Assembly: GCA_017470535.1 (NCBI GenBank)
Contig: JAFUYP010000008.1
Span: forward strand, 1 to 47,431
DNA from: Ruminococcus sp.
Lineage (GTDB): Bacteria > Bacillota > Clostridia > Oscillospirales > Ruminococcaceae
Direction: 5' to 3'
Length of the DNA: 47,431 nt
Shown here: piece after piece, positions 1-47,431 of the stretch
Position numbering within the stretch: position 1 is the first letter of the stretch
Layout of the letters: every line of letters starts with the position of its first letter
Notes under the pieces: generated by a model
Database searches by the model: none
Told to the model about the DNA's origin: nothing
Seen by the model: the letters and a program-made list of their open reading frames with translations, nothing else
Translations under genes and position numbers: made by a program

Positions 1-111
1 ATTGAAAATTTGAGCCGCCGCAGGCGGCTTGCCCGCATGGGCATAAGTCGGCACAGCCGACATATCAACTGTTAATTGTTAACTATTAACTAAATAAAGA
101 AGGGTGGTGAG
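1..111. repeat. hairpin-rich intergenic DNA at window edge
   Basis: Three GC-rich hairpins lie in a row: 13-29 (AGCCGCC/GGCGGCT), 31-42 (GCCC/GGGC) and 47-61 (GTCGGC/GCCGAC). An AT-rich tract with TTAATTGTTAA follows at about 71-82. The mix of small GC hairpins and AATTG-type sequence resembles the element at 7757-7890, so this may be the tail of a related dispersed repeat. The left part is cut by the window edge. Confidence 0.4.
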
Positions 112-114
112 TCC

Positions 115-2847
115 GTGGCGGCAGCAGGCGGTACTAAGAGCAAGAGCAGTACAAAAACACGCACATCGTCTAAGGCAGGCGGTGCTAAAAAGAATACAGG
201 CAAGAAAAACACCAAAGCTTTGGAGCACAGGCGTGCTATATCCATAGGGCTGGTGCTGTTCGGCGTGCTTACGGGCTTTCTTACCTATATAAAGGGCGAC
301 GGCGGTCTGTGGACGGGGATCTATAATTTCCAGAGGGGTATGCTCGGTGACGGAGTGTATCTGCTCGCACCTATGCTTATTTATTTAGGCGTGTTCATAT
401 CGACGGACAAGTCCAAAAACGCAGTTGTCGCAAAGCTCGTGCAGGGGCTTATAGTCATGCTGCTCGTGTGCGGTATGTGGCTCATATTCGCACAGGGCAA
501 GGTGGAGGGCTCGGGCTTTTTCAAAAAGCTCGGCGGTCTATACTCGGACGGCGTAGACCCGACTGTAAGGGGCGGCGGTCTTTTAGGCGCTGTCGTCGGG
601 TGGACGCTGCTTGCGATATTTAAAAGTGTAGGCTCTAAGATAATCATAATACTGCTTATGGTGCTTTTCCTGCTTATGCTCACAGATCTTACTATACCGC
701 AGATAGCGTCGGCGGTGTCGGGGTTCTTTGGGAGCATTTACAGAGCACTCAACGAGGACAAGATAGAGAGCGCCGAGCGTGCAGAGCGCAGAAGAAAAGA
801 GCAGGCAGAGCTTAAAGCAAAGCGTGCCAAGGAAGAGGCTGAAAGAAAAGCCAAGGAGGAAGCAAGGCGCAAAAAGCGTGTTGACATAAAATACAAGCCC
901 GAAAATTACGAAAAGCCTGAAAGAGTGTCCTATGAGAACCCGGAGGACTATGTGCCGTTTATCCCGGAGGAGACAAGGGAGTCGGAGATAGGCAAGAAGA
1001 TACCGGATTTCACTCTCGCACTTGATATGAACGCTTCTGACAAGGTAAGGTATACCTCTGACAGAGATGCGATGCTTGACGGTGTCGGCGATGATATGCC
1101 TGAGATAAGCATTAGCACAGGTATCCCGGATATGCCGCAGACGGTGGAGGAGTTTGAGGACGATCTTACGCCTGCGTTTGATGAGGAGAGAGAGGTATAC
1201 TTCCCGGAAGAGGAAGAAGGCGCTGACGCTGACGGCGAGCTTCACCGCATAATAGATGAGGCTGTTGCACAGTCGCAGAAGAACGCCACTCACCCCGAGG
1301 GCGAGGGGGATTATCAGACTATCCACATAGAGGAGAACGGTCAGACGTCTATGATCGATGACGAAAAGACTGCATGGACGCCGCCCCCGATAGAGATACT
1401 CAAATACGCCAAGAACAACATACCGACAGAGCAGGCAAAACAGGAGATGCTGTCAAAGTCTGATGTGCTGGTAAAGACGCTTGAGAGCTTCGGTGTGCGC
1501 ACGACTGTTACGGGGATATTCCGTGGACCGTCGGTCACAAGGTATGAGCTAAAGCCCGATGCAGGTGTCAAGATAAACAAGATAACGAGTCTTGACAAGG
1601 ATATAGCGCTCTGTCTTGCGGCAAAGGGCGGTGTCAGGATAGAAGCACCAATAATCGGCAAGAACGCTGTCGGCATAGAGGTGCCGAACACCACGAGGGA
1701 TACGGTATCTTTAAGAGAGCTTATAGACAGCGACGAATACAGAAATATGAAACACGAGCTGATGTTCACCGTCGGCAAGGATATTGAGGGCAAGATAGTT
1801 GTCGGGGATATATCAAAAATGCCGCATATGCTCGTTGCAGGTACTACCGGCTCGGGTAAGTCGGTATTTACAAACTCTATAATCATAAACATTCTCTACC
1901 ACGCATCGCCTGATGATGTGAAGCTGGTGCTTATAGACCCGAAAAAGGTAGAGTTCCCGATATACAACGGCATACCGCACCTGCTGATACCTGTTGTCAC
2001 CGAGGCTGATAAGGCGGTGGGCGCTCTCGGCTGGGCGGTCAATGAGATGATGATGAGGTATAATCTCTTTGAGGCGAACGGCGTCAAGAATCTTGAGGGG
2101 TACAATAATTACCGTGATGCACACCCCGAGAAAAAGCTGCCCAAAAAGCCGAAGATAGTTATAATAGTCGATGAGTTTGCAGACCTTATGCTGGCGGCTA
2201 AGAACGAGGCGGAAAACTCCGTTCAGCGCTTGGCGCAGCTTGCCCGTGCGGCAGGTATGCACCTTATTATCGCAACACAGTCGCCGAGAGCTGATATAAT
2301 CACGGGTGTCATCAAGGCGAATATCCCGTCAAGGACGGCTCTGAGTGTGAGCAACAATATGGAGTCAAGGATAATACTTGACGAGGTGGGTGCTGAAAAG
2401 CTGTTAGGCTACGGTGATCTGCTTTTCAAGCCGCAGGGTGCAAGGAACACTATCAGAGTGCAGTCGGGCTTCTGTGCCGATTCCGAGGTACACGAGCTGG
2501 TAGAGTTTATAAAGAACAACAATAATTCCGACTACTCTGCCGAGGTCATGGAAAAGGTCGAGGAGAACACTCCCAGACCCAAGGACGAGAAGGGCTCAGG
2601 CGGTGATGATGACGTTACTGTCAGCGGCGATGATGATATTATCGAGCAGGCTATCTCGATAATCGCACAGACGCAGACGGCGTCTACCTCTTATCTGCAA
2701 AGGAAGCTAAAGCTCGGCTACGCAAGAGCAGGCAGGATAATGGACGAGCTTGAGGATATGGGCTTTGTAGGCCCTGCAAACGGCGCTAAGGGCAGAGAGG
2801 TACGCATCAGCCGTGAACAGTGGCTCGAGCGAGAAGCGAGAAAGTGA
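115..2847 (+). CDS. ftsK: FtsK/SpoIIIE family DNA translocase
   Basis: ATP-driven DNA pump anchored in the division septum, moving chromosomal DNA during division or sporulation. 910 aa. A Lys/Ser-rich start is followed by several hydrophobic segments (about 40-195), then a long charged Glu/Arg/Lys linker to about 430. The motor carries Walker A GTTGSGKS (about 576-583) and Walker B IIVDEF (about 683). A winged-helix gamma-type domain at about 840-905 would read polar DNA motifs. The GTG start is chosen because AAGAAGGGTGGTGA lies just upstream. The size and domain order are complete for the family. Sequence alone does not separate the FtsK role from the SpoIIIE role. Confidence 0.95.
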   Translation: MAAAGGTKSKSSTKTRTSSKAGGAKKNTGKKNTKALEHRRAISIGLVLFGVLTGFLTYIKGDGGLWTGIYNFQRGMLGDGVYLLAPMLIYLGVFISTDKSKNAVVAKLVQGLIVMLLVCGMWLIFAQGKVEGSGFFKKLGGLYSDGVDPTVRGGGLLGAVVGWTLLAIFKSVGSKIIIILLMVLFLLMLTDLTIPQIASAVSGFFGSIYRALNEDKIESAERAERRRKEQAELKAKRAKEEAERKAKEEARRKKRVDIKYKPENYEKPERVSYENPEDYVPFIPEETRESEIGKKIPDFTLALDMNASDKVRYTSDRDAMLDGVGDDMPEISISTGIPDMPQTVEEFEDDLTPAFDEEREVYFPEEEEGADADGELHRIIDEAVAQSQKNATHPEGEGDYQTIHIEENGQTSMIDDEKTAWTPPPIEILKYAKNNIPTEQAKQEMLSKSDVLVKTLESFGVRTTVTGIFRGPSVTRYELKPDAGVKINKITSLDKDIALCLAAKGGVRIEAPIIGKNAVGIEVPNTTRDTVSLRELIDSDEYRNMKHELMFTVGKDIEGKIVVGDISKMPHMLVAGTTGSGKSVFTNSIIINILYHASPDDVKLVLIDPKKVEFPIYNGIPHLLIPVVTEADKAVGALGWAVNEMMMRYNLFEANGVKNLEGYNNYRDAHPEKKLPKKPKIVIIVDEFADLMLAAKNEAENSVQRLAQLARAAGMHLIIATQSPRADIITGVIKANIPSRTALSVSNNMESRIILDEVGAEKLLGYGDLLFKPQGARNTIRVQSGFCADSEVHELVEFIKNNNNSDYSAEVMEKVEENTPRPKDEKGSGGDDDVTVSGDDDIIEQAISIIAQTQTASTSYLQRKLKLGYARAGRIMDELEDMGFVGPANGAKGREVRISREQWLEREARK

Positions 2848-2881
2848 TAAATAATGCACAATTATTGTGCATTGTGCATTG
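2848..2881. repeat. short AATGCACAAT inverted repeat
   Basis: The gap between the ftsK-like and YgiQ genes holds AATGCACAAT, TA, then ATTGTGCATT and another GTGCATT. This is the same sequence type as at 7771-7801 and 7870-7890. It is probably a small remnant of a dispersed repeat. Confidence 0.5.
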
Positions 2882-2899
2882 AAAAAGGTTGGTGTCACT

Positions 2900-4813
2900 A
2901 TGTCATTCATGCCGGTATCGAAAGAGGATATGAAGGAGCGTGGGATAGATACGCTCGACTTTGTATATGTCATAGGGGACGCCTATGTCGATCACCCGAG
3001 CTTCGGGGTGGCTATAATATCCCATATACTTGAAGCTAAGGGGTATACTGTGGGTATCATCGCTCAGCCGGACTTTAAAAGGGCTGAAAGTGTTTTGGCG
3101 CTCGGTGTGCCGAGGCTGGCGTTTCTGGTAACGGCAGGAAATATAGATTCTATGGTGTCGCATTACACGGTGGCTAAAAAGCCGAGGAAGGACGACCTGT
3201 ATTCGGCAGGCGGCATTGGAGGAAAGCGCCCCGACAGGGCTTTGACGGTGTACTGCAAGATGATAAGAAAGGTATGCCCCGACAAGCCGATACTCTGCGG
3301 AGGGCTTGAAGCGTCGCTCAGAAGATTTGCACACTACGATTACTGGAACGACTGCGTAATGCCGTCGGTGCTTGTTGACTGTCAGGCGGATATACTGATG
3401 TTCGGAATGGGCGAGCACGCTATGCTCGAGCTTGCGCAAAGACTTGACAAGGGCGAGGCTGTATCCGATATCCGTGATGTCAGGGGAACGTGCTATCTGT
3501 GCGAGCCGAAGGACACGCCGTTCGGTGCGGTACAGTGTCCGTCGTTTGAAGAGGTCAGTCGTGACAAAAGGCTTTATGCCAAGGCGACCAGACAGCAGTA
3601 TGACGAGCAGGACGAGGTCTACGGCAGAATGATCATCCAGCGGCAGGGGAAAAAGATGCTTGTGCAGAACCCGCCTGCAAAAAGCCTTACTACCGAGGAA
3701 ATGGACTGGGTGTATTCGCTGCCTTACGAGAGGACGTATCACCCGATGTACGAGAGCGAGGGCGGAGTGCCGTCGATACTTGAAGTGAGGTTCTCTATCA
3801 CGCACAACCGTGGGTGCTTCGGGTTTTGCAACTTCTGCTCTATCGCTCTGCATCAGGGCAGGCGGATAAGTGTAAGGAGCGAGGAAAGCGTTTTAAAAGA
3901 GGCAAAGTATCTTACTACGCTGCCGGATTTCAAGGGGTATATCCACGATGTAGGCGGACCGACTGCGAATTTCAGGATTCCCAGCTGCAAAAAGCAGCTC
4001 GAACACGGGCTTTGCAAGGGGAAAAAGTGCCTGGCACCGACACCGTGCAAGAATTTAGATGTTGACCACACGCAGTATCTTGATCTTCTTCGCAAGCTGC
4101 GCAGGATAGACAGGGTAAAAAAGGTGTTCATTCGCTCGGGGATAAGGTATGATTATCTTATAGAGGACAAGAATGATGAATTTATGGACGAGCTTATAGA
4201 GCATCATATAAGCGGACAGCTCAAAGTCGCACCCGAGCATTGCTCCGCGGCGGTGCTTGACAAGATGGGCAAGCCGCACATAGAGGCATACAAGAGATTT
4301 CAGAAGAAATTCTACCAGATAACCGGCAAAAAGGGCAAGCAGCAGTATCTGATACCGTATCTTATGTCCTCGCACCCGGGGTCTACGATAAATGATGCGA
4401 TAGAGCTGGCGCTGTTTTTAAAGGAAAACGGCATACACCCCGAGCAGGTGCAGGATTACTATCCGACACCGGGGACTATATCGACGGCGATGTTCTATTC
4501 TGAGCTTGACCCGTATACGCTCGAGCCTGTGTTTGTGGCGAAAAAGCGTGAGGACAAGGCAGCACAGAGGGCGCTCTTGCAATACTACAAGGTGGAAAAC
4601 AGGCGCAGGATAATCGAAACGCTGATAAAAGCCGGGCGTGAAGACCTTATCGGGCAGGGCAGGGACAAGCTGGTCGCCCCCGACCGTGAATACATAGAGC
4701 GCAAAAGAAAAATGTCAGGCGGCGCTGCGGTCGGCAAAGGCGGCAGGATATTTAAGCAGGCTAAGCCCGGTCAGAGGGCGGCAAAGGGCGGCAGGCAAAA
4801 AAGAAAGCACTGA
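2900..4813 (+). CDS. YgiQ family radical SAM protein
   Basis: Iron-sulfur radical SAM enzyme of the YgiQ (UPF0313) family, whose substrate is not established. 637 aa from the ATG at 2900. The frame stays open to a GTG at 2867 inside the upstream repeat, but AAAAAGG sits about 11 nt before ATG 2900 and the conserved MSFMPVSKEDM start follows. The N-terminal part is cobalamin-binding-like. The radical SAM motif CFGFCNFC has Cys306, Cys310 and Cys313 (CX3CX2C). A Lys/Arg/Gly-rich tail (about 600-637) suggests nucleic acid or ribosome contact, which is inference. It is followed closely by the DUF3006 gene. Confidence 0.92.
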   Translation: MSFMPVSKEDMKERGIDTLDFVYVIGDAYVDHPSFGVAIISHILEAKGYTVGIIAQPDFKRAESVLALGVPRLAFLVTAGNIDSMVSHYTVAKKPRKDDLYSAGGIGGKRPDRALTVYCKMIRKVCPDKPILCGGLEASLRRFAHYDYWNDCVMPSVLVDCQADILMFGMGEHAMLELAQRLDKGEAVSDIRDVRGTCYLCEPKDTPFGAVQCPSFEEVSRDKRLYAKATRQQYDEQDEVYGRMIIQRQGKKMLVQNPPAKSLTTEEMDWVYSLPYERTYHPMYESEGGVPSILEVRFSITHNRGCFGFCNFCSIALHQGRRISVRSEESVLKEAKYLTTLPDFKGYIHDVGGPTANFRIPSCKKQLEHGLCKGKKCLAPTPCKNLDVDHTQYLDLLRKLRRIDRVKKVFIRSGIRYDYLIEDKNDEFMDELIEHHISGQLKVAPEHCSAAVLDKMGKPHIEAYKRFQKKFYQITGKKGKQQYLIPYLMSSHPGSTINDAIELALFLKENGIHPEQVQDYYPTPGTISTAMFYSELDPYTLEPVFVAKKREDKAAQRALLQYYKVENRRRIIETLIKAGREDLIGQGRDKLVAPDREYIERKRKMSGGAAVGKGGRIFKQAKPGQRAAKGGRQKRKH

Positions 4814-4815
4814 CC

Positions 4816-4830
4816 TGCGGTGTTGCCTTA
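4816..4830 (-). repeat. solo end of the 41.5-kb MITE family
   Basis: TGCGGTGTTGCCTTA matches the right terminal repeat of the MITE at 41484-41657, and its complement occurs at 40124-40138. It lies two bases after the YgiQ stop and runs into the Shine-Dalgarno region of the next gene. It is best read as a relic end. A 15-bp match could be chance, but the exact match at three sites argues against that. Confidence 0.5.
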
Positions 4831-4842
4831 AAAGGTGGGCTT

Positions 4843-5079
4843 ATGTTTTACAGTGTTGACAGAGCAGATAAAGACTATGTGATGATATGCGATGATGACG
4901 GTGATACTAAGGAAGTGAGGAGTATCCACTTCGAGGGAGATGTCAGTCCCGGGCAGGTATACCGCTTTGAGCAGGGAAGATTCATATATGATGATGAGGA
5001 AACAACAAAGCGCAGGCGGAAAATGACCGAGCTGCAAAGGGAGCTTTTTAATAAAAGGAAGTGCATGATAAATGGATAA
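4843..5079 (+). CDS. DUF3006 family small protein
   Basis: 78-aa acidic protein. The order of a short beta-rich start, an EGDVSPGQVY-like segment, FIYDDEET and a basic C-terminal helix fits DUF3006 proteins, small Firmicute proteins of unknown function. No signal peptide is visible. AAAAGGTGGG stands just upstream of the ATG. Its stop overlaps the start of the RpiR-type regulator by 8 bp, so the two are probably translationally coupled. No specific role can be given. Confidence 0.75.
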   Translation: MFYSVDRADKDYVMICDDDGDTKEVRSIHFEGDVSPGQVYRFEQGRFIYDDEETTKRRRKMTELQRELFNKRKCMING

Positions 5080-5953
5080 TGATCTGTTTTCAAAACTCAA
5101 AGAAAAAATGCCAAAGATGTCAAAGGGGCATAAGGCGATATCCGCCTATATCCTCGAGCATTACGACAAGGCGGCGTTTATGACGGCGCAGAAGCTGGGC
5201 ACTGCTGTGGGCGTGTCGGAAAGCACGGTCGTAAGGTTCGCATCAGACCTCGGGTTTGAGGGATACCCCGATCTTCAGAGATCACTCCAGGAGCTTATGC
5301 GAAACAGGCTCACGGCGATACAGAGGATAGAGGTGACTTCCGACAGGATAGGTGAGGACGATGTGCTTGACCGTGTTATAAATCTTGACATCGACAAGCT
5401 GAGGCGCACCCTCGAGCAGACTTCAAGAGAGGCGTTTTCAAGCGCTGTCAAGAGCATTACAAATGCAAAGACCATATATATCTTAGGAACAAGAAGTGCG
5501 GCGTCGCTGGCATCGTTTCTGAATTACTATCTAAATCTTATATATCCGCAGGTGAAGCTCGTGCGCTCGACCACGACAAGCGAGATGTTTGAGCAGATAC
5601 TGAGGATAGATGAAAATGATGTGATGATAGGCATATCATTCCCGAGGTATTCAAAGCAGACGGTCAAGGCACTCAAATACGCACACGAGAGCGGAGCGCA
5701 CGTCATAGCTATAACCGACAGCGCAAAATCCCCGATAGCGCAGTATGCGGACGATCTGCTCTCTGCAAGGAGCGACATGGCATCGTTCGTCGATTCGCTG
5801 GTAGCGCCTTTAAGTCTTATCAACGCTCTGATAGTGGCAGTTTCTGTAAGCAACAAGGAAACTGTATCAAAGAGCTTTGAAAGGCTTGAAAAAATATGGT
5901 CTGATTACGATGTATATGAAAAGGGCGAGGACGAAACGAATGGAACGTTCTGA
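5072..5953 (+). CDS. MurR/RpiR family transcriptional regulator
   Basis: DNA-binding regulator with a sugar-phosphate sensor domain. 293 aa: an N-terminal HTH_6 domain (about 1-77, with VGVSESTVVRFASDLGFEGY) and a SIS domain (about 120-255, with ILGTRSAASLASFLNYYL and IGISFPRYSKQTV). This family usually controls sugar or amino-sugar catabolism, but no such operon adjoins it here, so its ligand cannot be inferred. It overlaps the DUF3006 gene by 8 bp and the following flavoprotein by 14 bp, so all three probably share one mRNA. GGAAG lies about 10 nt before the ATG. Confidence 0.92.
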   Translation: MDNDLFSKLKEKMPKMSKGHKAISAYILEHYDKAAFMTAQKLGTAVGVSESTVVRFASDLGFEGYPDLQRSLQELMRNRLTAIQRIEVTSDRIGEDDVLDRVINLDIDKLRRTLEQTSREAFSSAVKSITNAKTIYILGTRSAASLASFLNYYLNLIYPQVKLVRSTTTSEMFEQILRIDENDVMIGISFPRYSKQTVKALKYAHESGAHVIAITDSAKSPIAQYADDLLSARSDMASFVDSLVAPLSLINALIVAVSVSNKETVSKSFERLEKIWSDYDVYEKGEDETNGTF

Positions 5954-7178
5954 CGCTCTTATAATAGGCGGCGGTGCGGCAGGGCTGATGTGTGCCGTGC
6001 AGACGGCATGGGGCGGCAGCAGTGTGACTGTCATAGAGCATGAGCGTGTGATAGGCAAAAAGCTGCGCATCACCGGCAAGGGCAGGTGCAATGTCACAAA
6101 CAACTGTGATGTGCAGACTGTGCTTGCAAATACAGTTTCAAACCCGAGGTTTCTCTACTCGGCGCTGGGGGGATTTTCTCCCGAGGATACCATGGCGTTT
6201 TTTGAGATGCTGGGTGTTCCTCTTAAAACCGAGAGGGGCAACAGGGTATTCCCTGTATCCGACAATGCAAATGACATCGCCGACTGTCTTATAAATACTG
6301 CAATGCAGGCAGGGGTGAGGTTTATCTGTGACGATGCGAAGGAGCTTATCTTTGAGAGCGAGCGTGTCACGGGGGTAAGGTGCGGCAGGGGCGTGTACTT
6401 TTCTGACAATGTAGTCATTGCGACCGGCGGCAAAAGCTACCCGAAGACAGGCTCGACAGGCGACGGATATGAGCTTGCAAGGAGTGCCGGGCATACTGTT
6501 ACCGAGATAAGAGCCTCGCTTGTGCCGCTCGTGACGGTGCAGAAGAATGAGTGCGCCGGGCTTATGGGGCTGTCGCTCAAAAACGTGGTGCTGTCTTTAT
6601 ATGAAAAGGGAAGCGCAAAGCCTGTGTATTCCGAGCTTGGTGAGATGCTGTTCACACACTTCGGGCTGTCGGGTCCGCTGGTGCTGTCGGCATCTGCTCA
6701 CATAAAGGGCAGGGCGGACAGGTACTTTGCAGCTATCGACTTAAAGCCTGCACTTGATGAAAAAAAGCTCGACTTACGGATACTGAGGGATTTTGAGGAT
6801 CAGAAGAACAGGGACTTTTCAAACTCGCTGTCAAGGCTCTTGCCTGCAAAGCTGATACCTGTGATAGTAAAGCGCTCTGGTCTTGCGCCTGACAAAAAGG
6901 TAAACCAGATAACAAAGGCTGAGCGTGAGCAGCTTATAAAGGCTATAAAGGGGCTTAGATACGACATAGCGGCGCTGCGCCCGATAGATGAGGCGATAGT
7001 CACAAGGGGCGGCGTTGATGTTAAGGAGACAGATCCTAAGACCATGCGCTCGAAAATAAAGGACGGGCTGTATTTTATAGGAGAAGTGCTGGATATAGAT
7101 GCGTATACAGGCGGATTCAATCTTCAGCTGGCGTTTGCTACGGCAAACAGTGCGGCAAAGGCTATCGCTCAGAGATGA
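5940..7178 (+). CDS. BaiN/HI0933-like FAD-dependent oxidoreductase
   Basis: Flavoprotein of the HI0933/BaiN family (NAD(P)/FAD-dependent oxidoreductase). 412 aa from the ATG at 5940. The frame is open to 5877, but that part lies inside the upstream gene, and GGGCGAGG precedes ATG 5940. The dinucleotide-binding loop IIGGGAAGL is at 7-15, the family motif GKKLRITGKGRCNVTN at about 39-54, and the C-terminal FAD contact TGGFNLQLAFATA near the end. Physiological substrates of most members are unproven, and the bile-acid role of BaiN should not be assumed. It is last in the apparent operon starting at 4843. Confidence 0.9.
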   Translation: MERSDALIIGGGAAGLMCAVQTAWGGSSVTVIEHERVIGKKLRITGKGRCNVTNNCDVQTVLANTVSNPRFLYSALGGFSPEDTMAFFEMLGVPLKTERGNRVFPVSDNANDIADCLINTAMQAGVRFICDDAKELIFESERVTGVRCGRGVYFSDNVVIATGGKSYPKTGSTGDGYELARSAGHTVTEIRASLVPLVTVQKNECAGLMGLSLKNVVLSLYEKGSAKPVYSELGEMLFTHFGLSGPLVLSASAHIKGRADRYFAAIDLKPALDEKKLDLRILRDFEDQKNRDFSNSLSRLLPAKLIPVIVKRSGLAPDKKVNQITKAEREQLIKAIKGLRYDIAALRPIDEAIVTRGGVDVKETDPKTMRSKIKDGLYFIGEVLDIDAYTGGFNLQLAFATANSAAKAIAQR

Positions 7179-7204
7179 CGCTGTATACTTGATGGGGTGA
7201 GTAA

Positions 7205-7756
7205 ATGAACAGGGCAAGATACAGGGCGATAAGGACTTTTGTGGTGTTCTGGCTGCCGGGAGGTATGCTTTGGAATTTCATACTGCTTTTCTTTGTTGAC
7301 GGCAAGCGTACTATCACGGTCGTGGACAAGCATTTAAAGCACAGGGCGAGCCGCAACAACACACGCCCCGAGGCAACGAGCTGCCGGGAATATGTAGTTG
7401 ATGTACGCATCGGCAGGAAAAAGGGCATAAGAGCTTTGTATTGCAGCCTGTCGGCGTTCAAGAAGCTCAGAACGGGCAGGCAGTATGAGGTGTATCTGAG
7501 AAGAAACGAGCTTAAAAGCATTGAAAAGGATCTTAGCCGTGAAGAGCAGAAAAACACCGTATCCAAAAAGGTGATAAACGGTATGAAGATGCGCTCTGTC
7601 GCTATGTCCATAAGTGCTGCCATGGCAATGCCTATGGGAGATCAGGAAAGGCTCGAGGAGGCGCTCGGCAGTCGTAAGGACAACCCCGACAATACTATAA
7701 AAATGGACAACGATACCGCAGAGTATCCGGACGATATGATAGAAAGTGATATTTAA
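7205..7756 (+). CDS. hypothetical protein, one membrane segment
   Basis: 183 aa, family not recognised. One hydrophobic segment is near the N-terminus (about 11-32), flanked by Arg residues. A basic middle region (LKHRASRNN, YLRRNELKS) and an acidic C-terminal tail follow. A Met/Ala-rich stretch (about 132-144) may be a second short hydrophobic patch. GGGGTGAG lies before the ATG. It follows the flavoprotein by 26 bp, so it may be co-transcribed. The reading frame has normal codon use for the region. Confidence 0.7.
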   Translation: MNRARYRAIRTFVVFWLPGGMLWNFILLFFVDGKRTITVVDKHLKHRASRNNTRPEATSCREYVVDVRIGRKKGIRALYCSLSAFKKLRTGRQYEVYLRRNELKSIEKDLSREEQKNTVSKKVINGMKMRSVAMSISAAMAMPMGDQERLEEALGSRKDNPDNTIKMDNDTAEYPDDMIESDI

Positions 7757-7895
7757 CAATGCTTTTTCAATTCACAATGCACAATGCACAATGCACAATT
7801 GATGTGGTGGGCTTCGCCCGCTGATATTAAAAAGCGGCTGCGCCGCTTGAATTGACAATCAGCGATCTGCAATTGTGAATTGTGCATTGATAATA
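7757..7895. repeat. dispersed AATGCACAATT element with internal hairpins
   Basis: The left side holds three tandem ACAATGC units ending in CACAATTG (7771-7801). The right side holds the inverted form CAATTGTG...GTGCATTGA (7870-7890). Between them are two GC hairpins, GGGC/GCCC at 7809-7819 and AAGCGGC/GCCGCTT at 7832-7848. The arrangement resembles a small non-autonomous repeat. It ends at the Shine-Dalgarno of the cmk-plsC gene and so forms most of its leader. Confidence 0.6.
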
Positions 7896-7912
7896 AACAG
7901 GAGGATAAAACA

Positions 7913-9256
7913 ATGGGAATAAACGTAGCGCTCGACGGACCGTCAGGGGCAGGAAAATCTACTATCGCTAAAATGGCAGCTGCAAAGCTGGGATTTGTAT
8001 ATGTTGATACAGGGGCGATGTACCGCACTATCGCTTACTCGGTGATAAGGGACGGTATTGACCCTGCTGACAGCGAAAAGGTAAAGGCGGCTCTTTCGGG
8101 TATTAAGATAGAGCTTAAAAATGAAGGCACGCAGCAGGTGTTTCTAAACGGCGAGAATGTGTCTGACCTTATAAGAACGCCCGAAATATCAATGGGCGCA
8201 TCAAAGGTGTCGGCTGTGCCGGAGGTAAGGGCGTTCCTGCTCGATCTGCAAAAGGATATTGCAAAGGCTAATGACATCATCATGGACGGCAGGGATATTG
8301 GTACTGTCGTGCTGCCGGACGCACAGGTGAAGATATTCCTCACAGCATCGGCAGAGGAAAGGGCGAACAGGAGATTTAAAGAATTGCAGGAAAAGGGCGA
8401 CCCTTCGACCTACGAGGAGGTGCTTGCCGATATAAACCAGCGTGACTACAATGATACTCACCGTGAGATAGCACCGCTCAGACAGGCTGAGGACGCTGTG
8501 CTTGTCGATTCGTCAGCTCTGACCCTCGAAGAAACGGCAGATGAGATAATAAAGGTCATAAAGGAAAAAACAGGTAAAAAAAAAGAGCGTAGGTCAAGAG
8601 AGCTGATGCCGGTGCGCCCGATAAGCAAAAGCAGGCATTACAGCAGGATAAAGCTCGTTTTCTACACGATACTCAGATATATCGTTATGGGGCTTTATCA
8701 TTTATATTATAATATTCACTATGAGGGCGTGGAAAATGTGCCGAAGGACGGCGGTAATGTCTTTGCATCAAACCACCGCAGCTATCAGGACCCGGTCTTT
8801 ATAGCGATACATACCCGTGTGCCGCTCTCATATATGGCTAAGGAGGAGCTGTTTGAGCAGAATGTGCTTTTCAAGCGCCTGATAATATTCTTCGGGGCAT
8901 TCCCCGTGACAAGGGGCAAGGGCGATACGGCTGTCATAGATACCTCTATCGAAAAGCTCGAAATGGGCAGGAACCTTGTTATATTCCCAGAGGGCACACG
9001 CTCAAAGGACGGCAAGGTGGGCCCCGGTAAAACAGGTGTTGCTCTTATAGCGGCGGTCGCTCAGACAAAGATAGTGCCGGTGGGTATAATCTTTGAGGGC
9101 AGGCTCGGCTTCAGAAAAAAAGTAACGGTGCGCTACGGCGAACCGGTATTGCCTGCCGAGATAGGCGTAACAGGCACCGACCCTAAGAGCCTGAAGAAAT
9201 TAAAGACAAAAATAATGGAAGATATTACTAATTTGGTAGAGGGAAATGTTAACTAA
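7913..9256 (+). CDS. fused cytidylate kinase / acyltransferase (Cmk-PlsC)
   Basis: Single 447-aa reading frame. Residues 1 to about 215 form a (d)CMP kinase: P-loop GPSGAGKST at 9-17, then VDTGAMYRT and MDGRDIGT. It phosphorylates CMP/dCMP. After a basic linker (about 215-245), residues to 447 form a 1-acylglycerol-3-phosphate acyltransferase with the HX4D motif NHRSYQDP (His about 287) and FPEGTRS (about 358), acting at the membrane in phosphatidic acid synthesis. The start at 7913 follows CAGGAGG. The frame is open to 7880 only through the repeat. In many Firmicutes cmk, plsC, ispH and rpsA are adjacent separate genes; here the first two are joined. It overlaps the next gene by 11 bp. Confidence 0.93.
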   Translation: MGINVALDGPSGAGKSTIAKMAAAKLGFVYVDTGAMYRTIAYSVIRDGIDPADSEKVKAALSGIKIELKNEGTQQVFLNGENVSDLIRTPEISMGASKVSAVPEVRAFLLDLQKDIAKANDIIMDGRDIGTVVLPDAQVKIFLTASAEERANRRFKELQEKGDPSTYEEVLADINQRDYNDTHREIAPLRQAEDAVLVDSSALTLEETADEIIKVIKEKTGKKKERRSRELMPVRPISKSRHYSRIKLVFYTILRYIVMGLYHLYYNIHYEGVENVPKDGGNVFASNHRSYQDPVFIAIHTRVPLSYMAKEELFEQNVLFKRLIIFFGAFPVTRGKGDTAVIDTSIEKLEMGRNLVIFPEGTRSKDGKVGPGKTGVALIAAVAQTKIVPVGIIFEGRLGFRKKVTVRYGEPVLPAEIGVTGTDPKSLKKLKTKIMEDITNLVEGNVN

Positions 9257-11261
9257 GTGTAAAATTTCTGTTGCAAAAACCGCAGGTTTTTGTTTTGGTG
9301 TAGACAATGCGCTCAAAATAGTGTATAATAAATTAAATAGCCGACATAATGTGGCTACATTAGGTCCTATTATCCATAACCGGAATGTTGTCGATGATCT
9401 CGCACAAAAAGGCGTCAGGGCGGTGAGCCTTGATGAGGTGGAGAGCGGTCAGACGGTGGTGATACGTTCGCACGGTGTGGGGCTTGACGTATACAGGGCA
9501 CTTGAAGAAAAGGGCGCTGATATAGTCGATGCTACCTGTCCGTTCGTAGGAAGGATACACAAGCTCGTGTATGACCATTCATCCGGCGGCGGCACTGTGC
9601 TTATAGCAGGCAATGACACTCACCCGGAGGTCGAGGGCATCAAGGGGCACTGCGTAAATGATGCGAATGTGTTTGACGGCGCTGAGGAGCTAAGAGCGCT
9701 TGCGGACAGGCTTGCTCAGGAGGGGGTCATCGCTCCCGGGGGAAGTGATGTGCTGGTGGTGTCGCAGACGACTTATAACAAGGCGGCGTTCATGCAGTGC
9801 AGTGAGCTTTGCAAAGAGCTTATGCCGGACGCACAGGTGCGTGACACTATCTGTGATGCGACTGCCAAAAGACAGAAAGAGGCTATGGAGCTTGCAAAAG
9901 AGTCTGACGTTATGATAATCGCAGGCGGCAGGCACAGCTCGAATACACTCAAGCTAAGAGATGTATGCTCGCAGTTTTGCAGGACTTTGCTTGTTGAAAC
10001 GGCAGCTGAGATTGATAATGAGGACTTTGTGGGGGCTCGTAATATCGGGATTTCCGCCGGGGCATCTACACCGGCTTATATAATCAAGGAGGTACAACAA
10101 ACCATGAGTGAAATGACAAAAACTACTGAAGAGGAAGTATTTAACTTTGAGGAGGAGTTAGAGAAAACTCTCAAAAAAATACATACGGGGCAAAAGGTGG
10201 AAGGCTACATCATCGGCATAGACGCTAATGGTGAAGTCAAGGTCGATATAGGCACAAAGCACACAGGCTATATCCCTGCCGGTGAGCTGACAGATGATCC
10301 TACCTTAAAGCCTGAGGATGTAGTAAAGCCGGGCGACACAGTTGATCTTATCGTTTTGAAGACAAGCGATACAGACGGCATCGTTACACTTTCAAAGAAG
10401 AAGGTAGACGCTCAGAAGGGCTTTGAGAAGATAGTTGAGGCTAAGGAGAACGACACTGCTCTTACAGGTACAGTTACTAATGTAGTCAAGGGCGGCGTAC
10501 TCGTTACAACTAACGGTGTAAAGGTATTTATCCCTGCATCGCAGGCAACTGCAAGAAGAGATGATGATCTTAATGCACTGCTCAAAAAGACTGTTGACTT
10601 CAAGATACTCGAAGTAAACGAGGCTAAGGGCAGAGCTGTTGGTTCTATAAGGATACTGCTCAGAGAGCAGAGAGCTGCTGCACAGGCTGAGTTCTTTGAG
10701 AAGGCTGAGGCCGGTCAGACAATGGAAGGCGAAGTAAAGAGCGTTACCGACTACGGCGCATTCGTGGATCTCGGCGGCGTTGACGGTCTTGTAAGAAAGG
10801 CTGACCTTACATGGAAGAGGATCAAGCATCCGTCTGATGTTGTTGCAGTAGGCGACAAGGTAGAGGTAACTATCAAGGATATTGACAAGGAAGCCGGCAA
10901 GGTATCCCTTACTATGAAGAAGGACAGCGAGAATCCGTGGAACATCTTCACCAAGAACTATGCTGAGGGTCAGACTATAAATGCTAAGATCGTATCTATC
11001 ACGAGCTTTGGTGCTTTCGCACAGATCATAGACGGCGTTGACGGTCTTATCCACATCTCTCAGATAGCTAATCAGAGAGTAAACAGCGTCGGCGATATTC
11101 TCAAGGTAGGCGACGAGGTAGAGGCTAAGATCATTGAGATAAATGACGAGCAGAAGAGGATCAGCCTTTCTATCAGGGCACTTCTCCCCGAGGACGAGGG
11201 CGATGATGTTGTTTACGACAGCGACGAGGCTGCTGATGAGGAAGCTGCTGACGAGGAGTAA
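9246..11261 (+). CDS. fused IspH reductase / ribosomal protein S1
   Basis: 671 aa. Residues 1 to about 285 are 4-hydroxy-3-methylbut-2-enyl diphosphate reductase (IspH/LytB), the last step of the MEP isoprenoid pathway. Iron-sulfur ligands are Cys16 (GFCFGV), the Cys of DATCPFVG and the Cys of ICDATAKRQ. Residues from about 287 carry four S1 RNA-binding repeats (each starting near VEGYI, LTGTV, MEGEV and INAKI) and an acidic tail. IspH-S1 fusions are known in clostridia. Inside the frame AAGGAGG (10086-10092) precedes ATG 10104, exactly at the junction, so a separate 385-aa S1 protein could also be made. ATG 9246 has GAGGG very close upstream. Confidence 0.95.
   Translation: MLTKCKISVAKTAGFCFGVDNALKIVYNKLNSRHNVATLGPIIHNRNVVDDLAQKGVRAVSLDEVESGQTVVIRSHGVGLDVYRALEEKGADIVDATCPFVGRIHKLVYDHSSGGGTVLIAGNDTHPEVEGIKGHCVNDANVFDGAEELRALADRLAQEGVIAPGGSDVLVVSQTTYNKAAFMQCSELCKELMPDAQVRDTICDATAKRQKEAMELAKESDVMIIAGGRHSSNTLKLRDVCSQFCRTLLVETAAEIDNEDFVGARNIGISAGASTPAYIIKEVQQTMSEMTKTTEEEVFNFEEELEKTLKKIHTGQKVEGYIIGIDANGEVKVDIGTKHTGYIPAGELTDDPTLKPEDVVKPGDTVDLIVLKTSDTDGIVTLSKKKVDAQKGFEKIVEAKENDTALTGTVTNVVKGGVLVTTNGVKVFIPASQATARRDDDLNALLKKTVDFKILEVNEAKGRAVGSIRILLREQRAAAQAEFFEKAEAGQTMEGEVKSVTDYGAFVDLGGVDGLVRKADLTWKRIKHPSDVVAVGDKVEVTIKDIDKEAGKVSLTMKKDSENPWNIFTKNYAEGQTINAKIVSITSFGAFAQIIDGVDGLIHISQIANQRVNSVGDILKVGDEVEAKIIEINDEQKRISLSIRALLPEDEGDDVVYDSDEAADEEAADEE
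10086..10106 (+). promoter_or_regulatory. internal Shine-Dalgarno and start at IspH-S1 junction
   Basis: AAGGAGGT is followed 11 nt later by ATG in frame with the fused ORF. The site falls just where known IspH proteins end and the S1 part begins. It could allow independent translation of S1, which cells normally need in greater amount than IspH. Confidence 0.55.
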
Positions 11262-11310
11262 TATTTTTATTGATCTCGGTACAGACCGATCATAGATCAG
11301 TATGATTTTT

Positions 11311-11340
11311 CGGGGGCGAGAGATCGTCCCCGTTTATATT
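11311..11340 (+). terminator. probable terminator after ispH-rpsA fusion
   Basis: Stem CGGGGGCG (11311-11318) with CGTCCCCG (11325-11332), one G-U pair and loop AGAGAT, followed by TTTATATT. The T-run is short, so termination may be partial. Confidence 0.55.
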
Positions 11341-11397
11341 CCAGATCAAATTACAGACAAAGATATTATATTTTGGTTTTGAAAAGGACTAAAAATC

Positions 11398-13623
11398 ATG
11401 AACGAAAGAACAAAAGCAAGTACAAGCAGCAAGAATAAAAAGCGCAAACGCAAAAAGCGCAGCAAGGGGCTTAATATCTTCTTTGGCTTTATGAAGGTGT
11501 TCGGCACGTTCCTGCTTTCGGCGCTGCTCATTGTGGTCATAACAGGGTCGATATTCGCTACGGCACTTACTATCTATGTACTTAACTATGCGGATACCAC
11601 GACAACGGTGAGCCTTGAAAACATCACGGCGAACTACACGTCACGTTTTCTCTATGAGAATCCCGACTATGATGAAAATGACAAAAAGAGCGAGGAGTAT
11701 CTTCTGTACTATGCGCTCAAGAATACAAACCAGCACGCAGTGTGGACAGACTATCAGAGCATACCGCTCAACCTGTCAAATGCGATAGTTGCTACCGAGG
11801 ACGAGAGATTCCTCTCGCACGACGGTGTTGACTTCAAGCGTACGCTCGGTGCGTTTGTAAATATCTTCCTGCCGCTTTATGACGACAATCAGGGTGGTTC
11901 GACTATCACCCAGCAGACTATCAAGAACTTAACGGGCGATGACGCAAGAGATCTCTCAGACGGCGGTGCGGAAAGAAAGATCCGTGAGATATTCCGTGCG
12001 ATGAACGTTGAGAAGTCATACTCAAAGGATGATATTCTGGAATGCTATATGAATATCATATCCTTTGCGACATACAAGTACGATATAATAGGCGTTCAGG
12101 CGGCGGCTAACTACTATTTCGGCAAGGACGTTTCGCAGCTGAACCTTGCGGAGTGTGCGTCTATCGCTGCGATGATAAAGGCGCCTGCCGAGCTTAATCC
12201 TATTGAGGATAAGCAGGCGAACAAGGAGCGTGCGCAGTATACGCTCAGAAAGATGAACGACATCGGTATGGTGTCATCTGACGAATATCAGAAGGCGCTC
12301 AAAGCGCTCGACAAGCTCAAGGTAACGGGGGATATTGAGTATTCGAGCGTTACCCAGTATGAGGATGAAACTAAGGATCAGGGTCCGACATCGTGGTTCA
12401 TGGACGATGCTATACAGCAGTCGATAGAGATACTTGAAGACTACTACGGCATAAACGCTCAGGAGGCGAATGAGAAGCTCTACTCGGGCGGATACACGAT
12501 ATATACAACAGTTGATATGGATATGCAGACCGAGGTCGAGCAGAAGATGCGTGACAAGTCGAACTTCGTCACATATGATCTTGAATCTGACAAGCTGCTG
12601 TCAGCGTTCTTCTGCTGCAACTACTACGGCGAGGTAAAGGCGGTAGTCGGCGGCAGAAAGAAAAAGAAAAAATCGCAGATATGGTCAAATGCGACCGATA
12701 CATCAAGATCGCCGGGTTCGACTATCAAGCCTTTGTCGGCTTATGGCCCTGCGATAGACAGCGACTTGGTGACGTACTCGACGATACTCAAGGACGAACC
12801 TATCGAGATAGAGGGCGAGGACGGCGAAAAAAGAAAGTGGCCTGTAAACTACTCGGAAACCAAAATGGAGAACTGGTCGTATAACGACTTCCCTGTCTGG
12901 ACGATGCTGCAAAACTCCACCAACACGGCGGCGGCACAGCTCGTTAAAATGGTCACTCCGTCGTATTCGTACAACTTCTTACAGCAGAAGCTCGACTTCA
13001 CGACGCTGAATATCGACGATGCTGACTACGCTCCTATGGCGGTAGGTGCGCTGAGCAACGGCGTACACCTCTCAGAGCTGGTAGAAGCATATCAGATATT
13101 CGGCAACGGCGGCAAGAAGTACGAAAAGACATTTATTTCCCTTATCGAGGATAAGGACGGTACTGTTATATACGAGCATTCTGATTCATACACGCAGGCT
13201 CTTGACCCGTCAAGCGCTTATGTAATGAACAGAATGATGCAGAAGGTAATAACAAGCGGTACAGGTACGGCTGCAAAGCTCGAAACGACCGATCTTGTCG
13301 GCAAGACAGGTACTGCCGAGGACTGGACTGACCTTCTGTTCGTAGGCTGCACGCCTGATTATGTCAGTGGTATCTGGATAGGTTATGACACGCTCAAAAC
13401 CATACCGACAGGCGATTATCAGGATTCGGCGCAGATATGGAAGAACATCTTCGGCGACATCGCCGAGAACGAGGAGCATAAGACCTTTGAGGTACCGGAG
13501 GGTGTTGTCGAAGCGAAGTACTGTACTCATTCGGGACTGCTTGCGACAAACAGCTGCTCGCATACACAGACAGGCTACTACAAGGAGAGCAACCTGCCGG
13601 GGTACTGCAATTTAGGCTATTAA
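11398..13623 (+). CDS. class A penicillin-binding protein (PBP1A type)
   Basis: Bifunctional peptidoglycan polymerase and cross-linker, anchored outside the membrane by one N-terminal helix. 741 aa. The cytoplasmic start is very Lys/Arg-rich (1-27), and the membrane helix is at about 30-60. The GT51 glycosyltransferase has EDERFLSHDGVD and GGSTITQQ (about 137-175). The transpeptidase has SXXK STIK (Ser about 441), SXN STN (about 506) and KTG KTGTAEDW (about 636). A C-terminal Cys-containing stretch (YCTHSGLLATNSC) is typical of clostridial homologues. AAAAGG lies upstream of the ATG. Confidence 0.95.
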   Translation: MNERTKASTSSKNKKRKRKKRSKGLNIFFGFMKVFGTFLLSALLIVVITGSIFATALTIYVLNYADTTTTVSLENITANYTSRFLYENPDYDENDKKSEEYLLYYALKNTNQHAVWTDYQSIPLNLSNAIVATEDERFLSHDGVDFKRTLGAFVNIFLPLYDDNQGGSTITQQTIKNLTGDDARDLSDGGAERKIREIFRAMNVEKSYSKDDILECYMNIISFATYKYDIIGVQAAANYYFGKDVSQLNLAECASIAAMIKAPAELNPIEDKQANKERAQYTLRKMNDIGMVSSDEYQKALKALDKLKVTGDIEYSSVTQYEDETKDQGPTSWFMDDAIQQSIEILEDYYGINAQEANEKLYSGGYTIYTTVDMDMQTEVEQKMRDKSNFVTYDLESDKLLSAFFCCNYYGEVKAVVGGRKKKKKSQIWSNATDTSRSPGSTIKPLSAYGPAIDSDLVTYSTILKDEPIEIEGEDGEKRKWPVNYSETKMENWSYNDFPVWTMLQNSTNTAAAQLVKMVTPSYSYNFLQQKLDFTTLNIDDADYAPMAVGALSNGVHLSELVEAYQIFGNGGKKYEKTFISLIEDKDGTVIYEHSDSYTQALDPSSAYVMNRMMQKVITSGTGTAAKLETTDLVGKTGTAEDWTDLLFVGCTPDYVSGIWIGYDTLKTIPTGDYQDSAQIWKNIFGDIAENEEHKTFEVPEGVVEAKYCTHSGLLATNSCSHTQTGYYKESNLPGYCNLGY

Positions 13624-13679
13624 GGTCATTTATACCTCCGCCATATGCACGGCACTTGTAAAGATGCTTATATTATCTG

Positions 13680-13842
13680 CTGGGGGAAACCCTTTTGAAA
13701 AAGGGTTATCCCCCAGACCCCCTTCCTAAAACAATTGACCCATTTTTTCATAAAGGGCATATATGCCCTTTATGAAAAAATAAAACAGAAGTCTTTGGAA
13801 AGGGGTTCGGGGGAGAACCTTTCTTCAGAAAGGTTTCCCCCG
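13680..13842. repeat. three-hairpin dispersed repeat, copy 1
   Basis: Complete copy of an element repeated at 47297-47431. Hairpin 1 (13680-13716) pairs arms of about 17 bp around a few-base loop, with one bulge. The centre (13742-13781) is a perfect 40-bp palindrome. Hairpin 3 (13808-13842) pairs CGGGGGAGAACCTTTC with a near-perfect complement around TTCA. The flanks of the palindrome (ACCCCCTTCC and GGAAAGGGGTT) can also pair. It fills most of the gap between the PBP and methyltransferase genes. No ORF is visible inside, so it may be a MITE-like or REP-like element, or a structured RNA. Confidence 0.85.
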
Positions 13843-13913
13843 GTAAATACATAGGCATTTTTATAAGAGCCACCCATATGCCGGGGGTATATTTTTGATG
13901 ATAAGGAGTATTT

Positions 13914-15032
13914 ATGACTGACAGGATAAAGCTGTCATGCCCGGTGATATTCGGGCTTGAAAGTGTTGTTGGGTTTGAGGTCAAGAGAATAGGCGGCGAG
14001 AATGTCACTGTTACTGACGGCAGGGTGACATTTGAGGGAGCGCCTGAGCTGATAGCAAGGGCGAATATATGCTTAGCTACTGCTGAGAGAGTACAGATAG
14101 AGCTTGGCAGCTTTGAAGCGGTCAGCTTTGAGCAGCTTTTTCAGGGGGTGAAGGCGCTGCCGCTTGAAGAGTTTATAGGCGCTCAGGATGCTTTCCCTGT
14201 AAAGGGGCATTGTCTTGACTCACAGCTGCACAGCGTGCCCGACTGCCAGAAAATAATCAAAAAAGCCGCAGTGGAACGCCTTAAAGACAAGTACGGTGTC
14301 AGCTGGTTTGAGGAAACAGGTTCGGTGCATCAGCTGACCTTCAACATCATAAAGGACAAGGCGTTCATTTACCTTGACACGAGCGGTGCGGGGCTGCACA
14401 AGAGAGGGTACAGGAAAAACTCCAACGATGCGCCGATAAAGGAAACGCTTGCATCGGGTATCATCGACCTTGCAAAGGTAAGGCTGTTCGATAAGATGTG
14501 CGACCCTATGTGCGGCTCGGGGACGTTTCTGATAGAGAGCGCATACAAGGCGCTCGGTATCGCACCGGGGCTGAGAAGGAGCTTTGCCGCCGAAAAATGG
14601 CAGCAGCTCGACCCTGCGGTCTGGCAGCAGGAGAGAAATGCAGCCGTTGAAAGGATAAACCGGGAGAGAGCGTTCAAGGCGCTGGGATATGACATCGACA
14701 GCCATGCTGTTGACCTGACGATAGAAAATGCAAGAAAAGCCGGTGTCGGCTCAAAGCTGACAGTGACGGAGCAGGATATTCGTGACTTAAAGCCGTTATC
14801 AGGAACTATAACGATATGCAATCCGCCGTACGGTGAACGTCTGCTCGATCTGAAACAGGCGGAGGAACTGTACAAAATTATGGGCGAAAATCTGCGTCCC
14901 GACAAGGACAGCCCTTGCTGCATCATAACGCCGCACGAGGAGTTTGAAAAGTTCTTTGGCAGGAAAGCTGACAAGAAGCGCAAGCTGTACAATGGTATGA
15001 TAAAGTGCGATCTGTATATGTATTTTAAATAA
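13914..15032 (+). CDS. THUMP-domain RNA methyltransferase (RlmL/YpsC-like)
   Basis: SAM-dependent N2-guanine methyltransferase related to RlmL/YpsC, acting on 23S rRNA in the characterised members. 372 aa. A ferredoxin-like start and THUMP domain (about 1-160) come before the Rossmann-type methyltransferase domain with DPMCGSGTFLIE (about 196-207) and the NPPYGERL active-site motif (about 301-308). AAGGAG stands 7 nt before the ATG. It follows the structured repeat, and the next AAA gene begins 11 bp after its stop, suggesting one operon through to the HAD gene. Confidence 0.93.
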   Translation: MTDRIKLSCPVIFGLESVVGFEVKRIGGENVTVTDGRVTFEGAPELIARANICLATAERVQIELGSFEAVSFEQLFQGVKALPLEEFIGAQDAFPVKGHCLDSQLHSVPDCQKIIKKAAVERLKDKYGVSWFEETGSVHQLTFNIIKDKAFIYLDTSGAGLHKRGYRKNSNDAPIKETLASGIIDLAKVRLFDKMCDPMCGSGTFLIESAYKALGIAPGLRRSFAAEKWQQLDPAVWQQERNAAVERINRERAFKALGYDIDSHAVDLTIENARKAGVGSKLTVTEQDIRDLKPLSGTITICNPPYGERLLDLKQAEELYKIMGENLRPDKDSPCCIITPHEEFEKFFGRKADKKRKLYNGMIKCDLYMYFK

Positions 15033-15043
15033 AGGGAGAAAAA

Positions 15044-16414
15044 ATGGACAGCAATATCAGAAAGGACTATGAAGCGCTCAAAGCGCAGTGTGCAAGCCTT
15101 GACAAAGAGGGGTATCTGCTCAGGGACAAGGGCAGCATAAGTGAATACTTCGGGATAAGCTGCATGAAAATGCTGCTGGTGCTGAGCAGTGCTGACAGCA
15201 GGGTGAGCGGCGAGGAAACGAAGTATATAAACTCATCGCTCGGGCTTTCGCTCGGGCAGGAGCAGGTAAGGAAGTTTTCAGCGCTCAGGGAGAATATAAA
15301 CCCTGATTCCGCAGCTGACGGATTGCAGATGATATGCAAGACGTTCATCGACGCTGAGAGCGACGGGGTGAATGGTACCGACCACAAGGCGCTGCTTAAA
15401 TTCATAAACGATCTCGGCGTAGGGTTTATCGCCGCAGACGGTGATCCGAGCGGACGTGAGAGCGCATACCTGGGAAGGCTCGTTTACAGGCTGAGGGTGT
15501 TCAGCGAGAGCTATCAAAAAGGGATAGAAAAGGTATCAGGCAGCAAGCCTGCACCCAAAAAACAGGAGAAAACGCAAAAGCCGCAAGAGGAGGAGCTTAG
15601 CCTTGAACAGCTGCTTGAAAAGCTCGACAGTCTGATAGGGCTTTACTCGGTAAAGCAGGAGGTATACAGTTTATCTAACCTTGTTAAGGTGAGAAAGCTG
15701 CGTGAGGAGAGGGGCTTTAAGCAGCCGGATATGTCGCTGCATCTTGTTTTTACCGGCAACCCGGGTACGGGCAAGACGACTGTTGCAAGGCTTCTTGCAA
15801 AGATATATCACCGGCTCGGTGCAGTCAGGGAGGACAATTTTGTTGAGGTAGACCGTTCGGGGCTTGTGAGCAATTATATAGGACACACGGCGATAAAGAC
15901 AAAGGAGGTCTGCGAGAGCGCTCTGGGCGGCGTGCTGTTTATCGACGAGGCGTATGCGCTGACAAACAAGACGGGGCAGAACGATTACGGCATAGAGGCG
16001 GTGAACACGCTGCTCAAATTCATGGAGGACAACAGGGGAGATATAGTTGTCATCTGTGTCGGGTATACTGATCTTATGGAGGAGTTTTTGTCATCCAACC
16101 CGGGGCTCAAGTCAAGGTTCAACAGGTTTATTGAATTCCCGGATTACAATGCAGACGAGCTTAAAGGTATGTTCGAGCTGTATTGCAGGCAGTATTCGCT
16201 CAAACCGGAAAATGATCTGCTTGACTATGTAAGGAGCTTTTTTGAAAAGCGCACGGCAGATAAGCCGGAGGATTTTGCAAACGGCAGAGATGCAAGGAAT
16301 TTCTTTGAGAAGGTGCTTTCAAATCAGGCAGACAGGTTAGCGCCCGAGAAAAATGTGACCGACGAGCAGCTTATGACGCTGATGCTGAAAGACGCTGAGG
16401 GGGTAGAGCTGTGA
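15044..16414 (+). CDS. TerB-like / CbxX-CfqX AAA+ ATPase
   Basis: 456 aa in two parts. Residues 1 to about 160 are helical with the look of a TerB-like domain (LVLSSADSRVSGEE); this is a fold guess. A Lys/Gln-rich linker follows. The AAA+ domain (about 185-450) is of the CbxX/CfqX (SpoVK-like) type: Walker A GNPGTGKTT (about 240-248), Walker B VLFIDEAYAL (about 297-306), and the arginine region LKSRFNRFIEFPDY. Characterised relatives remodel protein complexes (RuBisCO activases) or act in sporulation; the client here is unknown. It overlaps the HAD gene by 4 bp (GTGA). Confidence 0.88.
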   Translation: MDSNIRKDYEALKAQCASLDKEGYLLRDKGSISEYFGISCMKMLLVLSSADSRVSGEETKYINSSLGLSLGQEQVRKFSALRENINPDSAADGLQMICKTFIDAESDGVNGTDHKALLKFINDLGVGFIAADGDPSGRESAYLGRLVYRLRVFSESYQKGIEKVSGSKPAPKKQEKTQKPQEEELSLEQLLEKLDSLIGLYSVKQEVYSLSNLVKVRKLREERGFKQPDMSLHLVFTGNPGTGKTTVARLLAKIYHRLGAVREDNFVEVDRSGLVSNYIGHTAIKTKEVCESALGGVLFIDEAYALTNKTGQNDYGIEAVNTLLKFMEDNRGDIVVICVGYTDLMEEFLSSNPGLKSRFNRFIEFPDYNADELKGMFELYCRQYSLKPENDLLDYVRSFFEKRTADKPEDFANGRDARNFFEKVLSNQADRLAPEKNVTDEQLMTLMLKDAEGVEL

Positions 16415-17061
16415 GTGTGAAGGCAGTAGTATTTGATATGGACGGTGTGATATTTGACACCGAGAGCTTAGCGCTTGAATGCTGGCTGAAAGTCGGCGAA
16501 CGTCACGGGCTTGAAAATGTAAGGCATTACGCTATGGTATGTATCGGCAGAAGCACCAAGGACAGCACAGAGATATTAAAGCGAGCTTACCCCGATGAGG
16601 ACATAGGAAGTCTGTGGGTCGAGTGTTCGGCGGAATACAAAAAGAGGATAGAAAACGGCGGACTTCGGCTCAAAAAGGGTGCAAGAGAGCTTCTTGAATG
16701 GCTGACTGACAATGGTGTGAAGACCGCAGTTGCATCGTCGTCGGCATATGACGGGGTGAAGGATCATCTTGACAGGACGGGGCTGACGGGGTATTTTGAC
16801 CGGATAATAGGCGGCGACATGGTGGAAAATTCAAAGCCTGAGCCGGAGATCTACTTAAAAGCCTGCGAAATGCTGGGAGTGCCGCCGGATCAGGCATATG
16901 CGATAGAGGATTCAAACAACGGCATAATATCGGCTTACCGTGCAGGAATGATACCGCTGCTCGTACCGGACATAGTCAAGAACACTGACGAGGTAAGGGC
17001 AATGGCACACAGGGAATTTAAGGATCTTTTTGAAGTGAGAGATCACTTTGAGGAGCTTTGA
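16411..17061 (+). CDS. HAD superfamily hydrolase, beta-phosphoglucomutase-like
   Basis: 216-aa cytoplasmic phosphatase or phosphomutase of HAD subfamily IA. Motif I is DMDGVIFDTE (near 9-18), motif II is ASSS, motif III lies in SKPEPEIY, and motif IV is EDSNNGI. An N-terminal helical cap carries the substrate pocket. The substrate cannot be told from sequence. The GTG start overlaps the AAA gene's stop (GTGA), with GAGGGGGTAG upstream, so translation is coupled. Confidence 0.9.
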   Translation: MSVKAVVFDMDGVIFDTESLALECWLKVGERHGLENVRHYAMVCIGRSTKDSTEILKRAYPDEDIGSLWVECSAEYKKRIENGGLRLKKGARELLEWLTDNGVKTAVASSSAYDGVKDHLDRTGLTGYFDRIIGGDMVENSKPEPEIYLKACEMLGVPPDQAYAIEDSNNGIISAYRAGMIPLLVPDIVKNTDEVRAMAHREFKDLFEVRDHFEEL

Positions 17062-17084
17062 AAACAGTAAAGGGGAGAGTAATT

Positions 17085-18398
17085 ATGAAAAAATTCATAG
17101 CGGCGCTTATGGCGGCTGTTATGTTTGCTGTCGGGCAGGCAATGCCCGTCGGAAAAGGTAATGACATACAGCCGGTAAGAGCGGAAGACAGAGTCGAGAT
17201 GACAAAGGGTGCAGGGCAGGTGCTGCCTGACGGCGATTACATGATAAAAAGCTCGCTGAACTACGGCATCTATATAACCACCGATGAAAAGGTGTATACA
17301 GAGGAGGACAAGCACACGCCCGTTCATACAAGCAATCTGGATCTCTCGTGGGGAAAGCATTCGTTCAGGCTGACATATCTTAACAACGGCTATTATTCGA
17401 TAACTCAGACAGGCTCTGATATGTGCTTTGATGTGCCTACGAGCAGTAATGGCGTTGAGGACGGCAAACCGGTCGAATTCTATATGAAGGGGTCTACGCC
17501 GTCAACGAACCAGCAGTGGTCGATAGAGCCGACAGAGCTGGGCTACAGGATAAGGTCGAGATACTGCTCAAAGTGTATGCAGATCATCAAGGTCTGGGAT
17601 GCTATGGGCGGCAGATCGGATATCGGCTTATACCCACAGGACGACAGGAAGGATCAGGCGTTTACGTTTATTCCGTATACACCCGAGGGCAATGAGTATG
17701 ATAAGCCGGTAAATGTCGATGATTATTATATACGCTCTGCTAAAAACGGCTTATGGGTCGATGCGGCAAACTTTCCCCCGTTTACCGAGGGAACAAATAT
17801 CGATGCCTACACTCTGAATGATGACAGCTTTAAGATAGCTTTTCAGCTTGGCGGTTACTATAATATTTGTGAAAAGTCGAGCTATGATGAAGAATATCAA
17901 AATAGGCTGATGTTAGGTATAGACCTGGGCAAATATAAAAATGATTTCTATCAGACAGAAAATGACAGATCATCTGAATATGCCGAAGGGGCGAGGAATG
18001 TCCAGCTTTACAAGATACAAGACAGAGCCGGCGAAATCGAAACGGAGGCTCAGAAGTGGCTGCCGATAAAGAACAGCGACGGCACCTATACATTTGTGAA
18101 CCAGGCAAACGGCTATGCACTGACGGTAGAGGATAGCTACAACATCTCCGCAAGGATAAGGGACGGCTCTGACTCACAGAAATGGTATTTAAGGAAAGTG
18201 GGCAGGATACCCGGCGATGCTAATGAGGACGGAGATGTCAACATAAATGACGTTCTGATGATACAGCAATTTATCGCACAGTGGAAGGTTTACATCAACG
18301 AAGATAACGCTGATGTAAATGGTGACGGAAATGTCAATATCAATGACGTTTTGCTGATACAGCAGTTTATCGCACAGTGGGACGTTATACTGAAATAG
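17085..18398 (+). CDS. secreted dockerin protein with ricin-type lectin-like repeats
   Basis: 437 aa, start ATG 17085 after AAAGGGGAG; a TTG at 17058 in the same frame overlaps the HAD gene and is unlikely. The signal peptide begins MKKFIAALMAAVMF. The body has features of beta-trefoil (RICIN_14-like) domains: YSITQTGSDMCFDV, NQQWSIEP, AQKWLPIKN and SQKWYLRK, the QxW signature of sugar-binding trefoils. The C-terminus (about 378-437) is a type I dockerin with two Ca-binding repeats (GDANEDGDVNIND and ADVNGDGNVNIND), which docks to a cohesin scaffold. No catalytic domain is recognised. It probably brings a carbohydrate-binding module to the cellulosome. Confidence 0.85.
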   Translation: MKKFIAALMAAVMFAVGQAMPVGKGNDIQPVRAEDRVEMTKGAGQVLPDGDYMIKSSLNYGIYITTDEKVYTEEDKHTPVHTSNLDLSWGKHSFRLTYLNNGYYSITQTGSDMCFDVPTSSNGVEDGKPVEFYMKGSTPSTNQQWSIEPTELGYRIRSRYCSKCMQIIKVWDAMGGRSDIGLYPQDDRKDQAFTFIPYTPEGNEYDKPVNVDDYYIRSAKNGLWVDAANFPPFTEGTNIDAYTLNDDSFKIAFQLGGYYNICEKSSYDEEYQNRLMLGIDLGKYKNDFYQTENDRSSEYAEGARNVQLYKIQDRAGEIETEAQKWLPIKNSDGTYTFVNQANGYALTVEDSYNISARIRDGSDSQKWYLRKVGRIPGDANEDGDVNINDVLMIQQFIAQWKVYINEDNADVNGDGNVNINDVLLIQQFIAQWDVILK

Positions 18399-18402
18399 CA
18401 AC

Positions 18403-18432
18403 AAAAAAAGCAGCCCGGCGGGCTGCTTTTTT
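18403..18432. terminator. bidirectional terminator
   Basis: AAAAAAAGCAGCCC, loop GGC, then GGGCTGCTTTTTT. A-run and T-run flank the stem, so it can end both the plus-strand dockerin gene and the minus-strand alcohol dehydrogenase gene that converge here. Confidence 0.93.
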
Positions 18433-18435
18433 ATA

Positions 18436-19614
18436 TTACAGTTTTGCGTTTACGGCAATGTTATAGATGTTTTCAACATCTTTTCTGTCAAGCTCAACAA
18501 AGCCTGCACGCTTGCCGTTGCCTATGCCGAGCTTTTCTATAAGGGTGGGAATGTCCTCAGCCTTTGCGCCAAGCTCTGCGAAGTTTATCGGCATACCTAT
18601 ACCTTTAAGGAATTGCCTGAAACGGCGGATACCCTCACGGGCGGTGGACTCGGGGTCTTTGAAGTTCATATCCACGCCGAAAACTCTTGTTGCCATCATA
18701 CAGAATCTTTCTATGTCGTGGGTGCAGACATATTCCATCCACGCCGGCATTATTACTGCAAGACCTGCGCCGTGGGCTACGTCATACAGACCGGAAAGCT
18801 CATGTTCAAGACCGTGGCTGTTCCAGTCCTGCGCTCTGCCGACACCGCAGATGTTGTTATGAGCGACCATGCCTGCCCACATTATATTGGCACGGGCATC
18901 ATAGTTGTCGGGGTCCTTGATGACACGGGGAGTTTCCTTTACCATTGTGAGCAGGACTGCTTCACAAAGGCGGTCGGTTATCTCGACCTCGGGAGTATTG
19001 GTAAAATACCGCTCAAAGACGTGAGCCATAATATCTGTTGCTCCGCAGGCTGTCTGGTAAGCAGGCAGAGTCTGTGTAAGCTCGGGGTCAAGCACCGAGA
19101 ATTTAGGCCTTAGCAGGTCAGAGCCTGAGCCACGCTTTATCATGCCTTCCTCTTTGGTGATGACGGTATTTGGTGAGCCCTCGCTGCCTGCTGCGGCTAT
19201 GGTGAGAACAGTACCGACAGGGAGTGCCTTAGTGATAGGCGTACCGCTGTAAAGATCCCAGAAATCGCCGTCATAGAGCACACCTGCGGCGATAGCCTTT
19301 GATGAGTCGATGACAGAGCCGCCGCCGACTGCAAGCAGCATATCGACGCCCTCATTTCTTGCAAGCTCTATGCCCTTATATACAAGTGTGTCACGGGGAT
19401 TAGGCTGAACGCCGCCAAGCTCACAGTAGCTGACACCGCTTTTTTCGAGGGAAGCCTTTACCCTGTCAAGCAGCCCCGATCTGACTGCCGAGCCGCCGCC
19501 GAAGTGGACGAGCACCTTGCTGCCGCCGTACTTTCTGACAAGCTCGCCGACCTCGTTTTCTCTGCCCTTGCCGAATACAAATTCCGTCGGGCTGTAAAAA
19601 TTGAAATTCTCCAT
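18436..19614 (-). CDS. iron-containing alcohol dehydrogenase
   Basis: 392-aa type III (iron) alcohol dehydrogenase, closest in look to the NAD(P)H-dependent butanol dehydrogenase BdhA/YqhD group. It reduces aldehydes to alcohols in fermentation. The NAD(P) loop VGGGSVIDSSKAIAAG is at about 95-110. The metal-ligand region runs from ATDIMAHVFE (Asp, His) to HGLEHELSGLYDVAHGAGLA (His, His). AAAGGAG lies before the ATG. It has its own promoter (19695-19723) and a shared terminator, so it is monocistronic. Confidence 0.93.
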   Translation of the reverse strand: MENFNFYSPTEFVFGKGRENEVGELVRKYGGSKVLVHFGGGSAVRSGLLDRVKASLEKSGVSYCELGGVQPNPRDTLVYKGIELARNEGVDMLLAVGGGSVIDSSKAIAAGVLYDGDFWDLYSGTPITKALPVGTVLTIAAAGSEGSPNTVITKEEGMIKRGSGSDLLRPKFSVLDPELTQTLPAYQTACGATDIMAHVFERYFTNTPEVEITDRLCEAVLLTMVKETPRVIKDPDNYDARANIMWAGMVAHNNICGVGRAQDWNSHGLEHELSGLYDVAHGAGLAVIMPAWMEYVCTHDIERFCMMATRVFGVDMNFKDPESTAREGIRRFRQFLKGIGMPINFAELGAKAEDIPTLIEKLGIGNGKRAGFVELDRKDVENIYNIAVNAKL

Positions 19615-19694
19615 TTTTCTGACAACTCCTTTATGTGATTTTTTGTTTTATTCTGTCCTTACAAAGCGTGATAGTGCATTGTGTATTGTCTTGT

Positions 19695-19723
19695 ATTATA
19701 TCACTTTTTTTGAGTTTTGTAAA
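19695..19723 (-). promoter_or_regulatory. sigma-A-type promoter for alcohol dehydrogenase gene
   Basis: On the minus strand TTTACA (19718-19723), 17-bp spacer, TATAAT (19695-19700). It lies about 80 bp upstream of the start codon. A GTGCATTGTGTATTG relic of the AATGCACAATT repeat (19674-19688) sits in the leader. Confidence 0.75.
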
Positions 19724-19751
19724 TGAGTATTTCTATAGAAAAAATAACTTT

Positions 19752-21506
19752 TTACAGCGTGGGGGCGTTCTCTATTATGCCTTTTATAAGGCTTTTTGCC
19801 TGCTCTGAATTTTCAAGCACTACCGAAAACGCTATTTTCGGGTCATCTGCCGGATAAAAGCCTATGACGGTGCTGTCATAGCCGCTGCCGCTCTCGGGAG
19901 TGCCGGTCTTTATTGCGGTTTTTTCAGGAAGTGAGGCAAGGCTGTCCTCGCCGTAGATATTATCGGCTGCAAGTATCATGCCTGCCTTTACCTCCTCAAA
20001 GGCAGAGGTGTTTTCATACACCTGTGTCGGCGCATAGTCCTGACCCTTGATAAGTGTCGGCGGTATAAGCTCGCCTTTATTAGCTATCATCATCGCCCAC
20101 TGTGTCATCTGCAAGGGTGTGACTGCGTTCTCGCTCTGACCTATCGCCGATTGCAGCAAAAGCCCCTCGCTCCACACTATGCCGAGCGAAGAAACGCTTT
20201 CGGGGGTGACGACCCTGCCGGCGGCGTTATCCAGTCCGCAGGGGATGCTTTTGCCAAGCCCGAAGCCCTGCTGGTATGAGGAGAGCTTATCCTGCCCGAG
20301 CAGCTGGGAGCATTTATAGAAAAACACATTACAGCTGTCACGCAGTGCTGTCTGCACGCTCTCAAAGCCGTGGTAGTAAAGACAGCTGAATGTCGTATCT
20401 CCGAGAGGATACCATTTGCCGCACCAGATATTTGTGTCTTTGTCTATCATCTTACTGTCAAGGGCGGCGAAGGCGGTTATCGTCTTCATGGCACTACCCG
20501 GGCGGTACAGACCCCACAGCGCACGGTCAAACAGCGGTGCGCCGCTGTCCTGTGAGAGAGTATCATAGTCCTTGCTGAATGAGCGCATATCAAAGTATGG
20601 TGCTGATGCACAGGCAAGCACCTCGCCGTTTTTAGCGTCACACACGCATACTGAGCCTGCATCGCATTTACCGTCCGATATAGCCTGTGTGAGCATTTTT
20701 TGTATCTTTATCTGATAGTCCGAGTCGATAGTGAGCCTTATATCCTCGCCGTTTGTGACGGCTTTTTTATTAAGCTCCACAAGCTCTGCCGAGCGGCTGA
20801 GGACTCTGTACTGCTCATGGGAATTTCCATCTGTGCCGGACAGGGACTTTTCATACTGCTGCTCACATTCCTTTATGATATGGGGCGCTATGGGGGTCTT
20901 TGTGTATTTTCGGGTATAGGTGGTATTTACCCGGACAAAAGGCTTTTGCGTGCTTTCGGCATTACAGGCAGCAAGCAGATCGCCGGATATATTTTTAAAA
21001 AGCGTATACTCCGCTTCGCCGCCGATATGGCAGTTATATCTGACTGATGCTATCTGATAGGCATTCGGGTCGTCATCATCTATATGGAATATCTTATATA
21101 GCCTGTCAAGCAAAGCACTGCCGTCATCTGTATCAAGACCTGCGGCTGTTTTGAGAAGAGCTGTCTGCTCATCACTGCCGGTGATGATGCCTGACTTATC
21201 GACAGGGAGAGTGGCTTTTACCTTTTTGCCGCCTGCGGTCATAAGTCTGCTTATAGTCGCATTGACCTCTTCGTTATCGGTAAACAGCTGCGGCAGCAGT
21301 ATGACTTCATTTGACGGCTTATCGTATGCAAGCGCTTTCCCATTGCGGTCAAGTAAAGAGCCTGACCTTGCAGGGAGCTTTGAGATGACGCTCACAAGGG
21401 TACTGTCGTCGTATCTTGCAGATACTGCCATATACAGCTGCGCAAATGGAAGAAGCATCATCGCTGCTGACGAGATGAATGCAAGGGTCTTTATTCGCAC
21501 TGACAT
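19752..21506 (-). CDS. class B penicillin-binding protein (PBP2/FtsI-like transpeptidase)
   Basis: 584-aa D,D-transpeptidase cross-linking peptidoglycan outside the membrane. One N-terminal membrane helix (about 7-28), a dimerisation domain starting at ARSGSLLDRNG (about 46-56), and a transpeptidase domain with SXXK SAMK (Ser338), SXN SCN (about 388) and KTG KTGTPESG (about 531). No PASTA domains, and shorter than SpoVD. AGAGGTG precedes the ATG. It stands alone rather than in the mra/dcw cluster, so a sporulation or accessory wall role is as likely as septation. Confidence 0.9.
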   Translation of the reverse strand: MSVRIKTLAFISSAAMMLLPFAQLYMAVSARYDDSTLVSVISKLPARSGSLLDRNGKALAYDKPSNEVILLPQLFTDNEEVNATISRLMTAGGKKVKATLPVDKSGIITGSDEQTALLKTAAGLDTDDGSALLDRLYKIFHIDDDDPNAYQIASVRYNCHIGGEAEYTLFKNISGDLLAACNAESTQKPFVRVNTTYTRKYTKTPIAPHIIKECEQQYEKSLSGTDGNSHEQYRVLSRSAELVELNKKAVTNGEDIRLTIDSDYQIKIQKMLTQAISDGKCDAGSVCVCDAKNGEVLACASAPYFDMRSFSKDYDTLSQDSGAPLFDRALWGLYRPGSAMKTITAFAALDSKMIDKDTNIWCGKWYPLGDTTFSCLYYHGFESVQTALRDSCNVFFYKCSQLLGQDKLSSYQQGFGLGKSIPCGLDNAAGRVVTPESVSSLGIVWSEGLLLQSAIGQSENAVTPLQMTQWAMMIANKGELIPPTLIKGQDYAPTQVYENTSAFEEVKAGMILAADNIYGEDSLASLPEKTAIKTGTPESGSGYDSTVIGFYPADDPKIAFSVVLENSEQAKSLIKGIIENAPTL

Positions 21507-21613
21507 ATTTACACACCTCTTTTTTGTTTATTGTAGGCATTTGGTGAATAATTATGCGTGCCGGGGAATATATTTATAAAGGCAACACAATAAAAAATGA
21601 AAGAGGGAATAGT

Positions 21614-22078
21614 ATGTTTATCAAGAGCTTCAAGGTGAAAAAGAATTTTTCATTCATAGCGGCGGCGGTGCTGCTCGTACTGGTGGGGATGATACTGTTT
21701 ATTACACTCAGGGGCAGAAAGGCAAGTGTATACAGCCTTAAAAGCGAGGGTGACAGGCAGGCGTTCATCTCACAGATGGGGTGGGAGACCGATAAGGAAT
21801 ACGACGAATGCAAGGTCGTGATAATCCCCGAGGAGTGGAATGATGTTTACAAGCGCTACAACGAGCTTCAGAAGGAGCAGGGGTTCGATCTTGAAAAATA
21901 CAAGGGCGAGACTGCCGAGATATACACCTACAAGGTACACAACTACAAGGGCTATGAGGACAGCGAGGACGTATTTATAAATCTATACATATGCGACGGT
22001 GTGCTGATAGGCGGAGATGTATGCTGCACAAGGCTTGACGGGTTTATGCAGGGGCTTAAAAACCAGGAGAAGGCATAA
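21614..22078 (+). CDS. DUF4830 family membrane-anchored protein
   Basis: 154 aa from ATG 21614, preceded by AGAGGGA; the frame is open to 21554 without a ribosome site. One N-terminal membrane helix (about 14-36) is followed by an extracytoplasmic domain with the DUF4830 pattern: FISQMGWE, IPEEWNDVYKRYNELQK, GFDLEKYKGE, IYTYKVHNY and IGGDVCC. Function is unknown. Relatives are common in ruminococci and other clostridia as short lipoprotein-like or anchored proteins. Confidence 0.75.
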   Translation: MFIKSFKVKKNFSFIAAAVLLVLVGMILFITLRGRKASVYSLKSEGDRQAFISQMGWETDKEYDECKVVIIPEEWNDVYKRYNELQKEQGFDLEKYKGETAEIYTYKVHNYKGYEDSEDVFINLYICDGVLIGGDVCCTRLDGFMQGLKNQEKA

Positions 22079-22081
22079 TAA

Positions 22082-22107
22082 AAGGAGCTGCCATAATGCA
22101 GCTCCTT
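22082..22107 (-). terminator. terminator of xylulokinase gene
   Basis: AAGGAGCTGC (22082-22091), loop of 6, GCAGCTCCTT (22098-22107). On the minus strand it is followed by TTATTATG, fitting termination of the xylB transcript. It may also slow the converging DUF4830 transcript. Confidence 0.75.
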
Positions 22108-22119
22108 AATATTGTATGG

Positions 22120-23646
22120 CTATATCATAGCGCCGAGCTTTCTGAACTGCTCCTTGAGCGCCGGGTATATCTCGGTGTAGAGTCTGTAATACTTTTCATA
22201 CTCGGGAACGTTTTTAGTGTCGGGCTCCTGTACCTTATCGGTCTTGACAACTGCTTCACACGCCTCGGGCACTGATGAATAGATACCTGCGCCCACAGAT
22301 GCGAGAAGTGCAACGCCCAAAGCAGGACCTTCCTTTGAAGATGCTGTCTTGACAGGGCAGTTATACAGGTCTGCGAGCATTGAGCGCCACAGCGGTGAGC
22401 TGCCGCCGCCTCCGCAAGCCATCATATCGGACACGTTTATATCCATTTCTCTGAATACCTCGACGCAGTCACGCAGAGAGTATGTAACGCCTTCCATTAC
22501 TGCTCTGAGCATTTCCTTCTTTGTGTGCATCGCCGAAAGACCGAAGAACACGCCCCTTGCATTCGGATCAAGGTGAGGTGTACGCTCGCCCATAAGGTAA
22601 GGCAGGTAGAGAAGTCTGTTTGCGCCTACCGGAACAGTGGCAGCCTCCTTATCCATAAGGTAGTATTCGTCAACGTCCATATATTTTGCGGTTTCCTTTT
22701 CGCTGCCGCAGAAGTTATCTCTGAACCATTTGAGCGAAAGCCCTGCGCCCTGTGTAACGCCCATGACGTGCCACGAGCCGGGTACTGCTGCACAGCAGGT
22801 ATGCACTCTGCCCTTGGGGTCGATAGATATTTTTGAGGTATGTGCGAACACAACGCCTGATGTGCCGATAGTCGTGAAAGCCTTGCCGTCTGCACACACG
22901 CCTGTGCCGATAGCAGCTGCTGCGTTATCTCCGGCACCGCCTACAACGATAGTGCCCTCTTTAAGACCTGTGAGCTTTGCGGCGGAGGCTGTGACTTTAC
23001 CTGTCACCTCGCAGGATTCATAGACCTTTGCGAGCATTGACATATCAATGCCGAGACCGTCGCATATCTCCTTTGAGAAGCACCTGTTGGGAACGTCCAA
23101 AAGCTGCATACCGGAAGCGTCGCTGACCTCTGTTGCGAACTCACCTGTCAGAACATAGCGCAGGTAGTCCTTGGGGAGCAGGATATGTCTGCACTTTTCA
23201 TATATCTGAGGCTCGTTGTTCTTGACCCAGAGTATCTTAGCGGCAGTCCAGCCTGTAAGTGCAGGGTTTGCGGTTATCTCGATGAGCTTATCTCTGCCGA
23301 CAAGCTCATTCATCTGCTCGACTTCCTTTTCTGTTCTCTGGTCGCACCAGATTATGGATTTTCTAAGCACATTGCCGTCGTTATCGAGCATTACAAGACC
23401 GTGCATCTGACCGGAGATACCGATACCCTTTATATCCTCACTGTCAACGCCGCTCTTGGCGATAACTGCCTGTATAGTGTTTAGCATAGCACCACGCCAG
23501 TCGGCAGGATCCTGCTCGGCGTAGCCGTTTTTTATCTGATACATAGGATATTCAACTGTTGCAGATGCGATGACCTTGCCCTTTTCGTCAAACAAAACTG
23601 TCTTAGTACCGCTCGTGCCGCAGTCAACACCGATTACATAAGCCAT
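22120..23646 (-). CDS. xylB: xylulokinase
   Basis: 508-aa FGGY sugar kinase that phosphorylates D-xylulose to enter the pentose phosphate pathway. The N-terminal ATPase loop GVDCGTSGTKT (6-16) is followed by QDPADW, GISGQMHGLV and IIWCDQRT (xylulokinase-type substrate site). The C-terminal half has IGTSGVVFAH, LPYLMGERTPHLDPNARG and ACGGGGSSPLW. Length and motifs match XylB. No xylose isomerase or transporter lies beside it. AAAGGAG lies before the ATG, and it has its own promoter (23681-23709). Confidence 0.93.
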   Translation of the reverse strand: MAYVIGVDCGTSGTKTVLFDEKGKVIASATVEYPMYQIKNGYAEQDPADWRGAMLNTIQAVIAKSGVDSEDIKGIGISGQMHGLVMLDNDGNVLRKSIIWCDQRTEKEVEQMNELVGRDKLIEITANPALTGWTAAKILWVKNNEPQIYEKCRHILLPKDYLRYVLTGEFATEVSDASGMQLLDVPNRCFSKEICDGLGIDMSMLAKVYESCEVTGKVTASAAKLTGLKEGTIVVGGAGDNAAAAIGTGVCADGKAFTTIGTSGVVFAHTSKISIDPKGRVHTCCAAVPGSWHVMGVTQGAGLSLKWFRDNFCGSEKETAKYMDVDEYYLMDKEAATVPVGANRLLYLPYLMGERTPHLDPNARGVFFGLSAMHTKKEMLRAVMEGVTYSLRDCVEVFREMDINVSDMMACGGGGSSPLWRSMLADLYNCPVKTASSKEGPALGVALLASVGAGIYSSVPEACEAVVKTDKVQEPDTKNVPEYEKYYRLYTEIYPALKEQFRKLGAMI

Positions 23647-23680
23647 AACTCATTACTCCTTTACGTTTAAGTTTAAATAT

Positions 23681-23709
23681 ATTATACAATACTTTCTTAC
23701 AAAAATCAA
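23681..23709 (-). promoter_or_regulatory. xylB promoter
   Basis: Minus strand TTGATT (23704-23709), 17-bp spacer, TATAAT (23681-23686), about 35 bp upstream of the start codon. No clear operator palindrome was seen. Confidence 0.78.
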
Positions 23710-23729
23710 GAGGGTATCGCTCTAAATAT

Positions 23730-23766
23730 ACATACACAAAACAAACAGCGCCGCCCGGGGCAGCGC
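23730..23766 (-). terminator. terminator of CDF transporter gene
   Basis: On the minus strand GCGCTGCC pairs with GGCGGCGC (23748-23766, one G-U), followed by TGTTTGTTTTGTG. It comes 10 bp after the transporter stop. Confidence 0.7.
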
Positions 23767-23775
23767 CGTTATTTA

Positions 23776-24903
23776 TCAGTCACTGAAATCTGTATCAAGT
23801 GTAAGGTTGAAATCATATTCGGGGTATTTTTCGCTGACGGCTTGAACTATCTTAGCAAAGACCGCCTTACGGTCTACCGCAAAATCAAGTATCACGTCAA
23901 ATGCGACGGTGTTTGTCTTTTTATCAAGGTAAAAGCCGTGCATCTGCAATGCGCCCTCGTAGCTCATGACGAGCGATCTGAGGTCGCTTCTGAGCTTGCT
24001 TATCTTGTCGTCACGGTTATTGACAGCGTATATGCCGAGTGCCGCAAGCACCACCGATGTTTCATTATAGACTGTCGCCTGTATTCCCCTTGCAAGGGAA
24101 TCTATCTCGGCGGCGGTCATAGTGTCGTCCACCTCGATATGTGCGGACGCTATATATCTGTCGGGGCCGTAGTTATTGAGTATTAGGTCATACACGCCAT
24201 GAACGCCCTCTGCTCTTGCGATAGTCTGCTTGATAGAGCGTGTAAGCTCTGCGTCGGCACGCTTGCCGAGCATCTCGCTGACCGCCTCGGAGATCATCTC
24301 TATTGATGCCTTTATTATCATAACGGAGATGAGTATACCGACAAGAGCCTCAATATCGAGCTTGAAGATAAGATAGATGACAGTTGACGCAAGCACCGAT
24401 GCGGATAGTATCGCATCATTGAGTGCGTCCTCGCCCGAGGCTATCAGAGAGCCGGAGTTTACTTTTTTGCCGGTGGACTTTGTAAAGCCGCCGAGGATTA
24501 TCTTTACAAGCACAGCCGCTACAAGGAGTATGACCGATGAAATGCCGTAGTCGGGGGCTTTTGGGTGTATCAGCTTATCTGCTGAATCTATAAGTGCTGT
24601 AAAGCCTGCATAAAAGACGATAGCCGAAACTATCAGCGCACTCATATACTCAGCCCTGCCGTGACCCATAGGGTGCTTTTTATCGGGGGCTTTGCCGGCG
24701 AGCTTTGTGCCGATTATCGTTATGATGCTTGAAAGTGCGTCGGTCATATTATTCACAGCGTCCGACACGATAGCGACCGAATTCGCCGCCACGCCGACAA
24801 GAGCCTTGAATGCCGCAAGCAGGATATTAGCACCGATACCTATGATACTTGTACGGACTATCGTTTTTTCTCTGTCCTGCATCTGCTGCGTTATATCGTT
24901 CAT
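23776..24903 (-). CDS. cation diffusion facilitator family transporter
   Basis: 375-aa metal/proton antiporter of the CDF family exporting divalent cations such as Zn, Mn or Fe. About six membrane helices fill residues 18-215. Signature segments are SVAIVSDAVNNMTDALSS (about 41-58) and HPMGHGRAEYMSAL (about 77-90). The cytoplasmic C-terminal domain (about 215-375) is longer than minimal. The DAVNN variant of site A is seen in Mn/Fe-type members, but the metal is inference. The start overlaps the MarR/OhrR gene stop by ATGA, so regulator and transporter are one translational unit. Confidence 0.92.
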   Translation of the reverse strand: MNDITQQMQDREKTIVRTSIIGIGANILLAAFKALVGVAANSVAIVSDAVNNMTDALSSIITIIGTKLAGKAPDKKHPMGHGRAEYMSALIVSAIVFYAGFTALIDSADKLIHPKAPDYGISSVILLVAAVLVKIILGGFTKSTGKKVNSGSLIASGEDALNDAILSASVLASTVIYLIFKLDIEALVGILISVMIIKASIEMISEAVSEMLGKRADAELTRSIKQTIARAEGVHGVYDLILNNYGPDRYIASAHIEVDDTMTAAEIDSLARGIQATVYNETSVVLAALGIYAVNNRDDKISKLRSDLRSLVMSYEGALQMHGFYLDKKTNTVAFDVILDFAVDRKAVFAKIVQAVSEKYPEYDFNLTLDTDFSD

Positions 24904-25358
24904 TTATCGTCAGCCCCTTTCGTGGCGTTTAACAGCTCATACAAAAGAGTATACAGCTGCATTGCCTTTTCGGGCGGAAGGCTTACGCACTTGCCGATCT
25001 GTGCAGGGACAGCTTCGAGCGAATTATAGAAACCCCTGCCCTTATCGGTAAGGCTTATGATAACGATACGCTCGTCCTCACTTGAACGTGTACGCAGGAT
25101 ATAGCCCTCCTTTTCGAGCTTTTTGAGCAGCGGCGACAAGGTACCGTTATCAAGGTACAGGCACTGACCGATCTCGCTTACTTTCATATTATCATATTCA
25201 CCCAGCACCAAAAACACAAGGTACTGGGTATAGGTGATGCCCAGCGGCTTCAAGTGCGGTGTATAGAGGTTGACTATCTGCCGTGATGCGGCATACAGCG
25301 GAAAGCACAGCTGGTTTTCAAGCTTGAGCTGCTCACAGGTGTTTTTGTTTTTATCCAT
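24900..25358 (-). CDS. MarR family regulator, OhrR-like
   Basis: 152-aa winged-helix regulator. The segment NQLCFPLYAASRQIVNLY matches the OhrR group, and Cys18 is in the place of the peroxide-sensing cysteine. The recognition helix region is YLDNGTLSPLLKKLEKEGY and the wing is RSSEDERIVIISLTDKG. The start at 25358 follows GGAGGAG; the frame is open to 25520 without support. Next to glutathione peroxidase and coupled to a metal exporter, it plausibly links peroxide stress to metal handling. That link is inference. Confidence 0.88.
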   Translation of the reverse strand: MDKNKNTCEQLKLENQLCFPLYAASRQIVNLYTPHLKPLGITYTQYLVFLVLGEYDNMKVSEIGQCLYLDNGTLSPLLKKLEKEGYILRTRSSEDERIVIISLTDKGRGFYNSLEAVPAQIGKCVSLPPEKAMQLYTLLYELLNATKGADDK

Positions 25359-25390
25359 TTCTTCTCCTCCGTGGGTCATTATTTTACGAC

Positions 25391-25588
25391 TGCTGCCCCA
25401 TGTATTTCTACAAGGGGCAGAGCGTAATATAGGGGTGTGGAAAATGATATAAAGATATAGGCTTTGATCTGCTGCCCGGACAGCTGACGATGTCACGGAC
25501 AAGAGGCAGGAAAGCCCCACCCCCAGCCCGACTTTTGAGGGGGCTATGGCAAGTCCGCCTTTGAGGGGGTGGTGATCTGTCTTTTGGG
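25391..25588. other. leader and intergenic region upstream of the OhrR-like gene
   Basis: The gap between gpx and the OhrR-like gene holds a hairpin CTGCCCC...GGGGCAG (about 25393-25420). At about 25513-25572 is a pair of degenerate units (CTTTTGAGGGGGCT and CCTTTGAGGGGGTGG) with inverted CCACCCCCAG. The latter looks like a dispersed-repeat relic. No clear promoter was found. GATCTG/CAGATC arms at 25572-25593 may end the gpx transcript. Confidence 0.4.
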
Positions 25589-26134
25589 TCAGATCAGGCT
25601 CTCAACGCATTCTCTTACCTTTTTCATATCTGCGGTAGGCTCGAAGCGTGCGACTACATTGCCCTGTCTGTCAACTACGAATTTGGTGAAGTTCCACTTT
25701 ATCTCGGGGTTGTTCTTATAGTCTTTATCCATCTTTTTGAGCAGTGCCGACATAGCAAGCGCCTTGGGACCTTTACCGAAGCCCTCAAAGCCCTTCTGTG
25801 ATTTAAGATACCTGAAAAGCTCGATAGCGTTGTCGCCGTTTACATCGCTCTTTTTCATCTGGGGGAACTGAGTGTTATATTTAAGAGTGCAGAACTCATG
25901 TATCTCCTCATCTGTGCCGGGCGTCTGTCCTGCAAACTGATTACAGGGAACATCTATTATCTCTAACCCCTTATCGTGCAGAGCTTCATACATCTCTTCA
26001 AGCGGCTTATAGTGGGGAGTGAAGCCGCAGCCTGTCGCAGTATTGACTACTAATACTACCTTGCCCTCGAAGTCTTTCATTGAAACTTCCTCGCCCTGTG
26101 CATTCGTTACTGAGAGATCATAGAAATTGCTCAT
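25589..26134 (-). CDS. glutathione peroxidase family thiol peroxidase
   Basis: 181-aa cytoplasmic peroxidase reducing H2O2 or organic peroxides. The peroxidatic Cys36 lies in NTATGCGFTPHY, Gln is in PCNQFAGQ (65-71) and Trp148-Asn149 in KWNFTKF, completing the GPx catalytic tetrad. Cys83 in HEFCTLKY fits the resolving cysteine of thioredoxin-dependent members. It uses Cys and not Sec. It has its own consensus promoter, and the OhrR-like gene lies just downstream on the same strand, fitting an oxidative-stress cluster. Confidence 0.94.
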   Translation of the reverse strand: MSNFYDLSVTNAQGEEVSMKDFEGKVVLVVNTATGCGFTPHYKPLEEMYEALHDKGLEIIDVPCNQFAGQTPGTDEEIHEFCTLKYNTQFPQMKKSDVNGDNAIELFRYLKSQKGFEGFGKGPKALAMSALLKKMDKDYKNNPEIKWNFTKFVVDRQGNVVARFEPTADMKKVRECVESLI

Positions 26135-26212
26135 ACTTATCGTCCTTTCATTATTACGTTTTGTGCTGCCGGGAGTAGTGCCGGCAGCATCTTTTGTGGA
26201 AATGTGGTTATG

Positions 26213-26269
26213 TCAGACCCGTTTGTTTTGGTCTGATTAAATTATATCTTATCAAACATAATTTGTCAA
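26213..26269 (-). promoter_or_regulatory. gpx promoter with start-site inverted repeat
   Basis: Minus strand TTGACA (26264-26269), 17-bp spacer, TATAAT (26241-26246): a full consensus. TCAGACC-N10-GGTCTGA (26213-26236) covers the predicted start point and is a possible operator. A second hairpin GCTGCCGG/CCGGCAGC (26165-26188) lies in the leader. Binding by the neighbouring OhrR-like protein is possible but unproven. Confidence 0.75.
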
Positions 26270-26355
26270 GAGGGTATGACGTTAATTTTTTGTGAATGGT
26301 TCATTTGTTAGATACATATACAAAAACCGCTGTGTTTTATTGTGTAAAATGCTTA

Positions 26356-26384
26356 TTGATAATTTTGGTTAAAAATTATATAAT
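26356..26384 (+). promoter_or_regulatory. promoter of LRR/dockerin gene
   Basis: TTGATA (26356-26361), exactly 17 bp, TATAAT (26379-26384), about 70 bp before the start codon. The rest of the gap 26135-26452 is AT-rich with no gene. Confidence 0.78.
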
Positions 26385-26452
26385 TATACTATGGGTAAAT
26401 ATAGTATTAAAAATGTATAAAAATGGCTGTATCAAAACAAATGGAGGTAGTT

Positions 26453-28900
26453 ATGAAGAAAAAGAAACTGATAGCAGGCGTGCTTGCGTTCAGTATGGCG
26501 CTCAGCTGTACGGTGGCACTGCCGGAGAATTACGGATCGGTGGTCGAGAGGGTGTATGCAGGGTTTGGTACACATGGTACTACTGACTCCACCGGAGTGT
26601 ATAATGTTGTAAAATCAGGAAATGGATTTACGATAGAGAGCATACAAGATACAACGCTCACGACATACAATATACCGGCTACGCTGACGGCGACTATTGA
26701 TAATACCACATATACACTGTCGGTGACCGGGCTTGGTGAGTCGTTATTTCAGAGCAGATCGGATATAACGTCTGTGACGCTTCCGAATAGTATCACGACT
26801 ATCGGTACATTTGCATTCAGCGGATGCAGCAGTCTTAAAACTGTAAATATACCTACATCTCTGACAGAGATACCGAAAAACTGTTTTGCAAGCTGCACGT
26901 CGCTTACTAAGGTAACTATACCGAGCGGAGTTACGACTATCGGTGAGAGTGCTTATGCAAGCTGTTCGGGTGTCACTTCGCTGTCTATCTCTTCCACTGT
27001 TACTTCCGTTAAGTCAAACGCATTTTTAGGCTGTACGAGCCTGCTTGAAGTTACAGTACCTACGACTGTTACCGAGATAGGCGACTCGGCGTTCGGTTAT
27101 ACGATGACCGGTTCCAAGGTACTTGACTTTGTACTCAAATGCTACATAAACTCTGCGGCTGACAAATATGCCACGCAGGCAGGGCTGACAACATATTACA
27201 TCGACAATCCCGGACATACACATAGCTATGCGGTGTCGGAAACTAAGGCTGCTACCTGCGGTGAGGACGGCTACACAAGATACACCTGCTCATGCGGCAG
27301 CACATATGATGTAAAGAGCTACAAGACAGGCAAGCACACATATGGTGAAGGTGTTGTGACTGCTCCTACTTATACTACAAGGGGCTACACTACATACACT
27401 TGCACGGTCTGCGGTCATACTTATATACCCAACGATAGTTACACTCCGATGCTTTCAAAGACCGACATCAGCTCGGCGACTGTAAGCGGTGTAAAGTCAA
27501 GCTATCAGTACACTGGCTCGGAAATAACTATTGATAATGATATTACTGTTACGCTTGACGGCAAGACGCTTGTTAAGGGTACGGATTACACGATAGGAAA
27601 TTACCGCAATAATACAGCGGATGGCAACAACACAGCGTCGTGTGTTATAACAGGTCAGGGGGCTTATTCTGGAACTAAGACGGTATACTTTACTATTTCG
27701 TTGAGCGGCTCCGGGGAAAGCTCGGAAACAGTTGATATTAGCGGTGCAACTATTACATATACCGATACGCAGTCAAGCAGCTATTCTACCGAGTATACCG
27801 GTGAAGCAATAAAGCCTAGATTTGCGATAAAGCTCGGTTCTACTACTCTTACGGTCGGACGTTATATAACTGTTGCTTATTCAAATAACGTAAATCCGGG
27901 TACTGCAACTATTACTGCAACGGGTACAGGCAATGTTATAAACGGCAAGACATATACCGGTACTGCTAAATTTACATTCACTATCACACAGGCAGGGTCA
28001 TCACAGACTACTACCGATCTGTCGGGGGCAACTGTGACGCTCTCGCCGTCGTCTGCGACATACACAGGCTCGGCTGTAAAGCCCACTCCGACTGTAAAGG
28101 TCGGCTCGGCTACTCTTACAGCGGGCACTGACTACACAGTAAGCTACTCTAACAACACTAATGCCGGTACAGCTACTGTGACTATCACAGGCAAGGGCAA
28201 TTACACAGGAAATGTTTCAAAGACATTTACTATCTCGGCAGCAAGCATAAGCTCGGCGGAGGTTACGCTTTCAAAGACAAGCTACACCTACACAGGTTCA
28301 GCCAACAAGCCGACTGCTACGGTCAAGGTGAACGGCAAGACGCTGACGGCTAATACTGATTACACTATCGGATATTCTAACAACACAAATGCCGGTACAG
28401 CTACTGTGACTATCACAGGCAATGGCAATTACACAGGAACTGTTTCAAAGACATTTACTATCTCGGCAGTAAGCATAAGCTCGGCGGAAGTTTCGCTTTC
28501 AAAGACAAGCTACACTTACACAGGTTCAGCCAACAAGCCGACTGCTACGGTCAAGGTGAACGGCAAGACGCTGACGGCTAATACTGATTACACTATCGGA
28601 TATTCTAACAACACAAATGTTGGTACTGCGACTGTGACTATCACAGGCAAGGGCAATTACAAAGACAGTGCGTTTAAAACATTTACTATCACAGCTAATT
28701 CCGGAAGAGTACCGGGAGATGCAAACGGCGACGGTAAAGTAAACATCAATGATGTTCTTCTTATACAGCAGTTTATCGCTGAATGGAAAGTTGACGTTAT
28801 TGAAGCAAACTGCGATGTCAATGCAGACCAAAAGGTAAACATCAATGATGTACTTCTTATCCAGCAGTATATCGCTGAATGGGACGTTGTACTGCAATAA
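26453..28900 (+). CDS. secreted LRR / Ig-like repeat / dockerin protein
   Basis: 815 aa from ATG 26453 (GGAGGTAG upstream; ATG 26423 is less likely). The signal peptide starts MKKKKLIAGVLAF. BspA-type leucine-rich repeats (LRR_5) span about 104-219. Two Cys-pair segments (TCSCGSTY and TCTVCGHTY, about 255-326) follow. From about 341 to 749 come five Ig-like repeats of about 76 aa, with YTGSANKPTATVKVNGK and NYTGTVSKTFTI; the last ones are almost identical. The C-terminal dockerin (about 754-815) has two VNINDVLLIQQ repeats. It probably is a non-catalytic cell-surface or cellulosome component for adhesion; the role is inferred. Confidence 0.88.
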   Translation: MKKKKLIAGVLAFSMALSCTVALPENYGSVVERVYAGFGTHGTTDSTGVYNVVKSGNGFTIESIQDTTLTTYNIPATLTATIDNTTYTLSVTGLGESLFQSRSDITSVTLPNSITTIGTFAFSGCSSLKTVNIPTSLTEIPKNCFASCTSLTKVTIPSGVTTIGESAYASCSGVTSLSISSTVTSVKSNAFLGCTSLLEVTVPTTVTEIGDSAFGYTMTGSKVLDFVLKCYINSAADKYATQAGLTTYYIDNPGHTHSYAVSETKAATCGEDGYTRYTCSCGSTYDVKSYKTGKHTYGEGVVTAPTYTTRGYTTYTCTVCGHTYIPNDSYTPMLSKTDISSATVSGVKSSYQYTGSEITIDNDITVTLDGKTLVKGTDYTIGNYRNNTADGNNTASCVITGQGAYSGTKTVYFTISLSGSGESSETVDISGATITYTDTQSSSYSTEYTGEAIKPRFAIKLGSTTLTVGRYITVAYSNNVNPGTATITATGTGNVINGKTYTGTAKFTFTITQAGSSQTTTDLSGATVTLSPSSATYTGSAVKPTPTVKVGSATLTAGTDYTVSYSNNTNAGTATVTITGKGNYTGNVSKTFTISAASISSAEVTLSKTSYTYTGSANKPTATVKVNGKTLTANTDYTIGYSNNTNAGTATVTITGNGNYTGTVSKTFTISAVSISSAEVSLSKTSYTYTGSANKPTATVKVNGKTLTANTDYTIGYSNNTNVGTATVTITGKGNYKDSAFKTFTITANSGRVPGDANGDGKVNINDVLLIQQFIAEWKVDVIEANCDVNADQKVNINDVLLIQQYIAEWDVVLQ
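28244..28700 (+). repeat. near-identical 228-bp tandem coding repeats
   Basis: AGCATAAGCTCGGCGGA recurs at 28244 and 28472, a period of 228 bp (76 codons). The two units differ by few bases, while the unit before them (from about 28015) is more diverged. This suggests recent duplication or gene conversion within the surface protein. Confidence 0.85.
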
Positions 28901-28912
28901 TTGACAGATAAT

Positions 28913-28955
28913 AAAATGACCGTGACACGGGGGAGTGTTACGGTCATTTTTGTTT
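28913..28955. terminator. bidirectional terminator
   Basis: A 16-bp stem, AAAATGACCGTGACAC (28913-28928) with GTGTTACGGTCATTTT (28935-28950), one G-U pair and loop GGGGGA, then TGTTTATTTT. The minus-strand regulator's stop lies inside the right arm. Confidence 0.9.
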
Positions 28956-29267
28956 ATTTTGTATTTCGAGCAGGGTCTTGATACGTTCATCTACTCTTAT
29001 TTTATTGTTGATGTTAAGAGCATTATAAAGGGTGAACACGTCGTTGTCGGGAGTATCGGGCTGTTCACGACCTAAAATATAATCAACGCTTACATTACAG
29101 CAGTTTGCAACATCTATTATATAGTTGATAGGAGCCTTGACCTCTCCGCTCTCATATCGGCTTATCTCTTGCTGAGATATACCGATGAGCGCTGCAAGCT
29201 CCGACTGGGTATATTTACTTTTTCTGACACTGATCAGGTTAGGATATAGGTATAAATGATTTTGCAC
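28944..29267 (-). CDS. XRE family HTH transcriptional regulator
   Basis: 107 aa. The Cro/C1-type helix-turn-helix is at about 10-62 (YTQSELAALIGISQQEISRYESGEVKAP), followed by a short C-terminal helix region. Two GTG starts are possible: 29276, and 29267 which has GAGGTGA at better spacing; I prefer 29267. It is divergent from the membrane protein gene at 29407 and their promoters overlap. The inverted repeat over the partner promoter is a good candidate for its operator. No peptidase or toxin domain is present. Confidence 0.88.
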   Translation of the reverse strand: MQNHLYLYPNLISVRKSKYTQSELAALIGISQQEISRYESGEVKAPINYIIDVANCCNVSVDYILGREQPDTPDNDVFTLYNALNINNKIRVDERIKTLLEIQNKQK

Positions 29268-29305
29268 AAAACTCACCTCATCAAATTGTAGATCGGTACA
29301 AATTA

Positions 29306-29334
29306 ATTATACAGCAGATTTGTTGTATTGACAA
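29306..29334 (-). promoter_or_regulatory. promoter of XRE regulator gene
   Basis: Minus strand TTGTCA (29329-29334), 17-bp spacer, TATAAT (29306-29311). Its -35 box overlaps the -35 box of the divergent promoter by five bases, so polymerase cannot occupy both. Confidence 0.8.
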
Positions 29335-29356
29335 ATGCAATATATGATGTTATAAT
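29328..29356 (+). promoter_or_regulatory. consensus promoter of membrane protein gene
   Basis: TTGACA (29328-29333), 17-bp spacer, TATAAT (29351-29356), a perfect consensus. Such a strong promoter next to an XRE gene suggests repression is the main control. Confidence 0.88.
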
Positions 29357-29376
29357 ATAAATATAACATCATATAT
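29340..29376. promoter_or_regulatory. 14-bp inverted repeat, candidate XRE operator
   Basis: ATATATGATGTTAT (29340-29353) and its exact complement ATAACATCATATAT (29363-29376), separated by 9 bp. It covers the spacer, -10 box and start point of the plus-strand promoter. This placement fits a repressor site. Confidence 0.75.
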
Positions 29377-29406
29377 GGTGTATTTTTGTTGATCGGAGGA
29401 AGAGTT

Positions 29407-29997
29407 ATGAGTGATATGAATGAAAATGTTCAGAAAGCAAAGGACGCAGCGGCAAATGCCGGTAAAAAACTTGGTGAGGGAGTATCGGGTGCGGCAGAGA
29501 ATGTCAGGAACTCGGCTGCATATGCAAAGGTAATGGAAAACCAGAATGTGCAGAAGGCTGCAAAGTTTTTAGGAAGATTTGACAAAAAAGTTCAGATCAT
29601 TATTGTAGTTGCGGCGATAGTACTGGTAATTGGCATTATAGGTGTGGTATTATCGGCGTTGTTTGGAAATGACGACGGTGATGCAATTGTAATAGAAAAT
29701 GATGGTGGAATTTGCAAACATGAAGTTACTGATGGAAAGGCAGGCTTTGCAGGGTTTAGTGATAGTCAATCAGGCAAATTATACTTTAAAGGGATAGACG
29801 GAACGACTAATTATCTTATTGAAGGAGAGGACGGACACAAGACCGAAGAATATGGCGGATTTGAAGATACAATGGAAATCAAGAGTAAGGACTCAAACGG
29901 TGACGGATATGTTGAATTTAAGATAAAGAAATTAAATGATGATGCTGATTACGAATTACTATGTGTTGTAAAGGGTGAGATCGCCAAAAAGGAATGA
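29407..29997 (+). CDS. membrane protein of unknown function, XRE-controlled
   Basis: 196 aa, family not recognised. The Ala/Lys-rich amphipathic N-terminus (about 1-60, ending near AKFLGRFDKK) is likely cytoplasmic. One membrane helix (about 64-88, IIIVVAAIVLVIGIIGVVL) and a polar Asp/Gly-rich domain (about 90-196) probably lie outside. The C-terminal part is beta-rich with GKLYFKGIDG and YVEFKIKKL. GGAGGAAGAG lies before ATG 29407. It stands alone between a strong regulated promoter and a terminator. The layout suggests a stress-induced or host-defence envelope protein, but no function can be assigned. Confidence 0.75.
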   Translation: MSDMNENVQKAKDAAANAGKKLGEGVSGAAENVRNSAAYAKVMENQNVQKAAKFLGRFDKKVQIIIVVAAIVLVIGIIGVVLSALFGNDDGDAIVIENDGGICKHEVTDGKAGFAGFSDSQSGKLYFKGIDGTTNYLIEGEDGHKTEEYGGFEDTMEIKSKDSNGDGYVEFKIKKLNDDADYELLCVVKGEIAKKE

Positions 29998-30023
29998 TGA
30001 TAAGACCTTCCCTATAAATTATG

Positions 30024-30065
30024 AAAAGGCTTGCAGTGACTTTTGTCAAAGCAGGCTTTTTCTCT
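30024..30065 (+). terminator. terminator after membrane protein gene
   Basis: AAAAGGCTTGC (30024-30034) pairs with GCAGGCTTTTT (30051-30061) with two G-U pairs, followed by CTCTTT. It lies 27 bp past the stop. Confidence 0.8.
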
Positions 30066-30093
30066 TTACAAACTTCACGAAATGTAGTATAAT
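30065..30093 (+). promoter_or_regulatory. promoter of ABC ATPase gene
   Basis: TTTACA (30065-30070), 17-bp spacer, TATAAT (30088-30093). The start codon is only 17 bp after the -10 box, so the leader is very short. Confidence 0.7.
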
Positions 30094-30110
30094 ATCATTG
30101 AGGTGAGAGT

Positions 30111-30812
30111 ATGGCATTCGTGGAATTCAAAAACGTATACAAGCGCTACAAAATGGGGGAGGTCACTATCACGGCGTCGGACGGGGTGAGCTTTGAGGTC
30201 GAGAAGGGTGAGTTTGCTCTGGTGCTGGGTTCGAGCGGTGCCGGAAAGACGACCATTCTCAATATGCTCGGCGGCATGGACCGCTGCGACGAGGGCGAGA
30301 TATTCGTTGACGGCGTGAACATCGCTTCGCTGTCAAAAAAGGGTCTGACCGAGTACAAGCGCTTTGACATAGGGTTCGTGTTTCAGTTCTACAACCTGAT
30401 AAACAACCTCACCGCCAAAGAAAATGTGGAGCTTGCAGTTCAGATATGCAGGGACGCTCTTGACCCGGTAGAGGTGCTTAAAAGCGTCGGGCTGGGGGAG
30501 AGACTTGATAATTTCCCGTCGCAGCTTTCGGGCGGCGAGCAGCAGAGAGTGAGCATCGCCAGAGCGCTTGCGAAAAATCCCAAGCTGCTGCTTTGCGACG
30601 AGCCGACAGGTGCGCTTGACTACACGACCGGCAAGCAGATACTCAGCCTGCTCCAGGACACCTGCCGCAAGCAGGGCATGACCGTCATCGTGATAACCCA
30701 CAACAGCGCTATCGTGCCCATGGCTGACCGTGTGATAAGGGTCAAAAACAGCAGGGTCGAGAGCGTAAAGACAAACCCTGAGCCGATTGATGTCAGGGAA
30801 ATTGAATGGTGA
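30111..30812 (+). CDS. ABC transporter ATP-binding protein (MacB/LolD-like), orphan
   Basis: 233-aa ATPase subunit. Walker [10 protein letters not shown] (about 40-48), Q-loop FVFQFYNL, signature LSGGEQQR (about 142-149), Walker [13 protein letters not shown] and H-loop VITHNSA. This type normally powers FtsX/MacB-fold permeases that export peptides or lipoproteins or sense antimicrobials. No permease follows: the next gene is tRNA-Arg, 91 bp on. Codon use is GC-richer than the neighbours on both sides. It may serve a permease elsewhere, or the downstream partner was lost when the adjacent region was rearranged. Confidence 0.9.
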
Positions 30813-30858
30813 AATATTAACGTTTTATTAAATTTGAACCGTGTTTTGCAGATTGCTC

Positions 30859-30887
30859 TTGACTAAATGAGCAAGGTGTGGTATAAT
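30859..30887 (+). promoter_or_regulatory. tRNA-Arg promoter
   Basis: TTGACT (30859-30864), 17-bp spacer, TATAAT (30882-30887), 16 bp upstream of the tRNA 5' end. Confidence 0.85.
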
Positions 30888-30903
30888 ATTATAGTTGAAA
30901 TGT

Positions 30904-30980
30904 GCGCCAGTAGCTCAGCTGGATAGAGTGACTGGCTACGAACCAGTAGGTCGGGGGTTCGAGTCCCTCCTGGCGCACCA
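30904..30980 (+). tRNA. tRNA-Arg(ACG)
   Basis: Complete cloverleaf: acceptor GCGCCAG (30904-30910) with CTGGCGC (30970-30976), D-arm GCTC/GAGT, anticodon stem ACTGG/CCAGT with loop CTACGAA giving anticodon ACG, T-loop TTCGAGT, discriminator A and an encoded CCA. A34 would be edited to inosine to read CGU, CGC and CGA. It stands alone, with its own promoter and terminator. Confidence 0.97.
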
Positions 30981-30988
30981 ATACTCCA

Positions 30989-31033
30989 TAATCCGAACAC
31001 TTTTGTAAACGAAAAGGTGTTCGGATTTGTTGT
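30989..31033 (+). terminator. tRNA-Arg terminator hairpin, copy A of 45-bp direct repeat
   Basis: AATCCGAACAC pairs with GTGTTCGGATT, extended by TTTT/AAAA with one bulge, then TGTTGTTTATT. It begins 9 bp after the tRNA. The same 45 bp recur at 39282-39326 with one mismatch (31010 C, 39303 T). Confidence 0.8.
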
Positions 31034-31049
31034 TTATTACCAATAATTT

Positions 31050-31085
31050 TGGCGCCGATATAAAAAGTCGGCGCCATGTTTTTAT
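31050..31085 (+). terminator. second hairpin terminator
   Basis: TGGCGCCGA (31050-31058) and TCGGCGCCA (31068-31076), loop of 9, then TGTTTTTATTTT. It is oriented for the plus strand, so it would stop read-through from the tRNA into the opposing ABC operon. Confidence 0.75.
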
Positions 31086-31747
31086 TTTACTATCTTTCCG
31101 TCGGATATTTCAATGATCCTTCCACACTCCTCCGCCACCTTCGGATCGTGCGTAACAATAACCACCGTCCTGCCCTGTTTGTTGAGCGACTTAAACAGCT
31201 CCATTATCTCAGCAGATGTCTTTGTATCAAGCGCACCCGTAGGCTCGTCGGCAAGAATCATAGAGGGTTCATTGACTATTGCCCTTGCGATAGCCACACG
31301 CTGTTTCTGTCCGCCCGAGAGCTTGTTGCAGGGCTTTTTTGCAAGCTCCTCAATACCAACAGATTTCAAAGCCGCAAGCGCTTTTTCCTTTTTGCCCTTT
31401 ATCTTTTTCTTTGAGAAATTGAGCGGTATCATCACATTCTCAAGCGCTGTAAAATCCTCAACAAGCGCAAAATCCTGCATTACCATACCTATTTTCTCGT
31501 TGCGTATGCGTGCATATTTACGTTCTGACAAGCCCTTGACAAGCGTGTCATCAATTCGGTATTCCCCGTCCTGATAGGAATCAATGCAGGCGAGGATATG
31601 CAAAAGCGTACTCTTTCCTGCACCCGACTTGCCTATGATAGCCACAAGCTCGCCGTCTTTGATGTCACACGATACTCCGTGCAGAGCCTCAAATTCATTG
31701 GCTTTCTTTGGGTTGTAGATTTTTTTGATGTTTGTAAGAGTTATCAT
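31082..31747 (-). CDS. ABC transporter ATP-binding protein of exporter operon
   Basis: 221 aa from the ATG at 31747, which overlaps the permease stop (ATGA) and has GGAGGAAGG upstream; the frame is open further only inside the permease gene. Walker [10 protein letters not shown] (about 38-46), Q-loop [18 protein letters not shown], signature LSGGQKQR, Walker [14 protein letters not shown]-loop VTHDP. It is the energy subunit for the two FtsX-like proteins encoded just upstream. This group of ATPases (MacB/bacteriocin-export type) works with peptide or protein substrates. Confidence 0.92.
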
Positions 31748-32883
31748 TTTACCTTCCTCCAGAACGTAAGATTTGAAAGTGTTGACACAAGCTGGCACAT
31801 TACTATGCAGGCGCATATTATTAGTGCAGATAAGGGCAGGAGATTATCCATAAGCCTTATGCCGTTATTGGCAAATACACCCGTAAACTTCATACCGAGG
31901 AGTGCTATAGCGGAAAACAACACCGAGGAAATAACTATGCACAAATTCTTGCCGAGCATTACAAAAAACAAGCTAATAGATCCTGCGCCGCAGTTATACA
32001 GAATATCCATATCGACCTTGTTGTCAAGTGAGGTAACGATACAAAAGCTGATGATGCCGATGATAACGGCTATTGATATTATGTAGATAAAAGGAACGAA
32101 GCGTGCGTATTGTTCTTTCAGCGCTCTAATTGTTCGGGTGTTTATTCTATCAAGATCCCAAATCTGTCCATTTTGTTTTAATAACTCAAGATTATGCTGT
32201 ATTTCATTTTCCGAACAATCATCAAAAGATATTAATATGGTATCAGATAAAAAGAATGGTTCAATCTCACCAAAGATTATTTTTGCTGATGAAAGTCCCA
32301 TTATCAAAAACTCTGATTCATCCACACCAGAAGTATAGACTCCATGCATTCCGGTTACATCTTCACAAGCATTAATAATTGGAAAATAAGTAGTCTGTGT
32401 AAGTGTTCCGCTTATTTCTATTTCACCGCTTTCGGTTTTAATAATATCACCTGTTTTATACCCGGATAAATATGATGCTATTGCATATCCTGATGCAATA
32501 CTTCCGGAGGATGTTGTATAAACAAGCTTATCATATATCCTGTCATCAATTATATGAATCACTTGTACGTTTTTGCCATCTTCTGTATAAGGAATAGTAT
32601 AGCTTAAATAAACATTTACATTTCCCTTTAAGTCATCAAGTGTTTTAAAAAGATTAGTTCTACTGATTGATTCTTCATAATCAGAGGCATATGAATTATC
32701 AAAGTACAAAACGCCTTCTTTTTTAAGAATATCTTCATATGGTACATATAAAACAGAAAGATTATTATAAAACCCAAGTAATGAATTTGCAACTACAAGC
32801 AGCATAGCAATTTCAAGTGCAATTAGCAGATTGGTTTTTATATTATTGCAAAAAAAGCTAAAACCATATTTTATCCCACTCAT
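31744..32883 (-). CDS. FtsX-like ABC permease subunit 2
   Basis: 379 aa from ATG 32883; a GTG at 32892 is an alternative but sits too close to AGAAGGG. One membrane helix is near 18-40 and three more at about 260-365 (VPFIYIISIAVIIGIISF, LFFVMLGKNLCIVISSVLF, LLPLSALIICACIVMC). The roughly 220-residue domain between them lies outside the cell. This 1+3 layout is that of MacB/FtsX-fold permeases. Sequence is AT-rich and poorly conserved. It overlaps the ATPase gene by 4 bp and follows subunit 1 directly. Confidence 0.8.
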   Translation of the reverse strand: MSGIKYGFSFFCNNIKTNLLIALEIAMLLVVANSLLGFYNNLSVLYVPYEDILKKEGVLYFDNSYASDYEESISRTNLFKTLDDLKGNVNVYLSYTIPYTEDGKNVQVIHIIDDRIYDKLVYTTSSGSIASGYAIASYLSGYKTGDIIKTESGEIEISGTLTQTTYFPIINACEDVTGMHGVYTSGVDESEFLIMGLSSAKIIFGEIEPFFLSDTILISFDDCSENEIQHNLELLKQNGQIWDLDRINTRTIRALKEQYARFVPFIYIISIAVIIGIISFCIVTSLDNKVDMDILYNCGAGSISLFFVMLGKNLCIVISSVLFSAIALLGMKFTGVFANNGIRLMDNLLPLSALIICACIVMCQLVSTLSNLTFWRKVK

Positions 32884-32884
32884 A

Positions 32885-33955
32885 TCATACACCGCCCTTC
32901 TGCGCTCTTTTATAGCTTTCGACCGGTAATGTTGAGCTGTATTTATAGCTAAGAAATGCCGAGACTACCGCTGATACAATAAAATAAGTAACCGCAAATA
33001 TAAGTATATACTTTTTATTATCAAAAAGCGCAAACCCTTTGTATTTTACACTCAATTTAGGAAGTAAACACTCAAATAGAATTACAGATACTGCAAGACT
33101 ATCTATATACGAGCCAAGCATTTCGATAATGTTGATCATAAAAACTTTATAGCTCGACGCACCGCATATCTTAAATATCGCCGTCTGCTTTTCACGCTTT
33201 CTGAACAGAAAGCTAAAATAAACGCTGATATTTACTACCGCAATAAGCAAAATAAATGCAGATGTAAAAATAAACATATTATCGATCTGTATCTGCAAAA
33301 GTGTTTGCGGCTCAGGTGAATCAAGGCTCTGAATATTACCGAATAATTCATATATCTTATCATTGATCTGTGATATTCGTTCCTGACTGATTGCATCGTT
33401 TAACTGTATTTGAAACCAGCTTACTTTTGCTGTAGCAGGATAATCATCAAGATTGATTGCTATTGTAGGGCGTCTGTCTCCAACAGATGTGACTGTAAAA
33501 TCCACACCGTCAACAGTAAAAATATCTCCTGCTTTATATTCAGAACCGGCATAGCATGAATATCTTGAGCCAACCATTCTTGTATTCATTCCTTTACCAA
33601 TGCCGGCATACAGTTCACAGTTATCATTATCTCCATATCCAATAATACCGAATGATTCGACATCTTCGTCTAAAAAAGAATAAAGATCAAATATGCTATC
33701 TTTAATATCTTCCCACGCAGGGGCTATCGTTGCATCATTCGGAATACTCTCTTCATCATATTCTGAATAAAAATCAACAACAAACAATAATTGTTCAAAA
33801 CGTGCTTCTTCTTTGGCTTTTAGTGAATTATTAATAAGGCCGACTGATATATATACTGATAATATTGCCGCGATCTGCGACAATACTATCAGTATAGCCA
33901 AAAAAGCATTCTTGTTAATTATTGTTCGATAATTCTTTAAAGAATATCGTATCAT
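32885..33955 (-). CDS. FtsX-like ABC permease subunit 1
   Basis: 356 aa with a membrane helix at about 15-40, a large outside domain, and three helices at about 230-345 (FIFTSAFILLIAVVNISVYF, MLGSYIDSLAVSVILFECLL, ILIFAVTYFIVSAVVSAFL). The RKREKQTAIFKICGAS segment before helix 3 is the cytoplasmic coupling element seen in FtsX-type permeases, which touches the ATPase. The start overlaps the secreted-protein gene by ATGA. With subunit 2 it would form a heterodimer. Base composition is AT-rich like the rest of the island. Confidence 0.85.
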   Translation of the reverse strand: MIRYSLKNYRTIINKNAFLAILIVLSQIAAILSVYISVGLINNSLKAKEEARFEQLLFVVDFYSEYDEESIPNDATIAPAWEDIKDSIFDLYSFLDEDVESFGIIGYGDNDNCELYAGIGKGMNTRMVGSRYSCYAGSEYKAGDIFTVDGVDFTVTSVGDRRPTIAINLDDYPATAKVSWFQIQLNDAISQERISQINDKIYELFGNIQSLDSPEPQTLLQIQIDNMFIFTSAFILLIAVVNISVYFSFLFRKREKQTAIFKICGASSYKVFMINIIEMLGSYIDSLAVSVILFECLLPKLSVKYKGFALFDNKKYILIFAVTYFIVSAVVSAFLSYKYSSTLPVESYKRAQKGGV

Positions 33956-34446
33956 CTGGGTTTTACCACATTACTATAATGGAATTCAACCGGATAAGAA
34001 TCTTTATTTGTATAGTATAAGTATCCTAAATTTGATCTTTTTGCCCAAGTGTCTTTCGGTTCAATTGTAGATGTTCCAACTGTTTTGCTTGATCCGGAGT
34101 TTTCTTTCTGTGCCGCTTTTATTGTGATAAGGTCGAAGTCATTTGTGGAAGCATTGTACCTCCAAGGATAAAACTTAGCAATTTTATAGCTTACATCATA
34201 TCCATTGTAGTCTCCTTGTTGATTTACGGTCATTTTTGTCTGATTATTATTTGCATACATCCAACCATATATTCCGTTAGTCGTTGTACTTTTTTTCATT
34301 GGATTCCCACTGATAATTCCTTCTGAATTTGATCCACTTGGTTTATACTTACGTGGATTGTTAGCTGCGCTAACTCCCATAGCCATTGTTCCTGCCATTA
34401 ATGCTGCACCTACAAATGCAACTATTCTTCTTTTAACTGATGTCAT
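33952..34446 (-). CDS. secreted protein coupled to ABC exporter
   Basis: 164 aa. A signal peptide (about 1-27, KRRIVAFVGAALMAGTMAMG then VSAANN) precedes a polar, Tyr/Asn/Lys-rich mature part of about 136 aa with no Cys. The mature part looks beta-rich (YNGYDVSYKIAKFYPWRY, LGYLYYTNKDSYPVEFHY). No family is recognised. The stop overlaps the permease start (ATGA), so it is made together with the ABC subunits. The gene order (small secreted protein, membrane proteins, ATPase) is like lactococcin-972-type loci, where the ABC proteins give immunity or export. That comparison rests on layout and not on similarity. GGAGG lies before the ATG. Confidence 0.78.
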   Translation of the reverse strand: MTSVKRRIVAFVGAALMAGTMAMGVSAANNPRKYKPSGSNSEGIISGNPMKKSTTTNGIYGWMYANNNQTKMTVNQQGDYNGYDVSYKIAKFYPWRYNASTNDFDLITIKAAQKENSGSSKTVGTSTIEPKDTWAKRSNLGYLYYTNKDSYPVEFHYSNVVKPR

Positions 34447-34469
34447 TTATAATTCCTCCATTCAATTAT

Positions 34470-34498
34470 AGTATATCACCAATATAGATGATATACAA
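34470..34498 (-). promoter_or_regulatory. promoter and operator-like repeat of exporter operon
   Basis: Minus strand TTGTAT (34493-34498), 17-bp spacer, TATACT (34470-34475). An inverted repeat GTATATCA-N10-TGATATAC (34471-34496) covers both boxes, so a regulator bound there would block the promoter. Confidence 0.65.
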
Positions 34499-34596
34499 TA
34501 TGTCTTTTCTTAAACGTTTCTTAAGATTGAGCTGTTCTGAAAAAGCGTCAATATAACTACAACTTGCATAAAGCAAAATCCTTAAATTACAGCACG

Positions 34597-34636
34597 AATA
34601 CTTGGCTATTCCAAGTATTTACAGTACTGTAAATAC
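34597..34636. promoter_or_regulatory. overlapping palindromes between two secreted-protein genes
   Basis: AATACTTGG/CCAAGTATT (34597-34619, 5-nt loop) overlaps a perfect 22-bp palindrome GTATTTACAGT/ACTGTAAATAC (34615-34636). The two cannot form together. They lie downstream of the 34685-35110 gene and upstream of the exporter operon. They could be a terminator, a switch or a protein site. The rest of the gap 34447-34684 is AT-rich without a gene. Confidence 0.5.
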
Positions 34637-34684
34637 ATTCAAAACATTGGAATCATCTTCCTTCCTGCATAAAGCGTTTTTCAT

Positions 34685-35110
34685 TCAGCATGAAGCTGTT
34701 TTGCTGTAAACAGTTATCGTCTCATAGCTGTTGCCGCTGTAGACCTTTGCAACGGTTTTAAGACGATATGTGCCGCTACTTAACGATGACTTCGTGGTTG
34801 TATAAATTGCAAGCCATGAGTTAAATGTTTTGCTCCAGCTTGTTACATTTGTCCACGAATTTCCACTTTTCTTCTGTAAAGTCTGTGTTACAACCACTTT
34901 CGTTGCCAAACCCGAAAACCCACGAACATTGCTTTTACATGATGCCGTATTATTTGATATTGACATTACTGAGGTTATATTTGCTGTATACTGATAATCC
35001 TCTATAATTTCAATATCAATATGTGTTTCCTCCTCAGGTGAAGCATATGCAGAAATACACATTCCCATTGTCATAATCAATGACAATAAAAAAGCAATAA
35101 GTCGCTTCAT
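34685..35110 (-). CDS. small secreted protein, DUF6147-like
   Basis: 141 aa. A signal peptide is at about 1-24 (MKRLIAFLLSLIMTMG, cleaved near SAYA-SP). The mature part is beta-rich with the pattern seen in DUF6147-type proteins: SISNNTASCKSNV, VTQTLQKKSGNSWTNV, SGTYRLKTVAKVY and a C-terminal Cys two codons from an aromatic/Thr-rich end. Two Cys (in TASCKS and at the last residue) may form a disulfide. Function is unknown. GGGGGGAT lies before the ATG, and an intrinsic terminator ends only about 17 bp upstream, so expression depends on read-through or an unseen promoter. Confidence 0.75.
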   Translation of the reverse strand: MKRLIAFLLSLIMTMGMCISAYASPEEETHIDIEIIEDYQYTANITSVMSISNNTASCKSNVRGFSGLATKVVVTQTLQKKSGNSWTNVTSWSKTFNSWLAIYTTTKSSLSSGTYRLKTVAKVYSGNSYETITVYSKTASC

Positions 35111-35126
35111 ACTATCCCCCCTTTTG

Positions 35127-35173
35127 TAAAAAAATAGAGTGTAGAGCGGCTTTTAACCGACTCTACACTCTAT
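35127..35173 (-). terminator. strong intrinsic terminator between anti-sigma and secreted-protein genes
   Basis: ATAGAGTGTAGAGCGG (35134-35149) pairs with CCG-A-CTCTACACTCTAT (35157-35173), 16 bp with one bulge. On the minus strand it is followed by TTTTTTT. It is directly upstream of the ribosome site of the next co-directional gene and so could act as an attenuator. Confidence 0.85.
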
Positions 35174-35203
35174 GATGATAATTATTCCTATTATGTGAGC
35201 TAA

Positions 35204-35878
35204 TTATTTGATTTTTGTAGACTTGCACAACTTTAATATGCTGTCTTTGTTTAAATTGCTTTGAATTGTAAATATGTACTTGCCAGTATCCCATATGTAT
35301 GTTGTATCATATTCATTTTCAATTACCAAGTATTTCTCGTCGCCGTCAATATGCTCTTTGTATTCCGTATATTCGTTATCATAGTTTTGTTCATAACAAG
35401 ACTTTGTATACTGTGTAAACAGAATATAATCATTTTCCCTAAAATAAGAAATATCAATAGAATTTCCAGTTCTTTCATCTCCTGCTTTTTCAAATCCTTC
35501 CGGCAATGCAGATATATAGTATTCTTCCTCAATAGTTTCAGGATAACCGCTATCAGTACCGCTTTCTACCGTAACAACACTATGATCCGAGAAAATGCTT
35601 GTGATAAAGTCAAAAAACGCCTCACGAATTGCCCTAACACTCAATGCCGAAGCGGACAAAACAACAAACGCAACAATAACGCAGGCGGCTCTGCGTCCTG
35701 CTGTGCTTATCATACTGAAATACGGCTTGCGCTGTCTTTTAATGAGCTTGTTCATTTTCCTGTTATGACGTTCACTAAATTGGTGCTCTGTATAGAGTGG
35801 AAGGTCATTGATATATTCGGCAAATTCTTCAGCAAGCACTTCCTCCATAGCATTGCCGATAATAGCTTTACTATCCAT
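35204..35878 (-). CDS. anti-sigma factor-like membrane protein with DUF4367-type domain
   Basis: 224 aa. The cytoplasmic N-terminus (about 1-58) starts with helices typical of sigma-binding segments and is rich in Arg/Lys before one membrane helix (about 64-84, AACVIVAFVVLSASAL). The outside domain (about 90-224) fits DUF4367: YYISALPEGFEKAG, YILFTQYTKS and YIWDTGKYIFTIQSN. Its start overlaps the sigma gene by 8 bp. Family knowledge and gene order suggest it holds the sigma factor at the membrane until an outside signal is sensed; the signal is unknown. Confidence 0.82.
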   Translation of the reverse strand: MDSKAIIGNAMEEVLAEEFAEYINDLPLYTEHQFSERHNRKMNKLIKRQRKPYFSMISTAGRRAACVIVAFVVLSASALSVRAIREAFFDFITSIFSDHSVVTVESGTDSGYPETIEEEYYISALPEGFEKAGDERTGNSIDISYFRENDYILFTQYTKSCYEQNYDNEYTEYKEHIDGDEKYLVIENEYDTTYIWDTGKYIFTIQSNLNKDSILKLCKSTKIK

Positions 35879-36404
35879 TATAACCCTCCTCTTCCAATAT
35901 TTTTTTTAGCGATTGTTTAGCCTTTTGCAGTCTTTTTCTTGAAGCCGCCTGACTAATGCCAAGAGTATCTGAAATCTGCTTATGATCCATGCCAAGTGAA
36001 TAATACAAATAAATTATCTCCTTATCTGTCTGATTCGGATCATGCATACATTTTTTAAGTATTTGCAGATCAACATTCGCAATATCATCATCAGATACTA
36101 TAGTTTCATCAAGCGGCAGATTGTCAAGATCGTTCTTTTCTTTCCGCAGGATCATATTAGCTGCGTTTCTAATAGTAATGATGAGATATTTATGCTTTTT
36201 GTGAGCATTTAAAATGTTAACAGTTTGAAAATTCTTTGCTATAGATAAAAACGCATCGCTCACGGCTTCCTCAGCAAGAGCATTATTATTAATGATTTTC
36301 ATAGCAATAGAAAAAAGAAGAATACGATTTTCATAATACAGCTTTTCAAAAGCTTTTTTGTCGCCTTCATCGTCGATAAGAGACATATACATCATCGGCA
36401 GCAT
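35871..36404 (-). CDS. ECF-type sigma-70 family sigma factor
   Basis: 177 aa. Region 2 is at about 10-80 (FEKLYYENRILLFSIAMKII, AEEAVSDAFLSIAKNF, KYLIITIRNAANMILR). Region 4 is at about 125-172 (TDKEIIYLYYSLGMDHKQIS, LGISQAASRKRLQKAKQSL). No region 1 or 3, as in ECF factors. Start ATG 36404 has AGGGA about 12 nt upstream. The overlapping anti-sigma gene is the likely partner. Target promoters may include the secreted-protein and ABC genes in the same island, which is inference. Confidence 0.9.
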   Translation of the reverse strand: MLPMMYMSLIDDEGDKKAFEKLYYENRILLFSIAMKIINNNALAEEAVSDAFLSIAKNFQTVNILNAHKKHKYLIITIRNAANMILRKEKNDLDNLPLDETIVSDDDIANVDLQILKKCMHDPNQTDKEIIYLYYSLGMDHKQISDTLGISQAASRKRLQKAKQSLKKILEEEGYNG

Positions 36405-36440
36405 TACATTTTCACTTCCCTCTGATCAAATAATCATCAC

Positions 36441-36554
36441 TTACATTGTATCATAAAAGCCGCAGATAAGCAAGCGCAACCTCACTCCTTTTTTAGTATA
36501 ATTATCTATCAGAACTATTATAAAACTATTTGCAGCACTCGTTTGTAATTTCAT
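36441..36554 (-). CDS. possible 37-codon leader ORF
   Basis: Minus-strand ORF of 37 codons beginning MKLQTSAANSF, with a hydrophobic stretch (FIIVLI) and a basic middle (KKGVRLR). AAAGGAGG lies 8 nt before the ATG, the best Shine-Dalgarno in this stretch. It sits between the sigma-operon promoter and the sigma start, with its stop 37 bp upstream of that start. It could be a regulatory leader peptide or a small protein. It is too short to judge by codon use. Confidence 0.4.
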   Translation of the reverse strand: MKLQTSAANSFIIVLIDNYTKKGVRLRLLICGFYDTM

Positions 36555-36586
36555 ATCGGCGGCCTCCTTTGGGGTTGGTTTATATG

Positions 36587-36615
36587 ATTATATCACAAAA
36601 GCCTAAAAAGCGCAA
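36587..36615 (-). promoter_or_regulatory. promoter of sigma/anti-sigma operon
   Basis: Minus strand TTGCGC (36610-36615), 17-bp spacer, TATAAT (36587-36592). It starts a leader of about 175 nt before the sigma gene, containing the small ORF. Confidence 0.6.
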
Positions 36616-36629
36616 TATACAAGGCTATC

Positions 36630-38876
36630 CTATTCACCGGACACAAATATGTTTATTTGATTACAGGTAATCGTTTCAATAGCAGATACAGCCAGTCTTG
36701 ACGGGAGCGATATGCATTTAAGGCTTTTGCAATACTCGATAAAATAACTGTCAAGTTTCTCAACACTATCCGGTATGTACAGAGTTTCTATGTCATTACA
36801 CCTTAAAAATGCTCCGTCCTTTATTCTCTTTGTTCCTTCGGGAATGGTTACGCTTTTCTTCGCTTCCGGGCAGTATATAAGCTCGTTTGTCCCTTTTATA
36901 TAAAGAGCTCCATCGTAAGATGTATAGACCGGATTATTCTGTGAAACATTTATCTCTTCAAGGTTGCTGCAAAGCGCAAAGGCTGTGCGGCAAAGTCTGT
37001 CAACACTGTCGGGGATGCTTATAGCTTTCAACCCATCACATCTGGAAAATGCAAGGCCGTCTATGCGCTTCAAACTGGCTGGCAGCACCAGTCTTTGAAG
37101 CCCCTTACATGAGAAAAATGCCTCTTTACCTATACTCTCCAGCTTGTCGGGGAGTATTATCTCTTCTAATCTTTTGCATTCGCTGAAAGCGTGAGCGCCT
37201 ATTGTTGTTACCGTCTCCGGAATATCAACTGTTTCCTTTTGTTTCGGACAGCGTATCAATGTCTTCAGTGCCTTATCATACATCACGCCGTCAAAGGAGA
37301 TGTAAGACTTATTATTCTCATCAATGTTTATCTCAGCCAGGTCTTCACAAAAAACAAAGACCGTATTGATATTCTCTGCACTTGCAGGTATGCATAACCT
37401 TCTTAGCCCTGTGCATTTTCCAAATGAATAAGCCTCTATATCCTTTACCCCTTCCGGTATGCAAAGGCTCTCATTATTCGTATTGCAGTATATCAGCTTT
37501 GAATAGTCCTTTGTATAAAGCACACCATCTTTTGATGAGTAGCTTTGGTTTTTCTCGTCGGCAATTATTTCGGATAAAGAATCACAGCCGAGAAACGCCT
37601 TACTTTCTATACACTTTACACTTTGCGGCAGCCTGAGCTTTTTTAGTTTTTTGCAGCACAAAAAAGCACGCTCGCCTATACGAGTAAGCCCTTCGGGAAG
37701 TACTATCTCTTCAAGCTCATGACAGGAACGAAATGCCTGAGAAGCGATAATTCTTACAGTATCAGGTATAATTATCTTAGATCTCTTCGGCGGGCAGAAA
37801 ACAAGCTCTGTAATCGACTTATTATATACCACACCGTCAATAGATGTGTATAAAGGGTTATTGATAGCAATACTTATCTTTGACAGCTCATCAGATGAAC
37901 GCTTTATCAGCGGCTTTATATCATTAAGCGTTGAGGGAACTGATATATTGCGAAGCTCATCGCACCAGGATAAAGCACCTTCAGAGACCTCACGCACACC
38001 CTCCGGAATAATAAGCCTTTCTTTTCCCACAGGGCATATAATCAATTTTTGCTGCTTAGCAGAATATAATACACCGTCGTTGATATAATAATACTTGTTA
38101 TCACTGCTGACAGTTACATCCTTTACTTTCACAAGCTCAACAGATAGATCAGCGTCTATCGACTGTACACTTGCAGGTATATAGATATTTGTTGCAGTAG
38201 CAAGTGAATGTGAATGCTCACTTAAATACTTCTTATCTATCACTTGTGTGCCGTCCTGGATCAGGAAACTCTTTTCAGCGGGCAAGGATTCGGGGTCAGA
38301 TATCATTATTTTTATTCTTTCTGATATCCCGGCGTCTTCATCATCAGACGATAGCTGTATATATGTATATGGTTCAGAGATAACTGCATACTCTCCACAA
38401 AAGAGTCTGCTGGCCAGACGTTCATTTATTCCGGGTTGAGAATCCTGCACAGAATATGTCATCATAAAACGCTTGCCCGATTCACAAAACTTATTGAAGA
38501 TACAAATGAGCGCTTGCTGTGTTGCTTCTTTCCCCGCAAGTTCCTGTATATCATCAACAAGAAGAACATCAGCCTTCATATACTTTTCAATAAAGACATC
38601 TTTTGAACCGCAGCTTGTTATACTTCTTATAAGCGAAGATGCCATATCCGTCGTTGTTGTGATAATCACATCAAGCTCAGGTGAATATTTCTCTATCTCT
38701 TTTTTGACCGCATAGAGCAGGTGCGTCTTACCTGTTGCCGTACCGCCGAATATTGCCAGCGGCTTTGAATCTGCTTTTTCTGCAAATTGCTTTGCCTTTT
38801 CAAACGCCTTTCTGTTTGTGTCATTCACTTCAAAACTATCAAATGTAAAACGACTGCCTTTTTTATTTGCCATCAT
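36630..38876 (-). CDS. DnaA-like AAA+ ATPase fused to leucine-rich repeats
   Basis: 748 aa with no signal peptide. Residues about 10-195 match the AAA+ core of DnaA/DnaC-type initiators: FTFDSFEV, Walker A GGTATGKT (44-51), Walker B VLLVDD (104-109) with IQELAGKEATQQ, a sensor-1 strand FMMTYS, and the arginine-finger box ERLASRL (152-158). DnaA's C-terminal HTH is missing. Instead about 235-740 is a long series of BspA-type LRR_5 repeats (IPEGV..I...AF..C..L) with interspersed NNPLYTSIDGVVY inserts. LRR_5 proteins are usually secreted; this one should be cytoplasmic. The NTPase-plus-LRR order is like NLR/STAND sensors. AAAGGAGG precedes the ATG. Confidence 0.88.
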   Translation of the reverse strand: MMANKKGSRFTFDSFEVNDTNRKAFEKAKQFAEKADSKPLAIFGGTATGKTHLLYAVKKEIEKYSPELDVIITTTTDMASSLIRSITSCGSKDVFIEKYMKADVLLVDDIQELAGKEATQQALICIFNKFCESGKRFMMTYSVQDSQPGINERLASRLFCGEYAVISEPYTYIQLSSDDEDAGISERIKIMISDPESLPAEKSFLIQDGTQVIDKKYLSEHSHSLATATNIYIPASVQSIDADLSVELVKVKDVTVSSDNKYYYINDGVLYSAKQQKLIICPVGKERLIIPEGVREVSEGALSWCDELRNISVPSTLNDIKPLIKRSSDELSKISIAINNPLYTSIDGVVYNKSITELVFCPPKRSKIIIPDTVRIIASQAFRSCHELEEIVLPEGLTRIGERAFLCCKKLKKLRLPQSVKCIESKAFLGCDSLSEIIADEKNQSYSSKDGVLYTKDYSKLIYCNTNNESLCIPEGVKDIEAYSFGKCTGLRRLCIPASAENINTVFVFCEDLAEINIDENNKSYISFDGVMYDKALKTLIRCPKQKETVDIPETVTTIGAHAFSECKRLEEIILPDKLESIGKEAFFSCKGLQRLVLPASLKRIDGLAFSRCDGLKAISIPDSVDRLCRTAFALCSNLEEINVSQNNPVYTSYDGALYIKGTNELIYCPEAKKSVTIPEGTKRIKDGAFLRCNDIETLYIPDSVEKLDSYFIEYCKSLKCISLPSRLAVSAIETITCNQINIFVSGE

Positions 38877-38914
38877 AATATGTCCTCCTTTAGCAACTCG
38901 GCTTTTGCACTGAT

Positions 38915-38920
38915 ATTATA
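38915..38920 (-). promoter_or_regulatory. -10 box upstream of AAA-LRR gene
   Basis: TATAAT on the minus strand about 40 bp before the start codon. No good -35 is present at 17 bp (CGGAAA), so the promoter may need an activator or another sigma factor. Confidence 0.45.
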
Positions 38921-39066
38921 TCATCACAGAAATGCATTTTCCGAAGATGTGGGATTGCGGACAGGAAATTCTCTTTTTTGTACAAACCGGCGACAAATAA
39001 AATGTGCATTATGTATAATCTACTCGTATAGAAGTGGTTCTATTAACATCGAGGCGTTTGCAAATC

Positions 39067-39281
39067 CTACAAAGCATCGTATATCTTATGATACACCACC
39101 TGATTGGGATAGTATTTATAATCTGCAAAAACCGAAATACCGTTACGGCAGAAGTATTCCAGTATCGCCGCAGCACAGCCTGCGCTTCGGCTTTGGCCGT
39201 ATTCGCACCGGCAGATGATATTCTTGCCCTGCGTATAAGCTGAAATGATAAACAAAGCAATATCATCACCTTCGGGAAATC
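39067..39281 (-). pseudogene. truncated tyrosine/dual-specificity phosphatase fragment
   Basis: The minus-strand reading frame gives about 70 residues of the C-terminal half of a cysteine phosphatase. The fragment includes the CX5R loop CEYGQSR, followed by SAGCAAAILEYF, and ends KYYPNQVVYHKIYDAL. The upstream half is absent, and homology stops at the 45-bp hairpin repeat at 39282. An ATG at 39255 exists but lacks a ribosome site. It appears to be a broken gene cut at the island edge. Confidence 0.65.
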
Positions 39282-39326
39282 TAATCCGAACACTTTTGTA
39301 AATGAAAAGGTGTTCGGATTTGTTGT
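39282..39326 (+). repeat. copy B of the tRNA-Arg terminator direct repeat
   Basis: 44 of 45 bases match 30989-31033, including the whole hairpin. No tRNA sequence precedes it. It marks the far edge of the AT-rich island and directly abuts the phosphatase fragment. Confidence 0.88.
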
Positions 39327-39948
39327 ATATTATTAATGCTTATGGAACCACTATGAAAAGGTGACAATAAAGCTCGCAACTACGCTGAAATGGCGTATTT
39401 ACTGGCTTTTGTTATACACTTGTAACTGCTTGTTTGGCAGCTGAAAATGCGCATTTGAAGGTGGAAAATCACACGAATCGTCACACGAAAAGCGGTGGTG
39501 AAGGGGCTTTTCCTATGAGGAGAGGTAATGCTGGAACCAGTATCAATTTGGCCTTACAAATTCAACAGTTGCAGAAAACAACAAAGAGCTAAGACAAAGT
39601 TATGATCGTCTCAGCTCTTTTTGCACAATATAAGAATCGGTTCTATGCAGCTACTCCTAAAACTGGTTTTGTTGAAACGTTAATCCTATAAATTTGTTTT
39701 TTTGTAATTTATAAAATAATCATACCGACGGCATTACCGATTATTGGTCCTACAACGGGAATGGGTATAAGCTTTTTATAAAATGAGTATCATAAATGCA
39801 CGGGCAGATAGGGCTAACTATCCTCGATAAGCCTAAGATCAAGTATCCGAAGTATTTTGCGGTAAGGTGATGGGCGGTCGGGTAAAAAACCTGCTTCAAT
39901 GGGACGGGCGTCGTACCAAACAGTAAAAAGAATATAGCATATTATGAC
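39327..39948. other. degenerate intergenic DNA
   Basis: No intact gene. A plus-strand frame is open for about 65 codons ending at about 39592 (contains RGNAGTSINLALQIQQLQ), just before a terminator-like hairpin. A stop-ended peptide DGITDYWSYNGNGYKLFIK lies at 39727-39786, and a 24-codon ORF at 39796-39870. These look like remains of decayed genes, none of which I can name. Confidence 0.4.
39583..39622 (+). terminator. hairpin terminator in degenerate region
   Basis: AAAGAGCTAAGAC (39583-39595) pairs with GTCTCAGCTCTTT (39608-39620) with one mismatch, then TT. It probably belonged to a gene now decayed. Confidence 0.6.
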
Positions 39949-39980
39949 AAACGCACGCTGAGAGATCAAGCGTGCGTTTT
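39949..39980. terminator. hairpin terminator after endonuclease-like fragment
   Basis: AAACGCACGCT (39949-39959), 9-nt loop, AGCGTGCGTTT (39969-39979), T-run on both strands. It sits just past the stop of the minus-strand fragment at 39984. Confidence 0.75.
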
Positions 39981-39983
39981 ATA

Positions 39984-40123
39984 TTATTTATATGGCTGCT
40001 CCCAATACCACCCTTTACATTGACTATGTTTTTTACAAGCATAAACAATGGATGATGCGGACACATTATATGCTTTTCCGGCTAAAACGGCGTTATCATA
40101 CAACTCACCGGTTGTAAGATTTC
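39984..40123 (-). pseudogene. C-terminal fragment of NUMOD1-like HTH protein
   Basis: About 46 residues on the minus strand: NLTTGELYDNAVLAGKAYNV, then SASSIVYACKKHSQCKGWYW and a stop. The pattern (TTGE, spaced Ala/Tyr, SxSSI, ACK, GWYW) is like the NUMOD1/IENR1 DNA-binding repeat found at the C-terminus of homing-endonuclease-related proteins. The rest of the gene is missing, and the fragment ends where a MITE terminal sequence begins (40124). Confidence 0.5.
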
Positions 40124-40141
40124 TAAGGCAACACCGCACAA
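40124..40141 (+). repeat. solo MITE terminal sequence
   Basis: TAAGGCAACACCGCACAA matches the left end of the MITE at 41484-41657. No matching right end was found within 250 bp, so this is a one-ended relic bordering the endonuclease-like fragment. Confidence 0.6.
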
Positions 40142-40152
40142 CTTGCGCCACA

Positions 40153-40290
40153 GTCAAAAATATGATATAATGAATGCAAAAGCATTCATTATAAATTATT
40201 TCAATGCCCTTGCAGATACGCAGATCACAGATCTGCTCCCTGCATTTCGGGCAATTATATCATAACGCTTCGCTTTTATGATATAATTTA
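40153..40290. repeat. paired inverted repeats upstream of nuclease gene
   Basis: Two hairpins: TATAATGAATGC, AAAA, GCATTCATTATA (40166-40193) and AATTATATCATA, 12 nt, TATGATATAATT (40253-40288). Both include TATGATATAAT, and the second contains a TATAAT (40282-40287) that may be the -10 of the nuclease gene. The repeated motif suggests a regulatory region or the inside of a decayed MITE. Confidence 0.5.
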
Positions 40291-40369
40291 CTCAATAAAA
40301 CAACCGAACCAATATTAACAAGATCATGAAGGATCCTGCCAGGATCAGTTTGCCCGGGAGGTGCAGCCT

Positions 40370-41383
40370 ATGCTGATAAAAAGCAAAATACTGACAGCTT
40401 TGTTATCCGTCGTATTATCCTTTCAGCTCACTGCCTGCGATGTTTTGGGTATATCAGACCATACTAATGAGTCTGATGACAGTTCTTCGCATATCACGTC
40501 TGCACCTGTTCAGCTGCCCGATGAAACAGACTTTTCGTCAAAGACCGAGCCTTTTGAGCTGTCTATGGCTGGTGAATATACAGGCGAAGCGGTAATAACA
40601 ATAAACGATAATATCCCGTATTTCAGCAGTTCTGACCTGACAACAGAGTCTTATGAGAATTACAGCCCGTTAGACGAGCTTGGAAGATGCGGTACTGCAC
40701 AAAGCTGTATCGGCAGGGATCTGATGCCCAAGGAAAAGCGTGGTGCCATAGGCATGGTAAAGCCTTCGGGGTGGCATCTTGTTAAGTATCAGGGCATTGA
40801 CGGCAACTATCTATACAATCGCTGTCATCTTATCGCATATCAGCTGACGGGCGAAAATGCAAATGAACAAAATCTGATAACCGGCACAAGGTATATGAAT
40901 ACTGAGGGTATGCTGCCGCTTGAAAACAAGGTGGCGGAGTACATAAAGTCAACAGGCAACCATGTGATGTACCGTGTTTCTCCTGTTTTTGACGGTAATG
41001 ATCTTTTATGCAGGGGCGTTTTGATGGAGGGCTATTCGGTCGAGGACGAGGGCAGGGGAGTATGCTTTTGCTGCTTTGCGTATAACGTTCAGCCGGGGGT
41101 CACGATAGATTATTCTGACGGCGCATCAAGCGGACCTGAGTTTGACGAAGATACCACAAAGGAGACCCAAAAGACCGGCAGATCAGAAAAAGACGAAAGC
41201 ACATCTGAAATAACACTCAGGGAGGACACGACATACGTTTTCAACAAAAGCTCTCACAAGTTCCATTTGCCGGGCTGCGACAGCGTAAAGGATATAAGAC
41301 CGGGCAATCTTGAAGAATTCAGCGGCACAAGAGATGAGGCGATAGAAAAGGGGTATAAGCCTTGTAAGAGGTGTGAGCCGTAA
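40370..41383 (+). CDS. secreted DNA/RNA non-specific endonuclease lipoprotein
   Basis: 337 aa from ATG 40370, with GGGAGGTG upstream. A lipoprotein signal ends in the lipobox LTAC (Cys23), so it is anchored outside the cell. The nuclease domain (about 65-250) has NRCHLIAYQLTGENANEQNL with His153, matching the NUC/EndA beta-beta-alpha-Me family where DRGH is usual; here RCH replaces RGH. A Ser/Glu/Thr-rich linker is followed by a C-terminal module with paired Cys (FHLPGCDSVKDI and CKRCEP), of the type found on many Firmicute nucleases. Likely roles are nutrient scavenging from DNA or DNA processing at the surface. Confidence 0.88.
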   Translation: MLIKSKILTALLSVVLSFQLTACDVLGISDHTNESDDSSSHITSAPVQLPDETDFSSKTEPFELSMAGEYTGEAVITINDNIPYFSSSDLTTESYENYSPLDELGRCGTAQSCIGRDLMPKEKRGAIGMVKPSGWHLVKYQGIDGNYLYNRCHLIAYQLTGENANEQNLITGTRYMNTEGMLPLENKVAEYIKSTGNHVMYRVSPVFDGNDLLCRGVLMEGYSVEDEGRGVCFCCFAYNVQPGVTIDYSDGASSGPEFDEDTTKETQKTGRSEKDESTSEITLREDTTYVFNKSSHKFHLPGCDSVKDIRPGNLEEFSGTRDEAIEKGYKPCKRCEP

Positions 41384-41483
41384 ATGAACATAGTGGATCC
41401 TATTGATTTGGATACCGGTCGGATCTTTGTCAGATCGCATATGTTTTCCGCAGGCTTGCTGACGCACCTGTGAAAAATGATAT

Positions 41484-41657
41484 AGGCAACACCGCACAAA
41501 GATTGTGGTACAGATACGCAGTCAGATTTTTCGTCAGATTGCCCAAATTTACCGCAGGAATACTAACGTATTTCAAGGTAAATTTAGGTGATATGACGGA
41601 AAATCTGCAAGTAGATGTGCCGCAAAGCTCTCAGGCGGTCTTTGTGCGGTGTTGCCT
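41484..41657. mobile_element. MITE with 18-bp perfect terminal inverted repeats
   Basis: AGGCAACACCGCACAAAG (41484-41501) and its exact complement (41640-41657) bound 174 bp. The inside carries no transposase and only chance ORFs. Relic ends with the same sequence occur at 4816-4830 and 40124-40141. Target-site duplication is unclear. The other parts of the gap 41384-41716 hold no gene. Confidence 0.8.
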
Positions 41658-41691
41658 TAAGCAACACTATACAAATACAGGTCTGAGCCTA

Positions 41692-41731
41692 AAAGATCAG
41701 TCGTGACTGTAAGATGTCATGGCTGATCTTT
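41692..41731. terminator. bidirectional terminator
   Basis: AAAGATCAGTCGTGAC (41692-41707), 8-nt loop, GTCATGGCTGATCTTT (41716-41731), 16 bp with two G-U pairs. It ends the minus-strand membrane protein gene, whose stop lies in the right arm. Confidence 0.82.
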
Positions 41732-42655
41732 GTTTTGTGCTGTGAGCTTTGTGTACAGCAGCGGTATAGCTGTAAAGGCTGATACACCTGTAAGTATAAA
41801 CAATGGATACACTGCCAGCTGCTCCGACGGTATCAGGAATGCCAGCACCGACAATGCGGCGGCAGGCGGAATAAATGCGGCTGTTTTTTTCATTATAATA
41901 AATACTATCACTGTTGTTGCGGCGACTGCGATAAACTCATATATCCCGAGCATAGCAGACAGGTATCTTGTTACTGTGCCGGTCACGGTGCAGGCGGTGA
42001 TGACGGAGCAGACAAGCACCGGGCTTTTCCGAGCCTTTGAGCCGGGCTTCCAGAACTCCGTAAATGCGACAAGCAGCGGCGGAGCGACTATCAGCTTGCA
42101 GCCTGTGCTGACAGCGATGATCATTACGATGCTTCCGGTAAGCCAGCGTATAAGCATATCAGTTATGACAATTTTGTCAGGTAAAGGCTCAGGCGTGAAT
42201 GTGCTTACCTCTGACAGACCGAAGTGACAGAATGTTCTTCTTAGCATTATTATAGCCGTTGTCAGTATGACCGCCGATACCGGGTACAGAAATGACTTTG
42301 TTTGCAGCATCACAGGCAGCACGATCGATGAGATCAGCGGCGCAAATGTCGTGCCGGAGAACACAAGCATGAGCGATGCCAAAAGAAATGCCATACACAT
42401 CTGCACTGCAAGCGGCAAAGGTATGACCTGAACTATGAGCAGTCCTGTCACCGAGCCGGCGGCTATGGTCAGAAGCAGCCGCAGATCATTTGTTTTCCAG
42501 CAAAGCCTTGGCGATATGAGAGAGCCTGCGGCAATGGCAGCTATCTCCGGGAAGAGTATCTCTTTTTCTCCTGTAAGCTCCGACACGGCTGCCATAGCGG
42601 CTATAAGCAGCACCGCAGCCGCTGCCGGCAGAGCCTTGAAAATATCCTTTTGCAC
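41717..42655 (-). CDS. polytopic membrane protein, possibly HPP family
   Basis: 312 aa with about ten hydrophobic segments covering almost the whole length and very short loops. KEILFPEIAAIAAGSLISP (about 31-49) and the following repeated small-residue helices resemble clostridial HPP-family proteins, some of which transport nitrite or are uncharacterised. The match is from memory of the pattern only. The GTG start has AAGGAAG upstream, and a clear promoter lies 40 bp further. Confidence 0.65.
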   Translation of the reverse strand: MQKDIFKALPAAAAVLLIAAMAAVSELTGEKEILFPEIAAIAAGSLISPRLCWKTNDLRLLLTIAAGSVTGLLIVQVIPLPLAVQMCMAFLLASLMLVFSGTTFAPLISSIVLPVMLQTKSFLYPVSAVILTTAIIMLRRTFCHFGLSEVSTFTPEPLPDKIVITDMLIRWLTGSIVMIIAVSTGCKLIVAPPLLVAFTEFWKPGSKARKSPVLVCSVITACTVTGTVTRYLSAMLGIYEFIAVAATTVIVFIIMKKTAAFIPPAAALSVLAFLIPSEQLAVYPLFILTGVSAFTAIPLLYTKLTAQNKDQP

Positions 42656-42693
42656 ATAAGCACTTCCTTGTTATGATAATAAAGACAAATACT

Positions 42694-42722
42694 ATTATAC
42701 CCTGCTGCAAATGTTTTTTCAA
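42694..42722 (-). promoter_or_regulatory. promoter of polytopic membrane protein gene
   Basis: Minus strand TTGAAA (42717-42722), 17-bp spacer, TATAAT (42694-42699). Confidence 0.78.
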
Positions 42723-42739
42723 CGCATTATTGTTAATTT

Positions 42740-42866
42740 TAAGGCATTGCCGGTCGAAGCCGAAAGGCGGTAGTTTAGCGGTGATGATCTAAGCCTTGCT
42801 TTAATGCAGGGCCAACTGCACCGTAATCAAGTAATGCTCACCCCCGGCAGAAACTCTGCCGGGGGT
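42740..42866. other. structured intergenic region, possible small RNA
   Basis: About 127 bp with three clear stems: a GTTTAG/CTAAGC hairpin, GCCTTGC-TTTAAT-GCAGGGC (7 bp, one G-U), and a GC-rich 12-bp hairpin ACCCCCGGCAGA/TCTGCCGGGGGT (42840-42866). The last may terminate transcription on either strand, though T-runs are poor. It lies upstream of the promoter at 42694 and after the amidase stop. I could not match it to a known riboswitch. Confidence 0.4.
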
Positions 42867-42874
42867 GTCTTGTA

Positions 42875-43621
42875 TCATGACTTGTTTTCTTCTGAGCTGC
42901 CGGCTTTGGAGTTTATATAATCATTCACCCCGAAAAGCAATGTCATAGCCATGTGCTTCTGATAGACGGGAGTTTCAAGACGTGCCGCCTCGCTCTCGTT
43001 GGATAAAAAACCGCACTCTGCCATAACTGCCGGGCAGTTTGCATTGTCAAGCAAAAACAGCTCATCACCGACCGGCTTTGTTTCACGCTCGTTGTCGGGC
43101 TGCAAGGTGCTTACTATCCTTGCTTTTATGGACTCTGCAAGTGCGTGTGCGTCCTCGCTCTTTTTGGAATAAAAGACTTGCGCTCCGCTGTATTTTGAGT
43201 CGGTGAACTGGTTCTGATGTATCGACACGGCGACTGCATCCTTGTACTTGTTGATGATAGCGAGCCTGTTGTCCATGTCAGACTTTTTCTGATTTGCAAG
43301 CCCTGTCACGCCCTCATCATGGATAGAAACATCGCTCTCCCTTGTGCATACGACATCGTATCCGAGCACGAATGCAGCATCACGCATAGTCTGTAAGATG
43401 CTCAGGTTTATGCCTTTTTCGGGTGTGCCGTCAACGCTTAAACAGCCGCCGTCCGCACCGCCGTGACCGGCATCAATGACCAGCACCTGCCGCTTGAATG
43501 CCACCGGCACTGCTGTCCCGGATACAGGCGTGCTGCCGCCGGGTGAGTCTGAAAACACTGCTGCCATGCAGATACATATTATAGCACCGCCAAGGATAAT
43601 AAGCTGCTGTATTTTTTTCAA
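42875..43621 (-). CDS. N-acetylmuramoyl-L-alanine amidase, CwlD-like
   Basis: 248 aa from a TTG at 43621, preceded by AAAGAGGGAG. Upstream codons in frame would run into the divergent promoter and have no ribosome site. A signal or anchor helix (about 5-25) leads to an Amidase_3 domain with zinc ligands His (VIDAGHGGADGG), Glu (TPEKGINLS) and His (VSIHQNQF), and the catalytic Glu in MAECGFLSNESEA. It cleaves the peptide stem from muramic acid. CwlD-type enzymes make muramic lactam in spore cortex, but a general wall-lytic role is equally possible. Confidence 0.9.
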   Translation of the reverse strand: MKKIQQLIILGGAIICICMAAVFSDSPGGSTPVSGTAVPVAFKRQVLVIDAGHGGADGGCLSVDGTPEKGINLSILQTMRDAAFVLGYDVVCTRESDVSIHDEGVTGLANQKKSDMDNRLAIINKYKDAVAVSIHQNQFTDSKYSGAQVFYSKKSEDAHALAESIKARIVSTLQPDNERETKPVGDELFLLDNANCPAVMAECGFLSNESEAARLETPVYQKHMAMTLLFGVNDYINSKAGSSEENKS

Positions 43622-43681
43622 ATGTATCACTCCCTCTTTTTGTAAATTGTATGCGGACAGAATAATTATTATGCTCAGCAC

Positions 43682-43710
43682 TTGACGTATCAGAAAAGTG
43701 CTGTTATAAT
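43682..43710 (+). promoter_or_regulatory. promoter of Gfo/Idh/MocA gene
   Basis: TTGACG (43682-43687), 17-bp spacer, TATAAT (43705-43710), 32 bp before the start codon. Confidence 0.85.
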
Positions 43711-43742
43711 AGAGTAAATACTTCTGACAAAGGGGGATAAAC

Positions 43743-44726
43743 ATGGAAAAAATAAACTGGGCAATAATGGGAACAGGCAGGATAGCGCATACCTTTGCGC
43801 AGGCACTCAAAGGTCTTGATGATGCAGAGCTTTACGCAGTCGGCTCAAGGAGCAGTGAAAAGGCTAAGCAGTTTGCAGATGAATTTGGTTTTGAAAAGGC
43901 ATACGACAGCTATGACGAGCTTGTAAAGGATAAGGATATAGACATAGTTTATATCGCAACGCCTATGTCGGCGCATTATCAAAACACTATGTTATGCCTT
44001 GAAAACTCACTTAATGTTTTCTGTGAAAAGTCAGCAGCGCTCAGCAGCTCACAGCTTGAAAAAATGATAGCGCTTGCAAAGGAAAAACAGCTTTTCTTTA
44101 TGGAGGCTATGTGGATGAAATGCCGCCCGACGTACTTAAAAGCGCTGGAGTGGGTAAGGTCCGGCAGGATAGGGAAGGTAAGATACGTCAAGGCGGATTT
44201 CTGCAACCTTGTAAAGTATGACCGCAGCGACAGGCTTTTTGCGCCCGAGTGCGGCGGAGGAGCGCTGCTTGATCTGTCGGTATATCCTCTTACACTTGTG
44301 TATGATGTTTTAGGCGTGCCGAAGGAGATAATATCAGCTGCCCACATTGGCGCAGACGGAGTAGACCTCTCAGACAGTATTATGCTTAACTACGACGGTG
44401 CATTTGCATCAGTTGATTCGGGCTTTGAGATGCCCTGTATAAACCGTGCTGTAATATCCGGCGATAAGGGGAGCATAGTTTTTGCAGACTGGTTCTTCTG
44501 CTGCTGCGAGATAACGCTTTATGACAGTGAGGGCAACGAGATAGAAAGATCAGCTATCCCCAATGAGATAAACGGCTACGAGTACGAGATAAGAGAAGCT
44601 CATAGATGCCTGCGTGAAAAAGCCCCCGAAAGCACTCTTGTACCGCATAAGAGCACAAAGGACGTTATGAGCATAATGGACGAGTGCAGACGCCAGTGGT
44701 CAATGAAGTTCCCGGGCGAGGAATAG
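43743..44726 (+). CDS. Gfo/Idh/MocA family oxidoreductase
   Basis: 327-aa NAD(P)-dependent sugar or inositol-type dehydrogenase. Rossmann loop IMGTGRIAHTFAQAL (about 8-22), YIATPMSAHYQNTMLCLE, and CEKSAALS in place of the usual EKP motif (about 93-100). The C-terminal alpha/beta substrate domain has GGGALLDLSVYPL with the conserved Asp and Tyr. It is typical of the dihydrodiol dehydrogenase/YrbE-like subgroup. The substrate is unknown. AAAGGGGG precedes the ATG, and the next gene starts 3 bp after its stop. Confidence 0.9.
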   Translation: MEKINWAIMGTGRIAHTFAQALKGLDDAELYAVGSRSSEKAKQFADEFGFEKAYDSYDELVKDKDIDIVYIATPMSAHYQNTMLCLENSLNVFCEKSAALSSSQLEKMIALAKEKQLFFMEAMWMKCRPTYLKALEWVRSGRIGKVRYVKADFCNLVKYDRSDRLFAPECGGGALLDLSVYPLTLVYDVLGVPKEIISAAHIGADGVDLSDSIMLNYDGAFASVDSGFEMPCINRAVISGDKGSIVFADWFFCCCEITLYDSEGNEIERSAIPNEINGYEYEIREAHRCLREKAPESTLVPHKSTKDVMSIMDECRRQWSMKFPGEE

Positions 44727-44729
44727 GCT

Positions 44730-45317
44730 ATGTCTGAGTTTTTTACTCATTACGGGGCTTTTATCATCGCCTGTATAATATTTATCGGTATGTGGGTACT
44801 CAGCCTGTATGCCACACATAACGGCAGATCGGGTGCGCCGTTTATCGGCGGTATCGCTATGATAATGGGCGGACTTTCAACGCCGCATAAGTGGCTGGCA
44901 CTTTTAGGGCTGCTTGATTATATTACCTTTGCGATCATTTACTCTTTCATTGACGGTGAAAGGTACGCAAGACGCAACGAGCGCTTTATAAAAGCCTTTG
45001 AAAAACACGGCTTCTCCACAGTGCCTAAGGAGTATAAGGACAAGCATATCTCTGTCAAGGCAGGCGATGATGAGCCGCTCGTGTGGGATTACTGCGAGAA
45101 CCGCCCATACGGACTGAGGACGCCTGATGTGTTTTTTGCGATATGCTATGATGAAAAGACCGAAAAGCGCACACTGCTCGTTGACACAGGCAAAAAGGAC
45201 AGCGAGATAAAAGCCGTCCCCCTTATCTATGACAGCATCGAGATAAAGGGGTATAAGAAAACGTTTTTAAATAAAGCGCAAACGGTGTCTGTGATGATAA
45301 AAATTGACCATGAATAA
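44730..45317 (+). CDS. small membrane protein of unknown function
   Basis: 195 aa. Two or three hydrophobic segments fill the first 75 residues (AFIIACIIFIGMWVLSLY, IGGIAMIMGGLS, WLALLGLLDYITFAIIYSF). A cytoplasmic-looking C-terminal domain (about 80-195) is mixed in charge. It is co-transcribed with the oxidoreductase (3-bp gap). I do not recognise the family. The C-terminal part has beta-strand character (VFFAICYDEKTEKRTLLVD). Confidence 0.75.
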   Translation: MSEFFTHYGAFIIACIIFIGMWVLSLYATHNGRSGAPFIGGIAMIMGGLSTPHKWLALLGLLDYITFAIIYSFIDGERYARRNERFIKAFEKHGFSTVPKEYKDKHISVKAGDDEPLVWDYCENRPYGLRTPDVFFAICYDEKTEKRTLLVDTGKKDSEIKAVPLIYDSIEIKGYKKTFLNKAQTVSVMIKIDHE

Positions 45318-45321
45318 CAAT

Positions 45322-45350
45322 GACCGCAGCGGAATAATGCTGCGGTCTTT
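45322..45350 (+). terminator. terminator of oxidoreductase operon
   Basis: GACCGCAGC (45322-45330), 8-nt loop, GCTGCGGTC (45339-45347), then TTT. Confidence 0.78.
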
Positions 45351-45655
45351 ACGTTTTCGTGATAATAATATTTTCCTATAAAAGCGAAAAAGCAGTCCCT
45401 ATTGGAACCGCCCTTCATGAAAAGTATTTATTCAACAATTACATTATACACCCTTTGCCGTGTCAATTAAAGTAAATAATAAGTTTTTTTTGTAAATAAT
45501 ATGTAAATCGACTCGATTTGGCGCAAACGGCGTAGATACGCCGTTTTAAAATAGTTAAACGTTTTAAATAACGGCTTTGGTTATTTTGAGTAAACTTTTA
45601 ACTAAAAATATTCATACCGGTTCGCTCCGGTTTTACTGCACGAAACCGTTTACTC
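45351..45655. other. AT-rich intergenic region
   Basis: No gene seen. A hairpin AAACGGCGT/ACGCCGTTT (45525-45546) is followed by TAAAATAG. AAACGTTTTAA at about 45555-45566 recurs as AAAACGTTTTAA near 45717-45728, downstream of the promoter at 45656, and might be a pair of LacI-type operator half-sites. This is weak evidence. Confidence 0.35.
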
Positions 45656-45684
45656 TTGACAAGGGTAAAATAATGTGTTATAAT
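45656..45684 (+). promoter_or_regulatory. consensus promoter of DUF3592-like gene
   Basis: TTGACA (45656-45661), 17-bp spacer, TATAAT (45679-45684), about 65 bp before the start codon. Confidence 0.88.
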
Positions 45685-45748
45685 TTTTAATAATTTTAGT
45701 ATATTCCTATTTACGAAAACGTTTTAAGAAAAGTCGGAGGAATGACTT

Positions 45749-46240
45749 ATGTCAATGAAAAAGGGTGCGATCGTATTTTTTCTTTTAACAGTGATGTCAC
45801 TTGCGGCAGCCGTTTTCGGCGGGGTGACGTATTTTACGCAAAAGCATAAATACGATGAATTTGTCGATTCCTGTACTGCCGTTATCGACGGCAAGGTCAT
45901 AAGCTGCGAGAGCTTTTACAGAGGAAGCTACACAAGAGGCGGCGGTCATAACAGGAGCGAGCCTCACAGTCACAGGGATAATACATATTATAATATTGTT
46001 GTCGGCTTTACGGTGAATAATGTAGACTACACCTCCTCATTTGAACAGACCACCGATATGGCAGTGGACACCGTTGTGCAGGTGCATTACTGCCCTGAGC
46101 GCCCGACTGACAATTACACAGGCGATGAGCCTGACAAGACGTATGATGAGACTTTGTTTGTGCTGGGTATCGTAGCGTCAGTGGTGTTCGGTGCGGTGTC
46201 TGTGCTGATGCTCAAAAATATCCGCAGCAGCCCATACTGA
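45749..46240 (+). CDS. DUF3592-like membrane protein
   Basis: 163 aa. One membrane helix at each end (about 8-28 and 137-157) flanks an outside-facing middle domain. The layout and the segments NIVVGFTVNNVDYTSSFEQT and VVQVHYCPERPTDNY fit DUF3592 (function unknown), whose members read as short membrane-tethered beta domains. A His/Arg/Gly-rich loop (GGGHNRSEPHSHRD) could bind metal. GGAGG stands 8 nt before the ATG. The gene is alone, between its own consensus promoter and that of nadA. Confidence 0.75.
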   Translation: MSMKKGAIVFFLLTVMSLAAAVFGGVTYFTQKHKYDEFVDSCTAVIDGKVISCESFYRGSYTRGGGHNRSEPHSHRDNTYYNIVVGFTVNNVDYTSSFEQTTDMAVDTVVQVHYCPERPTDNYTGDEPDKTYDETLFVLGIVASVVFGAVSVLMLKNIRSSPY

Positions 46241-46245
46241 ACCAC

Positions 46246-46274
46246 TTGACATCGGGGCAGATAAATACTATAAT
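46246..46274 (+). promoter_or_regulatory. nadA promoter
   Basis: TTGACA (46246-46251), 17-bp spacer, TATAAT (46269-46274), a full consensus, 32 bp before the start codon. No NadR/NiaR-type operator was identified. Confidence 0.88.
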
Positions 46275-46306
46275 ATTAATAAGATGACCCGAAAGGAGCA
46301 GTTAAA

Positions 46307-47239
46307 ATGACAGTATATGAAGTAAAGAATAAAATAGAAGAGCTTAAAAAGCAAAAGGATATATGTATACTTGCACACAGCTACGAATCAAGGGATATAA
46401 TAGAGGTCGCTGATTTCGTAGGTGACAGCTACAAGCTGAGCGTTGATGCATCAAAGGTAAAGAATAAAAATATCGTTTTCGCCGGCGTGCATTTTATGGC
46501 ACAGACTGCAAAAATGCTCTCGCCCGACAAACACGTTTATATGCCAAATACCGAAGCAGGCTGCCGCATGGCAGAGCAGATGGATACAGATACCCTTGCC
46601 GGCATGAAAGCAGCCGAGCCTGACAGACTTGTGGTAGCGTATATAAATACCACTGCCGAGCTTAAAACGCTCTGCGATGTGTGCGTGACATCATCAAGCG
46701 CTGTAAGGATAGTAAAGGGTCTGAAAGAAAAGAAGATACTGTTTATCCCCGACTGCAACTTAGGGTCTTTTGTTCAGAAAGCCTGCCCCGACAAGGATAT
46801 AAAGCTCTTTAACGGCGGCTGCCCGGCTCATGCGGTAGTTACCCGTGATGAGGCTGTGAAGGCAAAAGCCGATCACCCGAATGCACTTTTGCTCGTACAC
46901 CCCGAGTGCCGTGCAGAGGTCACAGAGCTTGCAGATTATGTAGGCTCTACCAGCGGTATAATGGATTTTGCCAAAAAGAGCGACAACAAGGAATTTATCA
47001 TCGGTACAGAGATGTCGATAGCTGAGCATTTGCAGTTTGAATGTCCCGATAAGCGCTTCTACCTGCTCTCTAAAAACATCATCTGCCCGAATATGAAGCT
47101 CACGACACTTATGGACGTTTACAGGATATGTGATGACATAGATACCGATAACGCCCAAGACCGTGAGATATTAATGAGCGACGAGCTTATCTCAAAAGCT
47201 AAAGTCTGCATCGATAAGATGATACAACTCGGCGGCTGA
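46307..47239 (+). CDS. nadA: quinolinate synthase NadA
   Basis: 310-aa iron-sulfur enzyme condensing iminoaspartate with dihydroxyacetone phosphate to quinolinate, the second step of de novo NAD synthesis. The three cluster cysteines are Cys86 (EAGCRMA), Cys201 (HPECRAEV) and Cys260 (IICPNMK), and LAHSYESRDI near the start binds substrate. The length is typical of the short Firmicute form. AAAGGAG precedes the ATG. No nadB or nadC lies upstream; they might follow beyond the window, although a repeat element begins 57 bp downstream. Confidence 0.95.
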   Translation: MTVYEVKNKIEELKKQKDICILAHSYESRDIIEVADFVGDSYKLSVDASKVKNKNIVFAGVHFMAQTAKMLSPDKHVYMPNTEAGCRMAEQMDTDTLAGMKAAEPDRLVVAYINTTAELKTLCDVCVTSSSAVRIVKGLKEKKILFIPDCNLGSFVQKACPDKDIKLFNGGCPAHAVVTRDEAVKAKADHPNALLLVHPECRAEVTELADYVGSTSGIMDFAKKSDNKEFIIGTEMSIAEHLQFECPDKRFYLLSKNIICPNMKLTTLMDVYRICDDIDTDNAQDREILMSDELISKAKVCIDKMIQLGG

Positions 47240-47296
47240 TAAAAACAACACCTGCCGTGGTCATAGGCAGCGGTTTAAAGAGGTCTGTGCGTTCTA

Positions 47297-47431
47297 CTGG
47301 GGGAAACCCTTTTGAAAAAGGGTTATCCCCCAGACCCCCTTCCTAAAACTTTTGACCCATTTTTTCATAAAGGGCATATATGCCCTTTATGAAAAAATAA
47401 ATTGAAAGTCTTTGGAAAGGGGTTCGGGGGA
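47297..47431. repeat. three-hairpin dispersed repeat, copy 2 (cut by window end)
   Basis: Nearly identical to 13680-13814: same first hairpin, same perfect 40-bp palindrome (about 47359-47398) and same GGAAAGGGGTTCGGGGGA at the end. The differences cluster in the linkers beside the palindrome. The third hairpin lies beyond the window. Confidence 0.88.

What the first reader, a model, noticed from the sequence alone, without database searches (positions are those of the whole stretch)
36630..38876. Cytoplasmic DnaA-like AAA+ ATPase fused to a long leucine-rich-repeat array
Seen: intact Walker A, Walker B and an arginine-finger box in DnaA-like spacing, no DNA-binding HTH, no signal peptide, then about 500 residues of LRR_5 repeats. 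Known: BspA-type LRR_5 proteins are normally secreted, and NTPase-LRR proteins such as NLR/STAND members are intracellular sensors, some of which defend bacteria against phage. Inference: this may be an NLR-like sensor built on an initiator-type AAA+ domain, carried on an acquired island. No effector domain is visible, so it could act through oligomerisation or a partner.
Basis: partly seen in the sequence, partly recalled or inferred. Interest (0 to 1): 0.82.

Follow-up and report, generated by a model that had tools for sequence, protein, structure and literature searches.

The report
DnaA-type ATPase fused to leucine-rich repeats
A Ruminococcus-like bacterium has joined the ATP-driven core of a DNA-replication starter protein to a long protein-recognition array that stays inside the cell; the core's close relatives sit in gene clusters that seem to handle ADP-ribose damage, so this may be a new kind of bacterial alarm protein.

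Summary
Observation confirmed. ORF 36630-38876(-) encodes 748 aa: a DnaA-type AAA+ domain (Bac_DnaA 3.6e-29; Walker A, Walker B and arginine-finger residues kept; no DNA-binding domain), no hydrophobic N-terminus, then about 540 aa of LRR_5.

Context changes the reading. The ATPase belongs to a small family seen as 16 loci, all Ruminococcus or Oscillospiraceae, in one scan of about 85,000 genomes. Relatives are solo, carry a helical tail, or are fused to DnaB_C. In 13 of 16 a phosphatase-like gene follows directly; 10 of 16 have a WYL regulator and 10 of 16 an ADP-ribose enzyme. This resembles the ARG-centred conflict systems predicted in PMC9503650, whose text mentions neither AAA nor LRR.

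The window gene keeps that operon's upstream element and lies beside a truncated phosphatase, in a low-GC 8.3-kb segment bounded by direct repeats after tRNA-Arg. Cytoplasmic LRR_5 proteins occur in related operons (for example R. albus plasmid pRUMAL01), once fused to a hydrolase; the window array itself is closest to a secreted protein.

Best reading: an LRR-gated AAA+ sensor or adaptor. It is not a STAND/NLR member. The LRR fusion is a singleton in a MAG; function is untested.

The parts
36630..38876 (-). 748-aa DnaA-type AAA+ / LRR_5 fusion gene
   Evidence: open frame; Pfam; AlphaFold model
38394..38855 (-). DnaA-type AAA+ ATPase domain (residues 8-161)
   Evidence: Bac_DnaA match residues 8-161 and genome place; PDB profile hit 2z4r 1.5e-34
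38721..38747 (-). Walker A, residues 44-52
   Evidence: invariant G44, G49-K50-T51-H52 in 15 aligned proteins
38550..38567 (-). Walker B, residues 104-109
   Evidence: V104-L105-L106, D108, D109 invariant, V107 nearly
38406..38423 (-). arginine-finger box ERLASR, residues 152-157
   Evidence: R153 and R157 invariant; the box's role in DnaA is recalled; low pLDDT in the model
38274..38381 (-). linker, residues 166-201
   Evidence: pLDDT below 50 at residues 171-201
36633..38270 (-). LRR_5 array with its N-terminal cap, residues 203-748; five DG-x-(L/V/M)-Y cassettes
   Evidence: Pfam LRR_5; model; cassettes at residues 267, 347, 450, 529, 655
38901..39022 (-). conserved upstream (promoter/operator-like) element shared with the WYL/ADP-ribose operons
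   Evidence: nhmmer and alignment; only strong copy in the own genome
38915..38920 (-). -10-like TATAAT inside the element
   Evidence: TATRAT in all 11 aligned copies
38883..38889 (-). ribosome-binding site AGGAGGA
   Evidence: sequence
39070..39285 (-). remnant of the operon's CX5R phosphatase-like gene (about 70 aa; first ~75 residues missing)
   Evidence: 54-79% identity to proteins of 14 loci; frame and stops
30989..31067 (+). direct repeat 1 (terminator-like hairpin) just after tRNA-Arg
   Evidence: 79 nt, 85% identical to repeat 2; only two copies of its 38-nt core in the own, incomplete genome
39282..39360 (+). direct repeat 2; its edge coincides with the truncation of the phosphatase
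30904..30980 (+). tRNA-Arg(acg) beside the segment
   Evidence: ARAGORN and Rfam

Best explanation
The protein is a DnaA-type AAA+ ATPase, probably derived from DnaA, with an LRR_5 array as its recognition domain. The ATPase belongs to a family that is a regular part of WYL-regulated operons of Ruminococcus and near relatives, together with ADP-ribose-processing enzymes and a CX5R phosphatase-like protein. Those operons most likely detect or undo ADP-ribosylation or RNA damage caused by phage or rival toxins. Proposed mechanism: the operon promoter is released under attack. The LRR array binds a damaged or foreign macromolecule. Binding lets the AAA+ domain, which keeps its ATP site and arginine box, assemble with its neighbours, and the assembled form acts on or recruits a partner. 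Shown: domain anatomy, family, operon context, shared upstream element, truncated phosphatase, non-hydrophobic N-terminus. Inferred: derivation from DnaA, LRR ligand, oligomerisation, effector partner, defence role. Anatomy and context I hold at about 0.85; the sensor mechanism alone at about 0.4.
For: DnaA-type domain. Family of 16 loci (architectures): 6 solo, 8 with a helical tail, 1 fused to DnaB_C, 1 partial. Phosphatase-like gene directly downstream: gaps of 9-74 nt in 12 loci plus L054, so 13 of 16 (that of L053 is a short, broken frame). WYL cluster in 10 of 16. An ADP-ribose enzyme in 10 of 16 by cluster membership, with Pfam on representatives. Upstream element in 9 of 16 loci strongly and 1 weakly, plus the window, and in two same-genus genomes whose cluster lacks the ATPase. 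LRR_5 proteins as operon members: R. albus pRUMAL01 WYL-LRR-GIY-YIG-hydrolase-hypothetical-phosphatase; L060 phosphatase-LRR-DnaA/DnaB-PARG-hydrolase; L228 LRR fused to the hydrolase beside the phosphatase; L235 and L236. The LRR protein RUMAL_RS18650 is 53% identical to that of L235 and 45% to the LRR part of L228. Purifying selection on the N-domain against 8 relatives: pN 0.18-0.23 against pS 0.64-0.75. Tree of 60 domains: the family and 24 chromosomal DnaA lie apart from phage DnaC-like loaders.
Against: The DnaA-LRR fusion is a singleton, in a MAG of 76% completeness. In the own genome the phosphatase is a remnant and only a generic WYL protein was found (E 3e-34, against 1e-114 or better in two relatives), so the operon nearby is broken. 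In the tree the DnaB_C-fused member falls outside the clade of DnaA plus the rest, so the family is not recovered as one clade; support there is 0.28. Among the LRR proteins compared, the closest array is a secreted protein of the same genus (37% over 368 aa, 236 bits), the next the operon LRR of L236 (32% over 370 aa, 179 bits). Region counts alone do not show LRR enrichment: 2 clear signal-less LRR ORFs in 20 phosphatase regions against 1 in 20 control regions. The phosphatase label rests on a CX5R motif and a sub-threshold DSPc hit (21.4 of 33.5 bits); no solved relative was found. No effector domain. No experiment.
Confidence: 0.5

Rival explanations
1. A helicase-loader-like factor. The DnaA-type domain works with DnaB-like RecA ATPases to block or redirect replication during attack, and the LRR only positions it.
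For: DnaB_C is fused in L060 (as L044), fused to NADAR next door in L058 (as L042), and present in the same-genus cluster L177. The domain resembles DnaA, DnaC and DnaI.
Against: A DnaB-like ATPase was seen in only 2 of 16 family loci (not every neighbour was scanned against Pfam); none was seen in the window segment. The window protein lacks the DNA-binding domain. By eye the DnaB part of L060 lacks a normal Walker A.
Confidence: 0.18
2. An AAA+ adaptor or remodeller that brings ADP-ribosylated or otherwise damaged proteins to the operon's repair enzymes. It is repair machinery, and the LRR is a client-binding domain rather than a switch.
For: Partners include de-ADP-ribosylating enzymes and a phosphatase-like protein; PMC9503650 section 3.8, read in full, proposes peptide-binding chaperones in similar operons. 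A same-genus cluster also holds a PNKP-ligase RNA-repair protein (L176).
Against: No ClpP-type partner was noticed among the proteins scanned. DnaA-type domains are not known unfoldases (recalled).
Confidence: 0.2
3. A relic: the operon decayed, and the fusion is an orphan with little or no present function.
For: Truncated phosphatase cut at the segment edge; apart from the ATPase and LRR_5 matches, the operon proteins found only this remnant near the gene; singleton fusion.
Against: A 748-aa intact frame, conserved upstream element and ribosome-binding site, conserved catalytic residues, and low pN/pS over the family; the pN/pS does not isolate the time since the fusion.
Confidence: 0.15
4. 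An assembly chimera of two genes in the MAG.
For: Only one assembly shows it; LRR_5 is abundant in this genome (50 matches) and could mislead assembly.
Against: In-frame join inside one low-GC segment; GC3 alike on both sides (0.35 and 0.40); the best LRR match listed elsewhere in 396 family genomes is 43% identical (which scored only 3 candidates a genome), and no close copy showed among the own genome's LRR ORFs fetched.
Confidence: 0.05

Closest known systems
ARG-centred, WYL/Nudix-regulated ADP-ribose conflict systems (PMC9503650, section 3.8, read in full)
   Same: WYL regulator, ADP-ribosylglycohydrolase, NADAR, a CX5R phosphatase-like partner, restriction-type nuclease, variable modules around a core
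   Different: The paper's text has no occurrence of AAA, DnaA, leucine or LRR and none of Ruminococcus; section 3.8 names actinobacteria, planctomycetes and proteobacteria. Here a DnaA-type ATPase and LRR_5 proteins are recurrent members.
Bacterial NLR / bNACHT and other STAND NTPases (PMC12169576, passages)
   Same: cytoplasmic NTPase plus leucine-rich repeats at the C-terminus
   Different: DnaA-type AAA+ instead of NACHT or another STAND module; no N-terminal effector; LRR_5 (BspA) repeats
Chromosomal initiator DnaA, domain III
   Same: ATPase core, Walker A/B, arginine-finger box
   Different: match ends at about residue 165, so no lid recognised in the window protein (profiles of the tailed relatives do run on into the next DnaA part); no DNA-binding domain; found in addition to the genome's own dnaA
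BspA-like secreted LRR_5 proteins
   Same: the repeat itself (PDB 4gt6, 4fs7); closest array compared is of this kind
   Different: no hydrophobic N-terminus, N-terminal ATPase

Membership tests
DnaA (replication initiator) | DnaA-type AAA+ core | tested here: met
   Bac_DnaA 3.6e-29; 2z4r 1.5e-34; near DnaA in a weakly supported tree
DnaA (replication initiator) | C-terminal DNA-binding domain and full-length equivalog score | tested here: not met
   no DnaA C-terminal model listed; TIGR00362 116 of 343.9 bits needed
STAND / NLR | STAND-class NTPase (NACHT, NB-ARC or AP-ATPase) | tested here: not met
   no STAND model listed for the window protein at E<=10
STAND / NLR | C-terminal LRR sensing domain | tested here: met
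   LRR_5 2e-68; sensing itself untested
STAND / NLR | N-terminal effector domain | tested here: not met
   the ATPase starts at residue 8
ARG-centred ADP-ribose conflict system (for the family, not the window gene) | de-ADP-ribosylating enzyme with a WYL/Nudix regulator | tested here: met
   ADP-ribose enzyme in 10 of 16 loci, WYL in 10 of 16
ARG-centred ADP-ribose conflict system (window locus) | the same genes at the window locus | tested here: not met
   only a phosphatase remnant and the upstream element
ARG-centred ADP-ribose conflict system | no coupled ADP-ribosyltransferase | tested here: inconclusive
   none among the operon proteins scanned, but several remain unassigned
BspA-like secreted LRR_5 protein | signal peptide | tested here: not met
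   hydropathy 0.62 against 2.1 or more in 21 of 22; no dedicated predictor available
Known anti-phage systems (PADLOC 2023) | strong match to a system protein | tested here: not met
   only AbiO and Nhi, about 1e-3

The most novel reading that the evidence does not exclude
A replication-initiator ATPase has been turned into an NLR-like receptor: bacteria evolved 'nucleotide-switch plus leucine-rich repeats' independently of the STAND class, from DnaA, in connection with an ADP-ribose damage-response operon in which cytoplasmic LRR_5 modules are used with different effectors (ATPase, hydrolase, stand-alone).
Probability: 0.3. Interest if true: 0.87.

Novelty: new variant of a known kind. Interest (0 to 1): 0.62.

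Why it matters
If the reading holds, an initiator-type AAA+ has been recruited outside replication, and the NTPase-plus-LRR receptor plan arose a second time from another NTPase. It also names a compact, testable operon family (WYL, NADAR/ADP-ribosylglycohydrolase/PARG, DnaA-like, phosphatase-like, LRR) in Ruminococcus, some copies near recombinase-like genes and a related one on a plasmid, with a shared upstream element. The listings of my literature searches showed no paper on such a DnaA-type/LRR combination.

Tried and rejected
Rejected: IstB, DnaC or DnaI as nearest relative of the N-domain (much weaker scores). Not found: phage or plasmid carriage of this ATPase. Not supported: the window array as a direct capture of the operon LRR family; the best BLAST match is a secreted same-genus protein, and an N-cap alignment was ambiguous. 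Not established: LRR enrichment near the phosphatase by region counts. In the 20 phosphatase regions I found 6 LRR ORFs: 2 clearly signal-less (L235, L236), 2 at a region edge or with a doubtful start, 2 with a signal. In the 20 control regions, placed by hand on contigs of 12 genomes, I found 6, of which 1 signal-less. In nine loci chosen earlier, so not independent, there were 4 distinct LRR genes, all without a strongly hydrophobic start. The reciprocal search did not re-find the phosphatase in 5 of the 20 regions (L235, L240, L241, L244, L247), three of which the search had listed with a stop inside. One weak phosphatase hit (G262) was not fetched. Not established: a clean empty site. G192 has the tRNA-Arg, one repeat copy after it and the same left flank, but its right flank differs. 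Dropped from the 18 loci: L063 and L064 (27%, and partial 41%). L048 and L061 are near-identical, so the 16 are not all independent. The upstream-element profile was seeded with the window and four loci, so only L048, L050, L057, L058, L059, L061 and the same-genus copies are independent. The genome-contig scan used two short peptide patterns, so 16 is a lower bound; searches added one further frame, G407 (176 aa, no operon gene recognised on its 7.4-kb contig), while G423 is the same contig as L054. Foldseek could not be run.

Full report
What is there. The ORF at 36630-38876(-) is 748 aa. Pfam gives Bac_DnaA at residues 8-161 (E 3.6e-29) and LRR_5 (2e-68). NCBIfam gives DnaA TIGR00362 at 116 bits over residues 7-169, far below its whole-protein cut-off. 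A profile of the window domain and three relatives finds solved DnaA structures first (2z4r, 1.5e-34), DnaC at 2.6e-8 and DnaI at 5e-4. The LRR part matches solved BspA-like LRR proteins (4gt6, 3.8e-40). Walker A, Walker B and the ERLxSR box are kept; both arginines are invariant in 15 aligned proteins. That these are arginine-finger positions in DnaA is recalled. In the window protein the DnaA match ends at about residue 165-169, so no lid is recognised; profiles of the tailed relatives run on to residue 215-227 against DnaA, so those may keep part of it. The model has a Rossmann-type core at 20-165, low confidence at 145-159 (which includes the arginine box) and 171-201, then the solenoid.

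Cytoplasmic. Of 22 other ORFs fetched from the same genome whose LRR_5 array resembles this one, 21 have a strongly hydrophobic N-terminus (12-residue mean 2.1 or more within 60 residues). The window protein has 0.62, and L182, a zinc-ribbon-like LRR protein, has 1.16.

The family. A search of 396 family genomes showed three relatives standing clear of DnaA. A scan of genome contigs gave 18 loci, of which I count 16 as the family: Ruminococcus (R. flavefaciens, R. callidus, others) and two Oscillospiraceae MAGs (NCBI places Ruminococcus in Oscillospiraceae). Architectures: 6 solo domains of 174-185 aa, 8 with a C-terminal helical domain of about 160 aa, 1 fused to DnaB_C and 1 partial (AlphaFold of the tailed form). 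In an order-wide draw of 394 genomes only the window genome matched at 1e-42. Two genus-wide searches (16 and 30 genomes) added one further solo-length frame, G407. No other LRR fusion was seen. In a tree of 60 domains the family and 24 chromosomal DnaA lie apart from phage DnaC-like loaders. The window is the first branch of a 14-tip family clade; the DnaB_C-fused member falls outside DnaA plus that clade, with support of 0.28, so the family's unity and its exact origin are unresolved. Against eight relatives, pN is 0.18-0.23 and pS 0.64-0.75.

The operon. All-against-all comparison of neighbours, with Pfam on representatives, shows a recurrent operon: a WYL regulator (10 of 16 loci), variable genes, the DnaA-like gene, then a CX5R phosphatase-like gene. 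The phosphatase cluster is in 14 of 16. It is directly downstream in 13, with gaps of 9-74 nt in the 12 measured; in L053 that frame is only 80 aa; in L060 it lies upstream. The phosphatase label rests on the CX5R motif, invariant in 9 aligned members, and sub-threshold DSPc hits (21.4 of 33.5 bits in L049); a PDB profile search found nothing. ADP-ribose enzymes occur in 10 of 16: ADP-ribosylglycohydrolase in L049, L051, L053 and L056; NADAR in L048, L050, L059 and L061; NADAR-DnaB_C in L058; PARG in L060. Of the six others, L047 and L052 are short contigs, L054 starts about 1 kb before the gene, and L062 holds a partial gene; L055 and L057 have their WYL gene and still lack one. Other members are PDDEXK_4 (L057), a YqiA-type hydrolase (L049, L056, L060), and several families with no Pfam match. 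A cluster of serine-recombinase-like proteins, named by eye, lies within 8 kb in L049, L050, L054 and L058.

The upstream element. A 122-bp stretch directly upstream of the window gene (38901-39022) recurs between operon genes: strongly in 9 of 16 loci and weakly in L059, directly after the WYL gene in L051, L053, L057 and L058, elsewhere a gene or more further on or, in L049, with no WYL gene in view. All 11 aligned copies keep TATRAT and ATCTTCG. In the window's genome it is the only strong copy (79 bits; next 17 bits). Two same-genus genomes have a weaker copy (32 and 36 bits) in a WYL/phosphatase/hydrolase cluster without the DnaA-like gene. So the window gene is probably driven by the operon's own promoter.

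The locus. The nine 1-kb windows from 31 to 40 kb have 33-44% GC; 32 of the 38 others have 46-53%. The segment is bounded by 79-nt direct repeats (85% identical) beginning just after tRNA-Arg. The 38-nt core has only these two copies in the (incomplete) genome. The right repeat coincides with the point where a phosphatase remnant loses its first ~75 residues (39285-39070). No integrase was recognised in the segment (three of its ORFs have no informative match), and a clean empty site was not found. The other named genes there (ABC transporter, FtsX-like, ECF sigma, DUF4367) are not operon members.

The LRR link. In R. albus 7 plasmid pRUMAL01 (typed mobilizable) the order is WYL, LRR protein, GIY-YIG nuclease, YqiA hydrolase, hypothetical, and a 'hypothetical' that is the phosphatase family by my search. 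That LRR protein starts MGFIIN with no hydrophobic stretch and is 53% identical to the LRR protein of L235 and 45% to the LRR part of L228. L228 is an LRR_5 array fused to the hydrolase beside the phosphatase. L060 has phosphatase, LRR_5, DnaA/DnaB, PARG, hydrolase. L236 has WYL, PDDEXK, hydrolase, LRR on one strand. Against this, among the arrays compared the window's is closest to a secreted same-genus protein (37% over 368 aa), ahead of the L236 operon LRR (32% over 370 aa), and simple region counts show no clear excess. My reading is that LRR_5 is a module these operons use, and that the window fusion may have taken its array from the host's own LRR stock.

Comparison. PMC9503650 section 3.8 (read in full) predicts ARG-centred systems with WYL or Nudix regulators, rhodanese-phosphatase enzymes, NADAR and nucleases that counter viral ADP-ribosylation. 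A term search of its text finds no AAA, DnaA, leucine or LRR. PMC12169576 (passages) describes NLRs as a STAND NTPase plus LRRs, with effector, NTPase and sensor in that order; the window protein fails the NTPase and effector tests. Literature searches for the combination returned nothing that fits, judged from the listings.

Verdict. The 'NLR-like' label is fair as an analogy and wrong as membership. The operon family is the larger finding. Mechanism and defence role remain inference.

Noticed in passing
window 40361-41383: Endonuclease_NS_2 protein with an Ada-type zinc domain and, by eye, a lipoprotein-like start; 54% identical over 277 aa to the nuclease just upstream of the WYL-LRR operon on R. 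albus pRUMAL01. It may be a further relic of the same gene block.
   Followed up: partly
L058 6575-7747 (same as L042 8195-9367): NADAR fused to a DnaB_C ATPase, directly upstream of a DnaA-like gene.
   Followed up: partly
L060 7989-9341: DnaA-like/DnaB_C fusion whose DnaB half appears, by eye, to have lost its Walker A while the DnaA half keeps it.
   Followed up: no
L176, L177, L178: In same-genus genomes, clusters with WYL and phosphatase-family genes, NADAR, small signal-less LRR_5 proteins, a PNKP-ligase RNA-repair protein (L176) and a DnaB-like ATPase (L177), some next to genes that look by eye like addAB.
   Followed up: partly
L051 3343-4314 and related: A ~315-aa family, in several copies in some operons, with only a marginal Pfam hit; a guess is the chaperone-like components of PMC9503650.
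   Followed up: no
MT835647.1 22084-22506 (L271): A 23-kb unannotated 'Bacteriophage sp.' record from human faeces carries the phosphatase family at 56% identity, with a WYL-like fragment near it.
   Followed up: partly
window 31082-36404: Low-GC block of ABC ATPase, FtsX-like permease, DUF4367 and ECF sigma genes; the ABC ATPase has a 95%-identical copy in G249 beside the same 38-nt repeat.
   Followed up: partly
G192:C9:41771-41808: A copy of the 38-nt repeat overlaps the 3' end of a gene that looks by eye like a serine recombinase, on the contig that also holds a phosphatase/WYL/NADAR cluster.
   Followed up: no
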